Shown piece after piece: positions 1 to 64,000 of a DNA stretch of 64,000 nt (its first letter is position 1; every line of letters begins with the position of its first letter). The notes under the pieces are model-generated. The model was not told the DNA's origin, ran no database searches, and saw only the letters and a program-made list of their open reading frames with translations. The translations under genes were made by a program, and so were the position numbers. This DNA comes from Zymomonas mobilis subsp. pomaceae ATCC 29192 (GTDB taxonomy: Bacteria > Pseudomonadota > Alphaproteobacteria > Sphingomonadales > Sphingomonadaceae), in NCBI RefSeq assembly GCF_000218875.1, contig NC_015709.1, positions 372,001-436,000 of the forward strand, written 5' to 3'.

Positions 1-165
1 GATATAGTAGAATATTTTACCGATAAAAAATTTATAAAAATCCTTAAAAAAGATGAATCGTAAGAAGTTATCCTTTAATAATGAAAGAAAAAATAGCTTC
101 CCTTAATTTTTTGCTCAATTTTTTTTAATTAAATATTTTTATATTATTAAGAAGGCCCTTTATCG

Positions 166-666
166 ATGAAGGATTCTTTTTCATCACCAGCCGATTCCCT
201 TTTATTCCTGCGTGAAGCGGAAATAAGACGGGGTATTGAACTACTTTATTTTGGTTATAGTTCTGCTTTTAGGGCTATCGACAATTTATTAGAAGAAAAT
301 ACGTTAGGCCAAGCCCATTATCGTGCGCTTTATTTTATGGCTAGAAAACCTGATCTTTCCGTAAGTGAACTATTACGCTTACTGAATATAACTAAACAAT
401 CCTTGGGACGGGTTATTCACGAATTATCAGAACGCCATTTAGTGACAGTCCGACAGGGTGAGCAGGATCGGCGATGTCGCTTATTGAAATTAACCCAAGC
501 CGGTATCGCGTTAGAAGCTAATCTATTTAGCAAAATTCAGAAAAAAATGGCGAAAGCCTATGCCGAATCTGGCCCAAATGCAGTGACAGGATTTTGGAAC
601 GTCTTGGAAAATCTATTATCGGTTGAGATCAGAGATGCTGTCCTTGCGCTTCGCACCTATGATTGA
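166..666 (+). CDS. MarR family winged-helix transcriptional regulator
   Basis: The 166-residue protein matches the MarR fold in size. A winged-helix region runs over about residues 60-110, with LSVSELLRLLNITKQSLGRV as the recognition part followed by a wing carrying GEQDRRCRLLKLT, the usual DxR-type beta hairpin of MarR proteins. MarR proteins are dimeric repressors released by small ligands. The gene ends 18 bases before the guanine deaminase gene on the same strand, so the two probably form an operon. A role in controlling purine salvage is inferred from that position only; the ligand cannot be told from sequence. About 165 bases of very AT-rich DNA precede it and probably hold the promoter. 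Confidence 0.9.
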   Translation: MKDSFSSPADSLLFLREAEIRRGIELLYFGYSSAFRAIDNLLEENTLGQAHYRALYFMARKPDLSVSELLRLLNITKQSLGRVIHELSERHLVTVRQGEQDRRCRLLKLTQAGIALEANLFSKIQKKMAKAYAESGPNAVTGFWNVLENLLSVEIRDAVLALRTYD

Positions 667-684
667 AATATAAGGAAATAGAAA

Positions 685-1986
685 ATGCGGCGTGGTTTTC
701 GGGGTGAACTTCTTTCATTAAATGATGATCCTTCTTTTGTCGGATCAAAAGCGATTAATCATCAAGAAGATGGTATTATTGTTATTGAAAAAGGCATTAT
801 TATTGCACGCGGCTCTACAGAAAAAATAACCTCAGACTTTCCTGACCTTCCGGTAACCCATTTTCCCAATCATCTGATAATGCCCGGTTTTATTGACAGC
901 CATATCCATTATTCTCAGGTCGATTGTATCGCTTCTGGCGGTGAAACTTTACTGGGATGGCTTGAAAAAAAAGTTTTTCCTATTGAAGCGCAATTTCAAG
1001 ACAAAAGCTATGCGCTTACAACGGCAGAATTTTTTTTAAACGAATGTTTGCGTAACGGGACAACGACAGCTTTGGTTTTTGCTGGATCACAACCCCAGTC
1101 GGTAGAAGCACTCTATGAAAGCGCTTTTAAAGCGGACATGCGGATTATTGTCGGCAAAGTATTAATGGATTTAGGTCCCGAAAATCTTGCAGATACCACC
1201 GAAGGCGGATTATTAGACAGTAAAACTTTAATTCAGCACTGGCAGGGCCATGGGCGTTTAAATTATGCTGTAACACCCCGCTTCGCCTTAACCTCTTCCT
1301 CGGAACAATTGGCCGGAGCAGGCCAAATATTAAATGAATATCCCGATATAATTATGCAGACCCATTTGGCGGAAACTAAAGCCGAATGTGCGGCCGTCAA
1401 AGAACGTTTTCCAAAAGCCCGTGATTATTTAGAAGTTTATGAACATTTCGGTCTTGTAACCGACAGAAGTGTTTTTGCCCATTGCCTTTACCTGACAGAT
1501 TCAGCTTTTGAACGCTTGTCTAACGCCGGTGCAGGCATTGCTTTTTGCCCTACTTCTAATTTATTTTTAGGCTCGGGTTTATTTAACTTTATGGAAGCCC
1601 AACGGCACTCGGTTAAAATAGGCCTTGGCAGCGATATAGGCGCAGGGACAAGTTTTTCGTTATTAGCCACCATGGGCGAAGCCTATAAGGTATGTCGTTT
1701 GCAAGGTTATAACCTTGACCCTTTTCATGCGCTTTATCTGGCGACATTAGGAGGGGCCCGTTTATTAAGGCTCGATCGTTATATCGGCGCCTTAACGGTG
1801 GGACAGGAAGCTGATTTCATCGTGATTGATCCCGCAGCAACCCCCTTATTAGCAAGGCGAACGGCTGATGCGTCATTAGCAGAAAAGCTTTTTGCCTTAC
1901 AAATAATGGGGGATGATAGGGTCATTGCGGCCAGCTATATAAAAGGTAAGCCATTATGGGAAAAACCGGCTATGCGCCCATCCTGA
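685..1986 (+). CDS. guaD: Guanine deaminase
   Basis: This amidohydrolase-superfamily enzyme converts guanine to xanthine and ammonia in purine salvage, in the cytoplasm. The 433-residue length fits GuaD. The zinc site is visible: PGFIDSHIHYSQ with His73 and His75, a later QTHLAET histidine near residue 227, FAHC near residue 264, and the catalytic aspartate in GLGSDIGAGTSFS near residue 316. The last motif and the HYSQ after the first histidine pair are typical of guanine deaminase rather than of other amidohydrolases. The start ATG has GGAAA a few bases upstream. It follows the MarR gene directly and ends 8 bases before the convergent phosphatase gene. Confidence 0.92.
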   Translation: MRRGFRGELLSLNDDPSFVGSKAINHQEDGIIVIEKGIIIARGSTEKITSDFPDLPVTHFPNHLIMPGFIDSHIHYSQVDCIASGGETLLGWLEKKVFPIEAQFQDKSYALTTAEFFLNECLRNGTTTALVFAGSQPQSVEALYESAFKADMRIIVGKVLMDLGPENLADTTEGGLLDSKTLIQHWQGHGRLNYAVTPRFALTSSSEQLAGAGQILNEYPDIIMQTHLAETKAECAAVKERFPKARDYLEVYEHFGLVTDRSVFAHCLYLTDSAFERLSNAGAGIAFCPTSNLFLGSGLFNFMEAQRHSVKIGLGSDIGAGTSFSLLATMGEAYKVCRLQGYNLDPFHALYLATLGGARLLRLDRYIGALTVGQEADFIVIDPAATPLLARRTADASLAEKLFALQIMGDDRVIAASYIKGKPLWEKPAMRPS

Positions 1987-1994
1987 TTCCAAGA

Positions 1995-3743
1995 TTATTC
2001 TGTCGGACAAGTCGATCCTTTTCCGGGGTCGAGATCAAGACAGCGGCCATCGACTTCACCTTTTTTGAGAGGCAGCTGAATAAGGGCGGATAGAGTAGGC
2101 ATAATATCGACCGTTTCAACCGGCATAGGTTGCTCAAAACCTGAGACATTGGGGGCATAGAATAGAATAGGCACACGACGATCATAATTCCAAGGTGAAC
2201 CATGAGTTGCAATGGCTTCCCCTTCTCCGTTCACTTTGGCAATAGGTGTAACACGCGGTTTTAACAGAACAATAAGATCTCCTGATCGTAGCGGATCAAA
2301 GGATCCTCTTGCCCGTTCGGCTAAAGTCCATAATTCGGGTGACTTAGTGGGTATCGCAATTTTATTCAGTTCCGAGGCGGTAAAGACGGCGGCAACCTGC
2401 GGATAAGCCGTTATTTCCGCTTTTGCAGCCTCAATAATCTGAGTTTTAATAGCGGGTGATATATCACGGGAAATATACCAATCTCCATGTGGACTGGTCG
2501 CAAATAATAGAGGACGGTTCGGATCAAGATGGAAACGATCAGCCAATTTGGAACTGATTATACTGGGTGTCAAACGAGCATCGACTCGTTGGGCCGTCGG
2601 AATACCGCGTAGATTAGCCCGTTCCGGTGTATCAAGGCCGCCGTGATCAGCCGTTAACATCAAAACATAAGGCACGCCATTACGATCAAGGGCAGCGATG
2701 ATTTTGGCAATATTTTCATCAAGACCGGCCATTTGAGTGCACATTTCTGCACCCTCTGTTCCGTATTTATGGCCAATTACATCTGTGCCAGAAAGACTGA
2801 TAGTTAAAAGATCAGGTGCATTACCATGTCCAAGTTTTAATTCATCAATTAATCCGACCGCTATATCCGTCGTTGAACGATCATAATCCGGTGTAGACCG
2901 AAAAGTTTTAAAATCACCGGCCTTACGAAATACGGGTGTTTTCCCGATAATAAAATGGTTATTTAACTCTAATGGAAGGGCATGATCAGCACAAAATGAA
3001 GGCATAATAGGCGTTTCATCTTGTTGTAACAGTGTATTTATCTGTTCATTAACTATTTTTACACTAGCTGGCATCGGCGCTTTTTGATCCGGCAAAGTTA
3101 CATAAGAATCTTTTCTCCAAAACCACGCCTGATCAATCGAATGTCCTCCCATCATTAAGGCAGCCCGATCTTTTCCGGCTATAGAAATGACCCGACTGTG
3201 GGGATTAAGGGCTTTCATACGATCGCCAAGGGTTGGAACTTTCAAATATTGGATAGAAACTTTGTAATTTTTAGAATCGGTAAAGGCCACGGTAGGATCT
3301 TCACTACAATAAACTTTCTTATCCGCACGGGTTAAAGAGAGATCATACCAATGATTAGCAATAATACCTGTTCTTGACGGATGATCTCCCGTCAATAAAA
3401 CAGAATGTCCGGGGCATGTCTGTGTGGCGGCATGGCTATGATAGGCTATCGGATAGACCACACCATTTTGTAGCTGTTTCATCCCCAACCTAAATCGATT
3501 CCGATATTCCGAGAACAAATTAGCAGAAAATTGATCAACTGATATTGCAACGACCAAATGTTGTCCTACCCAAGCCCCCACAGCCTTGTCAGAGATTAAT
3601 GTAGAATCAGCTATTGTCTCTGAAACGCTTGCGGGCGGCGCTGCATCGGCGATCGCTTCCAGCATGGATACAGGCATATAAGCTATCAGTGCAAGGAGGG
3701 GCAAACGGCTACGCAGCAGCCGAAAAAAAGAATATGAAAGCAA
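1995..3743 (-). CDS. PafA-type alkaline phosphatase (nucleotide pyrophosphatase/phosphodiesterase superfamily)
   Basis: A 582-residue exported phosphomonoesterase. Residues 1-35 form a signal peptide ending near EAIADAAPP. The alkaline phosphatase superfamily metal and nucleophile residues can be seen: Asp70 in ISVDQFSAN, the Thr109 nucleophile in TQTCPGHS (threonine instead of the serine of PhoA, as in PafA and Sphingomonas SPAP), then SGTDVIGHKYG, LTADHGGLD and THGSPWNYD supplying further Asp and His zinc ligands. These enzymes release phosphate from organic phosphates in the periplasm and are often not Pho-repressed; regulation here is unknown. The gene converges on guaD and has a 409-base AT-rich region upstream. 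Confidence 0.88.
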   Translation of the reverse strand: MLSYSFFRLLRSRLPLLALIAYMPVSMLEAIADAAPPASVSETIADSTLISDKAVGAWVGQHLVVAISVDQFSANLFSEYRNRFRLGMKQLQNGVVYPIAYHSHAATQTCPGHSVLLTGDHPSRTGIIANHWYDLSLTRADKKVYCSEDPTVAFTDSKNYKVSIQYLKVPTLGDRMKALNPHSRVISIAGKDRAALMMGGHSIDQAWFWRKDSYVTLPDQKAPMPASVKIVNEQINTLLQQDETPIMPSFCADHALPLELNNHFIIGKTPVFRKAGDFKTFRSTPDYDRSTTDIAVGLIDELKLGHGNAPDLLTISLSGTDVIGHKYGTEGAEMCTQMAGLDENIAKIIAALDRNGVPYVLMLTADHGGLDTPERANLRGIPTAQRVDARLTPSIISSKLADRFHLDPNRPLLFATSPHGDWYISRDISPAIKTQIIEAAKAEITAYPQVAAVFTASELNKIAIPTKSPELWTLAERARGSFDPLRSGDLIVLLKPRVTPIAKVNGEGEAIATHGSPWNYDRRVPILFYAPNVSGFEQPMPVETVDIMPTLSALIQLPLKKGEVDGRCLDLDPGKGSTCPTE

Positions 3744-4152
3744 AAGCTTATCCTTATTTTCATAAAGGTAAGTAGGGGCTTGATCGGAATTATCGTGCCT
3801 CTCTCTAAAACAATAATAATAAAAAATATAGAAAGAGGTAAAAGATAGGATAATCTTTACAATGACCTTTTATTTTGAATTAAAAGGTAAATATTCATCT
3901 ATAACCTTTAATTGTTTAAGGTTATAATTTATATATTTTTAACATTTTTATTTTTTCAAAAAGAAACTCACTAATAAAATTAGTAATAATATTTTTTATT
4001 TAAAAAACATAAAATTTAATAACATAATTATAATTACAATTAGTAAAATTGAAAAACTTTTATTTTATTATAAAAATAATCATTTTTTTCTTGTTTAAAG
4101 AAACAGCTTTTGCCTACAATCTTTGTTGTAAAAGAAGTCAGAGAAGAAGTTT
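3744..4152. other. AT-rich intergenic region between divergent genes
   Basis: This 409-base stretch separates the phosphatase (minus) from the aminotransferase (plus) and must hold both promoters. It is extremely rich in A and T, with many short A and T runs. I see no convincing small ORF, RNA gene or clear repeat in it. An AGAGAAGAAG sequence just before the aminotransferase ATG is the ribosome binding site. Confidence 0.6.
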
Positions 4153-5388
4153 ATGACCGATCATATAGAAAAAATATTAGAGAAGTTTTCTTCTCCCTTA
4201 TCTTCTGAAAAAGGCTCGGCTGTTTTTGAACAGTTAAAACGCCAACCGGCAGATTCTCTTTTAGCGTTAATTGCACTTTGTCGTGCGGATAAACGTGAAA
4301 ACAAAATTGATGTCGGGGTCGGTGTTTTTTGTGATGATCAAGGTCATACGCCCGTTATGAAAGCGGTTAAAGCGGCGGAAGTTCATTTGATCAATACCCA
4401 AAATAGTAAATCTTATTTGGGGTCTGTGGGTGATGTTGTTTTCTTTCAACAGCTAATGCCCATTATCTTTGGGACAGAGTATACATACCAGAATCGTCTT
4501 TCAGGCTTACAAACCCCTGGGGGTACAGGGGCATTACGGCTGGCTTTTGATCTTATTAAAGCGGCTAATCCGCATACCAAAATTCATTATGGGAAACCTA
4601 CTTGGGCTAATCACGGTCAATTAATTGCCGCAGTGGGTTTAGAAGCTGTTAGCTATCCTTATTATAAAGCTGAAACGCGTGAAATTGATTTTTCCGCTAT
4701 GATGGATGCCTTGAAACAAATTAAAAGAGGGGATGCCGTTTTATTACATGGCTGTTGTCATAATCCGACTGGATGTGATCTGACTTTGGATCAATGGCAA
4801 GAAATAGGAGCGGTTATTGCTAAGAGAGGTTTACTCCCTATCATTGATTTGGCTTATCAGGGATTAGGTGATGGCTTGGATGAAGACGCACGTGGTTTAC
4901 GGCTTTTGCTAGATCAGCTTGATGAAGCTATCATCACTTATTCTTGTGATAAAAATTTTGGCTTATATCGGGAAAGAACAGGTGCCATTTATGTTCTCTC
5001 CGAAAATAAAACTGTAGCAGAAAAAGTTCAGTCTAATCTTACTTCTTTAGCACGGGCGACTTGGTCTATGCCGCCGGATCACGGCGCTGCTATTGTTAGA
5101 ATTATTCTTGAAAGTGATATTTTGCGCCCCTCTTGGTCAACAGAGTTGCAGGAAATGCAGCATCGTATCAAGACTATGCGCGACCAGTTAGCCCAGGCAG
5201 ACGCCTATTTTAGACCTTTAAGTCAGCAAAAAGGTATGTTTTCAATTTTACCGCTCTCTTCTGAACAGATTACCCGGTTACGCGTTGAAAAGGCAATTTA
5301 TATGGCACCATCAGGCCGTATTAATATAGCCGGACTAACATCAAAGACCCTTCACCCCTTTATCGAAGCGGTAAAATCAGTTCTCTAA
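4153..5388 (+). CDS. Class I aminotransferase, aspartate/aromatic amino acid type
   Basis: The 411-residue enzyme belongs to the AspC/TyrB group of PLP enzymes that transfer the amino group between aspartate or aromatic amino acids and 2-oxoglutarate. Visible motifs are GVGVFCDDQGHTPVMKAVK near residue 55, GTGALRLAFD near 124, HNPTG at 203-207 and the PLP lysine Lys267 in SCDKNFGLYRERTGA, equivalent to SYSKNFGLYNERVG in the E. coli enzymes. The N-terminus is about 25 residues longer than AspC. Whether aspartate or an aromatic amino acid is preferred cannot be read from the sequence. It stands alone and ends in a strong terminator. Confidence 0.9.
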   Translation: MTDHIEKILEKFSSPLSSEKGSAVFEQLKRQPADSLLALIALCRADKRENKIDVGVGVFCDDQGHTPVMKAVKAAEVHLINTQNSKSYLGSVGDVVFFQQLMPIIFGTEYTYQNRLSGLQTPGGTGALRLAFDLIKAANPHTKIHYGKPTWANHGQLIAAVGLEAVSYPYYKAETREIDFSAMMDALKQIKRGDAVLLHGCCHNPTGCDLTLDQWQEIGAVIAKRGLLPIIDLAYQGLGDGLDEDARGLRLLLDQLDEAIITYSCDKNFGLYRERTGAIYVLSENKTVAEKVQSNLTSLARATWSMPPDHGAAIVRIILESDILRPSWSTELQEMQHRIKTMRDQLAQADAYFRPLSQQKGMFSILPLSSEQITRLRVEKAIYMAPSGRINIAGLTSKTLHPFIEAVKSVL

Positions 5389-5472
5389 AAAAATCAAGGC
5401 TGTGATGTCTCTAATAACCTTCACGGTAACATTAAACTCCACAAAAAAATAACAAGGTTTATCACCAGTCTG

Positions 5473-5506
5473 AAAAAGCCCTTAATCAGAATTAAGGGCT
5501 TTTTTT
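5473..5506 (+). terminator. Intrinsic terminator after the aminotransferase
   Basis: AGCCCTTAAT and its complement ATTAAGGGCT form a perfect 10-base-pair stem at 5477-5500 followed by a T run. An A run precedes the stem, so it can also end the transporter transcript coming from the other strand. Confidence 0.9.
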
Positions 5507-5534
5507 AACTATCCGGCTCGTCTCAGAAAAAAAG

Positions 5535-6431
5535 TTAATAATGCTTCTGGTGTTCTCGCGATAGAAAGAAGCCTATCCCGACCAAGAGAAAACCGACCAA
5601 ATGCATCCACCCTAATCTTTCACCCAGAAAAGGAACGGCAATCAAGCTTCCAAAAACAGGCATCAAATATAAAAATACAGCGGCTCGACTAGCACCGATA
5701 AGATGAACCCCCCTATTAAAAAACATAAAGGCAAAAATGGATGGGCCAATCGCCAGATAAACAATTGCTAATAGCGCTTTGTAGTCGTGGAATGGCAGAC
5801 TTACGCCTTGCGTTACCTGAAAAGGAAGCAACACTAAAAAAGCTGCAAAAAAACAGGTAAACAGAAGGACAAAAGGATGGATAGGGGGTTTATGACGTAA
5901 AAGTGTTGCGTAAAGCGATTGCAATAACATCGCTCCCGTTAAAAGAAGTAACCCGCTTATAGTCGCTGTTGCGCCCCCGCTGCCTCGCGCAAGAATAACT
6001 AAAAGAATACCTGTAAAAGCAAAAAATATGGCCATAATACGTCTATGGCTGGGCTTTTCCCCATAGATAAAAAAAGCAAAGAGTAAAATAGCAACGGGTG
6101 TAGCAGACTGAATCAACAGAGCGACCGTTGCCCCTGTCGTATGAAGGCCAAGATAGGCAAAAGTATTAGAACCCGCCTGACCTGTCGCCCCTAATAAAAG
6201 AATAATAGGCCAAGATTTGAGAATGAATGGCCATTCTTTTCTCAAGGAAGAAGCAACAAAAGGGAATAAAATAAGACAAGATAAGGCCCAGCGCCAGAAA
6301 GACAAACTAACAGCCGGTATCGACACAGGAATAATTCGGCCAATTACAAAGTTGCTAGCCCACATAAAGGCGGCAAGCGATAATGTAAGCCACGCGCTAT
6401 TCCACAGTTTATCCATGATCCCCCGCTTCAT
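5535..6431 (-). CDS. EamA/DMT superfamily transporter
   Basis: A 298-residue inner-membrane protein with about ten hydrophobic segments arranged as two EamA repeats (about residues 15-145 and 155-290). The first repeat has the family FxxWASNFVIGR start and a SFWRWALSCL stretch, and the second ends in PVFGSLIAVPFLGERLGW, the usual GExLG signature of drug/metabolite exporters. The substrate cannot be predicted; family members export amino acids, nucleosides or drugs. The start may be the internal ATG giving MDKLWN, five codons later. It is a single gene that shares the terminator of the aminotransferase. Confidence 0.88.
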   Translation of the reverse strand: MKRGIMDKLWNSAWLTLSLAAFMWASNFVIGRIIPVSIPAVSLSFWRWALSCLILFPFVASSLRKEWPFILKSWPIILLLGATGQAGSNTFAYLGLHTTGATVALLIQSATPVAILLFAFFIYGEKPSHRRIMAIFFAFTGILLVILARGSGGATATISGLLLLTGAMLLQSLYATLLRHKPPIHPFVLLFTCFFAAFLVLLPFQVTQGVSLPFHDYKALLAIVYLAIGPSIFAFMFFNRGVHLIGASRAAVFLYLMPVFGSLIAVPFLGERLGWMHLVGFLLVGIGFFLSREHQKHY

Positions 6432-6659
6432 TCTGTCTTGAATTTGTCGCTCTTACATTTTTGTAATGTTATTACAAATCAAAATTATCTTTCAAAAAAT
6501 AGAATAAAAAAAGAGGGTTAAAAACACCTCTGGAAAACCTCCTTATTATTTTTTCAGTCGTCTTTTATCCGAATTTTTCTTTCAAAATTATACAGAAAAT
6601 ATCGCAGCCTTGTGCAAACAGGCGTAAGAAAATCGAGAGCTATATAGAAAGGGAAGCGG

Positions 6660-7292
6660 ATGAAACTTTATGATTATAACGGCGCATCCAACCCACGTCG
6701 GGTACGTATCTTTATCGCAGAAAAATCTATTAATATCGAAACCATTCAGGTCGATCTTGCTTCTGGTCAGCAGTTTTCTGATGAGTACAAAAAGATAAAC
6801 CCTTATTGTGTTGTACCCACTTTATTGCTGGATGACGGTACCGCTATTGGTGAAGTGCCTGTTATTTGCCGTTATCTTGAAGAGATATATCCTGATCATC
6901 CGCTTATAGGTTCTACAGCTGAAGAGCGGGCGATCATCAGCATGTGGGAAAGACGTATCGAATTAGATGGTTATTTTTCAGTAGTAGATGCGACCCGTAA
7001 CAGTAATAGTAATTTAAAAGGCCATGCAGTTACAGGCCCTCATAGCTACGAACAAATTCCGGCTTTAGCCGAGCGAGGAAAGAAACGAACTTTTAGTTTT
7101 TTTGAAGATTTGAATAGCCTGTTAGAAAAACACAGCTATGCAGCCTGTGATCATTTCTCGATCGCTGATATTACGGCTGTAGTAGCTATCGATCTTGCTA
7201 AAAAGCGCCTTGATATAACGCCCGATTCAGCACTGACACATCTTCATCGTTGGTATAAAGCTGTTTCGGCTCGTCCTAGTATGAAAGCCTAA
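6660..7292 (+). CDS. Glutathione S-transferase family protein
   Basis: A 210-residue cytosolic GST-fold protein. The N-terminal thioredoxin-like domain (about 1-80) contains SNPRRVRIFIAEK with a serine at the catalytic position, the cis-proline in NPYCVVPTLLLDDG, and the glutathione-binding GEVPVICRYLEE where VPVI replaces the more usual SxAI. The helical C-terminal domain (about 90-205) contains FSIADITAVVAIDLAK, the conserved N-capping box. GSTs conjugate or reduce with glutathione; the substrate is unknown. A GGGAAGCGG ribosome binding site lies directly before the ATG. It is a single gene followed by its own terminator. Confidence 0.9.
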   Translation: MKLYDYNGASNPRRVRIFIAEKSINIETIQVDLASGQQFSDEYKKINPYCVVPTLLLDDGTAIGEVPVICRYLEEIYPDHPLIGSTAEERAIISMWERRIELDGYFSVVDATRNSNSNLKGHAVTGPHSYEQIPALAERGKKRTFSFFEDLNSLLEKHSYAACDHFSIADITAVVAIDLAKKRLDITPDSALTHLHRWYKAVSARPSMKA

Positions 7293-7322
7293 TTTTAAAA
7301 ATAGATTATTTTTGTATTTTAT

Positions 7323-7352
7323 AAACGGCATAGATTTTCTCTATGCCGTTTT
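7323..7352 (+). terminator. Intrinsic terminator after the GST gene
   Basis: AAACGGCATAGA (7323-7334) pairs perfectly with TCTATGCCGTTT (7340-7351) around a 5-base loop, 30 bases after the stop codon. The T run after it is short. Confidence 0.8.
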
Positions 7353-7558
7353 AATCTCAATTAATAAAAATTTTTATTTAAAAAAATTATAAATAAATTT
7401 ATCGCTCTATTAATTTGTAATTTTAATAATTAATAACTTATTAAAAAGTAATTAAAATACTAATTTTCCAACAAAAGTGATATTTTATCGTTGACTTCTT
7501 TCCTACATCTCTCATTCTTGATATTTATAGAACATAACAAGAACAAGAGTATTCGATT

Positions 7559-7882
7559 ATGAGGCATTCTGAACAGGCAACCTCTTATGAGACCTATTCC
7601 TCCGCTCCATCGCTATCATCATCACTTTATACAACAAAGATAGCGCATCGTGCCTGCTCTAAAGATTTCACCTCTTTGGAGCAGACATCTTCATGCGAAA
7701 ATTTTGAAAATTCGGCGGCTAATCATTTACGTCGTGTAGGCTATGTCCCCGTGTGCCACGCGAACATTGTCGATATGACTTTTGAATCGGATGTATGGTT
7801 AGTAGGACGGCATATCGTATCCACTGCTGATATGATTACGATGGCAACCTCTCGTGGGTTTCAATCTAAAAACATACAATAA
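7559..7882 (+). CDS. Hypothetical protein, 107 residues
   Basis: I do not recognise this small protein. It has a Ser/Thr-rich N-terminal half (about residues 1-60) with no membrane segment or signal peptide, and a more ordered C-terminal part containing RRVGYVPVCHANIVDMTFESDVWLVGR. It is likely real: it has an ATG, a promoter-sized AT-rich upstream region and a strong terminator 20 bases after its stop. It lies just before the lysis cassette, where a regulator of that cassette might sit. Zymomonas is reported to carry a gene zliE next to or working with zliS, but I cannot tell from sequence whether this is that gene. Confidence 0.6.
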   Translation: MRHSEQATSYETYSSAPSLSSSLYTTKIAHRACSKDFTSLEQTSSCENFENSAANHLRRVGYVPVCHANIVDMTFESDVWLVGRHIVSTADMITMATSRGFQSKNIQ

Positions 7883-7901
7883 CGGCAATAACTCTAAATT
7901 T

Positions 7902-7937
7902 AAAAGGGCTGATTGCCTAAGCTATCAGTCCTTTTTT
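7902..7937 (+). terminator. Intrinsic terminator after the 107-residue ORF
   Basis: AGGGCTGAT pairs with ATCAGTCCT (one G-T pair) and is followed by a run of six to seven T. It ends the upstream small gene before the lysis cassette. Confidence 0.88.
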
Positions 7938-7952
7938 GTGCTTTAAAATAGT

Positions 7953-7990
7953 AAAAATAGCCCTTCCTCTACACATTAAGCTATTTTTTT
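7953..7990 (+). terminator. Second terminator-like hairpin in front of the lysis cassette
   Basis: AAAAATAGC (7953-7961) is the exact complement of GCTATTTTT (7980-7988), with an 18-base loop and more T residues after it. It lies only 15 bases after the previous terminator and about 90 bases before the endolysin start, so the lysis genes are doubly shielded from read-through. Confidence 0.65.
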
Positions 7991-8081
7991 AATTTATTTA
8001 CATTTTGGAAATTAATTATGATCTTGCTTTTAACAGAAGTGGACATTTTCGTTGTGTCTTTATTCTGTTGGAGGGCGTCTT

Positions 8082-8636
8082 ATGATGACGCCTGCTGATT
8101 TTATTCATTGGTATATTAACCATTGGGAAGGAGGCTTATCGCTTGATCCCGCAGATCAAGGTAATTGGTGGCAAGGTCAACTTGTCGGCTCGAAATATGG
8201 GATAACAGCGGCGGCGCTTTCCCAAGAACGCAACAGCCCAACAATTACGGCCAAGGACATGGCCGCGCTTACTGAAGACGAGGCGATTAAAATTGGTCTT
8301 ACTCAATATTACCAAGCCTTTAATTTTAATCAATTACCGTGGAATCGGGTGACAGCTTCAATACTGGATAAAGCGTGGGGATCAGGGCCTAGAACCGCTA
8401 TCCGGTTATTACAAAGACTGATTAAAGTCGATGCCGATGGGATCATAGGCCCCACTACCATCGCTGCTTATCAGAAATGGTTGCATCATTATGGAGAAGT
8501 CCAAGCGGCCAATTTATGGGCAGATTGTCGAGAAAATTTTGATAGCACGCTCAATCAGCCTCGTTTCTTAAAAGGGTGGAATAACCGCACCAATAGTTAT
8601 CGACCTGATAGTGCATGGTGGTTAACGATGACATAA
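8082..8636 (+). CDS. GH108 family muramidase (ZliS-like phage-type endolysin)
   Basis: The protein cuts the peptidoglycan glycan strand. From the ATG at 8082 it has 184 residues; this start is chosen because GGAGG lies 7 bases upstream, although an in-frame TTG at 8052 also exists. The N-terminal GH108 domain (about 1-95) holds the catalytic Glu16 in NHWEGGLS followed by SKYGITAAALS, the family EGG...GIT pattern. The C-terminal part (about 100-175) is the partner peptidoglycan-binding domain with WGSGPRTAIRLLQR and DGIIGPTTIAAY. There is no signal peptide, so export would depend on the holin downstream. The family carries the name ZliS from a Zymomonas protein reported to stimulate secretion of levansucrase and invertase; orthology is an inference. 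Confidence 0.88.
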   Translation: MMTPADFIHWYINHWEGGLSLDPADQGNWWQGQLVGSKYGITAAALSQERNSPTITAKDMAALTEDEAIKIGLTQYYQAFNFNQLPWNRVTASILDKAWGSGPRTAIRLLQRLIKVDADGIIGPTTIAAYQKWLHHYGEVQAANLWADCRENFDSTLNQPRFLKGWNNRTNSYRPDSAWWLTMT

Positions 8637-8678
8637 AATTAGAACAAAACATGAACAAAAATAGAGAGGATCAAAAAC

Positions 8679-8903
8679 ATGCGTTTTTACACCGTAATAC
8701 GCTGGATAAAGGGACGCTTACAAGAACGCACCACATGGGGAGGTTTACTCATCGTGACGGGCACATTGCTGGGGCACGATATGGGTTGGATCAATAATAT
8801 GGCTCAAGGTATCGGTATGGCGACCGTCGGCGGCACGCTGATTTCTTTTAGCGACCAAGGTAGCAAAAATATTTCCGATCATGGAGCTAATGGCGCATCA
8901 TGA
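8679..8903 (+). CDS. Putative holin, two transmembrane segments
   Basis: A 74-residue protein with a basic N-terminus (RWIKGRLQER) and two short hydrophobic segments, about residues 20-33 (WGGLLIVTGTLLG) and 41-57 (MAQGIGMATVGGTLISF), then a polar tail. Size, topology and position right after an endolysin without a signal peptide are those of a phage holin, which forms inner-membrane holes that let the endolysin out. AGAGGA lies upstream of the ATG. The stop codon overlaps the start of the next gene (ATGA), pointing to translational coupling. The role is inferred from context, because holins share little sequence. Confidence 0.75.
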   Translation: MRFYTVIRWIKGRLQERTTWGGLLIVTGTLLGHDMGWINNMAQGIGMATVGGTLISFSDQGSKNISDHGANGAS

Positions 8904-9325
8904 TCAGTATATCCTTAATATGGTCTTTTTTAAAAGGATCATGGCGTCCGATTGCCTGTATTTCAGCAATTATCTTGGTAATAGCGCTTATTCATCACGA
9001 CGGCTATCGTCGAGGTCGCCATTATCAAAAAGCCCAATATGAAAAGGCCATCGCGCTTGTTCAAAAGCAGGCCGCTAAAGCGCAACAACAGCTTAATACT
9101 CTGGCCAATACAGCCCTTCAGAAACAACAGGATCAGGCTCAGAAAATAAGGATTATTAGAGAAAATGTGCAAAAAGTGGTTGCGCAGCCGATTTATCAAA
9201 CTCTTTGCGGTAATGCTGCTGCTACCCGCTTGCTCGACAACGCACGTCGTGCAGCCAATGCCGGACTTACCAATCAGCCTGATGACGCCTCCCCCAACGC
9301 TGCCAGCCTTTCCGCACAACCCTGA
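8900..9325 (+). CDS. Rz-like inner-membrane spanin (i-spanin)
   Basis: A 141-residue protein with one membrane segment near the N-terminus (about residues 17-31, PIACISAIILVIALI), then a long charged and Gln/Ala-rich region (about 38-95) that should form a periplasmic coiled coil, and a Pro/Ala-rich tail. A conserved-looking YQTLCGNAAATRLLDNARRA block near 99-118 resembles the end of Rz-type proteins. Rz subunits pair with an outer-membrane lipoprotein to fuse the two membranes in the last step of phage lysis. Its ATG overlaps the holin stop by four bases. The partner gene starts inside it in another frame, which is a hallmark of Rz/Rz1 pairs. Confidence 0.82.
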   Translation: MISISLIWSFLKGSWRPIACISAIILVIALIHHDGYRRGRHYQKAQYEKAIALVQKQAAKAQQQLNTLANTALQKQQDQAQKIRIIRENVQKVVAQPIYQTLCGNAAATRLLDNARRAANAGLTNQPDDASPNAASLSAQP

Positions 9326-9467
9326 CAATAGCTTGACAGCAGCGCAGTGGATGGAAGGCAGTGTTAACCTTTATCAGGTCGCCGGTAGTATCAGATTACA
9401 ATTATTGGAATTACAGGCCGCCGCAGAAGTTCAGAAAAAATTATCTTTAAAAGATAATAGCCATTAA
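9165..9467 (+). CDS. Rz1-like outer-membrane lipoprotein (o-spanin) overlapping Rz
   Basis: A 100-residue lipoprotein read in the +1 frame relative to the i-spanin gene. It starts inside that gene and runs 142 bases beyond its stop. It has a basic N-terminus, a hydrophobic stretch (LFAVMLLL) and the lipobox LPAC with Cys23 as the acylated residue. Ser at the next position favours outer-membrane sorting. The mature part begins with a proline-rich stretch (QPMPDLP, TPPPTLPAFP), the classic Rz1 feature. A weak GAGAAA precedes the ATG. The overlap, lipobox and proline content together make o-spanin the only good explanation. It completes the endolysin/holin/Rz/Rz1 set. Confidence 0.85.
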   Translation: MCKKWLRSRFIKLFAVMLLLPACSTTHVVQPMPDLPISLMTPPPTLPAFPHNPDNSLTAAQWMEGSVNLYQVAGSIRLQLLELQAAAEVQKKLSLKDNSH

Positions 9468-9478
9468 TAATTCTAACC

Positions 9479-9521
9479 TATTCTACGCCTGTATTTTTTA
9501 TTTCTATACAGGCGTAGAATA
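9479..9521. terminator. Long perfect hairpin between the lysis cassette and the P1 peptidase
   Basis: A perfect 16-base-pair stem (9479-9494 with 9506-9521, core TTCTACGCCTGTA) with an 11-base T-rich loop, placed between two convergent genes. It probably ends transcription in both directions, but neither side has a proper T run after the stem. Confidence 0.6.
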
Positions 9522-9539
9522 AAACAGAGACAACCATTA

Positions 9540-10550
9540 TTATTTATTGGCATGGTAAACAGCGCGCGCGATAGCACGCGCCACACAATCAGCGGCAGCC
9601 GATCCAATGCGGGCCACTTCGATATTCGCCATTTTGTCCTCCCCTATATCAATAGCACCGGAAGAAAGCGCAAATAAACTATCCCCATCAAAAGGGGTAT
9701 GAACAGGGCGTACGGCACGAGCAAACCCGTCCTGTGCCATTATGGCCAATCTTTTGACTTGGTTTCGGTTAAGCTTGGCTGTTGTTGCGATTACCGCTAA
9801 CATCGTATTAGCCCCTCCCTTTAGGCGAGCCATATCCGTAAGTCGTCCTTCATCTGGAAAAATATCGGGATTGGCCAAAAAAGAACTATCCGGTCTTTTC
9901 CCACCAAATTCTTGACCAATTTCAAAAGGCCATGCCCAAAAACTTTGGTTATCTGCCATGTAAGGAGAACCAACAGGATTGGCAGCAACAAGCGCGCCGA
10001 CAATCAAGCCCCCCCCTAAATCCAGTGAAGCCGAGCCAATACCGCCTTTCACATGGCCCGCCATAGCGCCCCGTCCCGCCCCAACAGATCCTAGACTGAA
10101 ATCCGCGGCTACTGCCTTAAGGGCTTTGACACCCAAGTGATAATAAGGGGGTCGCTTGCCCCAATTTTTATCCCCTTCATTCGCAAGATCATATAATACA
10201 GCCGCCGGAACAATAGGTACTGGATAATGTTGAGGATTGAGTTTTAGTCCCTCACCGCGATAGGCTAATTCTACAGTAACAGCCTCCGCGGCAGCTAATC
10301 CAAAAACAGAACCGCCGGTAAACACAAGTGCATGAAGACCCCCGACAAGATTTTCAGCATCTAAAACAGAGGTTTCCCGTCCCCCAGGCCCCCCGCCGCG
10401 AATATCAACCGCCGCTGTCCATAAAGAAGGACATGTAATCACTGTTACTCCGCTGACAACGGCTTCATCATGCGCTTGACCAACAAGTATCCCTTCAACA
10501 TCCGTGATAAGGTTACGTAGGCCGGGCATGGGTCTTTTAATTTTTTCCAA
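9540..10550 (-). CDS. P1 family peptidase (DmpA/BapA-like aminopeptidase)
   Basis: A 336-residue N-terminal-nucleophile hydrolase of MEROPS family P1 (L-aminopeptidase/D-esterase group). These enzymes cut themselves to free a catalytic Ser or Thr and remove N-terminal residues from small peptides, amides or beta-amino acid peptides. Visible signatures are FTGGSVFGLAAAEAV near 78-91, GSVGAGRGAMAGHVKGGIG near 154-172 and the likely self-cleavage point Asn248-Thr249 in GGANTMLAVIATTAKL, followed by AQDGFARAVRPVHTPFDGDS. There is no signal peptide. It converges on the lysis cassette and shares its terminal hairpin; no functional link is implied. Confidence 0.86.
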   Translation of the reverse strand: MEKIKRPMPGLRNLITDVEGILVGQAHDEAVVSGVTVITCPSLWTAAVDIRGGGPGGRETSVLDAENLVGGLHALVFTGGSVFGLAAAEAVTVELAYRGEGLKLNPQHYPVPIVPAAVLYDLANEGDKNWGKRPPYYHLGVKALKAVAADFSLGSVGAGRGAMAGHVKGGIGSASLDLGGGLIVGALVAANPVGSPYMADNQSFWAWPFEIGQEFGGKRPDSSFLANPDIFPDEGRLTDMARLKGGANTMLAVIATTAKLNRNQVKRLAIMAQDGFARAVRPVHTPFDGDSLFALSSGAIDIGEDKMANIEVARIGSAAADCVARAIARAVYHANK

Positions 10551-10792
10551 AAGGCACCTTTTATTTAACGAACATCCTGTTTTTTGAAATATAATAATAT
10601 TTTATATAAAAATTAATATTTTTTATAACAACAATCCGATTATGTATTTTACCCAGTATATTAAGCCATATCAGTCCATAGAGAGATCGTTTTAAAAGAC
10701 TTGAGAAGGCGTATTACTATTATGTTTTTTATCAGGATCAAAAAATTTTAATAAAGCCTACAATAACTTATATACATCGCCTATTTTAGAAG

Positions 10793-11605
10793 ATGGTTAT
10801 GAATAGTATTGATCCTCATATGTTACTCAGTGCTTATGCCGCGGGTATTTTTCCGATGTCGGATAGTCGAGAAACCGATGAGGTTTATTGGGTCGAACCT
10901 CGAAAAAGGGGTATCCTACCCCTCGATCACTTTCATCTATCCCGTTCTTTGGCGAAGCTTATTCGTTCTGATCGTTTCTATGTCACGGCCGATAAAGCGT
11001 TTGAGGCTGTTATTGATAACTGTGCAGAGCCGACAGAAGATCGCCTTGACACTTGGATTAATCCCCCCATTAAAGAGGCGTATTGTACCCTTCACCAATT
11101 AGGTCATGCCCATTCTATTGAATGTTGGGATAAAGGTAAACTTGTTGGGGGGCTCTATGGGGTGCGTTTAGGTCATGCTTTCTTTGGGGAAAGCATGTTC
11201 AGTAGAGCGAATAATACCTCTAAAATTGCGCTTGCTTGGTTGGTGGCTCGACTAAAGGTCGGGGGATTTTTACTTCTTGATTGTCAATTTATTACTGACC
11301 ATTTGGCTTCAATGGGTGCCATCGAAATCGAAAGAGATGCCTATTTAAAACAATTAAAGCCTGCCGTTTCTAGCCATTTCTTTAATAAACCGGTTGGCTT
11401 ATGGCAAGCTTTGGATCAGTTGCCCCCTTTAATAAAAACCAAGGCCTCTCTCCCAAAAAATTATGAACTGAGGGCCGGTTTAGGTGAGGGAGATTCTGAT
11501 CGGGATGCAGCAGAATTTTTAGTGGAGTCCTTAGAGGCCGAATCTTTTTCAGCACCGCGTCCTAATGGCGCTCGCATCGTACAGCTTTTAGGCCATACAT
11601 CGTAA
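10793..11605 (+). CDS. aat: Leucyl/phenylalanyl-tRNA--protein transferase
   Basis: This enzyme moves Leu or Phe from tRNA onto proteins with N-terminal Arg or Lys, marking them for ClpAP through the N-end rule. The 270-residue protein shows the family start SAYAAGIFPMSD, WVEPRKRGILPLDHFHLSRSL, GGLYGVRLGHAFFGESMFSR and LLLDCQFITDHLASMGAIEI. It is longer than E. coli Aat (234 residues); the extra C-terminal 45 or so residues ending in IVQLLGHTS resemble the tail seen in sphingomonad Aat proteins. A second ATG two codons in could be the start. Its last 145 bases overlap the convergent DUF2155 gene. Confidence 0.93.
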   Translation: MVMNSIDPHMLLSAYAAGIFPMSDSRETDEVYWVEPRKRGILPLDHFHLSRSLAKLIRSDRFYVTADKAFEAVIDNCAEPTEDRLDTWINPPIKEAYCTLHQLGHAHSIECWDKGKLVGGLYGVRLGHAFFGESMFSRANNTSKIALAWLVARLKVGGFLLLDCQFITDHLASMGAIEIERDAYLKQLKPAVSSHFFNKPVGLWQALDQLPPLIKTKASLPKNYELRAGLGEGDSDRDAAEFLVESLEAESFSAPRPNGARIVQLLGHTS

Positions 11606-12108
11606 TCAGGGCTTTCCACGACATTCAAGGCAGGGGCTTCTTTATAAAGCCAACCTGAAAAGATTTTTTGCCAACGATGATTATATTTAAGGGCTTCAAT
11701 CTGTACAAAAGCCCCTGTCAAATGTTCGTTTTCCCATGGCATAGTCTCTTCACAAGCACGAAGGGTAATCGTGATGTCCTGTAAATGTTCAACATTTCCC
11801 GGACGCATTGTCAAATCCTGTGATTGACCTGTTCTCTTATTCAGAAGCCCTAGAACCGCTGTCCGTTGACTCATGGGTAGCAAGCCTTTTTCGACAGGTG
11901 CAGGGACAACTTCATAATCTGCACTATTCTCGGAAGGCATATCAACCTCTTCCAGCTGGACATTGTCTGTCCCTTCAGAAGAGGAATTTTCTTCATGACT
12001 GTCGAAAAAATTTAGCCATTCTGGACGATTACTTTTTATATCCCATAATAGACCACCAGACAGAAGCACTACTAAAACCAGAAAAACAGCTATTACCCAA
12101 TGTTTCAT
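11461..12108 (-). CDS. DUF2155 domain-containing envelope protein
   Basis: A 215-residue protein with one N-terminal membrane anchor (about residues 4-24), an acidic linker (30-75), and the DUF2155 domain over about 85-180: LNKRTGQSQDLTMRPG, LRACEETMPWENEHLTGAFVQIE and IFSGWLYKEAPALNVVESPDYDVWPKSC, with two conserved cysteines. The Ser/Lys-rich C-terminal tail is encoded by DNA that also encodes the end of aat on the other strand. The start codon overlaps the mlaD stop, so the two are translationally coupled. Pairing with mlaD suggests an envelope role; the biochemical function is unknown. Confidence 0.85.
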   Translation of the reverse strand: MKHWVIAVFLVLVVLLSGGLLWDIKSNRPEWLNFFDSHEENSSSEGTDNVQLEEVDMPSENSADYEVVPAPVEKGLLPMSQRTAVLGLLNKRTGQSQDLTMRPGNVEHLQDITITLRACEETMPWENEHLTGAFVQIEALKYNHRWQKIFSGWLYKEAPALNVVESPDYDVWPKSCTMRAPLGRGAEKDSASKDSTKNSAASRSESPSPKPALSS

Positions 12109-12617
12109 GAAGCCTTATCATTCGTTTGATGAGAAGAATCATTTGAAGGTGTTTTAGCGGTACCACCACTGCTATTCAGATAATGGCCAATCAGCCCCAT
12201 AAGATTCACAGAGCCTTGCGTGTCAAGAATGGTATCACCTTCTTTTAAGAATTTTTCTGATCCACCCGGCATTAAAGAAATATAAGAACTACCTAGTAAA
12301 CTATCAGACGTGATAGCCGCGCTACTATCAGAAGGCACCGGTATGGTAGGATCTAAGGCTAAAGTCATCATTACCTGATAACTTTGCGGATCAAGCTTTT
12401 CTGTTACAACACTGCCTACTTTTACCCCTGCAATTTTTACGTCAGAATCTGAATCGATACCGCCTGCATTAGGGAATAAAGCCTTTATATGGATAGCATT
12501 CGCCGCAACACCACCGCCGGTCTTTTTCCATGCATGAATAGCAAAACCTATGGTTGCAATGATTACCAGCAGGCCGACTAACGCTTCTGCGCCGTATTCA
12601 CGCATAATATTCTTCAT
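12105..12617 (-). CDS. mlaD: MlaD-family MCE domain lipid transport protein
   Basis: A 170-residue periplasmic protein anchored by one N-terminal helix (about 10-28). The MCE domain spans about 40-125: VAANAIHIKALFPNAGGIDSDSDVKIAGVKVG contains the family G-V/I-K-V-G motif and SLLGSSYISLMPG closes it. In the Mla system MlaD forms a hexameric ring that carries phospholipids between inner and outer membranes with MlaE, MlaF, MlaB and MlaC; none of those are adjacent here, as is common in sphingomonads. It is first in an operon with the DUF2155 gene, which overlaps its stop codon. Confidence 0.87.
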   Translation of the reverse strand: MKNIMREYGAEALVGLLVIIATIGFAIHAWKKTGGGVAANAIHIKALFPNAGGIDSDSDVKIAGVKVGSVVTEKLDPQSYQVMMTLALDPTIPVPSDSSAAITSDSLLGSSYISLMPGGSEKFLKEGDTILDTQGSVNLMGLIGHYLNSSGGTAKTPSNDSSHQTNDKAS

Positions 12618-12812
12618 CGGACAGTTACATCTCTTTTCTTAAAGATAAGCTTCTTTTTATAAAAAGGCCTTCCATGATGAAAGCTTTTTAATAGGAACAG
12701 ATATCTATACCCTTATTTTCTTCTCTTATTGTATCCTAAAAAGCGTGAAGGCTTTATGTAAAAGATAAATAGGCTAAATATATTTTGTAAAAATCATCTG
12801 ATCGTTTCAGTT

Positions 12813-13379
12813 TTACATTTCTTTCAAGGCAACCGCCAATAAGCCTTTAGGTCCCTGTGTGATATGAGCATACAGTATTTTACCCATTTGAACTTCATGG
12901 ATACCAGCACGCCGAAAAGTCTCTATATGAACAAAAATATCAAAATTATCGGATATTCGTGTAAAGAAACCATAGCCCTTAGTTCTATTAAACCATTTAA
13001 CCGTAACAGGTTCAAATTCGGTTATATCATCCATGATGGCTAAAGGGGCTGGTTCTATTTTCTGAACTACAGAAACAGGACTACTTTCTGTAGTTGCCGT
13101 TGAAAAATCAAGAGAAAGTATCTTGCAGGCTTTTAAACCCCGTTCATTTTGGGTAGCTAAGCATTCTACGCGTGTACCTTCGGGCAAAGCCCGTCGTCCA
13201 TGCTCTTGTAAAACGGAAAAATGAACAAGGACATCGCCGATCCCCTTGTCCGCCACCAGAAATCCAAAACCTCTGATAATATCAAACCATTTAATATAGC
13301 CCGTAATCGAAAGCGTTTCTAAAAAAGTTGCTATTTTGGGAGGGGGATTAAAAGGATCGTTTGCGTGCAAGTTTAACAT
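12813..13379 (-). CDS. Tandem cold-shock domain protein
   Basis: A 188-residue protein with two cold-shock domains that bind single-stranded nucleic acid. The first (about residues 23-90) has [20 protein letters not shown] and [15 protein letters not shown]; the second (about 123-186) has [19 protein letters not shown] and [13 protein letters not shown]. Both keep the RNP1 KGFGF/KGYGF and RNP2 VHF/FVHI motifs in some form. The start at 13379 is chosen because GAGGAGAAGGAG lies just upstream; a start at 13409 would add ten residues with no good ribosome site. Double-domain Csp proteins are normal in alphaproteobacteria. It is transcribed alone. Confidence 0.87.
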
Positions 13380-13561
13380 TCTCCTTCTCCTCAAAGACAA
13401 AACTATCATTTCTCGTAGAAATAATGAAGAAGAAATGTAATATCGTTATGAATTTTATGTAAAAATAACAACATTTTTATGATAAAATTTAATTGTTACT
13501 TGTTTTTAGACAACAAAATTTCTCTCAATTTTTTATTTAGGTTATTTCAAACTATAAAAAT

Positions 13562-13592
13562 AAAGCTGTCAGAAAGACAGCTTTATCAAGAC
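13562..13592 (-). terminator. secA terminator
   Basis: AAAGCTGTC and GACAGCTTT form a 9-base-pair stem with a 5-6 base loop at 13562-13585. Read on the minus strand it is followed by TTTATTTTTAT, so it ends the secA transcript about 15 bases after the stop codon. Confidence 0.8.
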
Positions 13593-13601
13593 AAGATAGC
13601 G

Positions 13602-16376
13602 TTAAGATTTTGCGTCGGTAAAGGCCCCATGACAATGTTTATAGCGCTTACCAGAACCACAAGGGCAAGGTGCATTACGGCTTATTTTACCTACCCAATG
13701 GGCAGGATCTGCATCTGATAGGGATTTATTTTGAGCCGCCGCGTCAAGTAAAGCTGTATTCTGATCAACCGTTATTCGATCCCCATCGGCATCGGTCTTA
13801 GCTTGATTTTCAAAGAAAACGTTATCCTGAGCAGCCAGGGCTGCCATAATGTCAGGTGAATTTCTTAAAAATTCTGGTAATTCCGGTAATTCTAATGAAG
13901 GTTGAAAAAATTCGATTCTGTTTAGATTACGGGTTACATCCTCACGAATAGCTAACAACATACGTTCAAATAGAGCAAAAGCCTCATGCTTATATTCATT
14001 GATCGGCGTTTGTTGGGCATAAGCGCGTAGATGGATAATTTGTCTCAGACTATCCAAAACAGAAAGATGTTCTTTCCAATGGTGATCTATGGCTTGAAGT
14101 AGGGTATTTTTTTGGAGATCCGCCCAATGTTCCGACGGAATATCTTTGATGCGATCTTGTAAGGAATCCTCTGCCGCCTGAAACACACGTTCGGCCACAA
14201 TTTCGGGATCAATACCGTCTTCATTCTGCCATTCTTCAACAGGTAATGTTAAATTCAGAATATCCGCCGCTTTTTCTTTCAAGCGCTCTATATCCCATTG
14301 TTCAACATAGCTACCTTCAGGGCAGCATTCTGCAACGAAGGCCCCAATGGTTTCTTCCTGCATTTCTTCAACAAGTTCATGAACAGACGGGGCATCCATG
14401 ATAGTAGCGCGTTGTTCATAAATAACTTTACGCTGCTCATTCATTACATCGTCATATTCAACGACCTGTTTGCGAATATCATAATTACGGGCTTCCACCT
14501 TACGCTGGGCCGTCTCGATGGCCTTTGACATAATCGGGCTAACAATTGCTTCACCATCTGCCAGACTTTTGTTCATCATTTTGGCAAACATCGTCTGAGA
14601 ACCAAAAATGCGTAAAAGATCATCATCAAGGCTTAGATAGAAGCGACTTAAACCCGGATCGCCTTGACGACCGGAACGCCCACGTAACTGATTGTCAATG
14701 CGGCGGCTTTCATGTCTTTCTGTGCCTAGAACGAATAAACCACCCGCATTGATAACCTTTTGTTTCTCTTCTGCGACTTCTTTTTTAATGCGTTCAATGG
14801 CAGCATCCCGTTCCGAGCCTTCTGGCATATCCCGCAATTCATCCGCCACACGAAAATCAACATTGCCGCCCAATTGAATATCCGTACCTCGGCCAGCCAT
14901 ATTGGTAGCAATAGTTACCGCACCAAAACGCCCTGCCTGTGCTACGATATGGGCTTCCATTTCGTGATAACGTGCATTCAGAACCTTATGGGGAACGCCT
15001 TCATGTTGTAAATATTCTGAAAGCAATTCGGATTTTTCAATAGAGACAGTGCCCACTAAGATCGGCTGACCAGAAGCGGCATGCTTCTTGATCGCTTTCG
15101 CTATAGCACGGAACTTATCTTCCATATTTTTGTAGAACTGATCATTTTCATCAGCACGTCGTATCGATAGATTAGTAGGAATGGTAACGACGTTCATTTT
15201 ATATATCTGATGGAATTCCGCGGCTTCTGTAGCAGCGGTTCCAGTCATACCCGCGATACGGGGATAAAGTCTGAAATAATTTTGGAAAGTGATCGAAGCA
15301 AGCGTCTGATTTTCAGGCTCTATTTGAACCCCTTCCTTGGCTTCAATAGCTTGATGCAAGCCTTCTGACCAACGACGGCCTTCCATCATTCGACCCGTAA
15401 ATTCATCAATGATAATAATTTTACCATTTCTAATGAGGTAATCGACATCTCGACGGAACATCAGATTAGCACGCAAAGACTGATTAAGATGGTGGACAAT
15501 CTGGGTATTTTCAAAATCGTAAAGATTGCCTTCTTCCAGCATATCCGCCGCTTTTAACAGCTGTTCTGCTTTTTCAGTGCCCTCTTCTGTAAGAATAACA
15601 TTCTTTTGTTTTTCATCGATTTCATAATCTTCAGCCGTCAATTTTTTTACGATTTGATCGACGGCGATATAAAGATCAGATTTATCATCTGTTGGGCCAG
15701 AAATAATTAAAGGCGTTCGTGCCTCATCAATAAGAATTGAGTCAACTTCATCAATGATGGCATAGTTGAAGGGACGCTGCACCATTTGGGAACGCGAATA
15801 TTTCATATTATCGCGAAGATAATCAAAGCCCAGCTCATTATTTGTCGCATAGGTAATATCAGCCGCATAGGCCTGACGACGCTCTTCATCTGAAATGTTT
15901 GGCATAATAACGCCGACTGTCAGACCAAGAAATTTATAGACTTGTCCCATCTGTTCGGCATCGCGCTTGGCCAGATAGTCATTCACCGTTACGACGTGAA
16001 CGCCTTTACCTTCCAAGGCATTAAGATAGCAGACCAAGGTCGCGACCAAGGTTTTACCTTCGCCGGTACGCATTTCGGCGATTTCACCGCGATGTAAAAC
16101 AATACCTCCGATGATCTGAACGTCATAGTGACGCTGACCCAAGGTACGCTTGGCTGCCTCACGAACCGTTGCAAAAGCCTCCGGAAGAATCTGATCCAGA
16201 GTCTCTCCCTTGCTAAGCCGTTCTTTAAATAGAAGCGTTTGTCGGGCAAGTGCCTCATCATCCAAGGCTGCAATACTGGTCTCGAAACTATTTACTTTCT
16301 CAACAATACGGCGCAGGGATTTAACATAACGATCATTAGCAGAGCCGAATAAAGCCTTGGCAATAGCGCCGAACAT
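13602..16376 (-). CDS. secA: Protein translocase ATPase subunit SecA
   Basis: SecA is the peripheral ATPase that drives unfolded proteins through SecYEG. The 924-residue protein is full length. It has the Walker A region [20 protein letters not shown] near residue 100, the [19 protein letters not shown] Walker B region near 210, the [20 protein letters not shown] stretch, the second helicase domain with [14 protein letters not shown], and the C-terminal zinc-binding and SecB-binding tail [14 protein letters not shown]. Start and length match other alphaproteobacterial SecA. It is a single gene, divergent from argJ, with a 355-base upstream gap containing a terminator-like hairpin on the other strand. 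Confidence 0.98.
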
Positions 16377-16731
16377 GGGCAGTCCCTAACAATTTCAATG
16401 CATGCGATGGATAATAGAACAGACCTGCAAAAGTCTGTTTTTTTAAGCTGATAAACTGACAAGAAGATAGGCAGCCGCCATAATAACGTCAATCATCCCC
16501 CCTGATTGTTATTGCCTCTTTTCTCCTTGATCCACTAGTTTTTCTGATAAAATTGATCTTATCAAGCGGGAAGGTTTAAGGGCATTTTTTATATCTCTAC
16601 CGCTATTTTATTGGTTTTTCGAGCTTTTTATATCATCTATTGAAGAATAAATACTCGTATCCTTAGTAGGGAAACGCTATCAACGCCGTATTACGAACCG
16701 GCCGGTTTATTGTGATTGAAGGATCTTTAGT
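16377..16731. other. secA-argJ intergenic region with hairpins
   Basis: This gap carries the divergent secA and argJ promoters. It contains a plus-strand terminator-like hairpin (AACAGAC/GTCTGTT followed by seven T, 16418-16445) in what should be the secA leader, a second short dyad CAATCA/TGATTG near 16490-16508, and an imperfect copy of the CCCT-N4-AGGG motif (TCCTTAGTAGGGAA near 16660) about 60 bases before the argJ start. GAAGGATC is the argJ ribosome binding site. No ORF is convincing here. Confidence 0.6.
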
Positions 16732-17961
16732 ATGATCGCCAATATTTCCCCGCTTGCGCCCCAGCATTTACCTGAATTACCGGCGATAGACGGGATTACA
16801 TTGCGAGCCGTTTGTGCCGGCTATAAAGATTGGCAACGTAATGATCTTAGCTTTTTTACCTTTGCGCCAGGTACGACGGTCGCTGGCTTAACTACCAAGT
16901 CAGCTTGTCCTTCTCCAGAAGTGGAATGGTGTCGTGCTGCTTTGAAAAAAGGACAAGCAAGAGCATTAGTTGTTAATGCGGGCAATTCCAATGCCTTTAC
17001 GGGGCATCGCGGTCGTGAAGCTGTTGCGGCTATTACAGCGCATGTAGCAGAGCATCTTAATTGTGCACTCCACGAAGTTTTTGTTTCCTCAACCGGTGTT
17101 ATCGGCGTCCCCTTACCGATAGAAACTGCCTGTAAGGGTCTGGAAAAAGCGTTTAATGCACCTTCTGTTGATTGGGAATATGTCGCCAATGCGATTATGA
17201 CAACCGATACTTTTCCTAAAATGTCGGTAAAAGAAATCACCGTCCAAGGAAAAACCGTTAAAGTTGTCGGAATCATTAAAGGTTCAGGGATGATCGCACC
17301 CGATATGGCAACCATGCTCGGCTATATTTTTACGGATGCCGCGGTTTCTTCCGATTTACTCCAGACAATGCTCAATCATGCTAATAAAAAGAGCTTCTCT
17401 TGCATTACAGTAGATAGTGATACCTCTACCTCTGATACGGTTCTGGCCTTTGCTACCGGCAAAGCGGGTAATGTCTTATTACGTGATCCCAAAGATAAAG
17501 ACGCGGAAAATTTACAGCAGGCCATAACTGAAGTCTGTCTGGATCTTGCCCAAAAGGTTGTCAGAGATGGCGAAGGCGCCAGCAAATTTATCTCTATTAC
17601 TGTTACGGGTGCGGTATCCGATGAGAGTGCCCATATCGTGGCCTTGTCTATTGCCAATTCGCCTTTAGTTAAAACCGCTATCGCTGGAGAAGATGCCAAT
17701 TGGGGGCGTGTTGTCATGGCGGTTGGAAAGGCGGGGCAACCCGCTGAACGGGATCTGCTTTCTATCCGCTTTGGGGGCATTGAGGTCGCAGCCAAAGGTA
17801 TGGTGGTGCCTGACTATGATGAAGCGCCCGTAGCTGCCCATTTAAAAGGCAAAGAAATAGATGTCAGCGTAGACCTTGGCTTGGGTGATGGAAGAGCACA
17901 AGTTTGGACTTGCGATCTTACCCATGGGTATATTTCTATCAATGCTGATTACCGTAGTTAA
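16732..17961 (+). CDS. argJ: Bifunctional ornithine acetyltransferase / N-acetylglutamate synthase
   Basis: ArgJ recycles the acetyl group from N-acetylornithine to glutamate in arginine biosynthesis, and bifunctional forms also acetylate glutamate with acetyl-CoA. The 409-residue protein shows NAGNSNAFTGHRG near 82-94, SSTGVIGVPLPIE near 119-131, the self-cleavage site Ala193-Thr194 in MIAPDMATMLGYIF, ITVDSDTSTSDT, and the C-terminal EDANWGRVVMAVGKAG. Thr194 becomes the nucleophile after cleavage into two chains. Whether it is bifunctional is assumed from the family and not shown by sequence. Single gene with its own terminator. Confidence 0.96.
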   Translation: MIANISPLAPQHLPELPAIDGITLRAVCAGYKDWQRNDLSFFTFAPGTTVAGLTTKSACPSPEVEWCRAALKKGQARALVVNAGNSNAFTGHRGREAVAAITAHVAEHLNCALHEVFVSSTGVIGVPLPIETACKGLEKAFNAPSVDWEYVANAIMTTDTFPKMSVKEITVQGKTVKVVGIIKGSGMIAPDMATMLGYIFTDAAVSSDLLQTMLNHANKKSFSCITVDSDTSTSDTVLAFATGKAGNVLLRDPKDKDAENLQQAITEVCLDLAQKVVRDGEGASKFISITVTGAVSDESAHIVALSIANSPLVKTAIAGEDANWGRVVMAVGKAGQPAERDLLSIRFGGIEVAAKGMVVPDYDEAPVAAHLKGKEIDVSVDLGLGDGRAQVWTCDLTHGYISINADYRS

Positions 17962-17982
17962 GGTATCTTAAGGTTAGATAAG

Positions 17983-18014
17983 GGACGAAACCTATCAGGT
18001 TTCGTCCATTTTTT
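17983..18014 (+). terminator. argJ terminator
   Basis: GGACGAAACC (17983-17992) pairs perfectly with GGTTTCGTCC (17998-18007), with a 5-base loop and a T run after it. Confidence 0.92.
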
Positions 18015-18017
18015 AAA

Positions 18018-18458
18018 TCAATGATCCCCCATAGCCTCTAATCGGCTGGTTTCTTCTGGGCTAAGCCAGGTCAGGCTTTGCGGTGGATAAAAACGAGGTC
18101 GGATATTCCGTAATTCGGTCAAACTTATAGGCGATATCGTCTGATTGTCATACAGTAGGAAAGCAGTCGCTTTGTCACTGTTTTCAAAATAAGCTTTATA
18201 CTGCTTTTCTGTCAGAAAGGCTTGCTCTCCATAATGCGACCAGAGATCATGCGGTGTACCCGTGACGATTTGTCTGATCCGAGCATATCCAAGAATAGCC
18301 TGAACCGGCTTTGTGCTATAAATCCAAAGTCGGCCTGTTTCTACGGGTAAAGCTATCCGACGACGGAATTCCACGGTTTTTTTGCCTGTTACGATGGCCT
18401 CTGCGAATTCGGGCCAAAGCGAAATAACCGCTTCGGAACGGTCGATTTTATCCGTCAT
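18018..18458 (-). CDS. ASCH domain-containing protein
   Basis: A 146-residue protein built around an ASCH domain, a PUA-like fold linked to RNA binding. The typical pattern is present at the N-terminus: AVISLWPEFAEAIVTGKKTVEFRRR (a GKKTxExR core) followed by GRLWIYSTKPVQAILGYARI, which is the IY-x-T-xP-...-IxG strand of the family. The remainder is charged. ASCH proteins are suggested to act in translation or RNA metabolism, and a few are nucleoside amidohydrolases; which applies is unknown. It converges on argJ and is separated from the upstream DUF6624 gene by about 65 bases. Confidence 0.78.
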   Translation of the reverse strand: MTDKIDRSEAVISLWPEFAEAIVTGKKTVEFRRRIALPVETGRLWIYSTKPVQAILGYARIRQIVTGTPHDLWSHYGEQAFLTEKQYKAYFENSDKATAFLLYDNQTISPISLTELRNIRPRFYPPQSLTWLSPEETSRLEAMGDH

Positions 18459-18522
18459 ATATTAAAAACCTACCGCATAGTTTATTGAAGATTGTATCTG
18501 ATTATTGCTCTATCGGAATTCA

Positions 18523-19635
18523 TTATTTCGGAGCCATAACCGGCATTTTTTCGGTATTTTTTTGTCCCATGGCTATCTTACGGCGTCCTCCGCCCTTTAC
18601 CGGAGCAGCAAGCATTTTATTAGAAGCGGGATTGGAAATGTCGGAAGAAGGTTTTTCTATAATTTGAGAAGAAGACGCAATGCTGGATAAAGGTTCAAAA
18701 GCCCCCAATTCATGACGTAAATCTTCTGGAATAACGGTTGCGTCATAAGGTTGCTGAATAGGGCTATTTTTTGCTGAGCCTTGGTGAATTGTTCCATAAA
18801 TTTGGGCATGACCAGTAGCGATCAAATAGCGATCGAGGCTATTTATAGCTGTAGTTATCGCCGTTTCGTCACCATTGGCTAAGGCGGCCAAGGCTAAACT
18901 ATGCGCTAATAAAGCATCATCGGCTTTGGTGCTTTGGCTAAGAACGAAACCTGCCTGATTATAATCCTGTGCTGTATGCAGATGGCGTCCATTAAGCAAA
19001 TCGCGAATTCTTTGTCGTCTTGAGGCGCCTGCTATATCTGAATCCCCGTTTTTTGACGATTTTTCTTCCTGAAAAATTTTAGAGACTTCAATGTTAGGAG
19101 GTATTTCGGGACGATCAATTGTATAAACGCGATTGATTTCCCAATTTAAAGTGAAAGGCGCTCTGGTATTAGTTCGAATAATAGGCCAGCGTATCCCCGC
19201 TAAATCCAGAATATTCAAAGACGCACTGTTATTATCATCAAGCCACATTTCAATATCGTGCCGCATCCCCTGCCCGTCACGCGTCGAAAAAAACAGATGA
19301 TCGTCAAATAATCGACTGCTTATTATTTGTTCTCTAACTAAAGGACCATGAACCCCTGTGAAAGCTTTTGCTGTAATAGTAAAATGTGGGTGGGTTAAGG
19401 CACCGTCGAAAGGATAGGCGGAATCATGGGTTGGTTCTAACTCTAATTCCAGAATCGTTTTGCCACCGCTGGTGACGGCCCATCCTCCGACATAATCAAT
19501 GGCACGATGGGTCTGTCCTATGGGAGAAGCCGTTAAAGACGTCGGATCTGTACTATTTGTTTGGGCTATTAGGGGGCTAAAAAATAGCGGTAAAAAAGAA
19601 GCAAAACAGCCTTTAATCCAAGGATGAAATCGCAA
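18523..19635 (-). CDS. Secreted DUF6624-like protein
   Basis: A 370-residue protein with an N-terminal signal peptide (about 1-24, ending SPLIAQ). The middle (about 45-190) looks beta-rich and has no family I can name. A later part (about 225-315), QDYNQAGFVLSQSTKADDAL, then LAHSLALAALANGD, LDRYLIATGHAQIYGT and QPYDATVIPEDLRHELG, resembles DUF6624, a domain of unknown function. The C-terminus is basic (KGGGRRKIAMGQKNTEK). It is single and preceded by a 536-base AT-rich gap. Function unknown. Confidence 0.65.
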   Translation of the reverse strand: MRFHPWIKGCFASFLPLFFSPLIAQTNSTDPTSLTASPIGQTHRAIDYVGGWAVTSGGKTILELELEPTHDSAYPFDGALTHPHFTITAKAFTGVHGPLVREQIISSRLFDDHLFFSTRDGQGMRHDIEMWLDDNNSASLNILDLAGIRWPIIRTNTRAPFTLNWEINRVYTIDRPEIPPNIEVSKIFQEEKSSKNGDSDIAGASRRQRIRDLLNGRHLHTAQDYNQAGFVLSQSTKADDALLAHSLALAALANGDETAITTAINSLDRYLIATGHAQIYGTIHQGSAKNSPIQQPYDATVIPEDLRHELGAFEPLSSIASSSQIIEKPSSDISNPASNKMLAAPVKGGGRRKIAMGQKNTEKMPVMAPK

Positions 19636-20012
19636 ATCAGCTATCCTTTCAAACGTACAGATTAAGCATAAAGCCTACCCAAATATATTATCTATTTATT
19701 GTAGGATATTCCCTTGAAAAACTTGTTTTAAGGAAAAAAATACCAATCTTCTAAAAAGAGAATAGAACTTTAATGGATAAACTATTATAAAATATATTTT
19801 ATTTTTGGATTTTAAAACTTTTTTCGACTAAAATATGCTTTTTTATGGTAAAAAATTTAATATAATAAATAATATTTATATATTATCATAATAAAATTTT
19901 ACTTTTTATGTATTTCAATTTGATAAATTTTATTTTTTTAAAATTTTTTTAATAAAATTTTTTTTGAAATTATTTTTTCATTTCAACAGGATGTCTTATC
20001 CAAAATATTTTG

Positions 20013-20024
20013 CCCTTCTAAGGG
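20013..20024. promoter_or_regulatory. CCCT-N4-AGGG palindrome, site 1 upstream of the flavoprotein gene
   Basis: CCCTTCTAAGGG, 148 bases before the TTG start. Its centre is 24 bases from the next copy, so two dimers could bind close to the same helix face. The binding protein is unknown. Confidence 0.45.
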
Positions 20025-20034
20025 ATTCACTTGG

Positions 20035-20050
20035 TTCCCTAACTAGGGAA
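20035..20050. promoter_or_regulatory. CCCT-N4-AGGG palindrome, site 2 upstream of the flavoprotein gene
   Basis: TTCCCTAACTAGGGAA has perfect 6-base arms around AACT. The same extended form (TTCCCTTAATAGGGAA) occurs near 63811 before another gene. Confidence 0.5.
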
Positions 20051-20171
20051 AAGGAATGATTTTAACCTTTGTTACCTTCGTGAATGATTTGAAACTAAAC
20101 TTCTATGTCCATTATTGATAAAGCGACCTGACAACATTTTAAAAATTTGAATTTAGTAAGGGAGGATTAAT

Positions 20172-21578
20172 TTGTTCAAAGGCTTGCACCCAATCCAGTA
20201 TGGCGGGCGTGAAGTATGGCCTCTTATTGAAGGCGCAAAGGGTATTGCTGCTTCCGATCATATGAGCGCCGGAGCATGGGCGGCGGCTGGTGGTATTGGT
20301 ACGATTTCGGCTGTCAATGCAGACAGTTATGACGAGCAGGGACAAATTATTCCCCAGATTTATCACGCCCGTACAAGACCAGAGCGTCATAAAGAATTGA
20401 TTAATTACGCTATTTCCGGTGCCGTTGATCAGATTGAACGTGCGTATGATATTGCATCTGGTCGCGGCGCAATCAATATTAATATTCTATGGGAAATGGG
20501 CGGCTCTCAAACTATTCTGAGAGAAGTTTTAGAACGCACCAAAGGCTTGGTAACCGGCATAACCTGTGGTGCAGGTATGCCTTATAAGCTATCCGAAATT
20601 GCGGCTCAGTATCAGGTATCTTATTTACCGATTGTCTCTTCTGCTCGTGCTTTTAATGCTTTATGGAAACGGGCATATTCTAAAGCTCCCGAATTTTTAG
20701 CAGCGGTTGTTTATGAAGATCCATGGTTAGCTGGTGGTCATAATGGTCTGTCCAATGCCGAGGATCCTAAACAACCACAGGCACCCTATGCGCGGGTGAA
20801 AGCGCTTCGTGATACTATGCGGGTTTGTGGAATTTCGGATAGCGTTCCTATCGTTATGGCTGGCGGGGTATGGCATCTTGAAGAGTGGAATGATTGGATT
20901 GATAATCCAGAATTAGGGTCTATCGCCTTTCAGTTTGGAACACGGCCTCTGCTGACTAAGGAAAGTCCTATCCCTCAGGCATGGAAAGACCGCCTTATGG
21001 AATTAGAGGAAGGCGATGTGCTGTTACATCGTTTTTCTCCAACCGGATTTTACTCTTCTGCGGTGCGTAATCCTTTTTTAAAGGCACTTGAAAGCCGCTC
21101 GGAACGCCAGATTGCTTTTTCCGGTGAAGCGGCGGGCGATCACCAATCTTTACTGGATGTTGGCGTAAACGGTCGCAATAATTTATGGGTTACAGAAGGT
21201 GACTTGATAAGAGCCCATGAGTGGGTAAAACAGGGTTTTATCTGTACGCTTAAAACCCCTGATAATACGCTTGTTTTTGTTACCCCAGAAGAAATGCAGG
21301 CGATCCGTAAAGATCAGGCAGCTTGTATGGGCTGTTTAAGTCAGTGTAATTTTTCTTCGTGGTCAGAAACTGGGAAAGGTATGACTGGCCGCATTCCTGA
21401 TCCACGCAGTTTTTGCATTCAAAAAACACTACAAGATATTGCCCATAGTGATAATGTAGAAAATAACCTGATGTTCGCAGGACACTCGGCTTATCGGTTT
21501 AAAAAAGACCCTTTTTATTCAAATAACTTTGTACCCTCTGTTAAAGAGTTAATTGATAGAATTCTTACCGGAAAATAA
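20172..21578 (+). CDS. Nitronate monooxygenase-like FMN flavoprotein
   Basis: A 468-residue TIM-barrel flavoprotein of the nitronate monooxygenase / 2-nitropropane dioxygenase family, which oxidises nitronates or acts as an NAD(P)H-dependent oxidoreductase. Visible features are the N-terminal HMSAGAWAAAGGIGTISAVN, ITCGAGMPYKLSEIAA, the AGGHNGLSN flavin loop and the phosphate-binding VIMAGGVW. The TTG start is supported by GGAGG six bases upstream and by the lack of any ATG before conserved sequence. The C-terminal part (about 390-440) adds CMGCLSQC followed by a fourth Cys in RSFC, which could hold an iron-sulfur cluster or zinc; this is unusual for simple nitronate monooxygenases. Real substrate unknown. 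Confidence 0.8.
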   Translation: MFKGLHPIQYGGREVWPLIEGAKGIAASDHMSAGAWAAAGGIGTISAVNADSYDEQGQIIPQIYHARTRPERHKELINYAISGAVDQIERAYDIASGRGAININILWEMGGSQTILREVLERTKGLVTGITCGAGMPYKLSEIAAQYQVSYLPIVSSARAFNALWKRAYSKAPEFLAAVVYEDPWLAGGHNGLSNAEDPKQPQAPYARVKALRDTMRVCGISDSVPIVMAGGVWHLEEWNDWIDNPELGSIAFQFGTRPLLTKESPIPQAWKDRLMELEEGDVLLHRFSPTGFYSSAVRNPFLKALESRSERQIAFSGEAAGDHQSLLDVGVNGRNNLWVTEGDLIRAHEWVKQGFICTLKTPDNTLVFVTPEEMQAIRKDQAACMGCLSQCNFSSWSETGKGMTGRIPDPRSFCIQKTLQDIAHSDNVENNLMFAGHSAYRFKKDPFYSNNFVPSVKELIDRILTGK

Positions 21579-21590
21579 AATTATAAAAAT

Positions 21591-21645
21591 CGGATAATGG
21601 TTTTTTGTTTTTATATTTTTTAACAAAAAATTCATTGTCCGTTTT
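21591..21645 (+). terminator. Terminator after the flavoprotein gene
   Basis: CGGATAATGG with its TTTTTTGTT extension pairs with AACAAAAAATTCATTGTCCG with few mismatches, giving a long stem followed by TTTT. Confidence 0.8.
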
Positions 21646-21838
21646 CAATCTGAATTACTATTTTTGATGGTGTAATTCTATTTGATAGTATGATTTTTAA
21701 TGAGGTCTATTAATTCAACCCCATACATTATTTGTATAAATTCTGTCGTTATGGATACAACTCGCCTCACTATGCGTTTAATTAAAAGGTAAACCATCAA
21801 TAAATATTTTAAACTCGTAGTGAGTAAGAGGCGGTATT

Positions 21839-23284
21839 ATGACTAAACCAGATATTCATACTGAATCTGGCCGTATAGTTGGGGATAACCAAAATAGTAT
21901 AACTGCAGGGCAACGGGGGCCAACCTTATTACAAGATGTTTATCTTGTTGAAAAATTGGCACATTTTAATCGGGAACGTATTCCAGAACGGGTGGTTCAT
22001 GCCAAAGGTTCTGGGGCATTTGGTGAATTAACAGTCACCAAAGATATTACCCGCTATACAAAAGCAAAACTTTTTTCAGAAGTTGGCAAAAAAACGCCTA
22101 TGTTTGGCCGTTTTTCTACTGTCGGGGGTGAAAAAGGTTCTGCCGATAGCGCCCGTGACCCACGGGGTTTTGCTTTAAAATTTTATACAGAGGATGGTAA
22201 CTGGGATTTAGTAGGCAACAATACGCCGGTCTTTTTCATTCGGGATGCTATAAAATTTCCTGATTTTATCCATACGCAAAAGCGTGATCCACAGACTAAT
22301 TTAAAAGATCCCAAGATGATGTGGGATTTTTTCTCCCAAAGTCCTGAGAGTTTACATCAGGTAATGATCCTTTTTTCTGATCGGGGTACGCCCTTTAGTC
22401 ATCGTTTCATGCATGGTTTTTCTAGCCATGCTTATTCAATGATTAATGCCGCTGGTGAAATCCATTATGTCAAATGGCATTTCCTTACCCAACAAGGCAT
22501 CAAAAATTTAACAGCAGAAGAAGCGGAAGCTTTGGCTGGTAGTAATCCAGATCATTCGCAGCAGGATCTTTTTGAAGCGATTGAGAAGGGCGATTTCCCG
22601 AAATGGACGGTTTACATTCAGGTCATGACGCCTGAACAAGCTAAAGTGCAGCGGCTTAATCCTTTTGATGTTACTAAAGTATGGTACCATAAAGAATTCC
22701 CATTAATGGAAGTCGGGGTATTAGAGCTTAATCGTAACTCGGAAAATTATTTTCAGGATGTAGAGCAAGCGGCTTTTTCTCCAGGAAACACCGTACCGGG
22801 TTTATATTTTAGTCCAGATAAAATGCTGCAAGGTCGTTTATTTGCCTATGCTGATACGCAGCGTTATCGTTTGGGCATTAATTTTAATCAGATACCGGTT
22901 AATCAACCTAGATGTCAGGTTAATAGCTATTACCGTGATGGTTTTATGCGGGTCAACGGTAACGGTGGTAAATCGGCCAATTATGAGCCTAATTCTGATC
23001 CGGCAGCGCCTATCGAAAACCCTGCTTATAAAGAGCCTATTATAGACATAGACGGCCCAGGTGCTCATTATGATCGTTATGAAGACCCGGGTAATGAAAA
23101 TTTTGAACAGCCTGGTAAGCTTTACCGGATAATGAAGGAAGACGAAAAAGACCGTCTTGTTTCTAATCTAGCGGCTTCTATAGGCGCGCCCACGGTTCCC
23201 AAAATTATCCGTGACAGACAAATTGAACTGTTTGCGCGTTGTGATGCGGATTTAGGAGATCGTTTGAGAAAAAAATTACCCTAG
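21839..23284 (+). CDS. Monofunctional haem catalase
   Basis: Catalase breaks hydrogen peroxide into water and oxygen. The 481-residue length is that of small-subunit (clade 3) catalases. The distal active-site motif is present as NRERIPERVVHAKGSGAFG with His54, the distal Asn near 128 lies in GNNTPVFFIRD, and the proximal haem-ligand motif RLFAYADTQRYRLG carries the tyrosine near residue 339. FxxDRGTPFSHRFMHGFSSH completes the family pattern. There is no signal peptide. AAGAGGCGGT precedes the ATG. It is transcribed alone; an OxyR-type site is possible upstream but I could not identify one with confidence. Confidence 0.95.
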   Translation: MTKPDIHTESGRIVGDNQNSITAGQRGPTLLQDVYLVEKLAHFNRERIPERVVHAKGSGAFGELTVTKDITRYTKAKLFSEVGKKTPMFGRFSTVGGEKGSADSARDPRGFALKFYTEDGNWDLVGNNTPVFFIRDAIKFPDFIHTQKRDPQTNLKDPKMMWDFFSQSPESLHQVMILFSDRGTPFSHRFMHGFSSHAYSMINAAGEIHYVKWHFLTQQGIKNLTAEEAEALAGSNPDHSQQDLFEAIEKGDFPKWTVYIQVMTPEQAKVQRLNPFDVTKVWYHKEFPLMEVGVLELNRNSENYFQDVEQAAFSPGNTVPGLYFSPDKMLQGRLFAYADTQRYRLGINFNQIPVNQPRCQVNSYYRDGFMRVNGNGGKSANYEPNSDPAAPIENPAYKEPIIDIDGPGAHYDRYEDPGNENFEQPGKLYRIMKEDEKDRLVSNLAASIGAPTVPKIIRDRQIELFARCDADLGDRLRKKLP

Positions 23285-23308
23285 AACCTTACTTATTGAT
23301 TTTATACA

Positions 23309-23346
23309 AATAGGCACACCCTTATAAAGCGTGTGCCTATTTTTAT
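23309..23346 (+). terminator. Catalase terminator
   Basis: ATAGGCACAC pairs with GTGTGCCTAT around a short loop, then TTTTTAT. It starts about 25 bases after the catalase stop. Confidence 0.9.
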
Positions 23347-23483
23347 TTATAACAGTTATTAATATTTTTATCTTATCAGAAAGAGAAAATATAATGTATT
23401 TTTAAATTAATTTTTACTAAAGAAACATTTTTATATTATCACTTCATATAAAAAGATTTTACGTGTTTGATACTATAGTCTTT

Positions 23484-26400
23484 ATGCGAAAGGACGTTCT
23501 TGTCCTTCTTTGTATAAGCGCTCTTCTATTTTTTTTGGAAGATGTGCCGCTTAAGGCTGAGAATTCATGGAGTAGCTGGCGACCGACCTATATTCAGACA
23601 GTTGATGTCTCTAGTGAAAATCATAGTCTTTATAATAATATTGCCGCTATAACGAAAGATAAGCGAGGTTTAATCTGGATCGCAACAAAAGGCAGTGGCC
23701 TCGTCCGTTATGATGGGCAACATGCAGATGTTTTCAGATATTCTCCTACTGAAAAATTTAGTTTACCTGATAATGTTATCCATACGCTGGCTCCTACATA
23801 TGATGGGGGTTTGTTACTCGGCACAGATGTCGCAGGTGTTATTCGTTTTGATCCCAAGGATAATAAATTCTATTCTTATCCTACTGATGGGTATCATAAT
23901 TTAGGGAATCGTATTTACCGGATTATAGCGGATAAAAACGGCGGTTACTGGGTTGGTTCGGACATTGGCCTTTCCCATATTGACAGCGATCTTAAATCAA
24001 CGCATCAAATATTTGTCTTCTGCCAAGCGCATGGCACCTGTACCAGCCAAACTAAGAGTATATGGCAGGATGACGATGGTACAGTTTTTATTGCGACTAA
24101 TACCGCTATATTGCGGCGTCTAGCGAGTGAACAGCAATTTCATCCTGTTCATTTTTCTAATATATCCTCTAGAAAAATTGCTAAATTAGGTATTAGTGCC
24201 CTTTATCGCGATCATAGAGGTCGCCTGTGGATAGGGACAGAAACGCAAGGTGTTTTTTATCAAGCCGCCAATGGGACGTTGCAACAACGGCCTGAATTAA
24301 GCGCAGATAGCTCTTTCATTCGCTATCATTCCATAAGAGATTTTATAGAAACCAATAAAAATGAACTTTGGATAGGAACGGAAGGTTCTGGAATTGTTGC
24401 CTTTAATGAGGCCACAGAAAAAGTCCGTTCTATTCATCGAGATACTGAAAATCCTGAAATAGCGAATAGCGATTCTATCTGTTCTTTCTATCGCGAAAAA
24501 TCTGGTAATATTTGGATAGCAACGGACGGGAATGTCGCCTTTTATAATGCGGCAGAAGATCACGTTTTTAATTTCGATGACCGAAATAACGATAACTTAA
24601 AAGCGTTGGCCTCTCGAAATGTTTATTCAATTCTCGTAACCAAAAAAGGTCAGATATGGCTGGGATTAAGCAATGGTCAAATTGATTGGTTGGATAAAAA
24701 ACATGATCTTGTTAGACATCTAAAATTAAAGGGTCCACCATCAGGTGAAAGTATTCACAGCCTGATAGAAATGAATGACGGGTCTATATTAGTCGGTTCT
24801 AAGGGATTAAATGTCATTGATCCTGATAAGTTAAATATAACCCCTTATTTTATAGAAGATTTACCAAAAAATTTAGTTATCAATATTCTTATACAAAAAA
24901 ATGATGAAATTTATATAGGGACATCAGAAGGACTATTTGTCTATAATGTTATTTCAAAAGAATTAAATCATTTTACCCATGACAATGACAATAAAGATAG
25001 TCTCTCGAATAATAGGATTTTAGACTTAGCCTTTAATAATAAAGGTGTTTTAGCGATAGCTACCGCTAAAGGCTTTAGCTTTTATTATCCTGATAGTCAT
25101 CATTTTGATAATATTTTTCATGATGAAAGAAATGAAAACACCTTACCTAATGATTATATTGCTTCCCTTGCGATTGACCATAAAATTATCTGGGCAGGGA
25201 TACGAGGTGGCTTGATTTATAACTCTGAAGAAAGAATAAAGGCTTTTTTGCCTTTTTTAGCAATATCTTTAGATAAAAGCAGCCTGATATACGAAACTAT
25301 TCAGAGTTTAGAAAACGATACTAGGAATCGCCTTTGGATGGCGGGTAATGAAAAAATTGCTGTTTTTGATAAAAGCTCAAAAAAAATTCATCTATTAAGT
25401 CAACGCGATAATTCTGAAAAAGTCACCTATTATCCCCATAGTATTGCAGTAGGCCCAGAGGGTGAAATGCTGTTTGGAGGCTCTAATGGTCTGACAGTTA
25501 TTGATAAGACCTTTAACCCCGATGACATCCCCGCCTTCCCGACAGATTTAGCTTTAACGGATATAGAAATTAACGAGAAAAAAATCGTTTACGGAAAATT
25601 ACCAGAAAGTGGGCAAGCTACGTATCTTCCTTCTCATATCCGTAGTTTAAGATTACGCTTTGCGCTTCTCGATTATGCTTCTTCGCATCAAATACATTAT
25701 AGCTATCGACTTGTCGGTCAGGATACCCAATGGTTAGATTTGCCCCCTGACACACCCCCTTTCGTTATATATTCTCACTTACCGGGAGGTAATTTTGTTT
25801 TTGAAATTAAGGCTGTTGTCCCAGGCCTTAACAAGCCCGTTTTTGAAGCAAAATATCCTTTTATTGTGGCACATAGTTGGTATGAGCTTTGGCCTATCAG
25901 AATTATTTTTGTAATCCTATCGATCTGCGGCATATACTTTATTATTACTAGTCAGACGAAAACACTTCGTAAAATTATTGAAAAAAGGACATTCGAACTA
26001 CAAATAACAAATAAAAGATTAAAGGCATTGGCAAATACAGATGAATTAACGGGATTACTTAATCGAAGAGCTTTCACTTCGATATTCAATGAGTTCTGCG
26101 CTAATTTTGCACAGGATCATAAAAAATTTTCTGTTTTCATCTTAGACATTGATCACTTTAAAGTTATTAATGATCGAGATGGCCATCTGGCGGGTGATAT
26201 AGTTATTCAGTATATTGCTTCTAAAATTAGTGATAATATTCGCGATCGAGATGTCGCAGCCCGCTATGGTGGGGAAGAATTTGTCGTCATACTGCCTAAT
26301 ACCGAGATAAAAACAGCAGAAGTTGTAGCGACCCGTATTGGGAAAATTATCTCTGATAAGCCCGTGATCTATCAGGATAAAAAGATTCCTGTAACAGTCA

Positions 26401-26513
26401 GTATCGGCCTCGCCATGATAAAGGTTGATGATACACCCGATTCCTTATTAGAAAGGGCTGATAAACGTCTTTATTCCGCGAAAGAACAAGGCAGAAATCG
26501 GGTCTCCTCCTAG
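23484..26513 (+). CDS. Periplasmic-propeller diguanylate cyclase (Reg_prop, Y_Y_Y, GGDEF)
   Basis: A membrane sensor of about 1009 residues. It begins with a signal peptide or anchor (MRKDVLVLLCISALLFFLED), then many Reg_prop repeats with patterns such as LIWIATKGSGLVRYD, GRLWIGTETQGVF and NELWIGTEGSGIVAF forming two beta-propeller sections, a Y_Y_Y domain (HYSYRLVGQDTQWLDL), a membrane helix (IIFVILSICGIYFIIT) and a cytoplasmic GGDEF domain. The catalytic GGEEF is intact, and the RDRD five residues before it matches the inhibitory I-site, so it should make c-di-GMP under product feedback. The start at the ATG (23484) fits a signal peptide better than the upstream GTG at 23463. The signal sensed is unknown. 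Confidence 0.88.
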   Translation: MRKDVLVLLCISALLFFLEDVPLKAENSWSSWRPTYIQTVDVSSENHSLYNNIAAITKDKRGLIWIATKGSGLVRYDGQHADVFRYSPTEKFSLPDNVIHTLAPTYDGGLLLGTDVAGVIRFDPKDNKFYSYPTDGYHNLGNRIYRIIADKNGGYWVGSDIGLSHIDSDLKSTHQIFVFCQAHGTCTSQTKSIWQDDDGTVFIATNTAILRRLASEQQFHPVHFSNISSRKIAKLGISALYRDHRGRLWIGTETQGVFYQAANGTLQQRPELSADSSFIRYHSIRDFIETNKNELWIGTEGSGIVAFNEATEKVRSIHRDTENPEIANSDSICSFYREKSGNIWIATDGNVAFYNAAEDHVFNFDDRNNDNLKALASRNVYSILVTKKGQIWLGLSNGQIDWLDKKHDLVRHLKLKGPPSGESIHSLIEMNDGSILVGSKGLNVIDPDKLNITPYFIEDLPKNLVINILIQKNDEIYIGTSEGLFVYNVISKELNHFTHDNDNKDSLSNNRILDLAFNNKGVLAIATAKGFSFYYPDSHHFDNIFHDERNENTLPNDYIASLAIDHKIIWAGIRGGLIYNSEERIKAFLPFLAISLDKSSLIYETIQSLENDTRNRLWMAGNEKIAVFDKSSKKIHLLSQRDNSEKVTYYPHSIAVGPEGEMLFGGSNGLTVIDKTFNPDDIPAFPTDLALTDIEINEKKIVYGKLPESGQATYLPSHIRSLRLRFALLDYASSHQIHYSYRLVGQDTQWLDLPPDTPPFVIYSHLPGGNFVFEIKAVVPGLNKPVFEAKYPFIVAHSWYELWPIRIIFVILSICGIYFIITSQTKTLRKIIEKRTFELQITNKRLKALANTDELTGLLNRRAFTSIFNEFCANFAQDHKKFSVFILDIDHFKVINDRDGHLAGDIVIQYIASKISDNIRDRDVAARYGGEEFVVILPNTEIKTAEVVATRIGKIISDKPVIYQDKKIPVTVSIGLAMIKVDDTPDSLLERADKRLYSAKEQGRNRVSS

Positions 26514-26542
26514 CATCGTTTTTCTCTAAAGAAATTTCAATT

Positions 26543-26959
26543 CTATTGCTTTGCTAAGTTAATGTGACAATCCTTTAGCAGAATTTGACTTTTGTCGACA
26601 TTATCCCCCTGAAAGGAATAAAGTGTACCATTATCACCTTTTTCCCACCAAATCAGGCCATGCGATAAGTCTGTTCCATAATGCCCAATATAACGCGAGC
26701 CACTTGCTGAAACGGATTCCGACAAACCATAACTTTTATGATTAAGATCTAGTACGACAAAGACGGGTTTATTACTATGTTCTGAGCCAGTAGTAACATA
26801 ATGAATAAGTATATTTTTATTCTTCGGACAATTGTATTGATAGATATTCTCATTTAATTTCAAATTATTTATAGATTTTGATGAGTTTAAATGGGGTTTT
26901 TGCGCCAAAAGTGGCGAATTTATAAGAAGAAAGGCAATAATATATTTACATTTCATCAT
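26543..26959 (-). CDS. Small secreted hypothetical protein
   Basis: I do not recognise this 138-residue protein. It has a clear signal peptide (MKCKYIIAFLLINSPLLAQ) and a small, probably beta-rich mature domain with two cysteines (NCPKN and LLKDCHIN) that could form a disulfide. Motifs such as HYVTTGS and GDNGTLYSFQGDN do not point to a family I can name. It converges on the diguanylate cyclase with a 30-base gap. Probably periplasmic. Confidence 0.6.
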   Translation of the reverse strand: MMKCKYIIAFLLINSPLLAQKPHLNSSKSINNLKLNENIYQYNCPKNKNILIHYVTTGSEHSNKPVFVVLDLNHKSYGLSESVSASGSRYIGHYGTDLSHGLIWWEKGDNGTLYSFQGDNVDKSQILLKDCHINLAKQ

Positions 26960-27447
26960 TTACACCATTAATTTGAAATTAAAATTCAAATTATTTTTAT
27001 TTATATTATCATAAAAAACAATATAATTTTTTATTATTAGTGATTTATTTTAGAATCGACAAATATCCCAATTTTAAAAGCGTACTTCGTGCTTATCGAA
27101 TTTATACAAGCAAAAATAGTGATTCGGTTTCAATAAAAAATATTAAACCCTATGATATAATTTCTTATGAATTTTATAGGAAATTTCAGAAATCCATTCG
27201 CAAAAAACAATTAAATTTTATAATTTAAATTCAAAATATTTGGAAAAATTAAAAAATTAATACAAAAACAAAAAAGTAAATTATATAAATTTACTTTTCA
27301 ATTAAAGCGTATAGGCTTGTTGTAAGTATTAAGGAGAGAGTTTCCAACCTACCTGTAAAAGCAGGTAGGTTGGAAGATTTAAAAAATATTTTAAGCTATG
27401 AGTTAGGTTCTATAATCCTACGGCTTTATTTTTACATTTTGATCTTT
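26960..27447. other. AT-rich gap with a strong hairpin
   Basis: A 488-base AT-rich region. A 62-codon GTG ORF at 27040-27228 has no ribosome site and was not accepted. The only clear element is the 14-base-pair hairpin at 27342-27375, listed separately. Confidence 0.55.
27342..27375. repeat. Perfect 14-base-pair hairpin downstream of copZ
   Basis: TTCCAACCTACCTG (27342-27355) is an exact complement of CAGGTAGGTTGGAA (27362-27375), with a 6-base loop. It lies 73 bases after the copZ stop. There is no T run on either side, so it may be a terminator lacking a tail, an RNA-stabilising 3' end or a repeat-type element. Confidence 0.6.
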
Positions 27448-27657
27448 CTACCCTTGAACCTCATATCCTAGATCTTCTATTTCTTTTCGAATAGCCTCTT
27501 CTGTAATCTTTTCAGCGCTATAATCGACAGTAACCGCTTTATTTTTGAGAGAAACCTTTACCTCAGTAATACCGTCAAGCTGACCCAGTCCATTTTCAAT
27601 AGCCTTGACACAATGTTCGCAATGCATGCCATCAACTTGTATAATTAACCGAGTCAT
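27448..27657 (-). CDS. copZ: CopZ-like copper chaperone (HMA domain)
   Basis: A 69-residue single heavy-metal-associated domain. The metal motif GMHCEHC (CxxC, Cys13 and Cys16) sits in the first loop, with the usual beta-alpha-beta pattern after it and DLGYEVQ near the end. Such proteins carry Cu(I) to or from the copper pump. It lies 19 bases after copA on the same strand, so the two are almost certainly one operon. Confidence 0.93.
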   Translation of the reverse strand: MTRLIIQVDGMHCEHCVKAIENGLGQLDGITEVKVSLKNKAVTVDYSAEKITEEAIRKEIEDLGYEVQG

Positions 27658-27676
27658 AAATTTTCTCCTAAAAAAT

Positions 27677-29926
27677 TTAAAAAGGTTTCCAACGGCTTAA
27701 TAATAAAGAATTACTAATCACTGAAACCGAACTCATAGCCATCGCTGCACCCGCTATGACCGGGTTAAGAAAACCAAATGCCGCGAGTGGAATACCTAGT
27801 ATGTTATAGATAAAGGCAAAAAATAAATTTTGTCGCATCTTTCTCATTGTAGCACGGGATAAGGTAATAGCAGAGACAACATCTCTTAAATCAGATTTAA
27901 CCAATACAATATCAGCGGCTTCCATGGCGATATCTGAACCGGCTCCAATCGCAAAACTAACATCGGCTATGGCTAAGGCAGGTGCATCATTAATGCCGTC
28001 TCCTACCATGGCTACGTAATAGCCCTGTTTGCGAAGAGTTTGGATTTCATCCGCCTTTCCTTGTGGCAAAAGATTAGCCTTAAACGTTTTGATGTCAGAT
28101 TTCTCTGCAATCGCCGCCGCCGTATTAGCGTTATCTCCTGTCATCATGATTACCTTAATACCAAGGTGATGAAATGCCTTAACGGCTTCTTTAGAAGATG
28201 AACGAATAGGATCCGTAAGCGCTAGACTGCCCAGATAGTGTGAACCTTCTGCAAAATGAACAAATGTCGCCCCTTCCCTTTCTACATTTTCGATATGCGC
28301 CTTATTAAAAGAGGATTGCTGCATATCGTTTTCTACATCAACGCCAGATTCATGTAAGAATCGAAGGGAACCCATTTTAAAAATAGAATGATCCGGTTTG
28401 ATAGCTGTCAGTCCAAGGCCTGCTTTTTCTGTTATCTGGGAAACCTGAAAAGCCTCAGCCGATTGTCCATGGCAAAAATGTGTAATCGCTTGGGATAAGG
28501 GATGAGAGGAATGAAGGGATAAGGAAAGGGCTACATTTAATAGATAAGTCTGATCTATAGACGAGGCGAGTAAAACAGTAGAAACCGCGGGTTTCCCTTC
28601 TGTTACAGTGCCTGTCTTATCAACAATAAGACAATTTATATTCTGGGCACGTTCTAAAGATTCTGCATTCCGAATAAGAATGCCGGATTTGGCACCGGCC
28701 CCCGTTCCGACCATAATAGCTGTTGGAACCGCAAGACCTAAAGAACAAGGACAGGCTATCACTAATGTTGCTACGGCGGATACTAGCGCATAAGAAAAAA
28801 TGCCTGTAATCCACCAGCTTAGAATGAAAGTTAAAACAGCAATACCCATGACAATAGGGACAAAAATGCTGGCGATTTTATCGGCTAACTTTTGAATTGG
28901 CGCTTTTGACCCCTGCGCCTCTTCTACCATTCTGATAATACCCCCTAATGCGGTATCATTCCCAACAGCAATGGCTTCTATTCGAAGCGGACTACCTTTA
29001 TTAATTGTCGCTGCAAAAATTTTATCGCCTGCTTTTTTGCTAACAGGCATGGCTTCACCCGTTAGCATCGCTTCGTCGACATCGGATTCACCAGAAATTA
29101 TTATACCATCAACCGGCACGCGTTCTCCTGCACGGATAAGAACAATATTACCGGTCTTTATCTGGTCAATATCAACATCTACTATTTTACCTTCTTCTTC
29201 AATATGCCCTTTCTTAGGTTGTAAGGACAATAAAGACCGCATAGCAGAACCCGCTCGGCTTTTTGCATGGCTTTCTAGTAAGCGCCCTAAAAGGATAAGG
29301 GTAATAATCATAGCACTTGCTTCAAAATAAACATGAAGAGCGCTAAGACCTAAAAAAGTGACAATGGTACTATATAAATAGGCAATACCTGTGCCGAGCG
29401 TTATCAGGACATCCATATTCGCCGCGCCGCTTCGCAACGATTTCCATGCGGCGACAAAAAAAGGCGCACCGGCCCCGAATTCTACAATTGTCGCTAATAC
29501 CCACTGCGAGAAACGCGGCATTTCCATAGCGGTCATATTTCCATGATGGGTAGGCCATAGCATTACAATCATTTGCCATAGAAAAGGTAAGCTACAGATA
29601 AAGGCGACAAGGAAGCGATAAAGGTCTAATTTTTGCTGTTTTTTTTCTATTACAGCCCGTTTTTCGTTATCAATCTTTTGGGCTTCCGAAGCGCCGTAAC
29701 CGGCTTTTTCTATGGTTGCGATAAGATCTGATGGGCTTACTTTATCGGGATCGATTAAAATATGCGCTTTTTCTGTTGCAAAATTGACGGCAGCCTTCAC
29801 GCCTGGCATTCTATTGAGTAATTTTTCAATACGACTTGAGCAAGCCGTGCAATCCATGCCTTCTATTAGCAACTGTACTGACCGCAGTTGTTTCGTATTT
29901 GAAGTTACGGACTGCATCATAGACAT
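27677..29926 (-). CDS. copA: Copper-exporting P1B-type ATPase
   Basis: CopA pumps Cu(I) out of the cytoplasm. The 749-residue protein has one N-terminal HMA domain with GMDCTAC (Cys26, Cys29), eight membrane helices, the actuator TGEAMP loop, the ion-path motif CPC in VIACPCSLGLAVP, the phosphorylation motif DKTGT, HP in SSHPLSQ, and MVGDGINDAPALA. CPC together with the GMxCxxC domain points to Cu(I)/Ag(I). An ATG two codons in (29920) is better spaced from AGGGA than the first. A copper-responsive MerR-type operator was looked for upstream but none is clear. Confidence 0.95.
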   Translation of the reverse strand: MSMMQSVTSNTKQLRSVQLLIEGMDCTACSSRIEKLLNRMPGVKAAVNFATEKAHILIDPDKVSPSDLIATIEKAGYGASEAQKIDNEKRAVIEKKQQKLDLYRFLVAFICSLPFLWQMIVMLWPTHHGNMTAMEMPRFSQWVLATIVEFGAGAPFFVAAWKSLRSGAANMDVLITLGTGIAYLYSTIVTFLGLSALHVYFEASAMIITLILLGRLLESHAKSRAGSAMRSLLSLQPKKGHIEEEGKIVDVDIDQIKTGNIVLIRAGERVPVDGIIISGESDVDEAMLTGEAMPVSKKAGDKIFAATINKGSPLRIEAIAVGNDTALGGIIRMVEEAQGSKAPIQKLADKIASIFVPIVMGIAVLTFILSWWITGIFSYALVSAVATLVIACPCSLGLAVPTAIMVGTGAGAKSGILIRNAESLERAQNINCLIVDKTGTVTEGKPAVSTVLLASSIDQTYLLNVALSLSLHSSHPLSQAITHFCHGQSAEAFQVSQITEKAGLGLTAIKPDHSIFKMGSLRFLHESGVDVENDMQQSSFNKAHIENVEREGATFVHFAEGSHYLGSLALTDPIRSSSKEAVKAFHHLGIKVIMMTGDNANTAAAIAEKSDIKTFKANLLPQGKADEIQTLRKQGYYVAMVGDGINDAPALAIADVSFAIGAGSDIAMEAADIVLVKSDLRDVVSAITLSRATMRKMRQNLFFAFIYNILGIPLAAFGFLNPVIAGAAMAMSSVSVISNSLLLSRWKPF

Positions 29927-30236
29927 TCCCTAAAGCTGATTATAGCTAGAGTATGGATAGATATTTATATGATACAAGCCGTATTTTATAAGGCCTGAAA
30001 ATTTGTTTTTTAAGCAAATTATCAGTCAAAAAAAGAAATAAAATTATAAAATTTAAAGATTCCTTTTATGTCCAAAGAAACCCTACCTATTGGGACTATT
30101 TTTTAATTTGTTTTCTATTTGATAAAGATTTTTAAGACTTGTTTTCTTTCAAAATAGAACCATCCCCCTATATAGGGCACAATCCAGCCTAAAAAAGAAG
30201 GCTGATTCTTTAATGGATTCTTTATAAGGATTGTTC
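29927..30236. promoter_or_regulatory. copA-folD divergent promoter region
   Basis: A 310-base gap with promoters in both directions. On the minus strand a TATAAT-like -10 element occurs about 15 bases before the copA ribosome site. On the plus side CCCTATATAGGG lies 60 bases before the folD start (listed separately). No ORF is convincing. Confidence 0.45.
30166..30177. promoter_or_regulatory. CCCT-N4-AGGG palindrome upstream of folD
   Basis: CCCTATATAGGG is a perfect 12-base palindrome of the same form as sites before the genes at 20172 and 63954. It lies about 60 bases before the folD ATG, where it could overlap the promoter. Confidence 0.45.
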
Positions 30237-31139
30237 ATGACTGAGGCAATAATTATTGATGGTAAAACTTTTTCATCAAATTTACGTAATAAAATTGCCG
30301 AAGATGTCAAATCTCTGAAAAAAGAACAGGGAATAGTTCCAGGTCTTGCTGTAGTTTTAGTGGGCGAAAATCCGGCTAGTCAAATTTATGTCCGTAAAAA
30401 AGAAGAAATGACTAAAGCGGTCGGCATGCATTCCGTTAGTCATCATGTGAAAGCCGATATTAGCCAGCAAGCTTTGTTGGACTTAATTGATACCCTTAAT
30501 CGTGATCCTGTCATTCATGGCATACTGGTTCAGTTACCTCTTCCAAAACATATTGATACTCCAACAATTTTAGCCGCTATTGATCCGGCTAAAGATGTCG
30601 ATGGTTTTCATATTATAAATGCAGGATTACTGGCTATTGGCAAACCGGCCTTGGTACCTTGTACGCCAGCCGGTTGCATGATGTTGTTGAAGGATACTTT
30701 GGGAAATCTTCAAGGAAAGAGTGCCCTAGTTATTGGTCGTTCGACCATTGTAGGTCGCCCGATGGCTCAACTTTTACTTGCGGCTGATTGCACCGTCACG
30801 ATTGCGCATCGATATACGAGCAATCTAGAGGCTTTATGCCGACAAGCCGATATTGTTGTTGCCGCTGTTGGTATTCCTCATTTTGTCAAGGGAACATGGA
30901 TTAAACCTGGGGCGGTTATCATTGATGTAGGTATTAATCGTATTCCTGCCCAAGATCCTGAGGCAAAGGCCGCCGGAAAGACAAAAATCGTCGGAGATGT
31001 CGATTTTGAAGAAGCGGCTAAAGTCGCTTCGGCCATTACCCCTGTACCGGGTGGGGTTGGCCCCATGACAATCGCTTGCCTTCTCAATAATACTATTCAG
31101 GCCGCGCGGGCTTTATCCGATTCAACGGCCCCTTCATGA
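30237..31139 (+). CDS. folD: Methylenetetrahydrofolate dehydrogenase / cyclohydrolase
   Basis: FolD makes 10-formyl-tetrahydrofolate from 5,10-methylene-tetrahydrofolate through two NADP-linked steps in one-carbon metabolism. The protein has 300 residues from the ATG at 30237, chosen because AGGA lies six bases upstream; an in-frame TTG two codons earlier is less likely. Signature motifs are [14 protein letters not shown] with the catalytic lysine, [39 protein letters not shown] for the cofactor domain and [18 protein letters not shown] near the end. It is followed within 45 bases by ilvE on the same strand, so co-transcription is possible. Confidence 0.96.
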
Positions 31140-31183
31140 GGGGGATAGTATTCAATTTATAGATAACTTTTACGTTAAATAAG

Positions 31184-32296
31184 ATGGGCAGAATTATGTC
31201 TAAGACAAAAATATCTTCAATGATTATGATAGAAGCCACATCTAACCCTACCCCCGCTGACAAGCGTAAAGCGATGATGGAAAATCCTGGTTTTGGTACC
31301 ACTTTTTCTGATCATATGGTTGTGGTACGCTATTCAGAAGAGAAAGGGTGGCATGATGGGCGGTTGATGGCACGTCAGCCTTTACCTTTAGATCCTGCGG
31401 CGTCTGTTCTTCATTATGCTCAGGAAATTTTTGAAGGCATGAAGGCTTATCGCGGTAAGGATGATGAAATTCTGTTATTTCGTCCTGAAGAAAATGCCCG
31501 TCGTTTTCGGCATTCAGCGGATGTCATGGCCATGAAGCCCGTTCCAGAAGAACTTTTTCTGGAAGCTGTCCATAAATTAGTCGAAATTGATCGTGACTGG
31601 GTCCCAGATGCCGAGGGGGGTAGTCTTTATATCCGTCCTTTCCAAATCGCAAGTCAGCCTTTTTTGGGGGTAAAACCGGCTAAAGAGTATCTTTTTGTTG
31701 TAATTGCCTGTTCAGTTGGATCTTACTTTAAGGACGTTAGCAAGGGGGTTCCGATCTGGGTTTCAGAAAACCATGTTCGCGCTGTTCCCGGTGGTACGGG
31801 TACCGCCAAATGTGGTGGCAATTACGCGGCTAGCCTGACTGCTCAAGCAGAGGGGTATGAACATGGTTGCGCTCAGGTTGTATTTTTGGATGCACTGGAA
31901 CGTCGTTGGATCGAAGAATTAGGGGGTATGAATGTCTTTTTCGTGATGAATGACAAGACGCTTATTACCCCTCCGTTAAAGGGCACAATTCTGCATGGAA
32001 TTACCCGCAAGTCGATTATCGAATTAGCGCGGGATAAAGGTTATACCGTTTTAGAACAGCCTTATAGCCTTGATCAATGGCGTGAAGATGCCCGTTCTGG
32101 CAAACTAGCTGAAGCTTTTGCCTGTGGCACAGCCGCTGTAATTACTTCAATCAGTAAGGTCTGTGATACCCACGGTGATTTTGAAATTGGGAAAGACGGC
32201 GCCAATAATCCGGTCGCTAATGAATTACGGGAATCTCTTATTGATATTCAACGCGGTCGAGTTGCAGACCCTTATGGTTGGGTCGAACGCGTTTAA
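31184..32296 (+). CDS. ilvE: Branched-chain amino acid aminotransferase
   Basis: This class IV PLP enzyme makes or uses valine, leucine and isoleucine. The 370-residue length and motifs fit the large type II IlvE: FGTTFSDHMVVVRYSEEKGW, LHYAQEIFEGMKAYRG, RPEENARRFRHSADVMAMKP, SLYIRPFQIASQPFLGVKPA and the PLP lysine in GGTGTAKCGGNYAASL. Several ATG codons cluster at the N-terminus (31184, 31196, 31223), and the true start may be one of the later ones. It ends in a strong terminator. leuA is elsewhere in the window, so branched-chain genes are scattered. Confidence 0.95.
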   Translation: MGRIMSKTKISSMIMIEATSNPTPADKRKAMMENPGFGTTFSDHMVVVRYSEEKGWHDGRLMARQPLPLDPAASVLHYAQEIFEGMKAYRGKDDEILLFRPEENARRFRHSADVMAMKPVPEELFLEAVHKLVEIDRDWVPDAEGGSLYIRPFQIASQPFLGVKPAKEYLFVVIACSVGSYFKDVSKGVPIWVSENHVRAVPGGTGTAKCGGNYAASLTAQAEGYEHGCAQVVFLDALERRWIEELGGMNVFFVMNDKTLITPPLKGTILHGITRKSIIELARDKGYTVLEQPYSLDQWREDARSGKLAEAFACGTAAVITSISKVCDTHGDFEIGKDGANNPVANELRESLIDIQRGRVADPYGWVERV

Positions 32297-32315
32297 AAAT
32301 TATTAATATAATGCC

Positions 32316-32350
32316 AAAGCCACCGGAAGAACTGTCCGGTGGCTTTTTTT
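32316..32350 (+). terminator. ilvE terminator
   Basis: AAAGCCACCGGA (32316-32327) pairs perfectly with TCCGGTGGCTTT (32335-32346), followed by a T run. Confidence 0.95.
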
Positions 32351-32356
32351 AAAAAA

Positions 32357-34243
32357 TCAAATTTTTACGCTGTCAATGTAGCGGTCAATAACGTTCCTTA
32401 AAACAGGTAACGGAACGCCACCCGTTTTAACAACAGCATCATCAAACGATCCTAGATCAAAAGCTTGCCCTAACGCCTCTTTGGCATGCTGCCTTAATCT
32501 TAAAATTTCAAGCTGTCCCATCTTATAGCCACAAGCTTGGCCTGGGCTAACGCAATAGCGATCAACTTCGCTTGTCGCGGCTTCTTCCACATAGCCACAT
32601 TCTTCTATCAGATAGCGGATAGCTTGTGCTCGCGACCAGCCCATGGCATGCAATCCTGTATCAACAACTAAACGACAGGCTCTAAATTGTTGATCTAATA
32701 AATAGCCAATCTTGCTGATAGGATCATGGGTATAAAGGCCTAATTCGTCTACTAACTTTTCGGCATAGAGGGCCCAGCCTTCAACAAAAGCATTAAAGCC
32801 CATCATCGATGAAATGAGCGGAACATTTTTGTTATATTCTGCTAAATAAGCCCCCTGCCAGCTATGACCGGGGATACCTTCATGCGCGGTTAGCGTTGTT
32901 AAAGAATAACGCGGCCATAGTTTTGTAGAGGCTAAATTAATATAATAAACAGCAGGACGGCTACCATCCAGGGCCGGAAAATTCATATAGCCAAGAGGTG
33001 CCCCCTTCTCGACATCTGGAGGCACTCTTTTTATCGTAATGGGTGCCTTCATGGGCAAATGAGATATTTGGGATAAAAGAGGCCTAATAGCGGCAAGGCG
33101 GTCTTTCAGATAGGCTAATATTTCTGCCCGTCCAGTGTCATTATCAGGATAGAGGAAACGCTCGTCTTTGCTTAATACCTGCAATCGCTGACCCACAGGA
33201 CCTTGTGTAAAGCCTTGTCCTTTAAGAAGCCCATCCATTTCTGCCTTTAAAAGAGCATTTTGTTCAAGCCCAATTTTATGAATTTCAGTGGCCGGTGTTG
33301 TAAGCGTAGTGCCTAACCGTAAAGCCCAATTATAATAGGCTTCGCCATTTGGTAGACGCGCTACTGATGGATTAATATCGGCTTTGGGAATAATGTTAGA
33401 AAAGGCTGAAATCTCTTTATCCAAAGCCGGATACAGGCAATCTTCAACAATTTTAGCCGCTTTAACTGAAAAATGACGGTCTTGGATATTCGCTTTTTTA
33501 GCCCGACTATCCAAGCTTTGAACAAAACTTTGCTCAGAGGCTTTTATCGCCCGAAAGGCTTGCATCTGGGCTAAAGCTTTATCCGCAATAAAGCGAGGAG
33601 GAATAATACCAAGGGCGGCTTCTTTTTTAAGCTGTTCAGTTTCTTGGACTATCTGAGAGCCAAAAGCTTGCAGTCGTGAGAAATAGGCCTCTATATCTGT
33701 TTGGTTTTCAATACGATGCTGAGAATTTAAAAAATCTGCCATAAAGGTCGTAACGCCATTTTGTTGGCTGATACTGTATGTTTCTGTTCCTCCTGAAAAT
33801 CCAGAGGCGGCACCGCCACCATAAGAAAACTGTAATCCATCAATGCCCCGATCGACAGCATAGGAAACCGTATCATAATGAAGCTGATCTTGATCTTTAG
33901 AAATATAGGGTTTAACCTCATTTAATCGGTTCCGCATTGAACGAATTTGATTAGCCCAAGCGGTGAGGCCTTTATCCGAAGCATCAGAAAGTTTGAATTC
34001 CAGAGCGGCATTTTTGCCTTTATCCATCCCCAAACTAGTAGCTGTTTCTGGAGATAGGTTAAGAATTTCTTGAGAAAAATTGTCTAACAGATTCGCTAAA
34101 GGCGAAGTGGTTGGTAGCGCCGCTTTTGTTACATTCGGCATTATGCTTTTGATAGTGCCGGCTATAACTAAACTAGCACCTACACCTAATGCGCGTCGTC
34201 TATTGCAATCCCATTTGCCACGTTTTTTTCCCTGATTATCCAT
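32357..34243 (-). CDS. Tat-exported DUF885 family protein (putative metallopeptidase)
   Basis: A 628-residue protein of the DUF885 family. The start at 34243 is chosen because GGGGGGAGG lies eight bases upstream; a longer ORF starts at 34288. The N-terminus CNRRRALGVGASLVIAGTIK is a twin-arginine signal, so the folded protein should reach the periplasm. The family's putative zinc motif HEGIPGH appears in TLTAHEGIPGHSWQ near residue 470. DUF885 members are thought to be gluzincin-like peptidases or esterases, but the substrate is not established. It converges on ilvE with a shared terminator region. Confidence 0.82.
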   Translation of the reverse strand: MDNQGKKRGKWDCNRRRALGVGASLVIAGTIKSIMPNVTKAALPTTSPLANLLDNFSQEILNLSPETATSLGMDKGKNAALEFKLSDASDKGLTAWANQIRSMRNRLNEVKPYISKDQDQLHYDTVSYAVDRGIDGLQFSYGGGAASGFSGGTETYSISQQNGVTTFMADFLNSQHRIENQTDIEAYFSRLQAFGSQIVQETEQLKKEAALGIIPPRFIADKALAQMQAFRAIKASEQSFVQSLDSRAKKANIQDRHFSVKAAKIVEDCLYPALDKEISAFSNIIPKADINPSVARLPNGEAYYNWALRLGTTLTTPATEIHKIGLEQNALLKAEMDGLLKGQGFTQGPVGQRLQVLSKDERFLYPDNDTGRAEILAYLKDRLAAIRPLLSQISHLPMKAPITIKRVPPDVEKGAPLGYMNFPALDGSRPAVYYINLASTKLWPRYSLTTLTAHEGIPGHSWQGAYLAEYNKNVPLISSMMGFNAFVEGWALYAEKLVDELGLYTHDPISKIGYLLDQQFRACRLVVDTGLHAMGWSRAQAIRYLIEECGYVEEAATSEVDRYCVSPGQACGYKMGQLEILRLRQHAKEALGQAFDLGSFDDAVVKTGGVPLPVLRNVIDRYIDSVKI

Positions 34244-34414
34244 GTAATGTGCCTCCCCCCGTTGGCAAAAGCCTTTTCTAAAGGCCAATAGAAAACAGAA
34301 AACAATTATAAAATTTTAGTTTTAGGTTTTATAATTGTAATAAAGCATAGCATTTCGGATTATCAAAACAGACGCAAGAAAAATATCTTTCTAAGACATA
34401 ATAATATTTTGTTT

Positions 34415-34457
34415 TTTTATAAAAGCCCCGATCTCAACATAAAAGCAAGATCGGGGC
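34415..34457 (-). terminator. Terminator after the polysaccharide export lipoprotein gene
   Basis: GCCCCGATCT (34425-34434) pairs with AGATCGGGGC (34448-34457). On the minus strand the stem is followed by TTTTATAAAAAAAC, so it ends the upstream OPX gene. Confidence 0.8.
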
Positions 34458-34473
34458 CAAAGGACAAAAAATC

Positions 34474-35745
34474 TTAATAGGCGGCAGCGCGCGCTATAAG
34501 AAGAGGCGCAAATATTTGATTAACAATATTAGCAAATTTTATAGCCCGCGTCAGTTTAGCACTCGCTATATAAAGCACATCTTTATCGCGTAAAGTAAAG
34601 CGTTGTGCTAAAAAATAACTAGAAGGATCTAGCATATTAAGCTTATAGATAACGGGTCTTTCTTTATTAGGTGCATTAGGATCTGGGACAAAACGCATCA
34701 AGAATACAGCCCTCGGATCAGAGATATTATCATTAGGACCGCCTCCCCTTGCTAGGGCTTCTGCTAGTGAGACTTCTGGATTATTAAATCCCATTTGGTC
34801 AACTTTGCTACCGGCTCCAAAAACAGAAAAAGTCCGAGGCCGCCTCACCAATTCAATACGATCTCCGGGAAGTAAAACCAAGTTATCAGGGCTTTCAGGC
34901 GTTATATGATCCAAACGCTGCTTAATTGTCTTATTACCTCGAGAAAAGATAATGACCGTATCCGCCAAAAGTACAGGTTGTCGAGGCCCTCCCACGAAGG
35001 AGACTGCATCTAGCACTCTTTCCCGATAAAGCGTTAGAGGCATACGCCCTGATTTTGTGGCATCATCACCTCCGACATAAACAGTGTTCGCTACATTCTC
35101 GAGAACAGCGACCATCGCCTGAGGTTTTTGGGATTGTGTCGAAAAAGCCTGCTCAATTAAATGTTGAATCTGGATGGTACGTAATCCAGCAACATGGAGC
35201 CGTCCGCCGTAAGGTAATTTTATAGTACCCATGGCATCGACAGCCACTATATCAAAATGTTCGCCTGATGCGGAAGGGTCAATACCCGTATATCCATAGC
35301 GATTACTGTTACCTATAAAAAGACGCGTTCCGGCTTCATAAATACTAATTCGTAGCACATCACCAGGCCCGACAAGATCAACTCGTCCCTCTTCTGTCAG
35401 ATCTCTTAATTTTAGATTTCGGCTGTCAACATTAGAATTTTCTTTAGTATATCTTTCTGCTGCGGATGAAAGGGAAATATTATCATCTAAAATTTCACTG
35501 TTTTTATCTGCCGTTAATACAGCGGTCATGCCGTTAGAAGGTAAATTAAGATCCACAAGTTCAATGTTAAGATGATTTTTACCGGGCTTCACTCCTTTCA
35601 ACAATTGATGTGCTGTCGGGCCGCTTGATGGTAAAGAATTACAACCAGCGAGCACTAGTGGCAATAAAATTAATCCTGATCTAGACAGGTATGCGGCATA
35701 TCTCGATAAAAACCGAGTAAAGGAGGAGCAAGAAGTCGTCATCAC
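34474..35745 (-). CDS. Outer-membrane polysaccharide export lipoprotein (OPX, Wza/KpsD/BexD family)
   Basis: A 423-residue lipoprotein. The signal peptide ends in the lipobox LAGC with Cys35. The polysaccharide export (SLBB-containing) core follows: DLVGPGDVLRISIYEAG near 130-146, IKLPYGGRLHVAGL, then repeats with VYVGGDDATKSGRMPL and LLPGDRIELVRRPRTFSVFGAG. OPX proteins form the outer-membrane channel for capsule or exopolysaccharide. It is divergent from an ABC ATPase/glycosyltransferase/KpsE-like operon and belongs to the same export system. Confidence 0.88.
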   Translation of the reverse strand: MMTTSCSSFTRFLSRYAAYLSRSGLILLPLVLAGCNSLPSSGPTAHQLLKGVKPGKNHLNIELVDLNLPSNGMTAVLTADKNSEILDDNISLSSAAERYTKENSNVDSRNLKLRDLTEEGRVDLVGPGDVLRISIYEAGTRLFIGNSNRYGYTGIDPSASGEHFDIVAVDAMGTIKLPYGGRLHVAGLRTIQIQHLIEQAFSTQSQKPQAMVAVLENVANTVYVGGDDATKSGRMPLTLYRERVLDAVSFVGGPRQPVLLADTVIIFSRGNKTIKQRLDHITPESPDNLVLLPGDRIELVRRPRTFSVFGAGSKVDQMGFNNPEVSLAEALARGGGPNDNISDPRAVFLMRFVPDPNAPNKERPVIYKLNMLDPSSYFLAQRFTLRDKDVLYIASAKLTRAIKFANIVNQIFAPLLIARAAAY

Positions 35746-35958
35746 TTAGGGCTCTTGCTATATCTCAGAAAAAAAATAAAGCACCCCTCACCATTTTTGT
35801 GAGCAACCTTAAACGGAATGTCCATTCTGCCTCTTTTTATGAGATAAGATTTTTTATAAATTTTTTTGTAATTAGGTTTCTATAAATGAAGCGCTCACTT
35901 TATACTAATTAAACATCTATCCAAAACAAATATGCAGAATCTAGCTTTTTAAGCTAAA

Positions 35959-36627
35959 ATGGTAAAGAAAATGATTAGATTTAATAATGTTACAAAAATT
36001 TATAAAAATAAAAACTTTGAAAATATTGTCTTCAAAGACCTTAACTTTACATTAAGGCGAGGGCAAAGCCTGGGTATTTGTGGAGCGAATGGGGCGGGAA
36101 AGTCAACCCTTACACGTCTAATCGCCGGTGTAGAAAAACCAACTTCGGGCACAATTACAAGAAAAATGTCTACATCTTGGCCTATCGGATATACTAGCGC
36201 GTTTCAAAGCAGTCTGACAGGCGCTGATAATTGTCGCTTCATTGCGCGTGTTTATGGGAAACCCGAAGCTGAACTTTTGGCTTATGTAGAAGATTTTGCT
36301 CAATTAGGACGTTTCTTCAGACAGCCTATTAAAACTTATTCAGCGGGCATGATTGCAAGGTTAGCTTTCGGTGTATCCTTGGCAGTACATTTCGACTGTT
36401 ATCTGGTCGATGAAGTTACAGGAGCTGGCGATGAGCGATTTAGAGCTCGATGCCAAGAAGCCTTAGCCCAACGTCGTCAAAAAGGTACCCTTGTTATGAT
36501 TTCGCATGACTTCAATACGTTGAGAGAATATTGTGACTTAGGGGCTGTTATGTATCAAAAACAACTTTATTTATTTGATAATATTGATGAAGCAATTGAA
36601 TTTCACCAAGAAAAACAAAATCAATAA
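35959..36627 (+). CDS. Capsule polysaccharide export ABC ATPase (KpsT/BexA-like)
   Basis: A 222-residue ATPase of the group that powers export of lipid-linked polysaccharide. Walker A is GANGAGKS (42-49), the signature region is YSAGMIARLAFGVSLAV, where family members often have YSSGMRARLAFG, and Walker B is CYLVDEVTGAGDERF, followed by the switch histidine in MISHDF. The short length without extra C-terminal domain fits KpsT. The stop overlaps the start of the glycosyltransferase (TAATG), showing coupling. The permease KpsM that it needs is not adjacent. Confidence 0.87.
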   Translation: MVKKMIRFNNVTKIYKNKNFENIVFKDLNFTLRRGQSLGICGANGAGKSTLTRLIAGVEKPTSGTITRKMSTSWPIGYTSAFQSSLTGADNCRFIARVYGKPEAELLAYVEDFAQLGRFFRQPIKTYSAGMIARLAFGVSLAVHFDCYLVDEVTGAGDERFRARCQEALAQRRQKGTLVMISHDFNTLREYCDLGAVMYQKQLYLFDNIDEAIEFHQEKQNQ

Positions 36628-37910
36628 TGCTTAAGTTATTTTTTCAACTAAGGATTTATATAATGCTACCAGATCGGGAGATCATTCTTGATCTGTCACG
36701 TCTTTTATCGCGTATACTTCATTCTACGCCGACAGGCGTTGATCGCGTAGAAATGGCCTACGCCCGCGAATTAATGCAAACTATTCCAGATCACTTACAC
36801 TTTGCTGTAGTCAATATTTTTGGCGCTTATGGTCGCATCCCACGAGAAACAGCTTTATCTTTTTTAACGCATACCGAAGCCCTTTGGAATGGTAAGATTA
36901 CAATTCCAAGCAAAAAAATTGAACGGTTAGTATATATAAGTAATATTTATCGGCGTATGTGGCCTCGTTCTGTTCCCCCCAAGCCTAGTCATGTAACACG
37001 GATTTTTTTGCAATCCTCCCCCCATCATTTAACCCATAAAAAACTAACTGCCTCTATTTTAAAGAAAGAACACGCTAAGTTTGTGTGTTTGCTTCATGAT
37101 CTGATCCCCATAGAATTCCCCGAATATGCAAGGCCAGACGGTGCAGAACTTCATATAAAACGTTTGCGTACCGTTGCCGAATTAGCAGACGGTATTATTG
37201 CCAATTCTTATGATACCCAAAAAGAGTTTCAGACATTTTCGAAAAATTTTGGGCGTTCGATACCTATTATAACAGCGCATCTAGGTATTGATCCGATTCA
37301 TAAAACTTTTTCAGAAAAAAATGGTCAGACTCTCAAAAATCTATTTGACATTGACAATATTTCTAAAGACCATCCCATATTCATTTGTTTGGGTACAATT
37401 GAACCTAGAAAAAATCACCTTTTACTTCTCAATATTTGGAGAAAATTAGTCCAAAATTATGGAGATAAAGCACCTTATCTTATTTTAATTGGCCGTCGAG
37501 GTTGGGAAAACGAGAATATTGTTGATATGCTCGAGCGATGTCCTGCTATCAAAAAGCGTGTCTATGAATTTAGCAATCTTGATGATCGTCAAATACAACT
37601 ATGGTTAAAACAAGCACGAGCCTTGTTGATGCCTTCTTTTGCGGAAGGCTATGGATTACCCATTGCGGAGGCTATAAATTTAAATCTTCCGGTTATCTGT
37701 AGTGACATTCCTGCCCATCGAGAGGTCGGCGGTGAGGTTGCAGAATTTCTTGATCCCTTAGATGGTGTAGGGTGGTTAGATACTATTTTGGATTATAGTC
37801 AGGCTGAATCAAAGCGCGTAAAAGCACAGAAAATAGCTATGAAAGAGTGGCAACCTCCTTCATGGAAAACACATATTTCTGCTGTTCTACAGTTGGTTCA
37901 AGACTTATAA
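36627..37910 (+). CDS. Glycosyltransferase, GT4-type
   Basis: A 427-residue GT-B fold glycosyltransferase. The C-terminal donor domain has GTIEPRKNHLLLLNIWRKL, an LIGRRGWENENI stretch and MPSFAEGYGLPIAEAINLNLPVICSDIPAHREVGGEVAEFLDP, which carries the E-x7-E sugar-nucleotide motif. The N-terminal half begins with DLSRLLSR and VDRVEMAYARELM. Starts at 36627 (overlapping the ATPase stop) or 36663 (AGGA upstream) are both possible. Its place between two export genes suggests it builds part of the exported polysaccharide; donor and acceptor are unknown. Confidence 0.87.
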   Translation: MLKLFFQLRIYIMLPDREIILDLSRLLSRILHSTPTGVDRVEMAYARELMQTIPDHLHFAVVNIFGAYGRIPRETALSFLTHTEALWNGKITIPSKKIERLVYISNIYRRMWPRSVPPKPSHVTRIFLQSSPHHLTHKKLTASILKKEHAKFVCLLHDLIPIEFPEYARPDGAELHIKRLRTVAELADGIIANSYDTQKEFQTFSKNFGRSIPIITAHLGIDPIHKTFSEKNGQTLKNLFDIDNISKDHPIFICLGTIEPRKNHLLLLNIWRKLVQNYGDKAPYLILIGRRGWENENIVDMLERCPAIKKRVYEFSNLDDRQIQLWLKQARALLMPSFAEGYGLPIAEAINLNLPVICSDIPAHREVGGEVAEFLDPLDGVGWLDTILDYSQAESKRVKAQKIAMKEWQPPSWKTHISAVLQLVQDL

Positions 37911-37940
37911 AACTGATACTTAAAAAATAACAATATTTTA

Positions 37941-39131
37941 TTGTTAACTGATTTGGAAAAAAATGTGGAAACGACAGGCGAAGAATACAATAATAAGTTA
38001 TTAAAAAATGTCCTTTTCTTAAAGGAAAAAGCCAAAAAAATATGGAACAACAATAGAAATTTTATAATAGTTGTTGTTATCCCTATTTTATGTCTTTCCG
38101 CCTATTATTTATTATTAGCCTCAAAACAATATGAATCCGAAACACACTTCGTTGTCCGTTCTGATGGACAAAATGCAATGCCTGGGACTGGTTTAAGCCA
38201 GATGATGGGTGCATTAGGCAGCTCGGGCGGAAGTCAGTCCGAAGGTGTCAGTGTTAATGATTATCTTCAATCCCATGATGTGGTTGCAAAAATAAAATCT
38301 CAGGTTGACCTAGTTTCTATGTTCCGCAGGCCAGAAGCTGATATTATTGCGCGTTTATGGTTTTCTAATCCGACACCAGAAACTTTGCTGAAATATTATC
38401 TCCGTCATGTTCGGATCAAATACGAGACTGAAACCGGTATTACAAATATAAAAGTCAGGATGTTTCGCCCAGAGGATGCCTATTTACTAGCTCAAATGCT
38501 GCTAAAACTAGGAGAGGATCGGGTCAATGAGATGAACAAACGGCGTTATGATAGTGCTGTAGGGGTAGCCAAAAATCAACTACAACAAGCCGAAGACAAA
38601 ATTACTGAAATTCAAGTTGCCATAACGCATTTTAGGCGGGGGGATCAGGATTTGGATCCAAAGGTAACTGGGGAAACTCAAATCAAATTAGTCTCTCAAT
38701 TGACCGCGCAATTGTCGCAGGCTCGAGCACAATTAGATTCAATGAAGCAAACTATTTCCCCCGATAGTCCTCAATATATAGCACAAGCTCGACAAGTAGA
38801 GGCCTTAGAGGCTGTCGTTAATAAACAAAGAAATATTATGACTAGTGGCCAAAAGGCGATTGTTGGTGGTCTTGGATCTTATGAAGAATTACGGATAAGA
38901 CAAGAATTTGCTGCAAAACGCTATGAGTCTGCAGCAGCCTCTCTTGTAAGAGCAAATGAAACAGCAATGCGACAAAAATTATTTATTGTGCACGTTGTTG
39001 AACCTAATATGCCGGTTAAGTCTACCTATCCCAAACCCCTACTGACAATTGCAGGTGTTGGACTCGTCTTAATGATTGTTTATGCTATCGGCTGGTTAAT
39101 CGTCGCAGGTACACGCGAACACGCTGCTTGA
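37941..39131 (+). CDS. Capsule export inner-membrane protein (KpsE/CtrB/BexC-like)
   Basis: A 396-residue polysaccharide co-polymerase-type protein with a cytoplasmic N-terminus, one membrane helix at about 41-60, a long periplasmic coiled-coil region (about 190-330, rich in Gln, Ala and Glu), and a second helix near 363-388. The segments KQYESETHFVVRSD, VNDYLQSHDVVAKI and VVEPNMPVKSTYPKP are typical. It should bridge the inner-membrane transporter to the OPX channel. The start is uncertain: the TTG at 37941 has no clear ribosome site, and a TTG at 37953 or GTG at 37965 could serve. It is the last gene of the operon. Confidence 0.84.
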   Translation: MLTDLEKNVETTGEEYNNKLLKNVLFLKEKAKKIWNNNRNFIIVVVIPILCLSAYYLLLASKQYESETHFVVRSDGQNAMPGTGLSQMMGALGSSGGSQSEGVSVNDYLQSHDVVAKIKSQVDLVSMFRRPEADIIARLWFSNPTPETLLKYYLRHVRIKYETETGITNIKVRMFRPEDAYLLAQMLLKLGEDRVNEMNKRRYDSAVGVAKNQLQQAEDKITEIQVAITHFRRGDQDLDPKVTGETQIKLVSQLTAQLSQARAQLDSMKQTISPDSPQYIAQARQVEALEAVVNKQRNIMTSGQKAIVGGLGSYEELRIRQEFAAKRYESAAASLVRANETAMRQKLFIVHVVEPNMPVKSTYPKPLLTIAGVGLVLMIVYAIGWLIVAGTREHAA

Positions 39132-39144
39132 TTTTTAGATTGAA

Positions 39145-39192
39145 GACGATAGTTTGATAATAGATATAATGTATTAAAATCAAACTATCGTC
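39145..39192 (+). terminator. Terminator of the polysaccharide export operon
   Basis: GACGATAGTTTGAT (39145-39158) is an exact complement of ATCAAACTATCGTC (39179-39192), with a 20-base AT-rich loop, followed by TCTTTAAG. It lies 13 bases after the stop codon. Confidence 0.75.
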
Positions 39193-39210
39193 TCTTTAAG
39201 GTAACGTTAT

Positions 39211-39240
39211 TTATAATTAGAATAGGCATTCTAATTATAA
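39211..39240. repeat. Perfect 13-base-pair AT-rich hairpin
   Basis: TTATAATTAGAAT (39211-39223) pairs exactly with ATTCTAATTATAA (39228-39240) around the loop AGGC. It lies just after the operon terminator, with no T run. A further dyad TAATACG/CGTATTA sits at 39299-39313. Confidence 0.6.
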
Positions 39241-39404
39241 TACAGTTATTGAGAGTGAGATAATTCACTGATAATAAAATGAATAAATACTCATTAAATA
39301 ATACGGCGTATTAAAAATAATTTTTTGTCACTTGCCATTATGCAAGAACATTAAGAATAATTATTTTCTATGAAAAATGATTAAGATATACTGAGGAAAT
39401 ATCT

Positions 39405-39481
<77 letters not shown>

Positions 39482-39570
39482 CAGAGAAGAGGTCTTTAGC
39501 AAAGCCTTCCTCTGGCGGCTACCCTAAAATGATATATTCTGAAAATTTCCTAGCAAATAACACTAGAAAA

Positions 39571-41538
39571 TTAATTTTGTCCCGTAATCGGAACGACTTT
39601 CGTCCTACTACTAGTGACCATAGCGGCCGCTGTAGATAATTGAGACTTTTTCGGAACATTAGAATACGCATGAAGAGGCATAGTGGCCGCTTCTTTTAAA
39701 GCTATATGGACAATACCACTTGCCGTAGAGGCTTCTAATGTCCCGTCCTGACGATGTTCTTCAGGCGTAATAAAAATCCCTGTGCCAGCTAACGCACGTC
39801 CCATAGCTGGGCATGAAGTTATATAGGCAATGGCAGGGGCTAAAATTAGTCCAATAGCGACCATTAAAAGCCATGTTAATGAACCCCCACCTATTAAAGC
39901 AAGCAAAGCGAATATAACGCCTACAATCATATGGGGGCGATAGTGATTAAAGGCTTCTGAAAAGTCGATACCATCCACCTCTCGTCTTTGCGTGTTCCAG
40001 CCGCTAGGGCGACCACGTATAATATCGATAAAGGTTATGGTCTGAGTCACCATAAGCATAGGAGCAATAAAAGCGGAAAGCGGTATTTCAATAACAACAC
40101 TGGCAAGAATACCACTTACGCCCCCCAATGCTTTGGAGCGCCGCCGATCCATAACAGCCCAAATAACAGCCAGAATTTTGGCACCGAACAGACAAATAAC
40201 GGTTAAAATCAATAACCAAGGAGAAGGGGATAAACTAAGATTGGCACCGGCGCCGCCAAAATGGTGCATTAAGGTGGCAATCAATAGGAAAAGCCATACA
40301 GTAGATGTCGCATAAGAGGTAACACCGATTAATAATTGTAAGCGGTTGACCCAATGAAGGCCTTTTATACCCAGTAAACGGGTATGCTGTAAGTTACCTT
40401 GACACCAACGACGATCTCGAATAGCGCCATCGATCAATGTAGGAGGATATTCTTCATAGCTACCTTCTGCCATAATAGTGTGGACGGTCCACCCCTTGCG
40501 ACGTAGCAAAGTGGCTTCCACAACATCATGACTCATAATATTACCGCCAAAAGGTTCTTTTCCTGAAAGTTTAGGTAGACCACAACTTTCTGCAAAAGCT
40601 TTGACGCGGACGATAGCATTATGTCCCCAAAAACTGGCTTCAGAGCCTGACCACCAGATTAAACCAGCGCTAGCCAAGGGCCCATAGAGACGGGCTGAAA
40701 ATTGTTGCCAGCGGGCAAAAAAAGTTTGGCCATTTACTGGCATTGGAACTGTTTGCAATAAGGCTAAACCTTTATCCCTATCCAAACTGGCAGCCATACG
40801 GGTGATAGTTTGACCGGCCATAAGACTGTCAGCATCCAATATCAGCATGTAGTCGTAACCACCGCCAAAATTATGTATCCAGTCAGCAATATTACCAGGT
40901 TTTCGAGCAATATTTTTTTCTCGCCGACGATACCATACCGGTAAATCGACTTCTTCTTTTAGTCTTTTTAACGCTGCAAATTCAATTAAACCATTAGCGG
41001 GATTAGAGTCACTGAGAATAAAAAATTCAAAATGTTTACCGAACCCTGTTTTTGCAATAGATTGTGCAATTACCTTAATCCGCAGATAAACCATATCGAC
41101 GTCTTCGTTATAGATAGGCATCAATATAGCCGTTTTTCCACGCGGAGCTACCGAAGCAGGGGGCATTTGATAATCAGCAGAAGCCCGCCCGCGAACTAGC
41201 TGAATAAATCCTATTAAGGCTCCCATGAAACCAAAGAAAAGCCATGCAAATAAGGGCGAGAATAAAAGAAAAATTAAAATTTCGCTGAAACTGATGCCTT
41301 GCACGGCTTCGGCAAGCCAGACATCTGCAGCGGCGGCTATCGCAACAATAATCGTAATACCAAAGAGTAACCCACGTCGGTTACCGATACCAGGAGGAGA
41401 AGTTTTAGGCTTTTGGGTGATAGGTCCAACCTTATCCCATGACTGGATAGGCATGGCTATCGGTATTCGGGGAGGAAGAGAAAAAAAAACTTCATCCATT
41501 TTAGTCGGCTGTTCTATAGATGTCTTCGTAGGAGTCAT
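39571..41538 (-). CDS. opgH: Glucans biosynthesis glucosyltransferase OpgH
   Basis: OpgH is the inner-membrane GT2 glucosyltransferase that makes the backbone of osmoregulated periplasmic glucans from UDP-glucose. The 655-residue protein has an N-terminal pair of membrane helices (about 55-115), the GT2 domain with PIYNEDVDMVYLRI, the LILDADSLM metal motif, SHDVVEATLLRRKGW and RRWCQGNLQH (the RxxRW-type acceptor motif), then further helices. It is shorter than E. coli OpgH (847 residues), mostly at the N-terminus. It follows opgG on the same strand with a 325-base gap. Confidence 0.93.
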   Translation of the reverse strand: MTPTKTSIEQPTKMDEVFFSLPPRIPIAMPIQSWDKVGPITQKPKTSPPGIGNRRGLLFGITIIVAIAAAADVWLAEAVQGISFSEILIFLLFSPLFAWLFFGFMGALIGFIQLVRGRASADYQMPPASVAPRGKTAILMPIYNEDVDMVYLRIKVIAQSIAKTGFGKHFEFFILSDSNPANGLIEFAALKRLKEEVDLPVWYRRREKNIARKPGNIADWIHNFGGGYDYMLILDADSLMAGQTITRMAASLDRDKGLALLQTVPMPVNGQTFFARWQQFSARLYGPLASAGLIWWSGSEASFWGHNAIVRVKAFAESCGLPKLSGKEPFGGNIMSHDVVEATLLRRKGWTVHTIMAEGSYEEYPPTLIDGAIRDRRWCQGNLQHTRLLGIKGLHWVNRLQLLIGVTSYATSTVWLFLLIATLMHHFGGAGANLSLSPSPWLLILTVICLFGAKILAVIWAVMDRRRSKALGGVSGILASVVIEIPLSAFIAPMLMVTQTITFIDIIRGRPSGWNTQRREVDGIDFSEAFNHYRPHMIVGVIFALLALIGGGSLTWLLMVAIGLILAPAIAYITSCPAMGRALAGTGIFITPEEHRQDGTLEASTASGIVHIALKEAATMPLHAYSNVPKKSQLSTAAAMVTSSRTKVVPITGQN

Positions 41539-41863
41539 CGTTATTCGCCTTTCCCCAGAAACCGGCTATAGAGTTTAAAATGACTATAAGCTCCGTCATT
41601 TCTATAATTTTTGCAGGCAATAGAAAAACAGGGATTATGGCATCACTTTTACCGGCGTCTTAAAAATCAGATCAACCTGGCTGATGAGACCATAGTTTTC
41701 ACTAAAACCACTTTACTATGCTTTAGATTATCATGCAATTCGGTAACTATATATGCCCGAGAACGACTTCACCCAAATTGACTATAAATCCAAGGGATTT
41801 CTCGGTCTTTAGCGGAACCAGAAAAACAAAGAATTACAGCCTTTGGGTTAGTCGACTACTTCA
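41539..41863 (-). other. opgG-opgH intergenic region
   Basis: This 325-base gap between two genes of one pathway contains no ORF or strong hairpin that I can support. It may hold a promoter for opgH, or opgH may be read from the opgG transcript. Confidence 0.5.
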
Positions 41864-43435
41864 TTAACCTATTGCATAGAGCCAGGTCTCACTGACAGCA
41901 TTGTTGCCTTGTTTTAGATAGCCACGTAATTCGGTGACAGCATTTGGAACAGGCTTGATTTCTACAGTCGCACGCCAACGATTTGAGAAACCTGCAACAG
42001 CGGCAGCGCTACTGTAAATAATTTGTCCCTGACTGGCTGTAACGACAAAGTCTACGCTGTTATTGGGTAATTTTTCTAGAGCTGAGCCTTCAAAATCGAC
42101 AACGATTTTTTCTATACCTGCCTTCGCCCAACGTTCATCTTGTCCGACGAAATCATCGCTCGCCATGCCTGTGCGAGTGGCGATAACATAGGAGGAGGGT
42201 TTGGGAAGAGGTTCACTATTAAGCCATGTCAGACGATAGGATAAGTCATGGCGATCACCAGCCTTAGCAGGGCCAGCTGGCACCCACATGGCGCCAATAT
42301 TATCATCCGTTTCACCTGTCGTTGCCATTTCGAGCAGATTAATAGCGCCAGCACCCCAGTTGTTACGGGTTTCAAGCCATAGGTTAGGCCGTTTTTCGTA
42401 AAAGAAATTATCATCCTGATAGTGATCAAAATCACGATCTCGTTGTATTAATCCCCATCCCTTAGGATTTTCATCGCTAAAGCTACTTACTCTTGTGACA
42501 GTATGATTTTCCAAAGGACGCCATAGTCTTTCGCCCTTCCCTGTCCATAGAGCCAATCCATCGGAATCATGAACTTCCGGTCGCCAATCTTTTCCGGTGC
42601 GGTGATTGTTTTCACCATACCAGAACATACTCGTCATGACACCAAAGCCCAACCGTTCTACATTTTTACGTAAGCGCACGGTGCAATCAATATCCTGAAC
42701 AACATGGCCACCCTGATGACGGTTGACAATGCGATAAGCGCCAGAAACACTTGGGCCTTCTAATAAAGCATAGACTGTTAAGTCGCCATTATTAGGGCTA
42801 CGTTCTAACCAAAAACGGGTAAAAACAGGAAATTCTTCTGGATGATTAAAACCTGTATCAATAGCTAGACCACGCGCTGATAAGCCATATTGATCCTGAT
42901 CTCCAGAACTTCGGAAATAAGAGGCCCCCATAAACGCTAACCAATCATGGGCCCTATTGGGATTCATGAAACGAAAGCCTCCGAAACCAGCTTGATTTTG
43001 GGGTAGTTTATGTAATGGGCTATCCGCAGGCGCATTAAATAAACTATCAGAAAAAAGCATTTCTCGTGATTGCCCTTTCTCTACAACGTAAATTTTCAAA
43101 GGAATAGGGGCTGCACGATTAACGGGGAAAAATTGGGTCGCTCTTAGCGGATCGTTAGCCCATAAGGTGCGATCATCCCGCCAGCTAATTTTACTCATAG
43201 CGTTATAATCAATCGCCATTACCTGAGGTGTCGGCTTGGGAGGCGTATAAGGATGCTGGGATAGATCTATCGCGTAGGATTTTAGGCCTTCCCACGAGAA
43301 ATTTTGAGCCTTTCCAAAACTTAAGCCATCATTCAGCGCAGCTGCGAAGAGTGAATCTCCCTTAAAACCTGTCCCTGCAACAGCAGCAATACCCAAGGTA
43401 AACAGCATCTGACGTCGGTTATAAGTGGCGCTCAT
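41864..43435 (-). CDS. opgG: Periplasmic glucan biosynthesis protein OpgG/OpgD family
   Basis: A 523-residue MdoG-family protein needed to make or branch periplasmic glucans together with OpgH. The N-terminus NRRQMLFTLGIAAVAG has twin arginines and resembles a Tat signal, as in OpgD rather than OpgG. The MdoG core follows: DYNAMSKISWRDDRTLWAND, FGGFRFMNPN, SSGDQDQYGLSARGLAID, FPVFTRFWLERS, and MTSMFWYGENNHRTGKDWRPEVHDSDGL. OpgG and OpgD are close paralogues and only one is seen here, so the exact name is uncertain. It lies upstream of opgH. Confidence 0.88.
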   Translation of the reverse strand: MSATYNRRQMLFTLGIAAVAGTGFKGDSLFAAALNDGLSFGKAQNFSWEGLKSYAIDLSQHPYTPPKPTPQVMAIDYNAMSKISWRDDRTLWANDPLRATQFFPVNRAAPIPLKIYVVEKGQSREMLFSDSLFNAPADSPLHKLPQNQAGFGGFRFMNPNRAHDWLAFMGASYFRSSGDQDQYGLSARGLAIDTGFNHPEEFPVFTRFWLERSPNNGDLTVYALLEGPSVSGAYRIVNRHQGGHVVQDIDCTVRLRKNVERLGFGVMTSMFWYGENNHRTGKDWRPEVHDSDGLALWTGKGERLWRPLENHTVTRVSSFSDENPKGWGLIQRDRDFDHYQDDNFFYEKRPNLWLETRNNWGAGAINLLEMATTGETDDNIGAMWVPAGPAKAGDRHDLSYRLTWLNSEPLPKPSSYVIATRTGMASDDFVGQDERWAKAGIEKIVVDFEGSALEKLPNNSVDFVVTASQGQIIYSSAAAVAGFSNRWRATVEIKPVPNAVTELRGYLKQGNNAVSETWLYAIG

Positions 43436-43746
43436 CTATATTCTCTCCGAATAGTTATGCATGGCTTGATAAGGATGCAGACAGGATAATTTAAAGATAT
43501 ATTACCTTATAACAATGCGTTATTTACAATTTATATCCCTGTTTGCAGGATGCATCTTTTATTGACTAGGGCTGTATAATTTAATGCTTTACCCTCCCTT
43601 CAACAATCATAGGGGCATGGGCAAGGGGATAAATCGTAAAATAAGATGGTTTGTATTTTAGAAGCGACCGATGACATCGGTTTGATATTTCCTACCCATA
43701 ATTTGAGTTTATAGACAACATCTAAAACAGGATAAAAGTTACCCTT
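43436..43746. other. opgG / GH35 divergent intergenic region
   Basis: A 311-base gap with promoters for opgG (minus) and the GH35-like gene (plus). It is less AT-rich than other gaps. I see no ORF, RNA gene or strong repeat. Confidence 0.5.
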
Positions 43747-46700
43747 ATGAAAGGCATAGGAAGACAATACCGGCTATTAGCACTCCTGATGCCTTTATGG
43801 ATGACATCGGTAGTAGGACATGCGGTTCCCGCCGATACCGCAGAAAGTAAAACGCGCTTATCTCGTCCGGTAAAGGGAAATGATATAACCGTTAGTTTAC
43901 CCGCAGAAAAGACGGTTCGCATTACCTTTGACCGCTACTCCGCTATGATTGATAGCCAAAGATTTCTTATTTGGAGTGGTGAATTTGACCCTTTCCGCCT
44001 GCCCAGCCCTTCTTTATGGCAGGATGTCTTTGAAAAAATGAAGGCTATCGGATTTAATACGGTAACCATTCAACTTGATTGGGCTTATCATTCGCCTGCC
44101 CCCGGTGTTTATGATTTCAACGGGATAAGGGATATTGATCGCCTACTTAGTATGGCAAAAGTAGCCGGCTTATACGTTGTTATCCGAATTGGGCCTTATG
44201 CCGATGCTGATCTATCCCGAGGCGGTTTCCCCGGTTGGCTAACCCGTCAAAAAGTAAACGCCAGAAGTGATGACCCAACTTATCTTACGGCGGTTGATGA
44301 ATGGTTAACCCATGTCAACGCAATCATTAGTCGTCATCAATATGATGGGGAAAAAGGTAATGTTATTCTTTATCAAGTTGAAGACCGTTTGGGAGATCCT
44401 AGCCCCGTAAAACAGCGCTATATGGCGCATCTTTACGCCAAAGCGCGCCATGATGGTATCAGCTTACCTATTTTTCATAATGAAACAGGCCCAGTCGGTG
44501 ATTGGCTCTCCGTAGCCCAATCAAGTGAAGACAGCGCCCATATGATTGACTTACATGGCTTTACCACAAACACGACCCGTCTTTGTGATATTCAAAATCA
44601 ACCTTTAAGAGAGATCGCCCCCCCTGATTTAGGCTATTATAGCCCTAGCAATACGGCTGATTTTTTACGACGACCTGCCACTAGTCTTGTCACTATCCAA
44701 GATGGGGATGCCGATTATTGGGGCAGTAATGATCGCTATAGCTGTCTCGTCAAAAGTAATGATGAACGCCATCAAGCTTTAATATTAGGGACGAATTTAA
44801 GTAATGGTCTAACCAATCAAACCCTTAGAATGGTCTATGGGGGCATTAACTGGGGATGGCTTGGAAAATCTGGCCGTTTTACGTCTTTTGACTATAGCGC
44901 CCCGATTGATGAAGCGCGTAATCTTCGCCCAAAGGCGAATGGTTTGAAACGTTTGGGACAGTTTATAACGGCCTTCCCAGATATTACGAAAATGGCGCCC
45001 GGTGCGATTATTGTCCCGACATCCAGTCATATCCGCGTTTTGCATAATGTTAATCCAGATACAGGTTCACATTTACTGTTTATTACTCATAAGCCCGCCA
45101 ACAGTCTGCATGACAGCAAATTTACGCTGTCCCTTACGCTGCCAGACGGTACCTACACCTTGCCTGAAGAAGGAATGTTAGAGTTAAATGGGCATGATAG
45201 TAAGTATCTGATAGCCGGTTTTAATCTCGGCAGGAATCGGTTGGTTTATTCAACATCCCAATTTCAGACGATGATAACGCAGGGTGAGCATGATGTCGCG
45301 TTATTTAATGGTCTTCAAGGGGAAGCAGGGGAAACGGTGCTACGCTATGAAACCAAGCCACGTGTGACCGTTATAGAAGGGAATGCCCATTATTTTTACG
45401 ACCCCGCACGTCATGACTTACGCCTCAATTATATTCATACAGGGCTTATACGAATAAAAATTGAAAATGGTGGACCTACGCCGCTTATTCTCTTGATCGG
45501 GGATGAAAATGAATCGGCACGCTTTTGGAAATTGTCTACCGAAGCGGGGGATGTATTAGCACGCGGCCCTACCCTTATTCGTCAAGCCTCAACAACCGAT
45601 CTGACTTTATCTTTGCGCGGTGATACAGGCTATCAGGAACCGTTAGAAGTGTGGGCACCGCCGACTATTATGTATTTAGAATGGAATGGCCATCGCACCA
45701 GCTTTAGTCGCAGTATGATCAATGGCAGCTTGATTGCTAAAGATACGTTACCAGAGCCAGAATCGGCTACCTTGCCAGACCTTATGACCCTTGATTGGCA
45801 AGCAGCCGAAGGCACTCCAGAAGCGAAACCCGATTTCGACGATAGCCGCTGGCAAAAAACAGAGGATATTCCCGATACTGCGACGGTATTACCCCCTGAT
45901 GGACAACCGAATCTTAATGCGGATTCTTATGGATTTCATGATGGAGATATTTGGTATCGAGGCCATTTTACAGGCGATAGTCAGGCACAGGAATTGACGT
46001 TACATTATGGCGCAGGGGGAAGTGGCTTTTTACAATTGTGGATGGATGGTCAGTTTTTGGGTGAAGGTGAGATGGAAAGCGGATTATCGCATCCTGCCAA
46101 CCGGGACACTATACGTTTTAAGTTACCCGATATGGCCCAAAAAGCAGGAGATCATGTTTTCTCTGTGATGATCCGATTAAATGGCCATCAAGAAGATAAT
46201 GCCTATAATAACAGCCAGAGAGCTCCTTCTGGTCTCATTGCCGCATCCCTTGCCGATCCGTCAGGGCCTGCTTACGCGGTACCTATTGCATGGCGTATTC
46301 AAGGGAATCTGAATGGTGAAAATCTGGTTGATATTGATCGCGGCCCCCTTAATAACGGTGGACAATATGGTGAGCGTGAAGGTTGGCATTTACCGGGCTA
46401 TTCAGCCAGCAATTGGTCTTCCGGTGATATTGGCCATTTATCTTCAAAGCCTGGCACAACATGGTATCGAACGCATTTCAAGTTAGATCTGCCTAAACAA
46501 AATGATATGACGCTTGGATTGACGATTGGTGATCTCCAAAAACTCCGTTCAAAAAGCCATTATCGGATGCTAATTTTTGTCAATGGTTGGAATGTTGGGC
46601 AATATATAGCCCATATTGGTCCACAGCATATTTTTTCTATCCCAGCGGGTATTCTTGATCATCATGGGGATAACACCTTGGCGCTGGCGGTAACTTCTGC

Positions 46701-46839
46701 TGGCACTGCCATTGATAAGAACAATACCCTGATGGAACCTATTCATCTTACCGTTCTTCATAATGTGGTTGGCGGCGTACCCGTAGAAAAAATAGAAGCC
46801 GCAGACTGGCGTGAAGTGAAAGAAGCGCAAACGCAATAA
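43747..46839 (+). CDS. GH35 beta-galactosidase-like secreted protein, catalytic residues altered
   Basis: A 1030-residue protein with a signal peptide (cleavage after about residue 26, VVGHAVPAD). The GH35 barrel runs over about 50-400 with FLIWSGEFDPFRLPSPSLWQ, GFNTVTIQLDWAYHSPAPGVYDF and RIGPYADADLSRGGFPGWL, followed by beta-sandwich domains (about 690-1010) containing GDIWYRGHF, GTTWYRTHFKLDLP and the end-type LIFVNGWNVGQYI. GH35 enzymes use the second Glu of an ENEY motif as acid/base, but here the site reads QVEDRLG. The nucleophile Glu region (usually ExxGGxFDxWG) reads as IQDGDADYWG. Both catalytic acids appear lost, so it may not be an active galactosidase. It lies next to opgG-opgH. 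Confidence 0.75.
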   Translation: MKGIGRQYRLLALLMPLWMTSVVGHAVPADTAESKTRLSRPVKGNDITVSLPAEKTVRITFDRYSAMIDSQRFLIWSGEFDPFRLPSPSLWQDVFEKMKAIGFNTVTIQLDWAYHSPAPGVYDFNGIRDIDRLLSMAKVAGLYVVIRIGPYADADLSRGGFPGWLTRQKVNARSDDPTYLTAVDEWLTHVNAIISRHQYDGEKGNVILYQVEDRLGDPSPVKQRYMAHLYAKARHDGISLPIFHNETGPVGDWLSVAQSSEDSAHMIDLHGFTTNTTRLCDIQNQPLREIAPPDLGYYSPSNTADFLRRPATSLVTIQDGDADYWGSNDRYSCLVKSNDERHQALILGTNLSNGLTNQTLRMVYGGINWGWLGKSGRFTSFDYSAPIDEARNLRPKANGLKRLGQFITAFPDITKMAPGAIIVPTSSHIRVLHNVNPDTGSHLLFITHKPANSLHDSKFTLSLTLPDGTYTLPEEGMLELNGHDSKYLIAGFNLGRNRLVYSTSQFQTMITQGEHDVALFNGLQGEAGETVLRYETKPRVTVIEGNAHYFYDPARHDLRLNYIHTGLIRIKIENGGPTPLILLIGDENESARFWKLSTEAGDVLARGPTLIRQASTTDLTLSLRGDTGYQEPLEVWAPPTIMYLEWNGHRTSFSRSMINGSLIAKDTLPEPESATLPDLMTLDWQAAEGTPEAKPDFDDSRWQKTEDIPDTATVLPPDGQPNLNADSYGFHDGDIWYRGHFTGDSQAQELTLHYGAGGSGFLQLWMDGQFLGEGEMESGLSHPANRDTIRFKLPDMAQKAGDHVFSVMIRLNGHQEDNAYNNSQRAPSGLIAASLADPSGPAYAVPIAWRIQGNLNGENLVDIDRGPLNNGGQYGEREGWHLPGYSASNWSSGDIGHLSSKPGTTWYRTHFKLDLPKQNDMTLGLTIGDLQKLRSKSHYRMLIFVNGWNVGQYIAHIGPQHIFSIPAGILDHHGDNTLALAVTSAGTAIDKNNTLMEPIHLTVLHNVVGGVPVEKIEAADWREVKEAQTQ

Positions 46840-47194
46840 ACTTATACTGATATTTTTAAAAAAGGGGTTTAGTTATCCAAAAAACAATACAGCGTTATTG
46901 ATAAATTAAGAGGCATCTAATCTTAAAAAAAGAGAGGTAGCAACGTTTCATTATAGACTTCTGTTTTTAATACCCTTATAAAATAGCTATGCATTCCTTT
47001 ACCTCTCTACGTCTCGATCTACGACTTATACGCCCTTAGGCGTACAAAAAGCCGTGGCCTTCTTGTTACAGCAAGGCCAGACGTCTAAGGGGTGACTTCT
47101 AAAATACTATTTGAAGCTAATTTTATGGCATCCGCATAGATACGGTATGATGCTTTGAATAAAATTACTGCCAAGAAGCTAACAGGAATAATAA
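46840..47194 (+). promoter_or_regulatory. leuA leader region with attenuator-like structure
   Basis: This 355-base region precedes leuA. After an AT-rich promoter-sized part it contains a 16-codon leader peptide (46989-47039) with four Leu codons. A long hairpin follows: outer stem CCCTTAG (47033-47039) with CTAAGGG (47085-47091), and inner stem TGGCCTT with AAGGCCA. The leader stop codon lies within the outer 5' arm, so ribosome position would decide folding. A weaker stem CTTC.AAAT/ATTT.GAAG followed by TAATTTTA (about 47096-47130) could be the terminator. Stalling at Leu codons as the control signal is inference. Confidence 0.6.
46989..47039 (+). CDS. Leucine-rich leader peptide of leuA
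   Basis: ATG opens a 16-codon ORF, MHSFTSLRLDLRLIRP, ending in TAG. Leucine is at positions 7, 9, 11 and 13, encoded by CTA, CTC, CTA and CTT, a clustering that is strongly unlike chance for so short an ORF. It ends inside the first arm of a long hairpin and lies 155 bases before the leuA ATG, the classic layout of an amino acid attenuation leader. The ribosome site is weak. Confidence 0.65.
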   Translation: MHSFTSLRLDLRLIRP

Positions 47195-48889
47195 ATGCTG
47201 CGCGATCCTTCTGCTAAATATCGCTCTTTTCCAACTATTGATTTGCCTAATCGTCAGTGGCCTTCTCGGGTCTTAAAAAAAGCGCCCATCTGGCTCTCAA
47301 CTGACTTAAGAGATGGTAATCAGGCCCTTGCTAATCCTATGAATGGCGAGAAAAAACGGCGTTTGTTCGATTTATTGGTATCGATTGGTCTGAAAGAAAT
47401 CGAGGTTGGTTTTCCTTCCGCCGGTGCCACTGAATTTGACTTTATCCGTAGTCTCATTGAACAAGGCGCGGTTCCAGAAGATGTAACATTACAAGTTCTG
47501 ACACAAGCACGTCAGGATTTAATTACCAAAAGCTTTGATAGTCTTGAAGGCATCAATCGTGCGATCATCCATGTCTATAATGCCATTTCCCCCGCTTGGA
47601 GACGTATCGTCTTTGGGATGGAACGTGCCGAAGTAAAAAAGCTGGCCATTTCCGGCGTCACGATGTTAAGAGATGAAGCGGAAAAGCGTCCTAACACAGA
47701 CTGGCGTTTTGAATATAGCCCTGAAACTTTTTCAACGGCAGAATTGGATTTTAGTCTGGAAGTATGTGAAGCTGTCTTAGATGTTTTGCAGCCCACACCG
47801 GAAAAACCTTTAATCTTTAATTTACCGGCTACCGTTGAAGCAGCCATGCCGAATATTTATGCCGATCAGGTCGAATGGTTTTGCCGTAATATTTCTCGCC
47901 GAGATTCCATCATTATTAGCGTTCATCCCCATAACGACCGTGGGACCGGTATCGCTGCTGCTGAAATGGCCCTTTTAGCAGGCGCAGACCGTGTAGAGGG
48001 ATGCTTGTTCGGGAATGGTGAGCGTACCGGTAATGTTGATTTAGTCACCTTGGCGCTTAATCTGTATACACAGTCGATCAATCCTGAAATTGATCTCTCC
48101 GACATTGATAAAGTCATTAAAACTGTAGAATATTGTACTGAATTACCTGTTTCTCCTCGTCATCCTTATGCGGGTGATTTGGTTTTTACGGCTTTTTCAG
48201 GGTCTCATCAGGATGCTATTCGCAAAGGCTTTGCGAAGCGTTCCGAAAAAGAGGACAAAAACAGTAATCAAAATATCTGGGAAGTACCGTATCTCCCCAT
48301 TGATCCAGCTGATTTAGGCCGTTCCTATGAAGCGGTTATCCGTGTTAACTCTCAGTCCGGTAAAGGCGGTGTTGCGTGGGTAATTGAACAGGATCAAGGT
48401 TTAAAAATGCCCCGTCGATTACAAGTTGATTTCAGTCGACAGGTTCAGATTTTGGCAGATTCCTCTTCCAAGGAATTAGATTCATCTGACATCTGGCAAG
48501 CCTTTGTGAAATATTACCATCTCGATAATAAAGGCCACTTTCAGTTGCTCAGCTTTAATGTTGGACAGGATAAAAACGGATATTCTGTTATTGGTAAAGT
48601 TAAAGCAGGCGATGAAATATGTGAAGTCCAAGGCCGCGGGAATGGTCTGATTTCTAGTATTATTGATGCCTTATCAGGCATCAGAAATATTAATTTAAAT
48701 GTGATTGATTATCAGGAACACGCCATCAGCCATGGTAATAGGGCTCAAGCTGCCGCCTATATTGAATGTTCAATATTTGAGGGCAAGACTGTCTTTGGTG
48801 TAGGTGTCGATGAAGACATTGCGACCGCTTCAGTGCGGGCTGTTTTAAGCGCTGTCAATCGTGCCTATGATGCTGATTATAGCGCCTAA
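47195..48889 (+). CDS. leuA: 2-isopropylmalate synthase
   Basis: LeuA condenses 2-ketoisovalerate with acetyl-CoA in the first committed step of leucine synthesis. The 564-residue protein is of the longer LeuA2 type. It has STDLRDGNQALANPM near residue 35-48, LKEIEVGFPSAGATEFDF, SVHPHNDRGTGIAAAEMALLAGADRVEGCLFGNGERTGN with the metal-binding HxH pair, and HPYAGDLVFTAFSGSHQDAI. A regulatory LeuA-dimer domain covers about 420-560, ending VGVDEDIATASVRAVLSAVNRA, and usually gives feedback inhibition by leucine. A leucine-codon leader lies upstream and a strong terminator follows. Confidence 0.97.
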   Translation: MLRDPSAKYRSFPTIDLPNRQWPSRVLKKAPIWLSTDLRDGNQALANPMNGEKKRRLFDLLVSIGLKEIEVGFPSAGATEFDFIRSLIEQGAVPEDVTLQVLTQARQDLITKSFDSLEGINRAIIHVYNAISPAWRRIVFGMERAEVKKLAISGVTMLRDEAEKRPNTDWRFEYSPETFSTAELDFSLEVCEAVLDVLQPTPEKPLIFNLPATVEAAMPNIYADQVEWFCRNISRRDSIIISVHPHNDRGTGIAAAEMALLAGADRVEGCLFGNGERTGNVDLVTLALNLYTQSINPEIDLSDIDKVIKTVEYCTELPVSPRHPYAGDLVFTAFSGSHQDAIRKGFAKRSEKEDKNSNQNIWEVPYLPIDPADLGRSYEAVIRVNSQSGKGGVAWVIEQDQGLKMPRRLQVDFSRQVQILADSSSKELDSSDIWQAFVKYYHLDNKGHFQLLSFNVGQDKNGYSVIGKVKAGDEICEVQGRGNGLISSIIDALSGIRNINLNVIDYQEHAISHGNRAQAAAYIECSIFEGKTVFGVGVDEDIATASVRAVLSAVNRAYDADYSA

Positions 48890-48911
48890 CTGATAAAATA
48901 TTCCTTTCAGG

Positions 48912-48946
48912 AAATAGCCGTCATTTTTAATGATGGCTATTTTTTT
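48912..48946 (+). terminator. leuA terminator
   Basis: AAATAGCCGTCAT pairs with ATGATGGCTATTT (one G-T pair) around a short loop, followed by a T run, 23 bases after the stop codon. Confidence 0.93.
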
Positions 48947-49084
48947 GAGAGGGCTCTTTTAAAGAGAAAAACAATCCAAAAAAAAGGTCGAACTATCCTT
49001 TTTAGCATTCGCTAGCTGCCTAAATTAAGATTTTTTGCAAATTTATTCATCTGTTGTTCATAAAAATTCCCTTTTAGAATGTTA

Positions 49085-49099
49085 TGTTATCACATAACA
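49085..49099. promoter_or_regulatory. Dyad operator upstream of the TonB receptor gene
   Basis: TGTTAT-CAC-ATAACA is a perfect dyad with 6-base arms. It resembles Zur-type or other Fur-family operators (TGTTAT...ATAACA), which would make the receptor metal-controlled, but no binding protein is proved. It lies 41 bases before the ATG chosen as start. Confidence 0.45.
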
Positions 49100-49126
49100 A
49101 TATTAATGGGGGATACAACAGGAGTG

Positions 49127-51379
49127 ATGATTTCAAAAAGACTGCGAATAGGTTGTCTGACAAAATATAGTTTAGCAGGTTTAACGACGCTGGCTTATAT
49201 GTTGATGAGCCATGCCGCCTATGCAGCCACTGAAGAGACAGTTCCTACCGAACAAACAATCGATCAAAAGGAAAAGGCTGAAGACAAGACGGACACGCCT
49301 AACAATCAGGATAGTGCCCAAAAAAATACCATTTTAGTCACCGCTCAAAAACTAAACGAAGCCCGCGCCCAGATTCAATCACATCTCGGTGCTACTGTTT
49401 ATTCGCTCGATCAAAAACAAATTGAAGCCATTCCGGGTGGCTATAATCAGCAAATGAATAATATCCTGTTGCAAATGCCGGGCGTTACTCAGGATCAGTT
49501 TAGTCAGGTGCATATCCGAGGCGATCATAACAATCTGCAATATCGTATCAATGGTATTATTTTACCTGAAGGCATATCGGTTTTCGGTCAAACCCTAGCC
49601 CCTCGTATGATTGAGAAGATGGATTTGATTACGGGTGCCTTGCCTGCGCAATATGGTCTACGCACCGCAGGTATCATTGATATTACGACTAAAAGCGGTT
49701 TACAGAAAAATGGCGGCACCGCCTCTATTTATGGCGGCAGCCATCAAACAATTATTCCTAGTGTGCAATATGGGGGATCAACCGGTTCTACGAACTATTA
49801 TGTAACAGGTGAATACCGCCATACAGCTCTTGGTATTGATAGCATTGATGGTTCATCAACACCTTTACATGATCATAGTAATCAAGGGCATTTCTTCGGC
49901 TATCTCGACCATATTTTAGATGATAGTAACCGAATTTCGCTGACAGCTGGCTATTCTCAACAGAATTTTCAGATTCCGAATCCACGGAATATTCATCCCG
50001 GTGAAAATGGAACCACAGGCTTCAATCTTAATGGTCAGACTGATTATCTAAGTAATAATCTTGACGAGAATCAAAGAGAACGAACAGGTTTTGCCCAATT
50101 AGCTTTTATGCATGATTCTGGCCCCTTTTCGATGCAGGCTTCTATATTTGGACGTTATTCCTCTCTAGATTACTATCCTTCCGTAGCAGGTGAACTAATC
50201 TATAACGGCCTAGCGCAACGTATCACGCGAAGAAATGTCGCCTTTGGGTTGCAATATGATGCGTCTTGGCATGTCAGCAAGCATCATACCTTAAGAGGCG
50301 GCTTCTTCTTTGATCGAGAACGCGGTAGCACCTTCTCCACATCCTCGGTTTTCGCCGCAGATGATGATGGCAACCAGACGAGCACACTACCACTTTCTGT
50401 CATCGATAATGGCGGTAAAACGCAACTTACCTATAGCGCTTATGTGCAGGATGAATGGAAGCTCGCTCAGAATTTAACCTTTAATTATGGCGTGCGTTTC
50501 GATCTTTATTCAAGCTATCGTACCGAGCATCAGTTTAGCCCCCGTGCTAATCTGACATGGCAGCCTACCAAGACGACAGCCTTGCATATTGGTTATTCCC
50601 GCTATTTCTCCCCGCCGCCCTTTGAATTGGTCAGCTATCGCACCATCAGCCGCTTTACAGGGACAACGGGGGCCGCGACTGGCGTTAATCAAGCGACAAC
50701 GCCTTATGCTGAACGACAAAATTACTATGATGCCGGTATTCAACAGAAAATTGGTCGCGATTTCACTTTTGGTGTTGATGGCTATTATAGGCAATCCCAT
50801 AATTTGATTGATGAAGGTCAGTTTGGGGAAGCCATTCTGATGACACCATTTAATTATCGCTATGGTAAGATTTGGGGTATCGACTTTAACAGTAGCTATA
50901 CTCATGGCGGATGGCATGTTTATGGCAATTTTGCCTATCAGAAAGCCTTAGGCAAGAAGATTGTTTCTAGCCAATATAATTTTGATCCTGATGATCTTGC
51001 CTATATTGCCAGCCATTATATTTATCTTGATCACAATCAAAGTTGGACAGCTTCCGGCGGCGTTTCTTATCGCTTCCGCGATGGTGTCTTAAAGAATCTG
51101 CAATTAGGGGCAACGGCGCTTTATGGCTCCGGTCTTCGCACTGACCTTTCCTTAGCGAATGGCGACAGCATTCCTAATGGTGCCAGTGTAAAACCCTATG
51201 CTTCCGTCAATACAACCATGATGTATCGTCTTGAAAAACAAGGTATTGATCTTCGCTTTGATATTATCAATATCGGCGATCATATTTACCAAATCCGCAC
51301 AGGTGAAGGTGTGGGTGTTGGTTTACCCTCCTATGGGGCAAGACGCGGCTTTTTCTTTGGTTTTTCTAAAGATATTTAA
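49127..51379 (+). CDS. TonB-dependent outer-membrane receptor
   Basis: A 750-residue outer-membrane transporter energised by TonB. From the ATG at 49127 it starts with a signal peptide (about 1-33, ending SHAAYAA). The plug domain (about 75-185) has LLQMPGVTQDQFSQVHIRGDHNNLQYRINGI-type sequence and EKMDLITGALPAQYGLRTAGIIDITTKSG. The 22-strand barrel follows and ends ARRGFFFGFSKDI with an aromatic residue near the terminus. The start is uncertain: upstream ATGs at 49079 and 49106 exist, but a dyad operator overlaps that stretch. The substrate is unknown; Fur-type metal control is only suggested by the operator. Confidence 0.88.
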   Translation: MISKRLRIGCLTKYSLAGLTTLAYMLMSHAAYAATEETVPTEQTIDQKEKAEDKTDTPNNQDSAQKNTILVTAQKLNEARAQIQSHLGATVYSLDQKQIEAIPGGYNQQMNNILLQMPGVTQDQFSQVHIRGDHNNLQYRINGIILPEGISVFGQTLAPRMIEKMDLITGALPAQYGLRTAGIIDITTKSGLQKNGGTASIYGGSHQTIIPSVQYGGSTGSTNYYVTGEYRHTALGIDSIDGSSTPLHDHSNQGHFFGYLDHILDDSNRISLTAGYSQQNFQIPNPRNIHPGENGTTGFNLNGQTDYLSNNLDENQRERTGFAQLAFMHDSGPFSMQASIFGRYSSLDYYPSVAGELIYNGLAQRITRRNVAFGLQYDASWHVSKHHTLRGGFFFDRERGSTFSTSSVFAADDDGNQTSTLPLSVIDNGGKTQLTYSAYVQDEWKLAQNLTFNYGVRFDLYSSYRTEHQFSPRANLTWQPTKTTALHIGYSRYFSPPPFELVSYRTISRFTGTTGAATGVNQATTPYAERQNYYDAGIQQKIGRDFTFGVDGYYRQSHNLIDEGQFGEAILMTPFNYRYGKIWGIDFNSSYTHGGWHVYGNFAYQKALGKKIVSSQYNFDPDDLAYIASHYIYLDHNQSWTASGGVSYRFRDGVLKNLQLGATALYGSGLRTDLSLANGDSIPNGASVKPYASVNTTMMYRLEKQGIDLRFDIINIGDHIYQIRTGEGVGVGLPSYGARRGFFFGFSKDI

Positions 51380-51390
51380 CCAATATGAAG

Positions 51391-51421
51391 GGATAAAGGA
51401 TAACCGCCTTGTCCTTTATCC
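51391..51421 (+). terminator. Hairpin after the TonB receptor gene
   Basis: GGATAAAGGA (51391-51400) pairs perfectly with TCCTTTATCC (51412-51421), with an 11-base loop and TTTCCC after it. A likely terminator, although the T tail is poor. Confidence 0.65.
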
Positions 51422-51443
51422 TTTCCCTATTTATGGATAGAAT

Positions 51444-51647
51444 ATGAAATTCGGCATAAGAAAACCCAGCCTACGCAAAAGTATTGCGGCCAGAACGTCG
51501 CCAACGCGTATTATCAAAAACAAGTTGGGTCTAAAGATGCCGCGGGGTTGGGGTTGGTTAACCGATCCTAAAAAAGCACTTTATAATCGTGTATATAATC
51601 GAACGAGTATTTCTATCTTTGATCTGATCAAAAAGCTTTTGAAGTAA
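51444..51647 (+). CDS. Small basic protein of unknown function, 67 residues
   Basis: A strongly basic protein (MKFGIRKPSLRKSIAART at the start, and a second part with RGWGWLTDPKKALYNRVYN). The pattern of a KFGIRKPSLxKSxxAR start and a later W-x-DPKKAxYNxVYN resembles small proteins I recall from Firmicutes and prophages, annotated only as hypothetical. There is no signal peptide or membrane segment. The ribosome site is weak (GGATAG). It is placed between the TonB receptor hairpin and the convergent gltX, with a dyad around its stop codon. It is probably real because of its protein-like composition and the resemblance, but the function is unknown. Confidence 0.6.
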   Translation: MKFGIRKPSLRKSIAARTSPTRIIKNKLGLKMPRGWGWLTDPKKALYNRVYNRTSISIFDLIKKLLK

Positions 51648-51661
51648 ACTTCTTGATCAGA
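51623..51661. repeat. Inverted repeat at the end of the small basic ORF
   Basis: TCTGATCAAAAAG (51623-51635) pairs with CTTCTTGATCAGA (51649-51661) with one mismatch. The stop codon of the 67-residue ORF lies in the loop. No T run follows in either direction, so its role as a terminator for the two convergent genes is uncertain. Confidence 0.5.
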
Positions 51662-51678
51662 TCAGAATATATTGTGGT

Positions 51679-53013
51679 CTATTTAATTGCTTTATTCAGA
51701 CGGAATAACGTATTTTCACGGCCGATCAAAGGAAGTAATCCGGCCATATCCGGACCATGATTTTGTCCTGTCAACGCTAAACGCAGCGGCAAGAACAACG
51801 CTTTCCCCTTACGTCCACTTTCCTTTTTAAGCGTTGTAATCAGAGCATTCCAAGGCTCAGAAGCCCAATCTATACCCTTGGCGACCTGACAGGCAGTCTC
51901 CAAGTAAGCTTTATCTTCCTCTGAAAATTGCGGGATTTCAATATCCCCTTTGACAATATTCCACCAAAATTTGGCTTCCTGAATAGATTCAAGGTTTGGT
52001 CGAATAATATCCCACGCCTTTTCGTCCATATCTTTGGGTAAACGGCTGGCGACATCTTTATAAGGAAGAATATGCAAGATACGGGCATTAATATGTTTTA
52101 ATTCTGCCATATCAAAACGAGCGGGCGCACGACTAAAATGCTTGAAGTCAAAATTTTCGACCAAAGGCGTAAGATCTGTAATCGCTTCAACAGGATCACT
52201 TGTGCCGATGCGGGCCAGTAAAGATTCCAGCGCAATCGCTTCGATATCGGCAGCCTTGAAGTCAGCTACGCCATCGGCTCCGAAACGTTTGGAGATTTTA
52301 GCATCACCGCCCGTCAATAAAGCCATATGCGCAAAATCAGGTATTTCGGCATTTAATGCCGAAAACATCTGAATTTGGGTGGCGGTATTACTGACATGAT
52401 CTTCACCCCGAACTACGGTCGTGATTTCCATATCAATGTCATCAATGACACTGGGTAAGAGATAAAGCCAGCTACCATCCGCACGGCGGATAACCGGATC
52501 TGATAACAAGGCCGGATCAAAACGCTGTGGGCCACGGATCAAATCATTCCATATAATGGGCTTACTGTGATCCAAACGAAAACGCCAATGCGGTTCGATG
52601 CCTTGTGCTTTAAAGGATTCATGTTCTTCTATGGTCAATCGCAAGCCTGCACGGTCATAAATAGGGGGTAAACCGCGTCCAATAGCAATTCGGCGCTTTA
52701 ATTCCAGTTCCTGACTGGTCTCATAACAAGGATAGACTCGTCCTTGGGTTTTTAGATATTCAAAGCGAATATCATAAAGTTCAATGCGTTTTGACTGTTT
52801 ATATTCGGCATCAGGATTGAGATTAAGCCATGCTAAATCTTTACGGATAGCTTGCGTAAATTCCTCAGTCGAACGCTCACTATCTGTATCATCAATTCGA
52901 AGAATAAAACGGCCATTATGGTGACGGGCATAAAGCCAGTTAATTAAAGCCGTACGAATATTACCGACATGAAGAAAGCCCGTCGGTGAAGGAGCAAAGC
53001 GCGTAGTGATCAC
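51679..53013 (-). CDS. gltX: Glutamyl-tRNA synthetase
   Basis: This class Ib synthetase charges tRNA-Glu, and in many alphaproteobacteria a copy also charges tRNA-Gln for later amidation. The 444-residue protein has the HIGH-type motif in FAPSPTGFLHVGNIRTALINWL (residues 6-27), the KMSKS-type motif as KISKR in GGDAKISKRFGA, and FILRIDDTDSERS. It is slightly shorter than the E. coli enzyme. Many alphaproteobacteria carry two gltX genes; whether a second copy exists outside this window cannot be seen. It starts 12 bases after nadE, so the two are co-transcribed. Confidence 0.95.
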   Translation of the reverse strand: MITTRFAPSPTGFLHVGNIRTALINWLYARHHNGRFILRIDDTDSERSTEEFTQAIRKDLAWLNLNPDAEYKQSKRIELYDIRFEYLKTQGRVYPCYETSQELELKRRIAIGRGLPPIYDRAGLRLTIEEHESFKAQGIEPHWRFRLDHSKPIIWNDLIRGPQRFDPALLSDPVIRRADGSWLYLLPSVIDDIDMEITTVVRGEDHVSNTATQIQMFSALNAEIPDFAHMALLTGGDAKISKRFGADGVADFKAADIEAIALESLLARIGTSDPVEAITDLTPLVENFDFKHFSRAPARFDMAELKHINARILHILPYKDVASRLPKDMDEKAWDIIRPNLESIQEAKFWWNIVKGDIEIPQFSEEDKAYLETACQVAKGIDWASEPWNALITTLKKESGRKGKALFLPLRLALTGQNHGPDMAGLLPLIGRENTLFRLNKAIK

Positions 53014-53025
53014 AAGATAACCCGA

Positions 53026-54696
53026 TCAGGAATGAGAAGAACGAAAATGATGCGAAAGGGGATAGCGGCGATCTCGACCGAAATTGCGTATCCCCAACTT
53101 AACGCCGGGAGGTGCCTGACGTCTTTTATATTCTGCCCGATAAAGCAGGTTTTCAATACGCGTTACCAAGGCTTCATCATAGCCTTTAGCAACAAGATCG
53201 GACACGGATAGTTCCTCCTCCACTAATCCTATTAGAATAGCATCAAGAATATCATATGAAGGTAAGGAATCGCTGTCTTTTTGATCTTCGCGTAATTCAG
53301 CAGAAGGCGGTTTTGTAATAACACGTTCTGGCATGACGGGACCTTTGGGCCCTAGTCCATCCACAGGATTATAGGTGTTACGCCAACGTGCAATTTTAAA
53401 GACATCGCTTTTGTAGAGGTCTTTTAAAACAGAGTAGCCGCCATTCATATCACCATAGAGCGTGGCATAGCCTACAGCCATTTCGCTTTTATTGCCGGTC
53501 GTTAATACCATCGGACCAAATTTATTGGAAATTGCCATTAATACTACGCCCCGTAGGCGAGATTGAATATTTTCTTCGGTCAGATCAGGTTGACGATCTT
53601 TGAAAAGAGAGGCCAACATCTGATCCATGGCCTCGACTGAAGGATTAATCGGTACACTATCTAGCCTACATCCCAACATATCAGCGCAAAGCTGAGCATC
53701 TTCAAGGCTTTCGGCGCTAGTATAGCGTGATGGTAACATAACACACCACACCTTATCAGCGCCCAAGGCATCGACAGCCACGGCGGCAGAGATCGCACTA
53801 TCTATTCCACCGGACAATCCCAATATAACCCCAGGAAAACCATTTTGACGCACGTAATCCCCCAAACCCATCATCATGGCTTGGTAGATTTCAGCTAGCT
53901 GGCCATTTTCTCCCGATTGTATCTCAGCCTTTTCACCTTCTAAACAATACCAGCCCTGTTCCTTTTTTTGCCAATGAGTAAGGATTATGACTTCCTGCCA
54001 TTGGGGTAAGATAAGCGCCGGTTTTTGGTCTGCATTAAGAATGAACGATCCCCCATCAAAGACGATCTCATCCTGTCCCCCTACCCGATTGAGATAAACA
54101 CAAGGTAACTGGGTTTCATGGACTCTTTCAGCAACTAATTGACGGCGGATACTATATTTTCCCGTTTCAAACGGGCTACCATTAGGCACCAGCAATAATT
54201 CGGCACCTCGTCTTTTTAAATGATCGCAAACTGTAGCTGTCCAAATATCTTCACAAATCGGAATTCCCAAAGAAACGCCTCGAAAGATAATCGGTTCAGG
54301 CAATAGACCGGATGAAAAGAGGCGTTTTTCATCAAAGGTGCCATAATTTGGCAGATCATATTTATAGCGGATTGCGGCGATTTTACCCTGATCCAAAAGA
54401 ACCATAGCATTAAATAATTTATCTTTTTCCCGCCACGCTGTGCCTACTAGAAGGGCGGCTCCTCCGTCATTGGTCGCTTGGGTCAGTCGTGCAAGCTCTC
54501 TATCGGCAGAGTCTAATAATCCAGATTTTAAGACCATATCTTCTGGAGGATAACCAATAAGCTGTAATTCAGGAAATAAGATAAGATCCGTATTTTCAGC
54601 TTCATCCCTGATTTTTAATATGGCATCGGCATTGGCACGGCAATCACCAACTGTCTGACGAATCTGAGCCAGCATTATAGTTAAATGGTCGGTCAT
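53026..54696 (-). CDS. nadE: Glutamine-dependent NAD+ synthetase
   Basis: NadE amidates nicotinic acid adenine dinucleotide to NAD+, taking ammonia from glutamine. The protein has about 556 residues in two domains: an N-terminal nitrilase-like glutaminase (about 1-250) with FPELQLIGYPPED (Glu), the lysine in IRYKYDLPNYGTFDEKR and the nucleophile Cys in PICEDIW, and the C-terminal ATP pyrophosphatase domain with LGLSGGIDSAISAAVAVDALGADK (P-loop SGGxDS), LTTGNKSEMAVGYATLYGDM and KPPSAELREDQKD. The start at the ATG 54696 is chosen over an in-frame TTG at 54711, though neither has a good ribosome site. First gene of an operon with gltX. Confidence 0.95.
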   Translation of the reverse strand: MTDHLTIMLAQIRQTVGDCRANADAILKIRDEAENTDLILFPELQLIGYPPEDMVLKSGLLDSADRELARLTQATNDGGAALLVGTAWREKDKLFNAMVLLDQGKIAAIRYKYDLPNYGTFDEKRLFSSGLLPEPIIFRGVSLGIPICEDIWTATVCDHLKRRGAELLLVPNGSPFETGKYSIRRQLVAERVHETQLPCVYLNRVGGQDEIVFDGGSFILNADQKPALILPQWQEVIILTHWQKKEQGWYCLEGEKAEIQSGENGQLAEIYQAMMMGLGDYVRQNGFPGVILGLSGGIDSAISAAVAVDALGADKVWCVMLPSRYTSAESLEDAQLCADMLGCRLDSVPINPSVEAMDQMLASLFKDRQPDLTEENIQSRLRGVVLMAISNKFGPMVLTTGNKSEMAVGYATLYGDMNGGYSVLKDLYKSDVFKIARWRNTYNPVDGLGPKGPVMPERVITKPPSAELREDQKDSDSLPSYDILDAILIGLVEEELSVSDLVAKGYDEALVTRIENLLYRAEYKRRQAPPGVKLGIRNFGRDRRYPLSHHFRSSHS

Positions 54697-54959
54697 GCTT
54701 TTTTCGGCCAAAACTCTTCTTTTTGTTTATAAAAAAGTTTTGGCACTTTTCCTCCTTAAACTCCGGATAGGGTCTTTATAAAAGCTGTCTCTAAGGAATT
54801 GAATCCAAATAATTAGAAATCGGATAGCTACATCAATTTTATTTTAATTATGTTTTTTTGTGCTAACAAAACAGTATAAAAATAATAAAAAAATATGCTA
54901 CCTAATTATAAGAGGGAACATTTTGCACTCCCTCTTATAAATAAATAATTTTCAAAAAA

Positions 54960-55766
54960 TTACTTTTCAAAAAATTTATTATAATCAATATTATCTTCAT
55001 TTAATTGTGCAATTATATCTAGTTCATCATTATTTTTTCGACGTGCTAGTAATAAAATATAATCATTTTCTACAGGACCCAGTTTTATAGTAGTTACAGC
55101 TGGAGCATGACGAGCTGCCGCTAGTTCAGCTTCTGTTTTTATCTCCGGTAGAATAGATGTCTGTCTATCGTCTTTTATAGGGCTGTTATTCTTTAACGCA
55201 TCAACGGAAGTTTTTGATGAAGGCGAAGCGGATGAGGATTTCTCTTTCGACAAAATTTTCCAGTTTAAAACACCATAAAGATAGTCGATTTTTGTGCCAT
55301 CTGAAGAAAAAGGCATAAAAATGCCTCGATACATCAAGGAATAGCCCAGATAATTTGTAAAATTAGCCTCAAAACCGAGGGGGCCCCCATGATTAATCAC
55401 TTCAGAAAAGTGAGAATTTGTCGCCATATGGGCAATCAGGCTGCCTTTGGGAACATCAGCAATATGATTAACATGATAGGTAAGATGATCGACCTGACGT
55501 AATTCATATCCTAGAAAAACTATGGCAGGGTTTTTCGTGTTTTCTCTAAAATCCAGTAAAAAACTATGCTGTCCGAAATCTGTAATGGCAGCAGGATCAA
55601 ATTCACTTACCAAGGGTATTTTCCGGCCATGTAAGACAGATACCCAGAAATCGCGAGCGCGTACATGCATCCGACGGTGATCGGAACCGATATCTTTCAT
55701 AATACTGTTGTCTTCAGTGCTATGGGGGATCGCTACGCTTTTTTCATCTTTCTGACTATTCGTCAT
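54960..55766 (-). CDS. PAS_5 domain protein
   Basis: A 268-residue cytoplasmic protein with a PAS_5-like domain over about 30-170: RARDFWVSVLHGRKIP, FDPAAITDFGQHSFLLDFRE, then IADVPKGSLIAHM and FEANFTNYLGYSLMYRGIFMPFSSD followed by DYLYGVLNWK. The last part is the family's conserved ILLPFSSD..ID-type end. A Ser/Lys-rich linker and a small C-terminal stretch follow. No kinase or GGDEF domain is attached, so it is a stand-alone sensor-like protein of unknown partner and function. Common in sphingomonads. Confidence 0.78.
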   Translation of the reverse strand: MTNSQKDEKSVAIPHSTEDNSIMKDIGSDHRRMHVRARDFWVSVLHGRKIPLVSEFDPAAITDFGQHSFLLDFRENTKNPAIVFLGYELRQVDHLTYHVNHIADVPKGSLIAHMATNSHFSEVINHGGPLGFEANFTNYLGYSLMYRGIFMPFSSDGTKIDYLYGVLNWKILSKEKSSSASPSSKTSVDALKNNSPIKDDRQTSILPEIKTEAELAAARHAPAVTTIKLGPVENDYILLLARRKNNDELDIIAQLNEDNIDYNKFFEK

Positions 55767-55955
55767 ACTTTTTCATCTTTACCTTAAAAGTTGTCGTCGT
55801 CATTTCACGCTTTTGCGTGAGAGGTATAGGCCTATTTTAAGAGGAGAGCATAAAATATTCATGCTTAAAATATAGCTAACAGAAAAAATTTTCTGAAAAA
55901 TACAGAATTGGCTTGAAGATTTTTAAAACGACTGTTAAGAGCCACCCTCTGTCGC

Positions 55956-56031
55956 GCCGCTTTAGCTCAGCTGGTAGAGCATCGCATTCGTAATGCGGGG
56001 GTCGCAGGTTCGAGTCCTGCAAGCGGCACCA
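55956..56031 (+). tRNA. tRNA-Thr (anticodon CGT)
   Basis: A 76-base cloverleaf: acceptor GCCGCTT pairs with AAGCGGC, the D-arm has AGCTCAGCTGGTAGAGC, the anticodon stem TCGCA/TGCGG holds loop TTCGTAA with anticodon CGT, the T-arm is GCAGG-TTCGAGT-CCTGC, and CCA is encoded. It reads ACG codons. A very AT-rich region with an orphan ORF follows. Confidence 0.97.
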
Positions 56032-56431
56032 CTTCATATTATAGCGCCAGATCAAAATTCCTTGAAATTTCAAATTCAGATCTCGCCATATTATATTAGC
56101 CATATACTTTATAAAAGAATACAGACCATTCCATTTATAACCGACAAATTAATGATAGATTTGTCAATTAGGTTAAGTCTCCCTATTCTTGATAAGGCAA
56201 AATTATTTTAATTTTTATCAAGTTAAAGTTTTTTTGGATAAAATTTTTATTATTAAATTTTAATAAAATCCTCTTTTAAACTGTATTGAAAATATATTTT
56301 ATTTAATATTAATTAAAAACATTATATCGAGATTGCCCGGTTAAACGCCCTTATCTCTAATGTTCTATTCTCTTTTTTTCTTAAAAATGATAAATTATCT
56401 CAAATTTATCGATTATGTAAGGGATGCTGGA
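56032..56431. other. AT-rich region after tRNA-Thr
   Basis: About 400 bases of AT-rich DNA between the tRNA and the next small ORF. I see no copy of the tRNA 3' end that could be an attachment site and no convincing ORF. Confidence 0.5.
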
Positions 56432-56677
56432 ATGGAACATTTTAACGAAAATATAATCGATGAACTAAAAGAAAAAATTGAAAACATACCCGCCAAAGAA
56501 AAAGGGATAACAAAAAAAGACATCTTCAATAAAATGGTTAATTCTATAAAAACTTTACATTCAAAAGGATATTCGCCTGATGAAATAGTTGAATTTTTTA
56601 AGGAAAATGGAATTTATAGTAATAATGGTTATGTAACTTCTTTAATTGTAATGACTGTATATTGCCATCCTACTTAA
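56432..56677 (+). CDS. Hypothetical protein, 81 residues
   Basis: I do not recognise it. From the ATG at 56432 (AAGGGA seven bases upstream) it has 81 residues, mostly helical and charged, with DELKEKIENIPAKEK and IKTLHSKGYSPDEIVEFFKE. The last stretch has the look of a helix-turn-helix-like element (SKGYS-x-DEIVEFFKENGI) seen in small plasmid or phage DNA-binding proteins, but this is weak. A longer reading from 56360 has no ribosome site. It lies in AT-rich DNA beside a tRNA gene, a common place for acquired DNA. Confidence 0.55.
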   Translation: MEHFNENIIDELKEKIENIPAKEKGITKKDIFNKMVNSIKTLHSKGYSPDEIVEFFKENGIYSNNGYVTSLIVMTVYCHPT

Positions 56678-56994
56678 TTATTTATATGAAAAATAGAAAT
56701 ATTTTATTGTAATTTTTAAACATCAAAAACCTCTTTTATTATTAAGTTTTTATAAATAATTTTTTATCAAGTAATTTAAGTTTACCTCGGATAAATCAAA
56801 CGTAGCGTTACCTTCTAAAGATTCCGGTAATATAAAAGAAATACTATAGTTTTTTATAATTGCATCGACGAGCATACATAAAATTATCGATAAAATCGAA
56901 AATCACAGAATAATTTTCTTTAAAATATATTAAATTTACAAAAATTTGCTATATCCCAATCCTCCATAGATATTGAAATTCTTTCGAGGTTATC
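56678..56994. other. AT-rich gap before the NERD gene
   Basis: A 317-base AT-rich region with no supported ORF, RNA gene or strong repeat. It ends with the NERD gene's GAGG ribosome site. Confidence 0.5.
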
Positions 56995-57879
56995 TTGCTT
57001 AATAGCATTATTATTGTCTTTGTTCTTTTTACTTGTCTCATAATTCCGATCGCGACAGCAGGTATTTATATCCTCAGTGAAAAACGCTCGAAACGTCGAA
57101 GTCCTATTACAGAACCGCTTTTACCCCTTCCCGGTGAAACCCTGAGTAAAAGCTTACAGCATCAAAATATCAAACTTATAATGATAATGCAGGCCGCTAT
57201 TTTGATACCTTCTATTGTTACCATTATTTTATTATATCAATGGGTTATACCTTCACAAATCAAATTTCATGTCCTTGATATTGTTTTAGCTGTCATTTTT
57301 ATAAGCAGTATCGCATGGTCGGTTTATGCCACCAAATCTATAATGGAAAAAAGACGCGCTATCATCGCTGGTTTACAAGGGGAAAGAGCAACGGCGCAGT
57401 GTTTTCAGCCTTTATTGCAAGAGGGATGGCAAATTTTTCATGATTTACAATGCCCAAGAGGTAATATTGATCATGTATTGGTCGGGCCTACGGGTGTATT
57501 TGCTATCGAAACAAAATATCGTTCTAAATATGCCCATATTAAAGGCCGTCAAAATGCACTTGCCCAATATGATGGGCAGATTATTCTTTTTTCTGGTAAA
57601 AACAGAGAAGAGATAGCCTTACAGCAAGCCCGTGCTGTAAGCATGGAACTCGCCAAAAATTTACAAGGAAAATTGGGCCATTTCGTACCTGTAACACCCG
57701 TTGTTTCTTTACCGGGGTGGTATGTGGAGGGCCGTTCACTCAACACGCATCAAGAAGTGATCGTCCTAAACCCTAAAAATCATGCGCTTCTTACTAAAAG
57801 AGCTGTCACTATTAAACCTATGCTCTATAATCGAATTTGTGCGGCTTTAACTGAAATGACCCTGCGCGGCACGCAATAA
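56995..57879 (+). CDS. NERD domain membrane protein (putative nuclease-related)
   Basis: A 294-residue protein. Residues 1-28 hold one membrane helix, and a second pair lies near 60-83 and 90-112. The NERD domain covers about 125-240: GLQGERATAQCFQPLL, then NIDHVLVGPTGVFAIETKYRS, which carries the Asp...Glu-x-Lys active-site pattern of restriction-like nucleases. The TTG start is supported by GAGG five bases upstream, and no ATG occurs in the first conserved part. NERD proteins are predicted nucleases, and this one is membrane-attached; its role is unknown. Confidence 0.8.
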   Translation: MLNSIIIVFVLFTCLIIPIATAGIYILSEKRSKRRSPITEPLLPLPGETLSKSLQHQNIKLIMIMQAAILIPSIVTIILLYQWVIPSQIKFHVLDIVLAVIFISSIAWSVYATKSIMEKRRAIIAGLQGERATAQCFQPLLQEGWQIFHDLQCPRGNIDHVLVGPTGVFAIETKYRSKYAHIKGRQNALAQYDGQIILFSGKNREEIALQQARAVSMELAKNLQGKLGHFVPVTPVVSLPGWYVEGRSLNTHQEVIVLNPKNHALLTKRAVTIKPMLYNRICAALTEMTLRGTQ

Positions 57880-57910
57880 GGTCTTGAGTAGTACATGTAA
57901 ATTTACAGGC

Positions 57911-59629
57911 TCATTTTTGCATTATTTTTGATCTATAGAGGCGCGCCTTTTCTCCCCATTGTTGCATTTCAGAAGACGGGAAGTCTTTAAGATAAACGAT
58001 CAATGCATCAAAAACCGTGGCGGCCTCTTCTGACTTTTCCAAATGATCCAAAATGACAGCTTTATTAAAAAAGGATTCGGCTACAATGAGAGCTATGGTT
58101 GGAGAGGATCGGTCTTTAAAATGATTGATCAGTTTATCATAAAGGTCAACCGCTTCATCGGGATGCCCTAACAGGTTAGTAAGACTAGCCTTGTTGAATA
58201 AAGCACTGGTGACATCTTGGATAATTACCGGATTATCAGAGTCTTTATAACGGGAGAGCAATTTATCATAGGCTGCTAGTGCGGCCTCACGTTGATGCAA
58301 CATGCTATAGGCAATGCCTTTATTAAAGAGGGCACCACTTATGATATTTTCGACGGGAGGCGATTTCGAGGCTTTAAAACGGGTATAAATTTCATCATAA
58401 GTTTTAATAGCTTCTTGCGTGCGCTTATCTTCGGCCAAAAGAATAGCCTTGTTAAAGAAAGCCGCCGCAGTATCCTCTTCCATAGTTGGAATAGAAGAAA
58501 GAAAACGTGTAATTACAGCATCATAGAAAAAAATAGCCTCATTTCTTTTAGAAATTTTGCCTAAAATAACGCCCTTATCAAACAGAACTTTTGCGATAGC
58601 CTCTTGCATATATTTATCATTGTTCGCACTAAATAGATCAATAGCCTTATTCAAAAATAAGATTGCTTCTGATGCTTTACCCATATCATTGAGCAGTAAT
58701 GCTTTATTGATAAAAGAAAATATTACTTTTTCTTTTATTGTTATTGATTTCGTATCTTTAAATTTATTTATGATCTTATCATAATCATCAATAGATTTAT
58801 CAAAAATATTTATTTTTTTAAGTGTGTTCGCTTGATTGAAAAGAGAAGATATGACTATTTCTTGTAATTCATTCCGGTCAGCATTTTGGAAACGGTCTAT
58901 AACCGTCTGATAAACTATAACCGCTTTTTCCGGTTGTTTCATATCCTCTAGCAAAAGCGCTTTATTATAAAGGCATTTAGCTAATTCCTCTTCAATAAAC
59001 GGATCGTTATACTTTCCAAAAAGTTGAAGTAGGCTATCATATGTATCAAGCGCCGCTTGAAACTGATTATTATCCTTGAGTAAAATCCCTTTATTCAACA
59101 GTGCAATAATTCTTTCTTGTTTAAGATCATCTTGCCCCGATCGGTTGATTGACAAAAATTTATCATATTCTGATAGCGCTTCTTGTGTTTTTTGCATGCG
59201 GGCTAAAAGGGTTGCTTTATAGAAAAAAGCTAATGCAACATATTGTTGATCATTGGACGATTCACTTTTATCCAAATGAAGAATTAGCTTATTAAAACAG
59301 GAGAATGCTGCATTATTATGCCCTATAGTGCTTAACAAAAGGGCTTTTCTTAAAAGGCTTTTGGCTAAATATTCATGGATAACGGGTGATTTATCCCCTT
59401 TAAAGCGGTCATAAAAATCATCGTAAGTATCAATAGCCATCGACGGGTTAAAAAATTCAAAATTAAAGGCTTTGCTATAAAGTTCTATTGCAAATTTTTC
59501 CTTCATCGCATCATTCTTATAATATTCATGGGGAACCGCGATGTAAGTAGGCGTATCTAAAATAATCTGGGCATGAAGAGGAAAATTAAAAAATAATACC
59601 ATTAAAAAGAATTTCGATGGCCCCTTCAT
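57911..59629 (-). CDS. Secreted protein of twelve 42-43-residue TPR-like repeats
   Basis: A protein of about 572 residues with a signal peptide (MKGPSKFFLMVLFFNFPLHA), for which the ATG at 59629 is the best start (longer reading from 59653). Nearly the whole mature protein is a run of about twelve tandem repeats, each 42-43 residues long, with the pattern FNKaxLLxxxxxxxEAIxxYDxLIxRFKDSxxPxxxExVxxAL. They are TPR-like but longer than the 34-residue standard TPR. Repeats differ enough to show old divergence. Such arrays usually bind protein partners. The gene converges on the NERD gene with a 31-base gap. Probably periplasmic or secreted; function unknown. Confidence 0.8.
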   Translation of the reverse strand: MKGPSKFFLMVLFFNFPLHAQIILDTPTYIAVPHEYYKNDAMKEKFAIELYSKAFNFEFFNPSMAIDTYDDFYDRFKGDKSPVIHEYLAKSLLRKALLLSTIGHNNAAFSCFNKLILHLDKSESSNDQQYVALAFFYKATLLARMQKTQEALSEYDKFLSINRSGQDDLKQERIIALLNKGILLKDNNQFQAALDTYDSLLQLFGKYNDPFIEEELAKCLYNKALLLEDMKQPEKAVIVYQTVIDRFQNADRNELQEIVISSLFNQANTLKKINIFDKSIDDYDKIINKFKDTKSITIKEKVIFSFINKALLLNDMGKASEAILFLNKAIDLFSANNDKYMQEAIAKVLFDKGVILGKISKRNEAIFFYDAVITRFLSSIPTMEEDTAAAFFNKAILLAEDKRTQEAIKTYDEIYTRFKASKSPPVENIISGALFNKGIAYSMLHQREAALAAYDKLLSRYKDSDNPVIIQDVTSALFNKASLTNLLGHPDEAVDLYDKLINHFKDRSSPTIALIVAESFFNKAVILDHLEKSEEAATVFDALIVYLKDFPSSEMQQWGEKARLYRSKIMQK

Positions 59630-59772
59630 TAAGACATATCCCATTTTTAACATATATAATTAATATATTATTATAATATTTTATAGATAGTATGTAATTT
59701 TTATTAAAAAATATTTTAAAAACAAAAAATAAATAGAGATAAAGAGTAAATTATCGTCATTAAGGAAATATT

Positions 59773-60822
59773 GTGTCTATTTCATTCTCTGAAATTTTAG
59801 ATAATCTTGTAAAAGACGCTTTTTTGCCGATGGATAGTTTTATCTCTGAGCACAAAATACCCTGTGCTTCACTGGGTGTGGTTACACGCGAAGGAAAACA
59901 GGCTTTTCATTTTTCAGGCTATGCACAACTTATCCCTGAAAAAGAACGCTTAACGCGGCATCACTGGTTCGATCTGGCATCCCTAACCAAGGTTATGGCA
60001 ACGACGCCTGCCCTTTTGAAACTCGTTGATAATGGCTTCATTGATCTTGATTCTCCCTTGACTGAGGCCATACCTGATCTAAGGCAATATGAAGTCAATA
60101 CCGCCTATGAACGCGGACTTACTTTTCGGGATTGCTTGACACATAATACAGAACTACCTGCGGTTGAGCCCCTCTATACCTATGGCGATGATCCCAACAG
60201 ATTGCGGCATTTTATTCTACAAAACCCGTGGAAAAGAGTATCGGTGCCCGTCTATTCTGATATTAATTTTATCCTGATCGGGATTGCTATAGAAAGATTG
60301 ACAGGTCTTCCTTTAAGGGCATTAGCATTACCCCCTGGTCTTACTTATGGGGCATCACCTGATTTAGCCGTCGCAACAGAAAACTGCGTTTTTCGTCATC
60401 ATGTCCTAAAAGGAGAAGTGCATGATGAAAATGCATGGGCTTTAGGCGGTGCAGCGGGTCATGCGGGTCTCTTTGGAACTATAGAAGGCGTTCTTCATTT
60501 TGCCTATTCTCTTTTAACAGGCGAGGGTGCTTCCGATAAGGCTATTCGCGCAATGCGCCAGCGTTCTGCTAATCCCAAAAGAAGTATAGGATGGGAATGT
60601 AAATCGGATAATTGGGCGGGTGGACAAGCCTGTTCTGGGCAGACAATTGGCCATACTGGATTTACAGGCACGGGGTTATGGATTGATTTTCAACGCGGTA
60701 TAGCTTGGACTTTACTCACTAATCGAGTTCATCCTACCCGTTTTTCGGGTGTTCCGATGCAGAGCATCCGAAAACAGGTCAGTGACAGAATTATTGAGGG
60801 TTGGGATAAGGTATATTTATAA
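59773..60822 (+). CDS. Serine hydrolase of the class C beta-lactamase family
   Basis: A 349-residue penicillin-binding-protein-like hydrolase. The nucleophile motif SLTK appears in FDLASLTKVMATTP near residue 75, and the second motif as YSDIN near 158 where YxN is usual. A late GHTGFTGTG near 290 serves as the KTG-equivalent (HTG). The GTG start has AAGGAAA upstream. There is no signal peptide, so it may be a cytoplasmic esterase or peptidase rather than a beta-lactamase. Its stop codon lies four bases from that of the convergent helicase gene. Confidence 0.82.
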   Translation: MSISFSEILDNLVKDAFLPMDSFISEHKIPCASLGVVTREGKQAFHFSGYAQLIPEKERLTRHHWFDLASLTKVMATTPALLKLVDNGFIDLDSPLTEAIPDLRQYEVNTAYERGLTFRDCLTHNTELPAVEPLYTYGDDPNRLRHFILQNPWKRVSVPVYSDINFILIGIAIERLTGLPLRALALPPGLTYGASPDLAVATENCVFRHHVLKGEVHDENAWALGGAAGHAGLFGTIEGVLHFAYSLLTGEGASDKAIRAMRQRSANPKRSIGWECKSDNWAGGQACSGQTIGHTGFTGTGLWIDFQRGIAWTLLTNRVHPTRFSGVPMQSIRKQVSDRIIEGWDKVYL

Positions 60823-60826
60823 ATTT

Positions 60827-63571
60827 TTAGTCGTGTTTTATCCGGCATTGTGCCTTTATTCTTTCCACCGCGATATCTAACGGCAAGCGGTTTATTTTAA
60901 TGCCTTCTGGAAAAGCATTCAGTAACCGTGACGGAACCGCCGAAGAGAGCAACACAAAGGCACCTTTATCCCCTTGCCTTCGGATAAGCCGTCCAAAGCC
61001 TTGCGCTAATTTTGCCCGAATAATTTGATCGTCGTAATGACAGCCACCATAAGCCATCCGTCTTGCCGCATGGGCGACTGTAGGCCGTGGCCATGGCAAC
61101 CCTTCCATGACGACGAGACGTAAAGAATTTCCCGGGACATCAATACCATCTCGCAAGGCATCCGTGCCCAGTAAAGAAGCTTGCGGATCATCACGAAAAA
61201 TATCGACCAAAGTTCCCGTATCCATGGGATCAACATGTTGCGCGTAAAGAGATAATCCCTGGCGCGCTAAATGATCAGCAATTCGCGTATAAACGCCCCG
61301 AAGACGCTGAATAGAAGAAAATAGACCTAAAGCCCCCCCTTCGGATGCTTCCAGCAATCGGACATAGCCGTTACTTAAAGCCGCAATATTGTTTTTGGGA
61401 ATATCATTAACAATGAATATCTCAGCAGAAGAGGTATAGTCAAAAGGACTTTGCGCCTGAAAATGCAAAAGCGGACTATTGAGATAGCGTGCTCCACTCC
61501 GCCTTTCCGCTTCTGTCCAATCTGCCTTTATACTTTTAGCTTCTGTCTCAAGATCAGACTGTGAAGGGTATTGGGTATTATTAACCCCTAAGGTCGCAGA
61601 AGTTACCAATAATCCATGGGAAGGTTTAAAAACATGTTCGGCCAGTGGTTCCGTGGGATCTAACCAATGGCGATGAATCCCAATATCATATTCCCTACCT
61701 TCAATCCGATCCACTGCCAGCCAATCAATAAAACGAGGATCAGCTTGTGCGGATAGACGCTCAAGCAATGTCAACCAGCTAGACAGTAAATCTTCCCGAT
61801 TTTCTAAACCATTAATCAAACTTTCTATTTTGCCTCTGATCGGGTTGGTCAACCAATCCGGTGTTTCGTGCAGCAATTGTTCAAGGCGCTTTCCTAAACT
61901 GATCAGGGGTTCTAAAATAGAGTGAATGGCTATTTTGCTTTCATGAGCAGCCGCTATTACTTCACCATCTGGTTCAAAAATCTCAGCCTCAATGCCATAA
62001 CCGCTTGCTTTAGATGCGGAGGCAGCGCGGGCGTAAACCATATCCCTAATTGCGTGAAAAAGCTTTTCAATAACCCCGCGCGGTTTGTTTTCAGATAATC
62101 GCGTAAGCCAACTGTCTGAAGGCAATATACGCGCGGCTTCTTTTAACAGTTCAACAGATAAGGCCACTTGTTCATCATAAGAAGCCATTTCTGCAAAACC
62201 ACGGCGGCGGCGACTGCGCCCTTCAGCACCCGTCAGCCATCGTCGTAATTCGCTAGATTCCCTTCCGGTAAAGGCAAATGAAAAAGTAGCATCCGCCGCT
62301 TCAAAAAGATGATGACCCTCATCAAAAATCAGCCGTTCAAGACCATTCCCTTCAGGCCCACTTCTTGAGGCCAGTAACATCACCAAAGCATGATTAGCGA
62401 TAACAAGGCTGGCGTTATCGGTTGCCCGTACAGCGTGCTCGATAAAACAGCGCCTAAAATGGGGACAAGCTGCATAAATGCATTCCCCCCGTCGGTCTGT
62501 AAGGGAAAGCGCCCCATTGCGACGAAATAAACTGATAAGCCATCCCGGCAAATCACCGCCGATCATATCCCCGTCACGCGTATAGGCCGCCCATCTGGCG
62601 ATCAAATGCGCTAAAATAGCCGAGCGATACCGAAAATTGCCTTGCAAGGCTTCTTCCAGATTGAGCAGGCACAGATAATTTTCACGCCCTTTTCGAACGA
62701 CAACATTCTTTTTATAGCTTTTATCATCTGGAAAAATACGCTCGGATTCTCGACCCAGCTGCTTTTGTAAAGCCTTGGTATAGGTCGAAATCCAAACAGT
62801 TCCGCCGGATTGTTCAGCCCATTTCGTCGCTGGCGCCAGATAGCCCAGTGTTTTACCGATGCCTGTTCCGGCTTGGGCTAATAAAAAATGAGGCTCTTCT
62901 TCTACTAACCGAGGTCGAAAAATCTGACTGACATTTTGAGTATAGCGGCGTTGTTCAGTCCTTATTTCTGCTTTTTGTCCCAGAATAGTGCTAAGGCTGG
63001 CGTCACTATCTTCCACAGATAAAATAACAGGACGCGCGGGCGGTTTTGGGGCTGATTCTTCCCATTCAGCAAGCCGTGAAAACAACCAACGTTCTGGATG
63101 GCGCGGTTTTATCAAATATTGACTGAGAAAATGGCTCCAATTCCATTGATGACGTGCAAGAGCCGTGGCGCTATCCCATGCGCCTTCTTTTTGTTGCCAT
63201 TTGGGATTTGTGACTGTTTTTAAAAGTTGGGCAGTTATGTGGTGTAACGACACCGCTGTAGATACTTCGTCCGTAGGTAAGGGAATATCTAAAAATTTAG
63301 CTAACCCGCGTGGGGTCGGTACCGTAAAACAAGCCGGATAGACAAAGGCAAATAACTCTAAAATATCTAAAGCTGAAATCTCGGGTATTTTTAGACGGCT
63401 GGCCATCATAGGCGTATTAAGGACAATAACGGGATTTTTTTGTAACAAATTTAAAGCCGCTGTTCGGTCAAGTGAGCGAACATCACCATTAGCAAAGGCT
63501 ATCCAGATGCCTGCATGGGTTGCGTATAAGGCAGGTGGAATCCGATCTTCTGAAAAAAGACTTTCTGTCAC
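60827..63571 (-). CDS. DinG/YoaA-family ATP-dependent DNA helicase
   Basis: A 914-residue XPD/Rad3-like superfamily 2 helicase. Walker A is AGTGIGKT within LLAQAGTGIGKTLGYLAPA near residue 240. The four cysteines of the iron-sulfur domain are C in YLCLL and the cluster GECIYAACPHFRRC, the Walker B is DEGH in LIFDEGHHLFEAAD, and motif VI is QGFGRLIRRQGDKG near residue 865. The first 200 residues are a family-specific extension with no domain I can name. These helicases unwind 5'-to-3' and act in repair. The GTG start has AGGA seven bases upstream. Confidence 0.88.
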   Translation of the reverse strand: MTESLFSEDRIPPALYATHAGIWIAFANGDVRSLDRTAALNLLQKNPVIVLNTPMMASRLKIPEISALDILELFAFVYPACFTVPTPRGLAKFLDIPLPTDEVSTAVSLHHITAQLLKTVTNPKWQQKEGAWDSATALARHQWNWSHFLSQYLIKPRHPERWLFSRLAEWEESAPKPPARPVILSVEDSDASLSTILGQKAEIRTEQRRYTQNVSQIFRPRLVEEEPHFLLAQAGTGIGKTLGYLAPATKWAEQSGGTVWISTYTKALQKQLGRESERIFPDDKSYKKNVVVRKGRENYLCLLNLEEALQGNFRYRSAILAHLIARWAAYTRDGDMIGGDLPGWLISLFRRNGALSLTDRRGECIYAACPHFRRCFIEHAVRATDNASLVIANHALVMLLASRSGPEGNGLERLIFDEGHHLFEAADATFSFAFTGRESSELRRWLTGAEGRSRRRRGFAEMASYDEQVALSVELLKEAARILPSDSWLTRLSENKPRGVIEKLFHAIRDMVYARAASASKASGYGIEAEIFEPDGEVIAAAHESKIAIHSILEPLISLGKRLEQLLHETPDWLTNPIRGKIESLINGLENREDLLSSWLTLLERLSAQADPRFIDWLAVDRIEGREYDIGIHRHWLDPTEPLAEHVFKPSHGLLVTSATLGVNNTQYPSQSDLETEAKSIKADWTEAERRSGARYLNSPLLHFQAQSPFDYTSSAEIFIVNDIPKNNIAALSNGYVRLLEASEGGALGLFSSIQRLRGVYTRIADHLARQGLSLYAQHVDPMDTGTLVDIFRDDPQASLLGTDALRDGIDVPGNSLRLVVMEGLPWPRPTVAHAARRMAYGGCHYDDQIIRAKLAQGFGRLIRRQGDKGAFVLLSSAVPSRLLNAFPEGIKINRLPLDIAVERIKAQCRIKHD

Positions 63572-63808
63572 ACAGTATTCCTGATTAAAATCGGATTTTT
63601 CACTATCAAAAGCGATTTAGAAGCGATCTATGAGATAAGAAGATATTTATAAAATAGGAAGAGAGACTAAATTTTTTTATCCTATTTTAGCAAAGATAAA
63701 AGGTATTTTTTATACCGGCTATCTTTGCTAAAAGCTGTGTGATTTTGAAAAATTTCAAACCCCTGTCAGGATGAAAATTTTCGACCTATCTTATCTGACG
63801 GACCCTTT

Positions 63809-63824
63809 TTCCCTTAATAGGGAA
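63809..63824. promoter_or_regulatory. CCCT-N4-AGGG palindrome, site 1 before the last gene
   Basis: TTCCCTTAATAGGGAA, a perfect dyad with 6-base arms, 130 bases before the ATG. Same form as the site at 20035-20050. Confidence 0.5.
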
Positions 63825-63864
63825 TACCCAAAAGCCTTTAAGAGAAAATGTTGATTTTTTTTAT

Positions 63865-63877
63865 CCCTGTAATAGGG
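63865..63877. promoter_or_regulatory. CCCT-N5-AGGG palindrome, site 2 before the last gene
   Basis: CCCTGTAATAGGG is the same motif with a 5-base spacer. Its centre is about 54 bases from site 1. Confidence 0.4.
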
Positions 63878-63953
63878 AAAGATACATAAATTTTTATTTT
63901 TTAAAGAGCGGTTTTTTTATCAGCTCTTTTCTTTTATTTCGATACAGGACCAT

Positions 63954-64000
63954 ATGACACAGGAAAATCCTCTTCGCATTGCAGCCCAAAAATCTAAAGC
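63954..64000 (+). CDS. Start of a gene cut by the window end
   Basis: ATG at 63954 opens MTQENPLRIAAQKSKA with AGGA ten bases before it, running off the window. Too short to identify. The upstream palindromes suggest a regulated gene. Confidence 0.5.
   Translation, partial: MTQENPLRIAAQKSK

Follow-up and report, generated by a model that had tools for sequence, protein, structure and literature searches.

Lysis genes of phage type have been described in several domesticated settings. In type 10 secretion by Yersinia entomophaga, four lysis functions (holA-pepB-rz-rz1) lie in one chromosomal block, and the accessible parts of the published account describe release of exoproteins by lysis, with expression of the cassette in a subset of cells. 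The available portions of the reports on gene transfer agents (GTAs) give a holin-endolysin release mechanism for the R. capsulatus GTA (RcGTA) and induction by DNA damage for BhGTA (VSH-1). The alphaproteobacterial tailocin rhizoviticin, in the available text SOS-dependent and equipped with lysis genes, is likewise a domesticated phage module. In Zymomonas, sucrase secretion is stimulated by zliS and sucrase production by zliE according to Kondo 1994, as cited in partly accessible text. In strain ZM4 these genes are ZMO0932 (zliS, in the operon ZMO0929-0932) and ZMO0934 (zliE). The accessible parts of the literature annotate the operon genes as hypothetical, naming neither holin nor spanin, and do not link zliE or zliS to a phage particle. 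No description of a Zymomonas particle or GTA was found in the open-access literature among the matches listed.

A block comparable to these lies in the 64,000-nt stretch of DNA analysed here (the window; coordinates are positions within it, and G000 is the genome that holds it), with all of its genes on the + strand. The first (8082..8636, +) encodes, by profile matches, a GH108 endolysin (N-acetylmuramidase type) with a PG_binding_3 domain. The matches are PF05838 at E = 9.2e-16, over the cut-off, PF09374 (PG_binding_3) at 1.2e-7 and phrog_315 at 3e-29. Hydropathy reveals no hydrophobic N-terminus, in agreement with a preliminary description of a GH108 endolysin lacking a signal peptide. The product has the PDB relatives 7dnp and 2nr7, both titled 'Secretion activator protein', and E16 of its HWEG stretch, which we take to be the catalytic residue, is unchanged in four Zymomonas genomes. 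The second gene (8679..8903, +; 74 aa) is a holin candidate named solely from size and position. These features fit the two-helix holin proposed earlier, but family matches do not back it (none in Pfam or NCBIfam, and a single non-significant PHROG match), its top 19-residue hydropathy is a weak 0.97, and its structure model is of low confidence (pLDDT 54.5). The third gene (8900..9325, +; 141 aa) encodes the predicted Rz-like i-spanin, as first described, with a match to phrog_1152 at E = 3.6e-11, six more Rz-like PHROGs at E <= 0.022 and one N-terminal hydrophobic segment (hydropathy 1.98). The fourth (9165..9467, +; 100 aa) begins within Rz in another frame and encodes a putative Rz1-like o-spanin lipoprotein. 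Its nested position and an LPAC lipobox with a proline-rich stretch, both recognised by eye, agree with the overlapping lipoprotein of the preliminary description, but its spanin matches are weak (phrog_1267, E = 0.04; phrog_456, E = 0.057). The start/stop overlaps claimed for the block are found between the holin candidate and Rz (4 nt) and between Rz and Rz1 (161 nt), but the endolysin and holin candidate genes are separated by 42 nt.

The endolysin, i-spanin and nested o-spanin lipoprotein of a phage-type four-function cassette are thus in place. At the 5' edge of the cassette, an intrinsic-terminator-like hairpin is predicted from folding energy (7902..7935, +; −17.5 kcal/mol, z −3.65), with a T run after it; a counterpart is not apparent in aligned Zymomonas relatives. 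The flanking genes tested, for a GST, an S58 peptidase, a Leu/Phe-tRNA transferase and a transporter, are non-phage, which is consistent with the housekeeping neighbourhood noted before.

A genome profile search found no other GH108 gene in G000, and because GH108 occurs only once, the cassette endolysin gene is, judged from sequence, evidently the zliS orthologue. The literature tie of zliS to sucrase secretion had been brought in through the name of the enzyme family; the link goes beyond a family namesake. The upstream ORF (7559..7882, +; 107 aa), assigned by its position relative to ZMO0934, is evidently the zliE orthologue and a proposed activator. The hairpin falls in the zliE-zliS gap. 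The correspondence with ZM4 was drawn from GH108 uniqueness, position and the co-conserved upstream ORF, and not from the ZM4 sequence.

The cassette is syntenic, with open frames, in all four Zymomonas genomes, as is the nested Rz/Rz1 arrangement. The dN/dS values of its genes span 0.07–0.21, those of Rz and Rz1 being constrained by their mutual overlap; the holin candidate, 80–85% identical across the genus, has a dN/dS of 0.07. Between genomes G024 and G109, zliS (0.077) and the holin candidate (0.072) compare with 0.057 for the adjoining GST gene. These values come from a run on 23 genes, which omits three small particle-cluster ORFs (see below) and the first capsid exon. There is no value for gp237 in G024 vs G109, nor for zliE, gp100, the adaptor, gp223 and gp237 in G000 vs G024, because dS was saturated in the latter comparison. 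A cassette that is intact, syntenic and under purifying selection is no scrap, and the sequence comparison supports a conserved domesticated chromosomal unit. This was the original proposal, and the comparison of synteny and dN/dS suggested along with it came out in its favour.

The question of what the unit releases is raised by the genome as a whole. G000 also has, adjoining sacB-sacC and approximately 540 kb from the cassette, a structural cluster of SU10-like podovirus type comprising terminase, portal, scaffold, a capsid gene split by a group I intron, adaptor and tail genes. The earlier observation of no capsid or tail gene nearby therefore holds for the neighbourhood but not for the genome. 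The portal, capsid and adaptor of an SU10-like structural module are all matched (SU10_portal PF23899, 5.7e-170; SU10_MCP PF17236, 4.9e-58; SU10_adaptor PF24175, 1.2e-23), alongside TerS (phrog_309), TerL (PF04466), scaffold (phrog_3927) and an S74 spike. By eye, the cluster occupies the same site in G000, G024 and G109, between lon/glycosylase and rlmE/ppx-like genes, and the SU10 portal is found in 4/4 Zymomonas genomes. Between G024 and G109, dN/dS is 0.016 for the capsid 3' exon, 0.026 for TerL and 0.094 for the portal, with 0.043 for sacB. As expected of a GTA, head and packaging genes are kept in the lineage, in one place, under purifying selection. The intron interrupts the capsid gene at the identical codon in 3/3 aligned genomes, and the capsid gene of a sphingomonad prophage is continuous through the inferred junction. 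At the Rfam gathering threshold, neither G024 nor the G170 stretch has a listed intron match; the G024 intron is evident from the alignment, and the G170 stretch may end short of it. No integrase, replication or lysis gene was recognised in the G000 cluster, in a search that left out ORFs of 90 and 128 aa and covered an 884-aa ORF in part; several ORFs have no family.

The cassette could alternatively be a dedicated type-10-like release machine for the signal-less SacB and SacC, its link to the particle genes being accidental. Its functions equal those of the Y. entomophaga block as far as that account is accessible, and the effects of zliS and zliE on sucrase favour such a role, as do the two GH68 sucrase genes present in each of the four Zymomonas genomes, the sacB and sacC frames beginning, by eye, without an evident signal peptide. 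The hydrolase differs in being a GH108 enzyme and not a peptidase, and the Y. entomophaga regulator RoeA is, in the available text, a predicted DNA-binding protein, whereas ZliE belongs to no known family. For a type 10 system, which has its holin and hydrolase outside a phage, the Zymomonas surroundings are locally non-phage and the holin is a candidate. However, in contrast to Y. entomophaga, the Zymomonas genome also keeps a particle cluster. This cluster is under purifying selection, adjoins sacB-sacC and is listed with them in expression changes, and, having no recognised lysis gene, it would need a release route. In addition, outside Zymomonas most zliS relatives have phage genes for neighbours (4/5 fetched loci). 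A machine dedicated to sucrases is judged rather unlikely.

RcGTA, CcGTA, BaGTA and BhGTA are gene transfer agents, whereas the Zymomonas system is known from its genes alone. The holin-endolysin mechanism of RcGTA and a sub-threshold match of zliS to NF040573 'holin-associated N-acetylmuramidase' (48.5 bits, cut-off 240) would be compatible with a cassette supplying the lysis genes of an RcGTA-type agent, but GTA_TIM is missing in G000 (0/1) and the PF05065 capsid and PF04860 portal are missing in all four Zymomonas genomes (0/4 each), all three being detected in a Caulobacter control. The structural genes are of SU10 and not RcGTA type, and this reading was rejected as highly improbable. The negative PF04860 search is in itself misleading, since the SU10 portal is a different Pfam family; GH24 lysozyme and sheath were also absent from 4/4 genomes. 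The gene order of BaGTA (TerL, portal, an 840-nt gene, 'phage related') resembles that of the Zymomonas cluster in a comparison of gene sizes and order alone. A tailocin reading was dropped in view of the terminase, portal and capsid genes that the cluster keeps, whereas rhizoviticin is headless.

The two loci are connected by published expression changes in ZM4. The accessible text identifies ZMO0379 as a terminase, and ZMO0378-0398 is therefore, by collinearity, the particle cluster. A set consisting of the ZMO0378-0398 genes, sacB/sacC, zliE and ZMO0930 accounts for 10/19, 5/7, 3/4 and 5/14 genes of four change lists as far as these are accessible, the 5/7 and 3/4 lists being two comparisons with one condition in common. 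An additional mutant study reports, in its available part, sacB, sacC, zliE and zliS jointly down. Under ethanol, ZMO0929-0932 act as a single operon, and zliE and sacB decrease too, the level and pattern of zliE differing from those of ZMO0929-0932, according to the portions available. The 30 vs 45 C list, as available, is without a lysis gene or zliE, and in a plasmid-free strain the accessible text gives SacB protein up and sacB transcript down. With the set assumed to be 29 genes out of 1,900, hypergeometric probabilities for the four lists range from 1e-14 to 1e-5. Joint change can also accompany growth phase, and the lists reportedly stem from few laboratories.

The reading that we consider the best supported, and probably correct, sees in the block of zliS, holin candidate, Rz and Rz1, with zliE in front, the lysis module, now detached, of a domesticated SU10-like podovirus particle system kept across the genus. 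The structural genes of this system occupy another chromosomal site, next to sacB-sacC. The label 'not phage' is not supported in that form: the genus keeps a particle cluster, and in several ZM4 lists genes of this cluster change together with zliE and a gene of the lysis operon, so that release of particles is no less likely as a primary job than release of proteins. A stress signal, perhaps DNA damage via LexA, would turn on zliE, and ZliE would then, presumably in some of the cells only, raise the expression of the lysis operon, the particle cluster and sacB/sacC. Splicing of the group I intron would complete the capsid message, the holin would give ZliS access to the wall, Rz/Rz1 would disrupt the outer membrane, and particles and signal-less sucrases would leave the lysing cells together. 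Particle production, its DNA cargo, release by the cassette, LexA control and exit of the sucrases by lysis are what we infer from this arrangement. More speculatively, the whole may form an independently evolved SU10-type GTA, in which LexA-controlled ZliE switches particle, lysis and sucrase genes and a lysing minority delivers packaged DNA and public-good exoenzymes; its capsid message would splice itself, and its lysis operon lies over half a megabase from the particle genes. We regard this joint reading as possible and put it forward tentatively.

If the detached lysis module is real, ZliS, long cited as a secretion factor, would be an endolysin of phage type that serves a domesticated particle system, and export of the signal-less sucrases would be a matter of programmed lysis. 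The few domesticated particles that package DNA would gain an SU10-type lineage, its intron-split capsid gene being unusual. If the joint GTA reading is also true, gene transfer and protein secretion would be a single act, and export of SacB/SacC without signal peptides would be explained. ZM4 is an industrial ethanol strain, in which partial lysis, if it occurs, would lower yield and free enzymes.

Two unrelated prophage remnants, separately kept (e.g., for superinfection exclusion or wall turnover) and functionally unlinked, could leave a similar picture. The distance between the loci, possibly different phage sources and the failure to find a common promoter motif are in keeping with this; that search, over seven upstream regions, was weak because four of the seven have no conserved 10-mer. 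However, both cassette and portal are present in 4/4 genomes of the genus, both loci are under purifying selection at levels similar to the adjoining GST gene, and the published lists, in their accessible parts, connect cassette and particle genes, so that unlinked remnants appear improbable.

Phage sources were compared outside the genus. In favour of the module reading, the phage whose capsid matches best within the phage set, Sinorhizobium phage phiM5 (45%), has an annotated integrase and DNA polymerase and carries a GH108 endolysin, a GTA_holin_3TM holin and an overlapping spanin as a lysis set; there the set sits within the structural cluster, whereas the Zymomonas cassette is detached. 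The idea that the GH108 lysis type travels with SU10-like phages was not supported by a capsid-based viral scan, in which a GH108 endolysin occurred, within the DNA covered, in 1/80 capsid-related loci (the best 80 of 563) and in 1/24 of those with at least 7 kb beyond the capsid gene. A scan of viral contigs with the zliS alignment gave no relative, and one over named genomes gave two loci, both Zymomonas. The SU10 portal is sporadic in the class (20/385 genomes, 16 over the family cut-off), and none of the nine non-Zymomonas genomes of the family with this portal is among the five with a zliS relative. Because GH108 is rare by related capsids and the genomes with portal and with zliS relatives are disjoint, the cassette may differ in origin from the particle, i.e., it may have been recruited separately. 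Among the five fetched loci of zliS relatives in other genera, three (L016, L017, L019) have tail or transposase genes close by and a fourth (L015) has an Rz gene beside it, the fifth (L018) having been left out of the neighbour search. What would count against the original proposal, a block that in relatives occurs only inside prophages, is thus borne out in part, for zliS alone, with 4/5 loci by phage or transposase genes.

The proposed switch, zliE, is intact and conserved in 4/4 Zymomonas genomes, and among 296 genomes of the order it is present in only the three Zymomonas sampled. Its product has no family match below E 0.2, and its predicted fold (pLDDT 63) has no structural match at E <= 0.001. 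The pattern GAAC-N7-GAAC of a LexA-type (SOS) box, for which the recA and lexA boxes served as positive controls, is not enriched in G000 (39 sites vs 47 with the pattern reversed as a control) or in the other three genomes (32 vs 64, 32 vs 54 and 29 vs 62); in the window there are 2 sites vs 1.24 expected, and 37/100 shuffles reach 2. No motif common to the seven upstream regions was found. One of the two sites (7530..7544, +) lies 14 nt ahead of the zliE start codon, oriented relative to its gene the other way round from those of recA and lexA. Its 15-mer, GAACATAACAAGAAC, is identical in 4/4 Zymomonas genomes and differs from the recA box of the same genome by a single mismatch. The other (8642..8656, +), a pattern match between zliS and the holin candidate, is likewise found in all four, with one base of the N7 different in G024.

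The window (G000:C1:372001-436000, in a genome of 2.06 Mb) carries on its plus strand a 107-aa ORF, zliE (7559-7882), a terminator-like hairpin (7902-7935), the GH108 endolysin gene zliS (8082-8636), a holin candidate of 74 aa (8679-8903), a gene for an Rz-like protein (8900-9325) and a lipoprotein gene nested in the latter (9165-9467). This order of a regulator ORF, a terminator and four genes agrees with the description of Z. mobilis ZM4, for which the available passages of several papers name ZMO0932 as zliS and ZMO0934 as zliE, place ZMO0929-0932 in a single predicted operon, apart from zliE, which forms a unit by itself, and, after Kondo 1994, credit sucrase secretion and production to zliS/zliE. 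The window's zliS is the single GH108 gene of its genome and shares 71% identity with zliS in the named record of Z. mobilis AN0101, which places the window in a different Zymomonas lineage; based on GH108 uniqueness and position, the block is evidently the zliE-zliS locus. The holin candidate is the weak point of the cassette: a family search gave no significant match, its hydropathy is 0.97 and its predicted structure model is poor.

The preliminary description had taken this block for a conserved, domesticated lysis cassette, and that part is borne out. In all four Zymomonas genomes, GST-like and transporter genes lie on one side and S58 peptidase and leucyl/phenylalanyl-tRNA transferase genes on the other, and all cassette reading frames are open. 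Between genomes G024 and G109 (NG86), dN/dS is 0.077 for zliS, 0.072 for the holin candidate, 0.206 for Rz, 0.196 for Rz1 and 0.193 for zliE, compared with 0.057 for the adjoining GST gene, values that are rough because dS is about 1 or above 1 in most genes. Outside Zymomonas, zliS relatives occur in 5 of 294 Sphingomonadaceae genomes. Five such loci were fetched from four genomes (a weak match, L010, was left out), and neighbours were searched in all except L018; tail genes lie nearby at L016 and L017, a phage-type transposase at L019 and an Rz gene at L015.

The interpretation of the cassette as a release machine in itself was revised in view of the whole genome, which holds a cluster of phage particle genes beside sacB-sacC. 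The DNA around these genes for the signal-less sucrases was examined because published lists show zliE, ZMO0930, sacB and "hypothetical" genes among ZMO0381-ZMO0398 changing together; ZMO0379 is annotated as a phage terminase large subunit in passages of two papers (one being PMC8237431), so that the ZM4 tags can be tied to the cluster. Its approximately 18 genes are collinear across G000 (C1 918022-934746), G024 (C7 1088475-1104864) and G109 (C1 496309-512698), and encode small and large terminase, an SU10-type portal, a scaffold, an SU10-type capsid, an adaptor, an S74 tail-spike protein and other virion proteins. None was recognised as coding for an integrase or for replication or lysis functions, with several ORFs having no family, two lying outside the search and one being covered partly. 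Each of the 15 particle genes tested has an open frame, and dN/dS ranges from 0.016 to 0.167 in the 14 with a value (G024 vs. G109). The SU10 portal is present in 4/4 Zymomonas genomes and 9/294 other family members, and is sporadic in the class (20/385 genomes). In G000, zliS lies 555 kb from the small terminase gene (about 540 kb between near ends), and the distance in the other two genomes, G024 and G109, is also above half a megabase.

The SU10-type capsid gene is split at one shared codon by a group I intron in the three aligned Zymomonas genomes (L030:8892-9261, G000 C1 928892-929261, minus strand; Rfam RF00028). The score is 52.2 bits in G000 and 50.1 in G109 (gathering score 50); neither G024 nor the G170 stretch L042 has a listed match at that threshold, and L042 may end short of the intron. 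The core is conserved, the loops vary, and the exon sequence resumes in register, while a sphingomonad prophage capsid gene (L106) is uninterrupted over the same junction. From these alignments, the capsid gene is probably spliced and functional, not broken.

Several minor features were observed near the cluster. The lon gene (named by eye) forms two adjacent ORFs of 121 and 684 aa in G000 (C1 935709-938128), reflecting either a frameshift or a sequencing error; G024 and G109 each have it as a single ORF (808-809 aa). A small HTH-like protein adjoining sacB (L031:1503-1880, plus strand; G000 C1 941503-941883), with a sub-threshold match to Phage_CP76 (CII) and similar ORFs in G024 and G109, is a candidate second regulator. 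Upstream of sacB in G024 lies an inverted repeat with 15-nt arms, 93% complementary (L033:18087-18131), possibly an attenuator or antitermination site; a similar repeat was seen by eye in G109.

Evidence on expression came from published passages and tables for a set comprising sacB, sacC, ZMO0378-0398 and ZMO0929-0934. As far as these excerpts go, the set accounts for 10 of the 19 genes with lowered expression in a plasmid-free strain, 5/7 and 3/4 of those down in two medium comparisons sharing one condition, and 5/14 of those up in a 30 vs. 45 °C list, which includes no lysis gene and no zliE among them (PMC8237431); in a regulator-mutant study, sacB, sacC, zliE and zliS are down together. 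Under a simple model (29 of 1,900 genes in the set), chance co-occurrence is remote with the sac genes included or left out. Growth phase, instead of shared control, could be the source of the joint change. In the plasmid-free strain, the SacB transcript is reported as down and SacB protein as up. The passages containing these lists do not connect the genes to any particle. Tail sheath and tube genes of ZM4 plasmid p36 share the 30 vs. 45 °C list with sacB and particle genes (PMC8237431, in the part available); no sheath gene was found in the four Zymomonas genomes searched.

Joint conservation, joint expression and the absence of GH24 lysozymes, the sole lysozyme type sought (0/4 Zymomonas genomes), are the basis for a proposed functional link between cassette and cluster. 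We lean towards the reading that the cassette is a particle-release lysis module, and that the lysing cells let out the signal-less sucrases as well. In its lytic mode of working the cassette would be like type 10 secretion systems, and it would also resemble the accessory lysis genes of gene transfer agents; it is a candidate member of either class. Phage phiM5, whose capsid is the top match in the phage records, has its own GH108 endolysin, holin and overlapping spanin within the structural cluster, an arrangement that would be expected before a split of lysis genes from particle genes. The cassette was possibly recruited separately: among the best 80 of 563 capsid-related viral loci, a GH108 endolysin occurs within the available DNA in one of the 80, and in one of the 24 with at least 7 kb downstream, and no non-Zymomonas genome of the family has both a zliS relative and an SU10 portal. 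Sulfitobacter phages are matched in 6 records by zliS and in 7 by the Zymomonas portal. A Sulfitobacter phage terminase is printed, in the passage seen, as nesting with the gene transfer agent BaGTA, whose gene order (order compared, not sequences) is similar to that of the particle cluster; BaGTA and SU10-like phages are possibly akin.

As for control, GAACATAACAAGAAC lies upstream of zliE, ending 14 nt before the start codon, and is identical in 4/4 genomes. The pattern GAACN7GAAC, printed as an alphaproteobacterial LexA consensus in the passage available, is also found in G000 ahead of lexA and, with one mismatch, ahead of recA (both genes named by eye), there in the orientation opposite to the zliE box. 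All four genomes have another box in the gap between zliS and the holin candidate. Such sites are rarer than the reversed control in every genome (39 vs. 47 in G000; in the other three, 32 vs. 64, 32 vs. 54 and 29 vs. 62), and two boxes are no more than chance could give in the 64-kb window (1.24 expected; at least two in 37/100 shuffles). In the 60 kb around the particle cluster, there is no box in G000 or G109 and only two in G024, inside the sacB and sacC frames, so LexA would need to work via ZliE. ZliE gave no match to a known family or fold, and of 296 genomes of the order only 3, all Zymomonas, were found to have it. Judged from these motifs, an SOS switch through the zliE box is possible. 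That Zymomonas has an SU10-type gene transfer agent, switched by LexA and ZliE, whose lysis releases packaged DNA and sucrases, appears rather unlikely, being weakened by the chance-level boxes in the window and the rise in SacB protein. Two boxes 156 nt apart were also seen in G000 (C1 161286-161456) upstream of an rpsB-like gene (named by eye), and similar close pairs occur in G024, G109 and G170.
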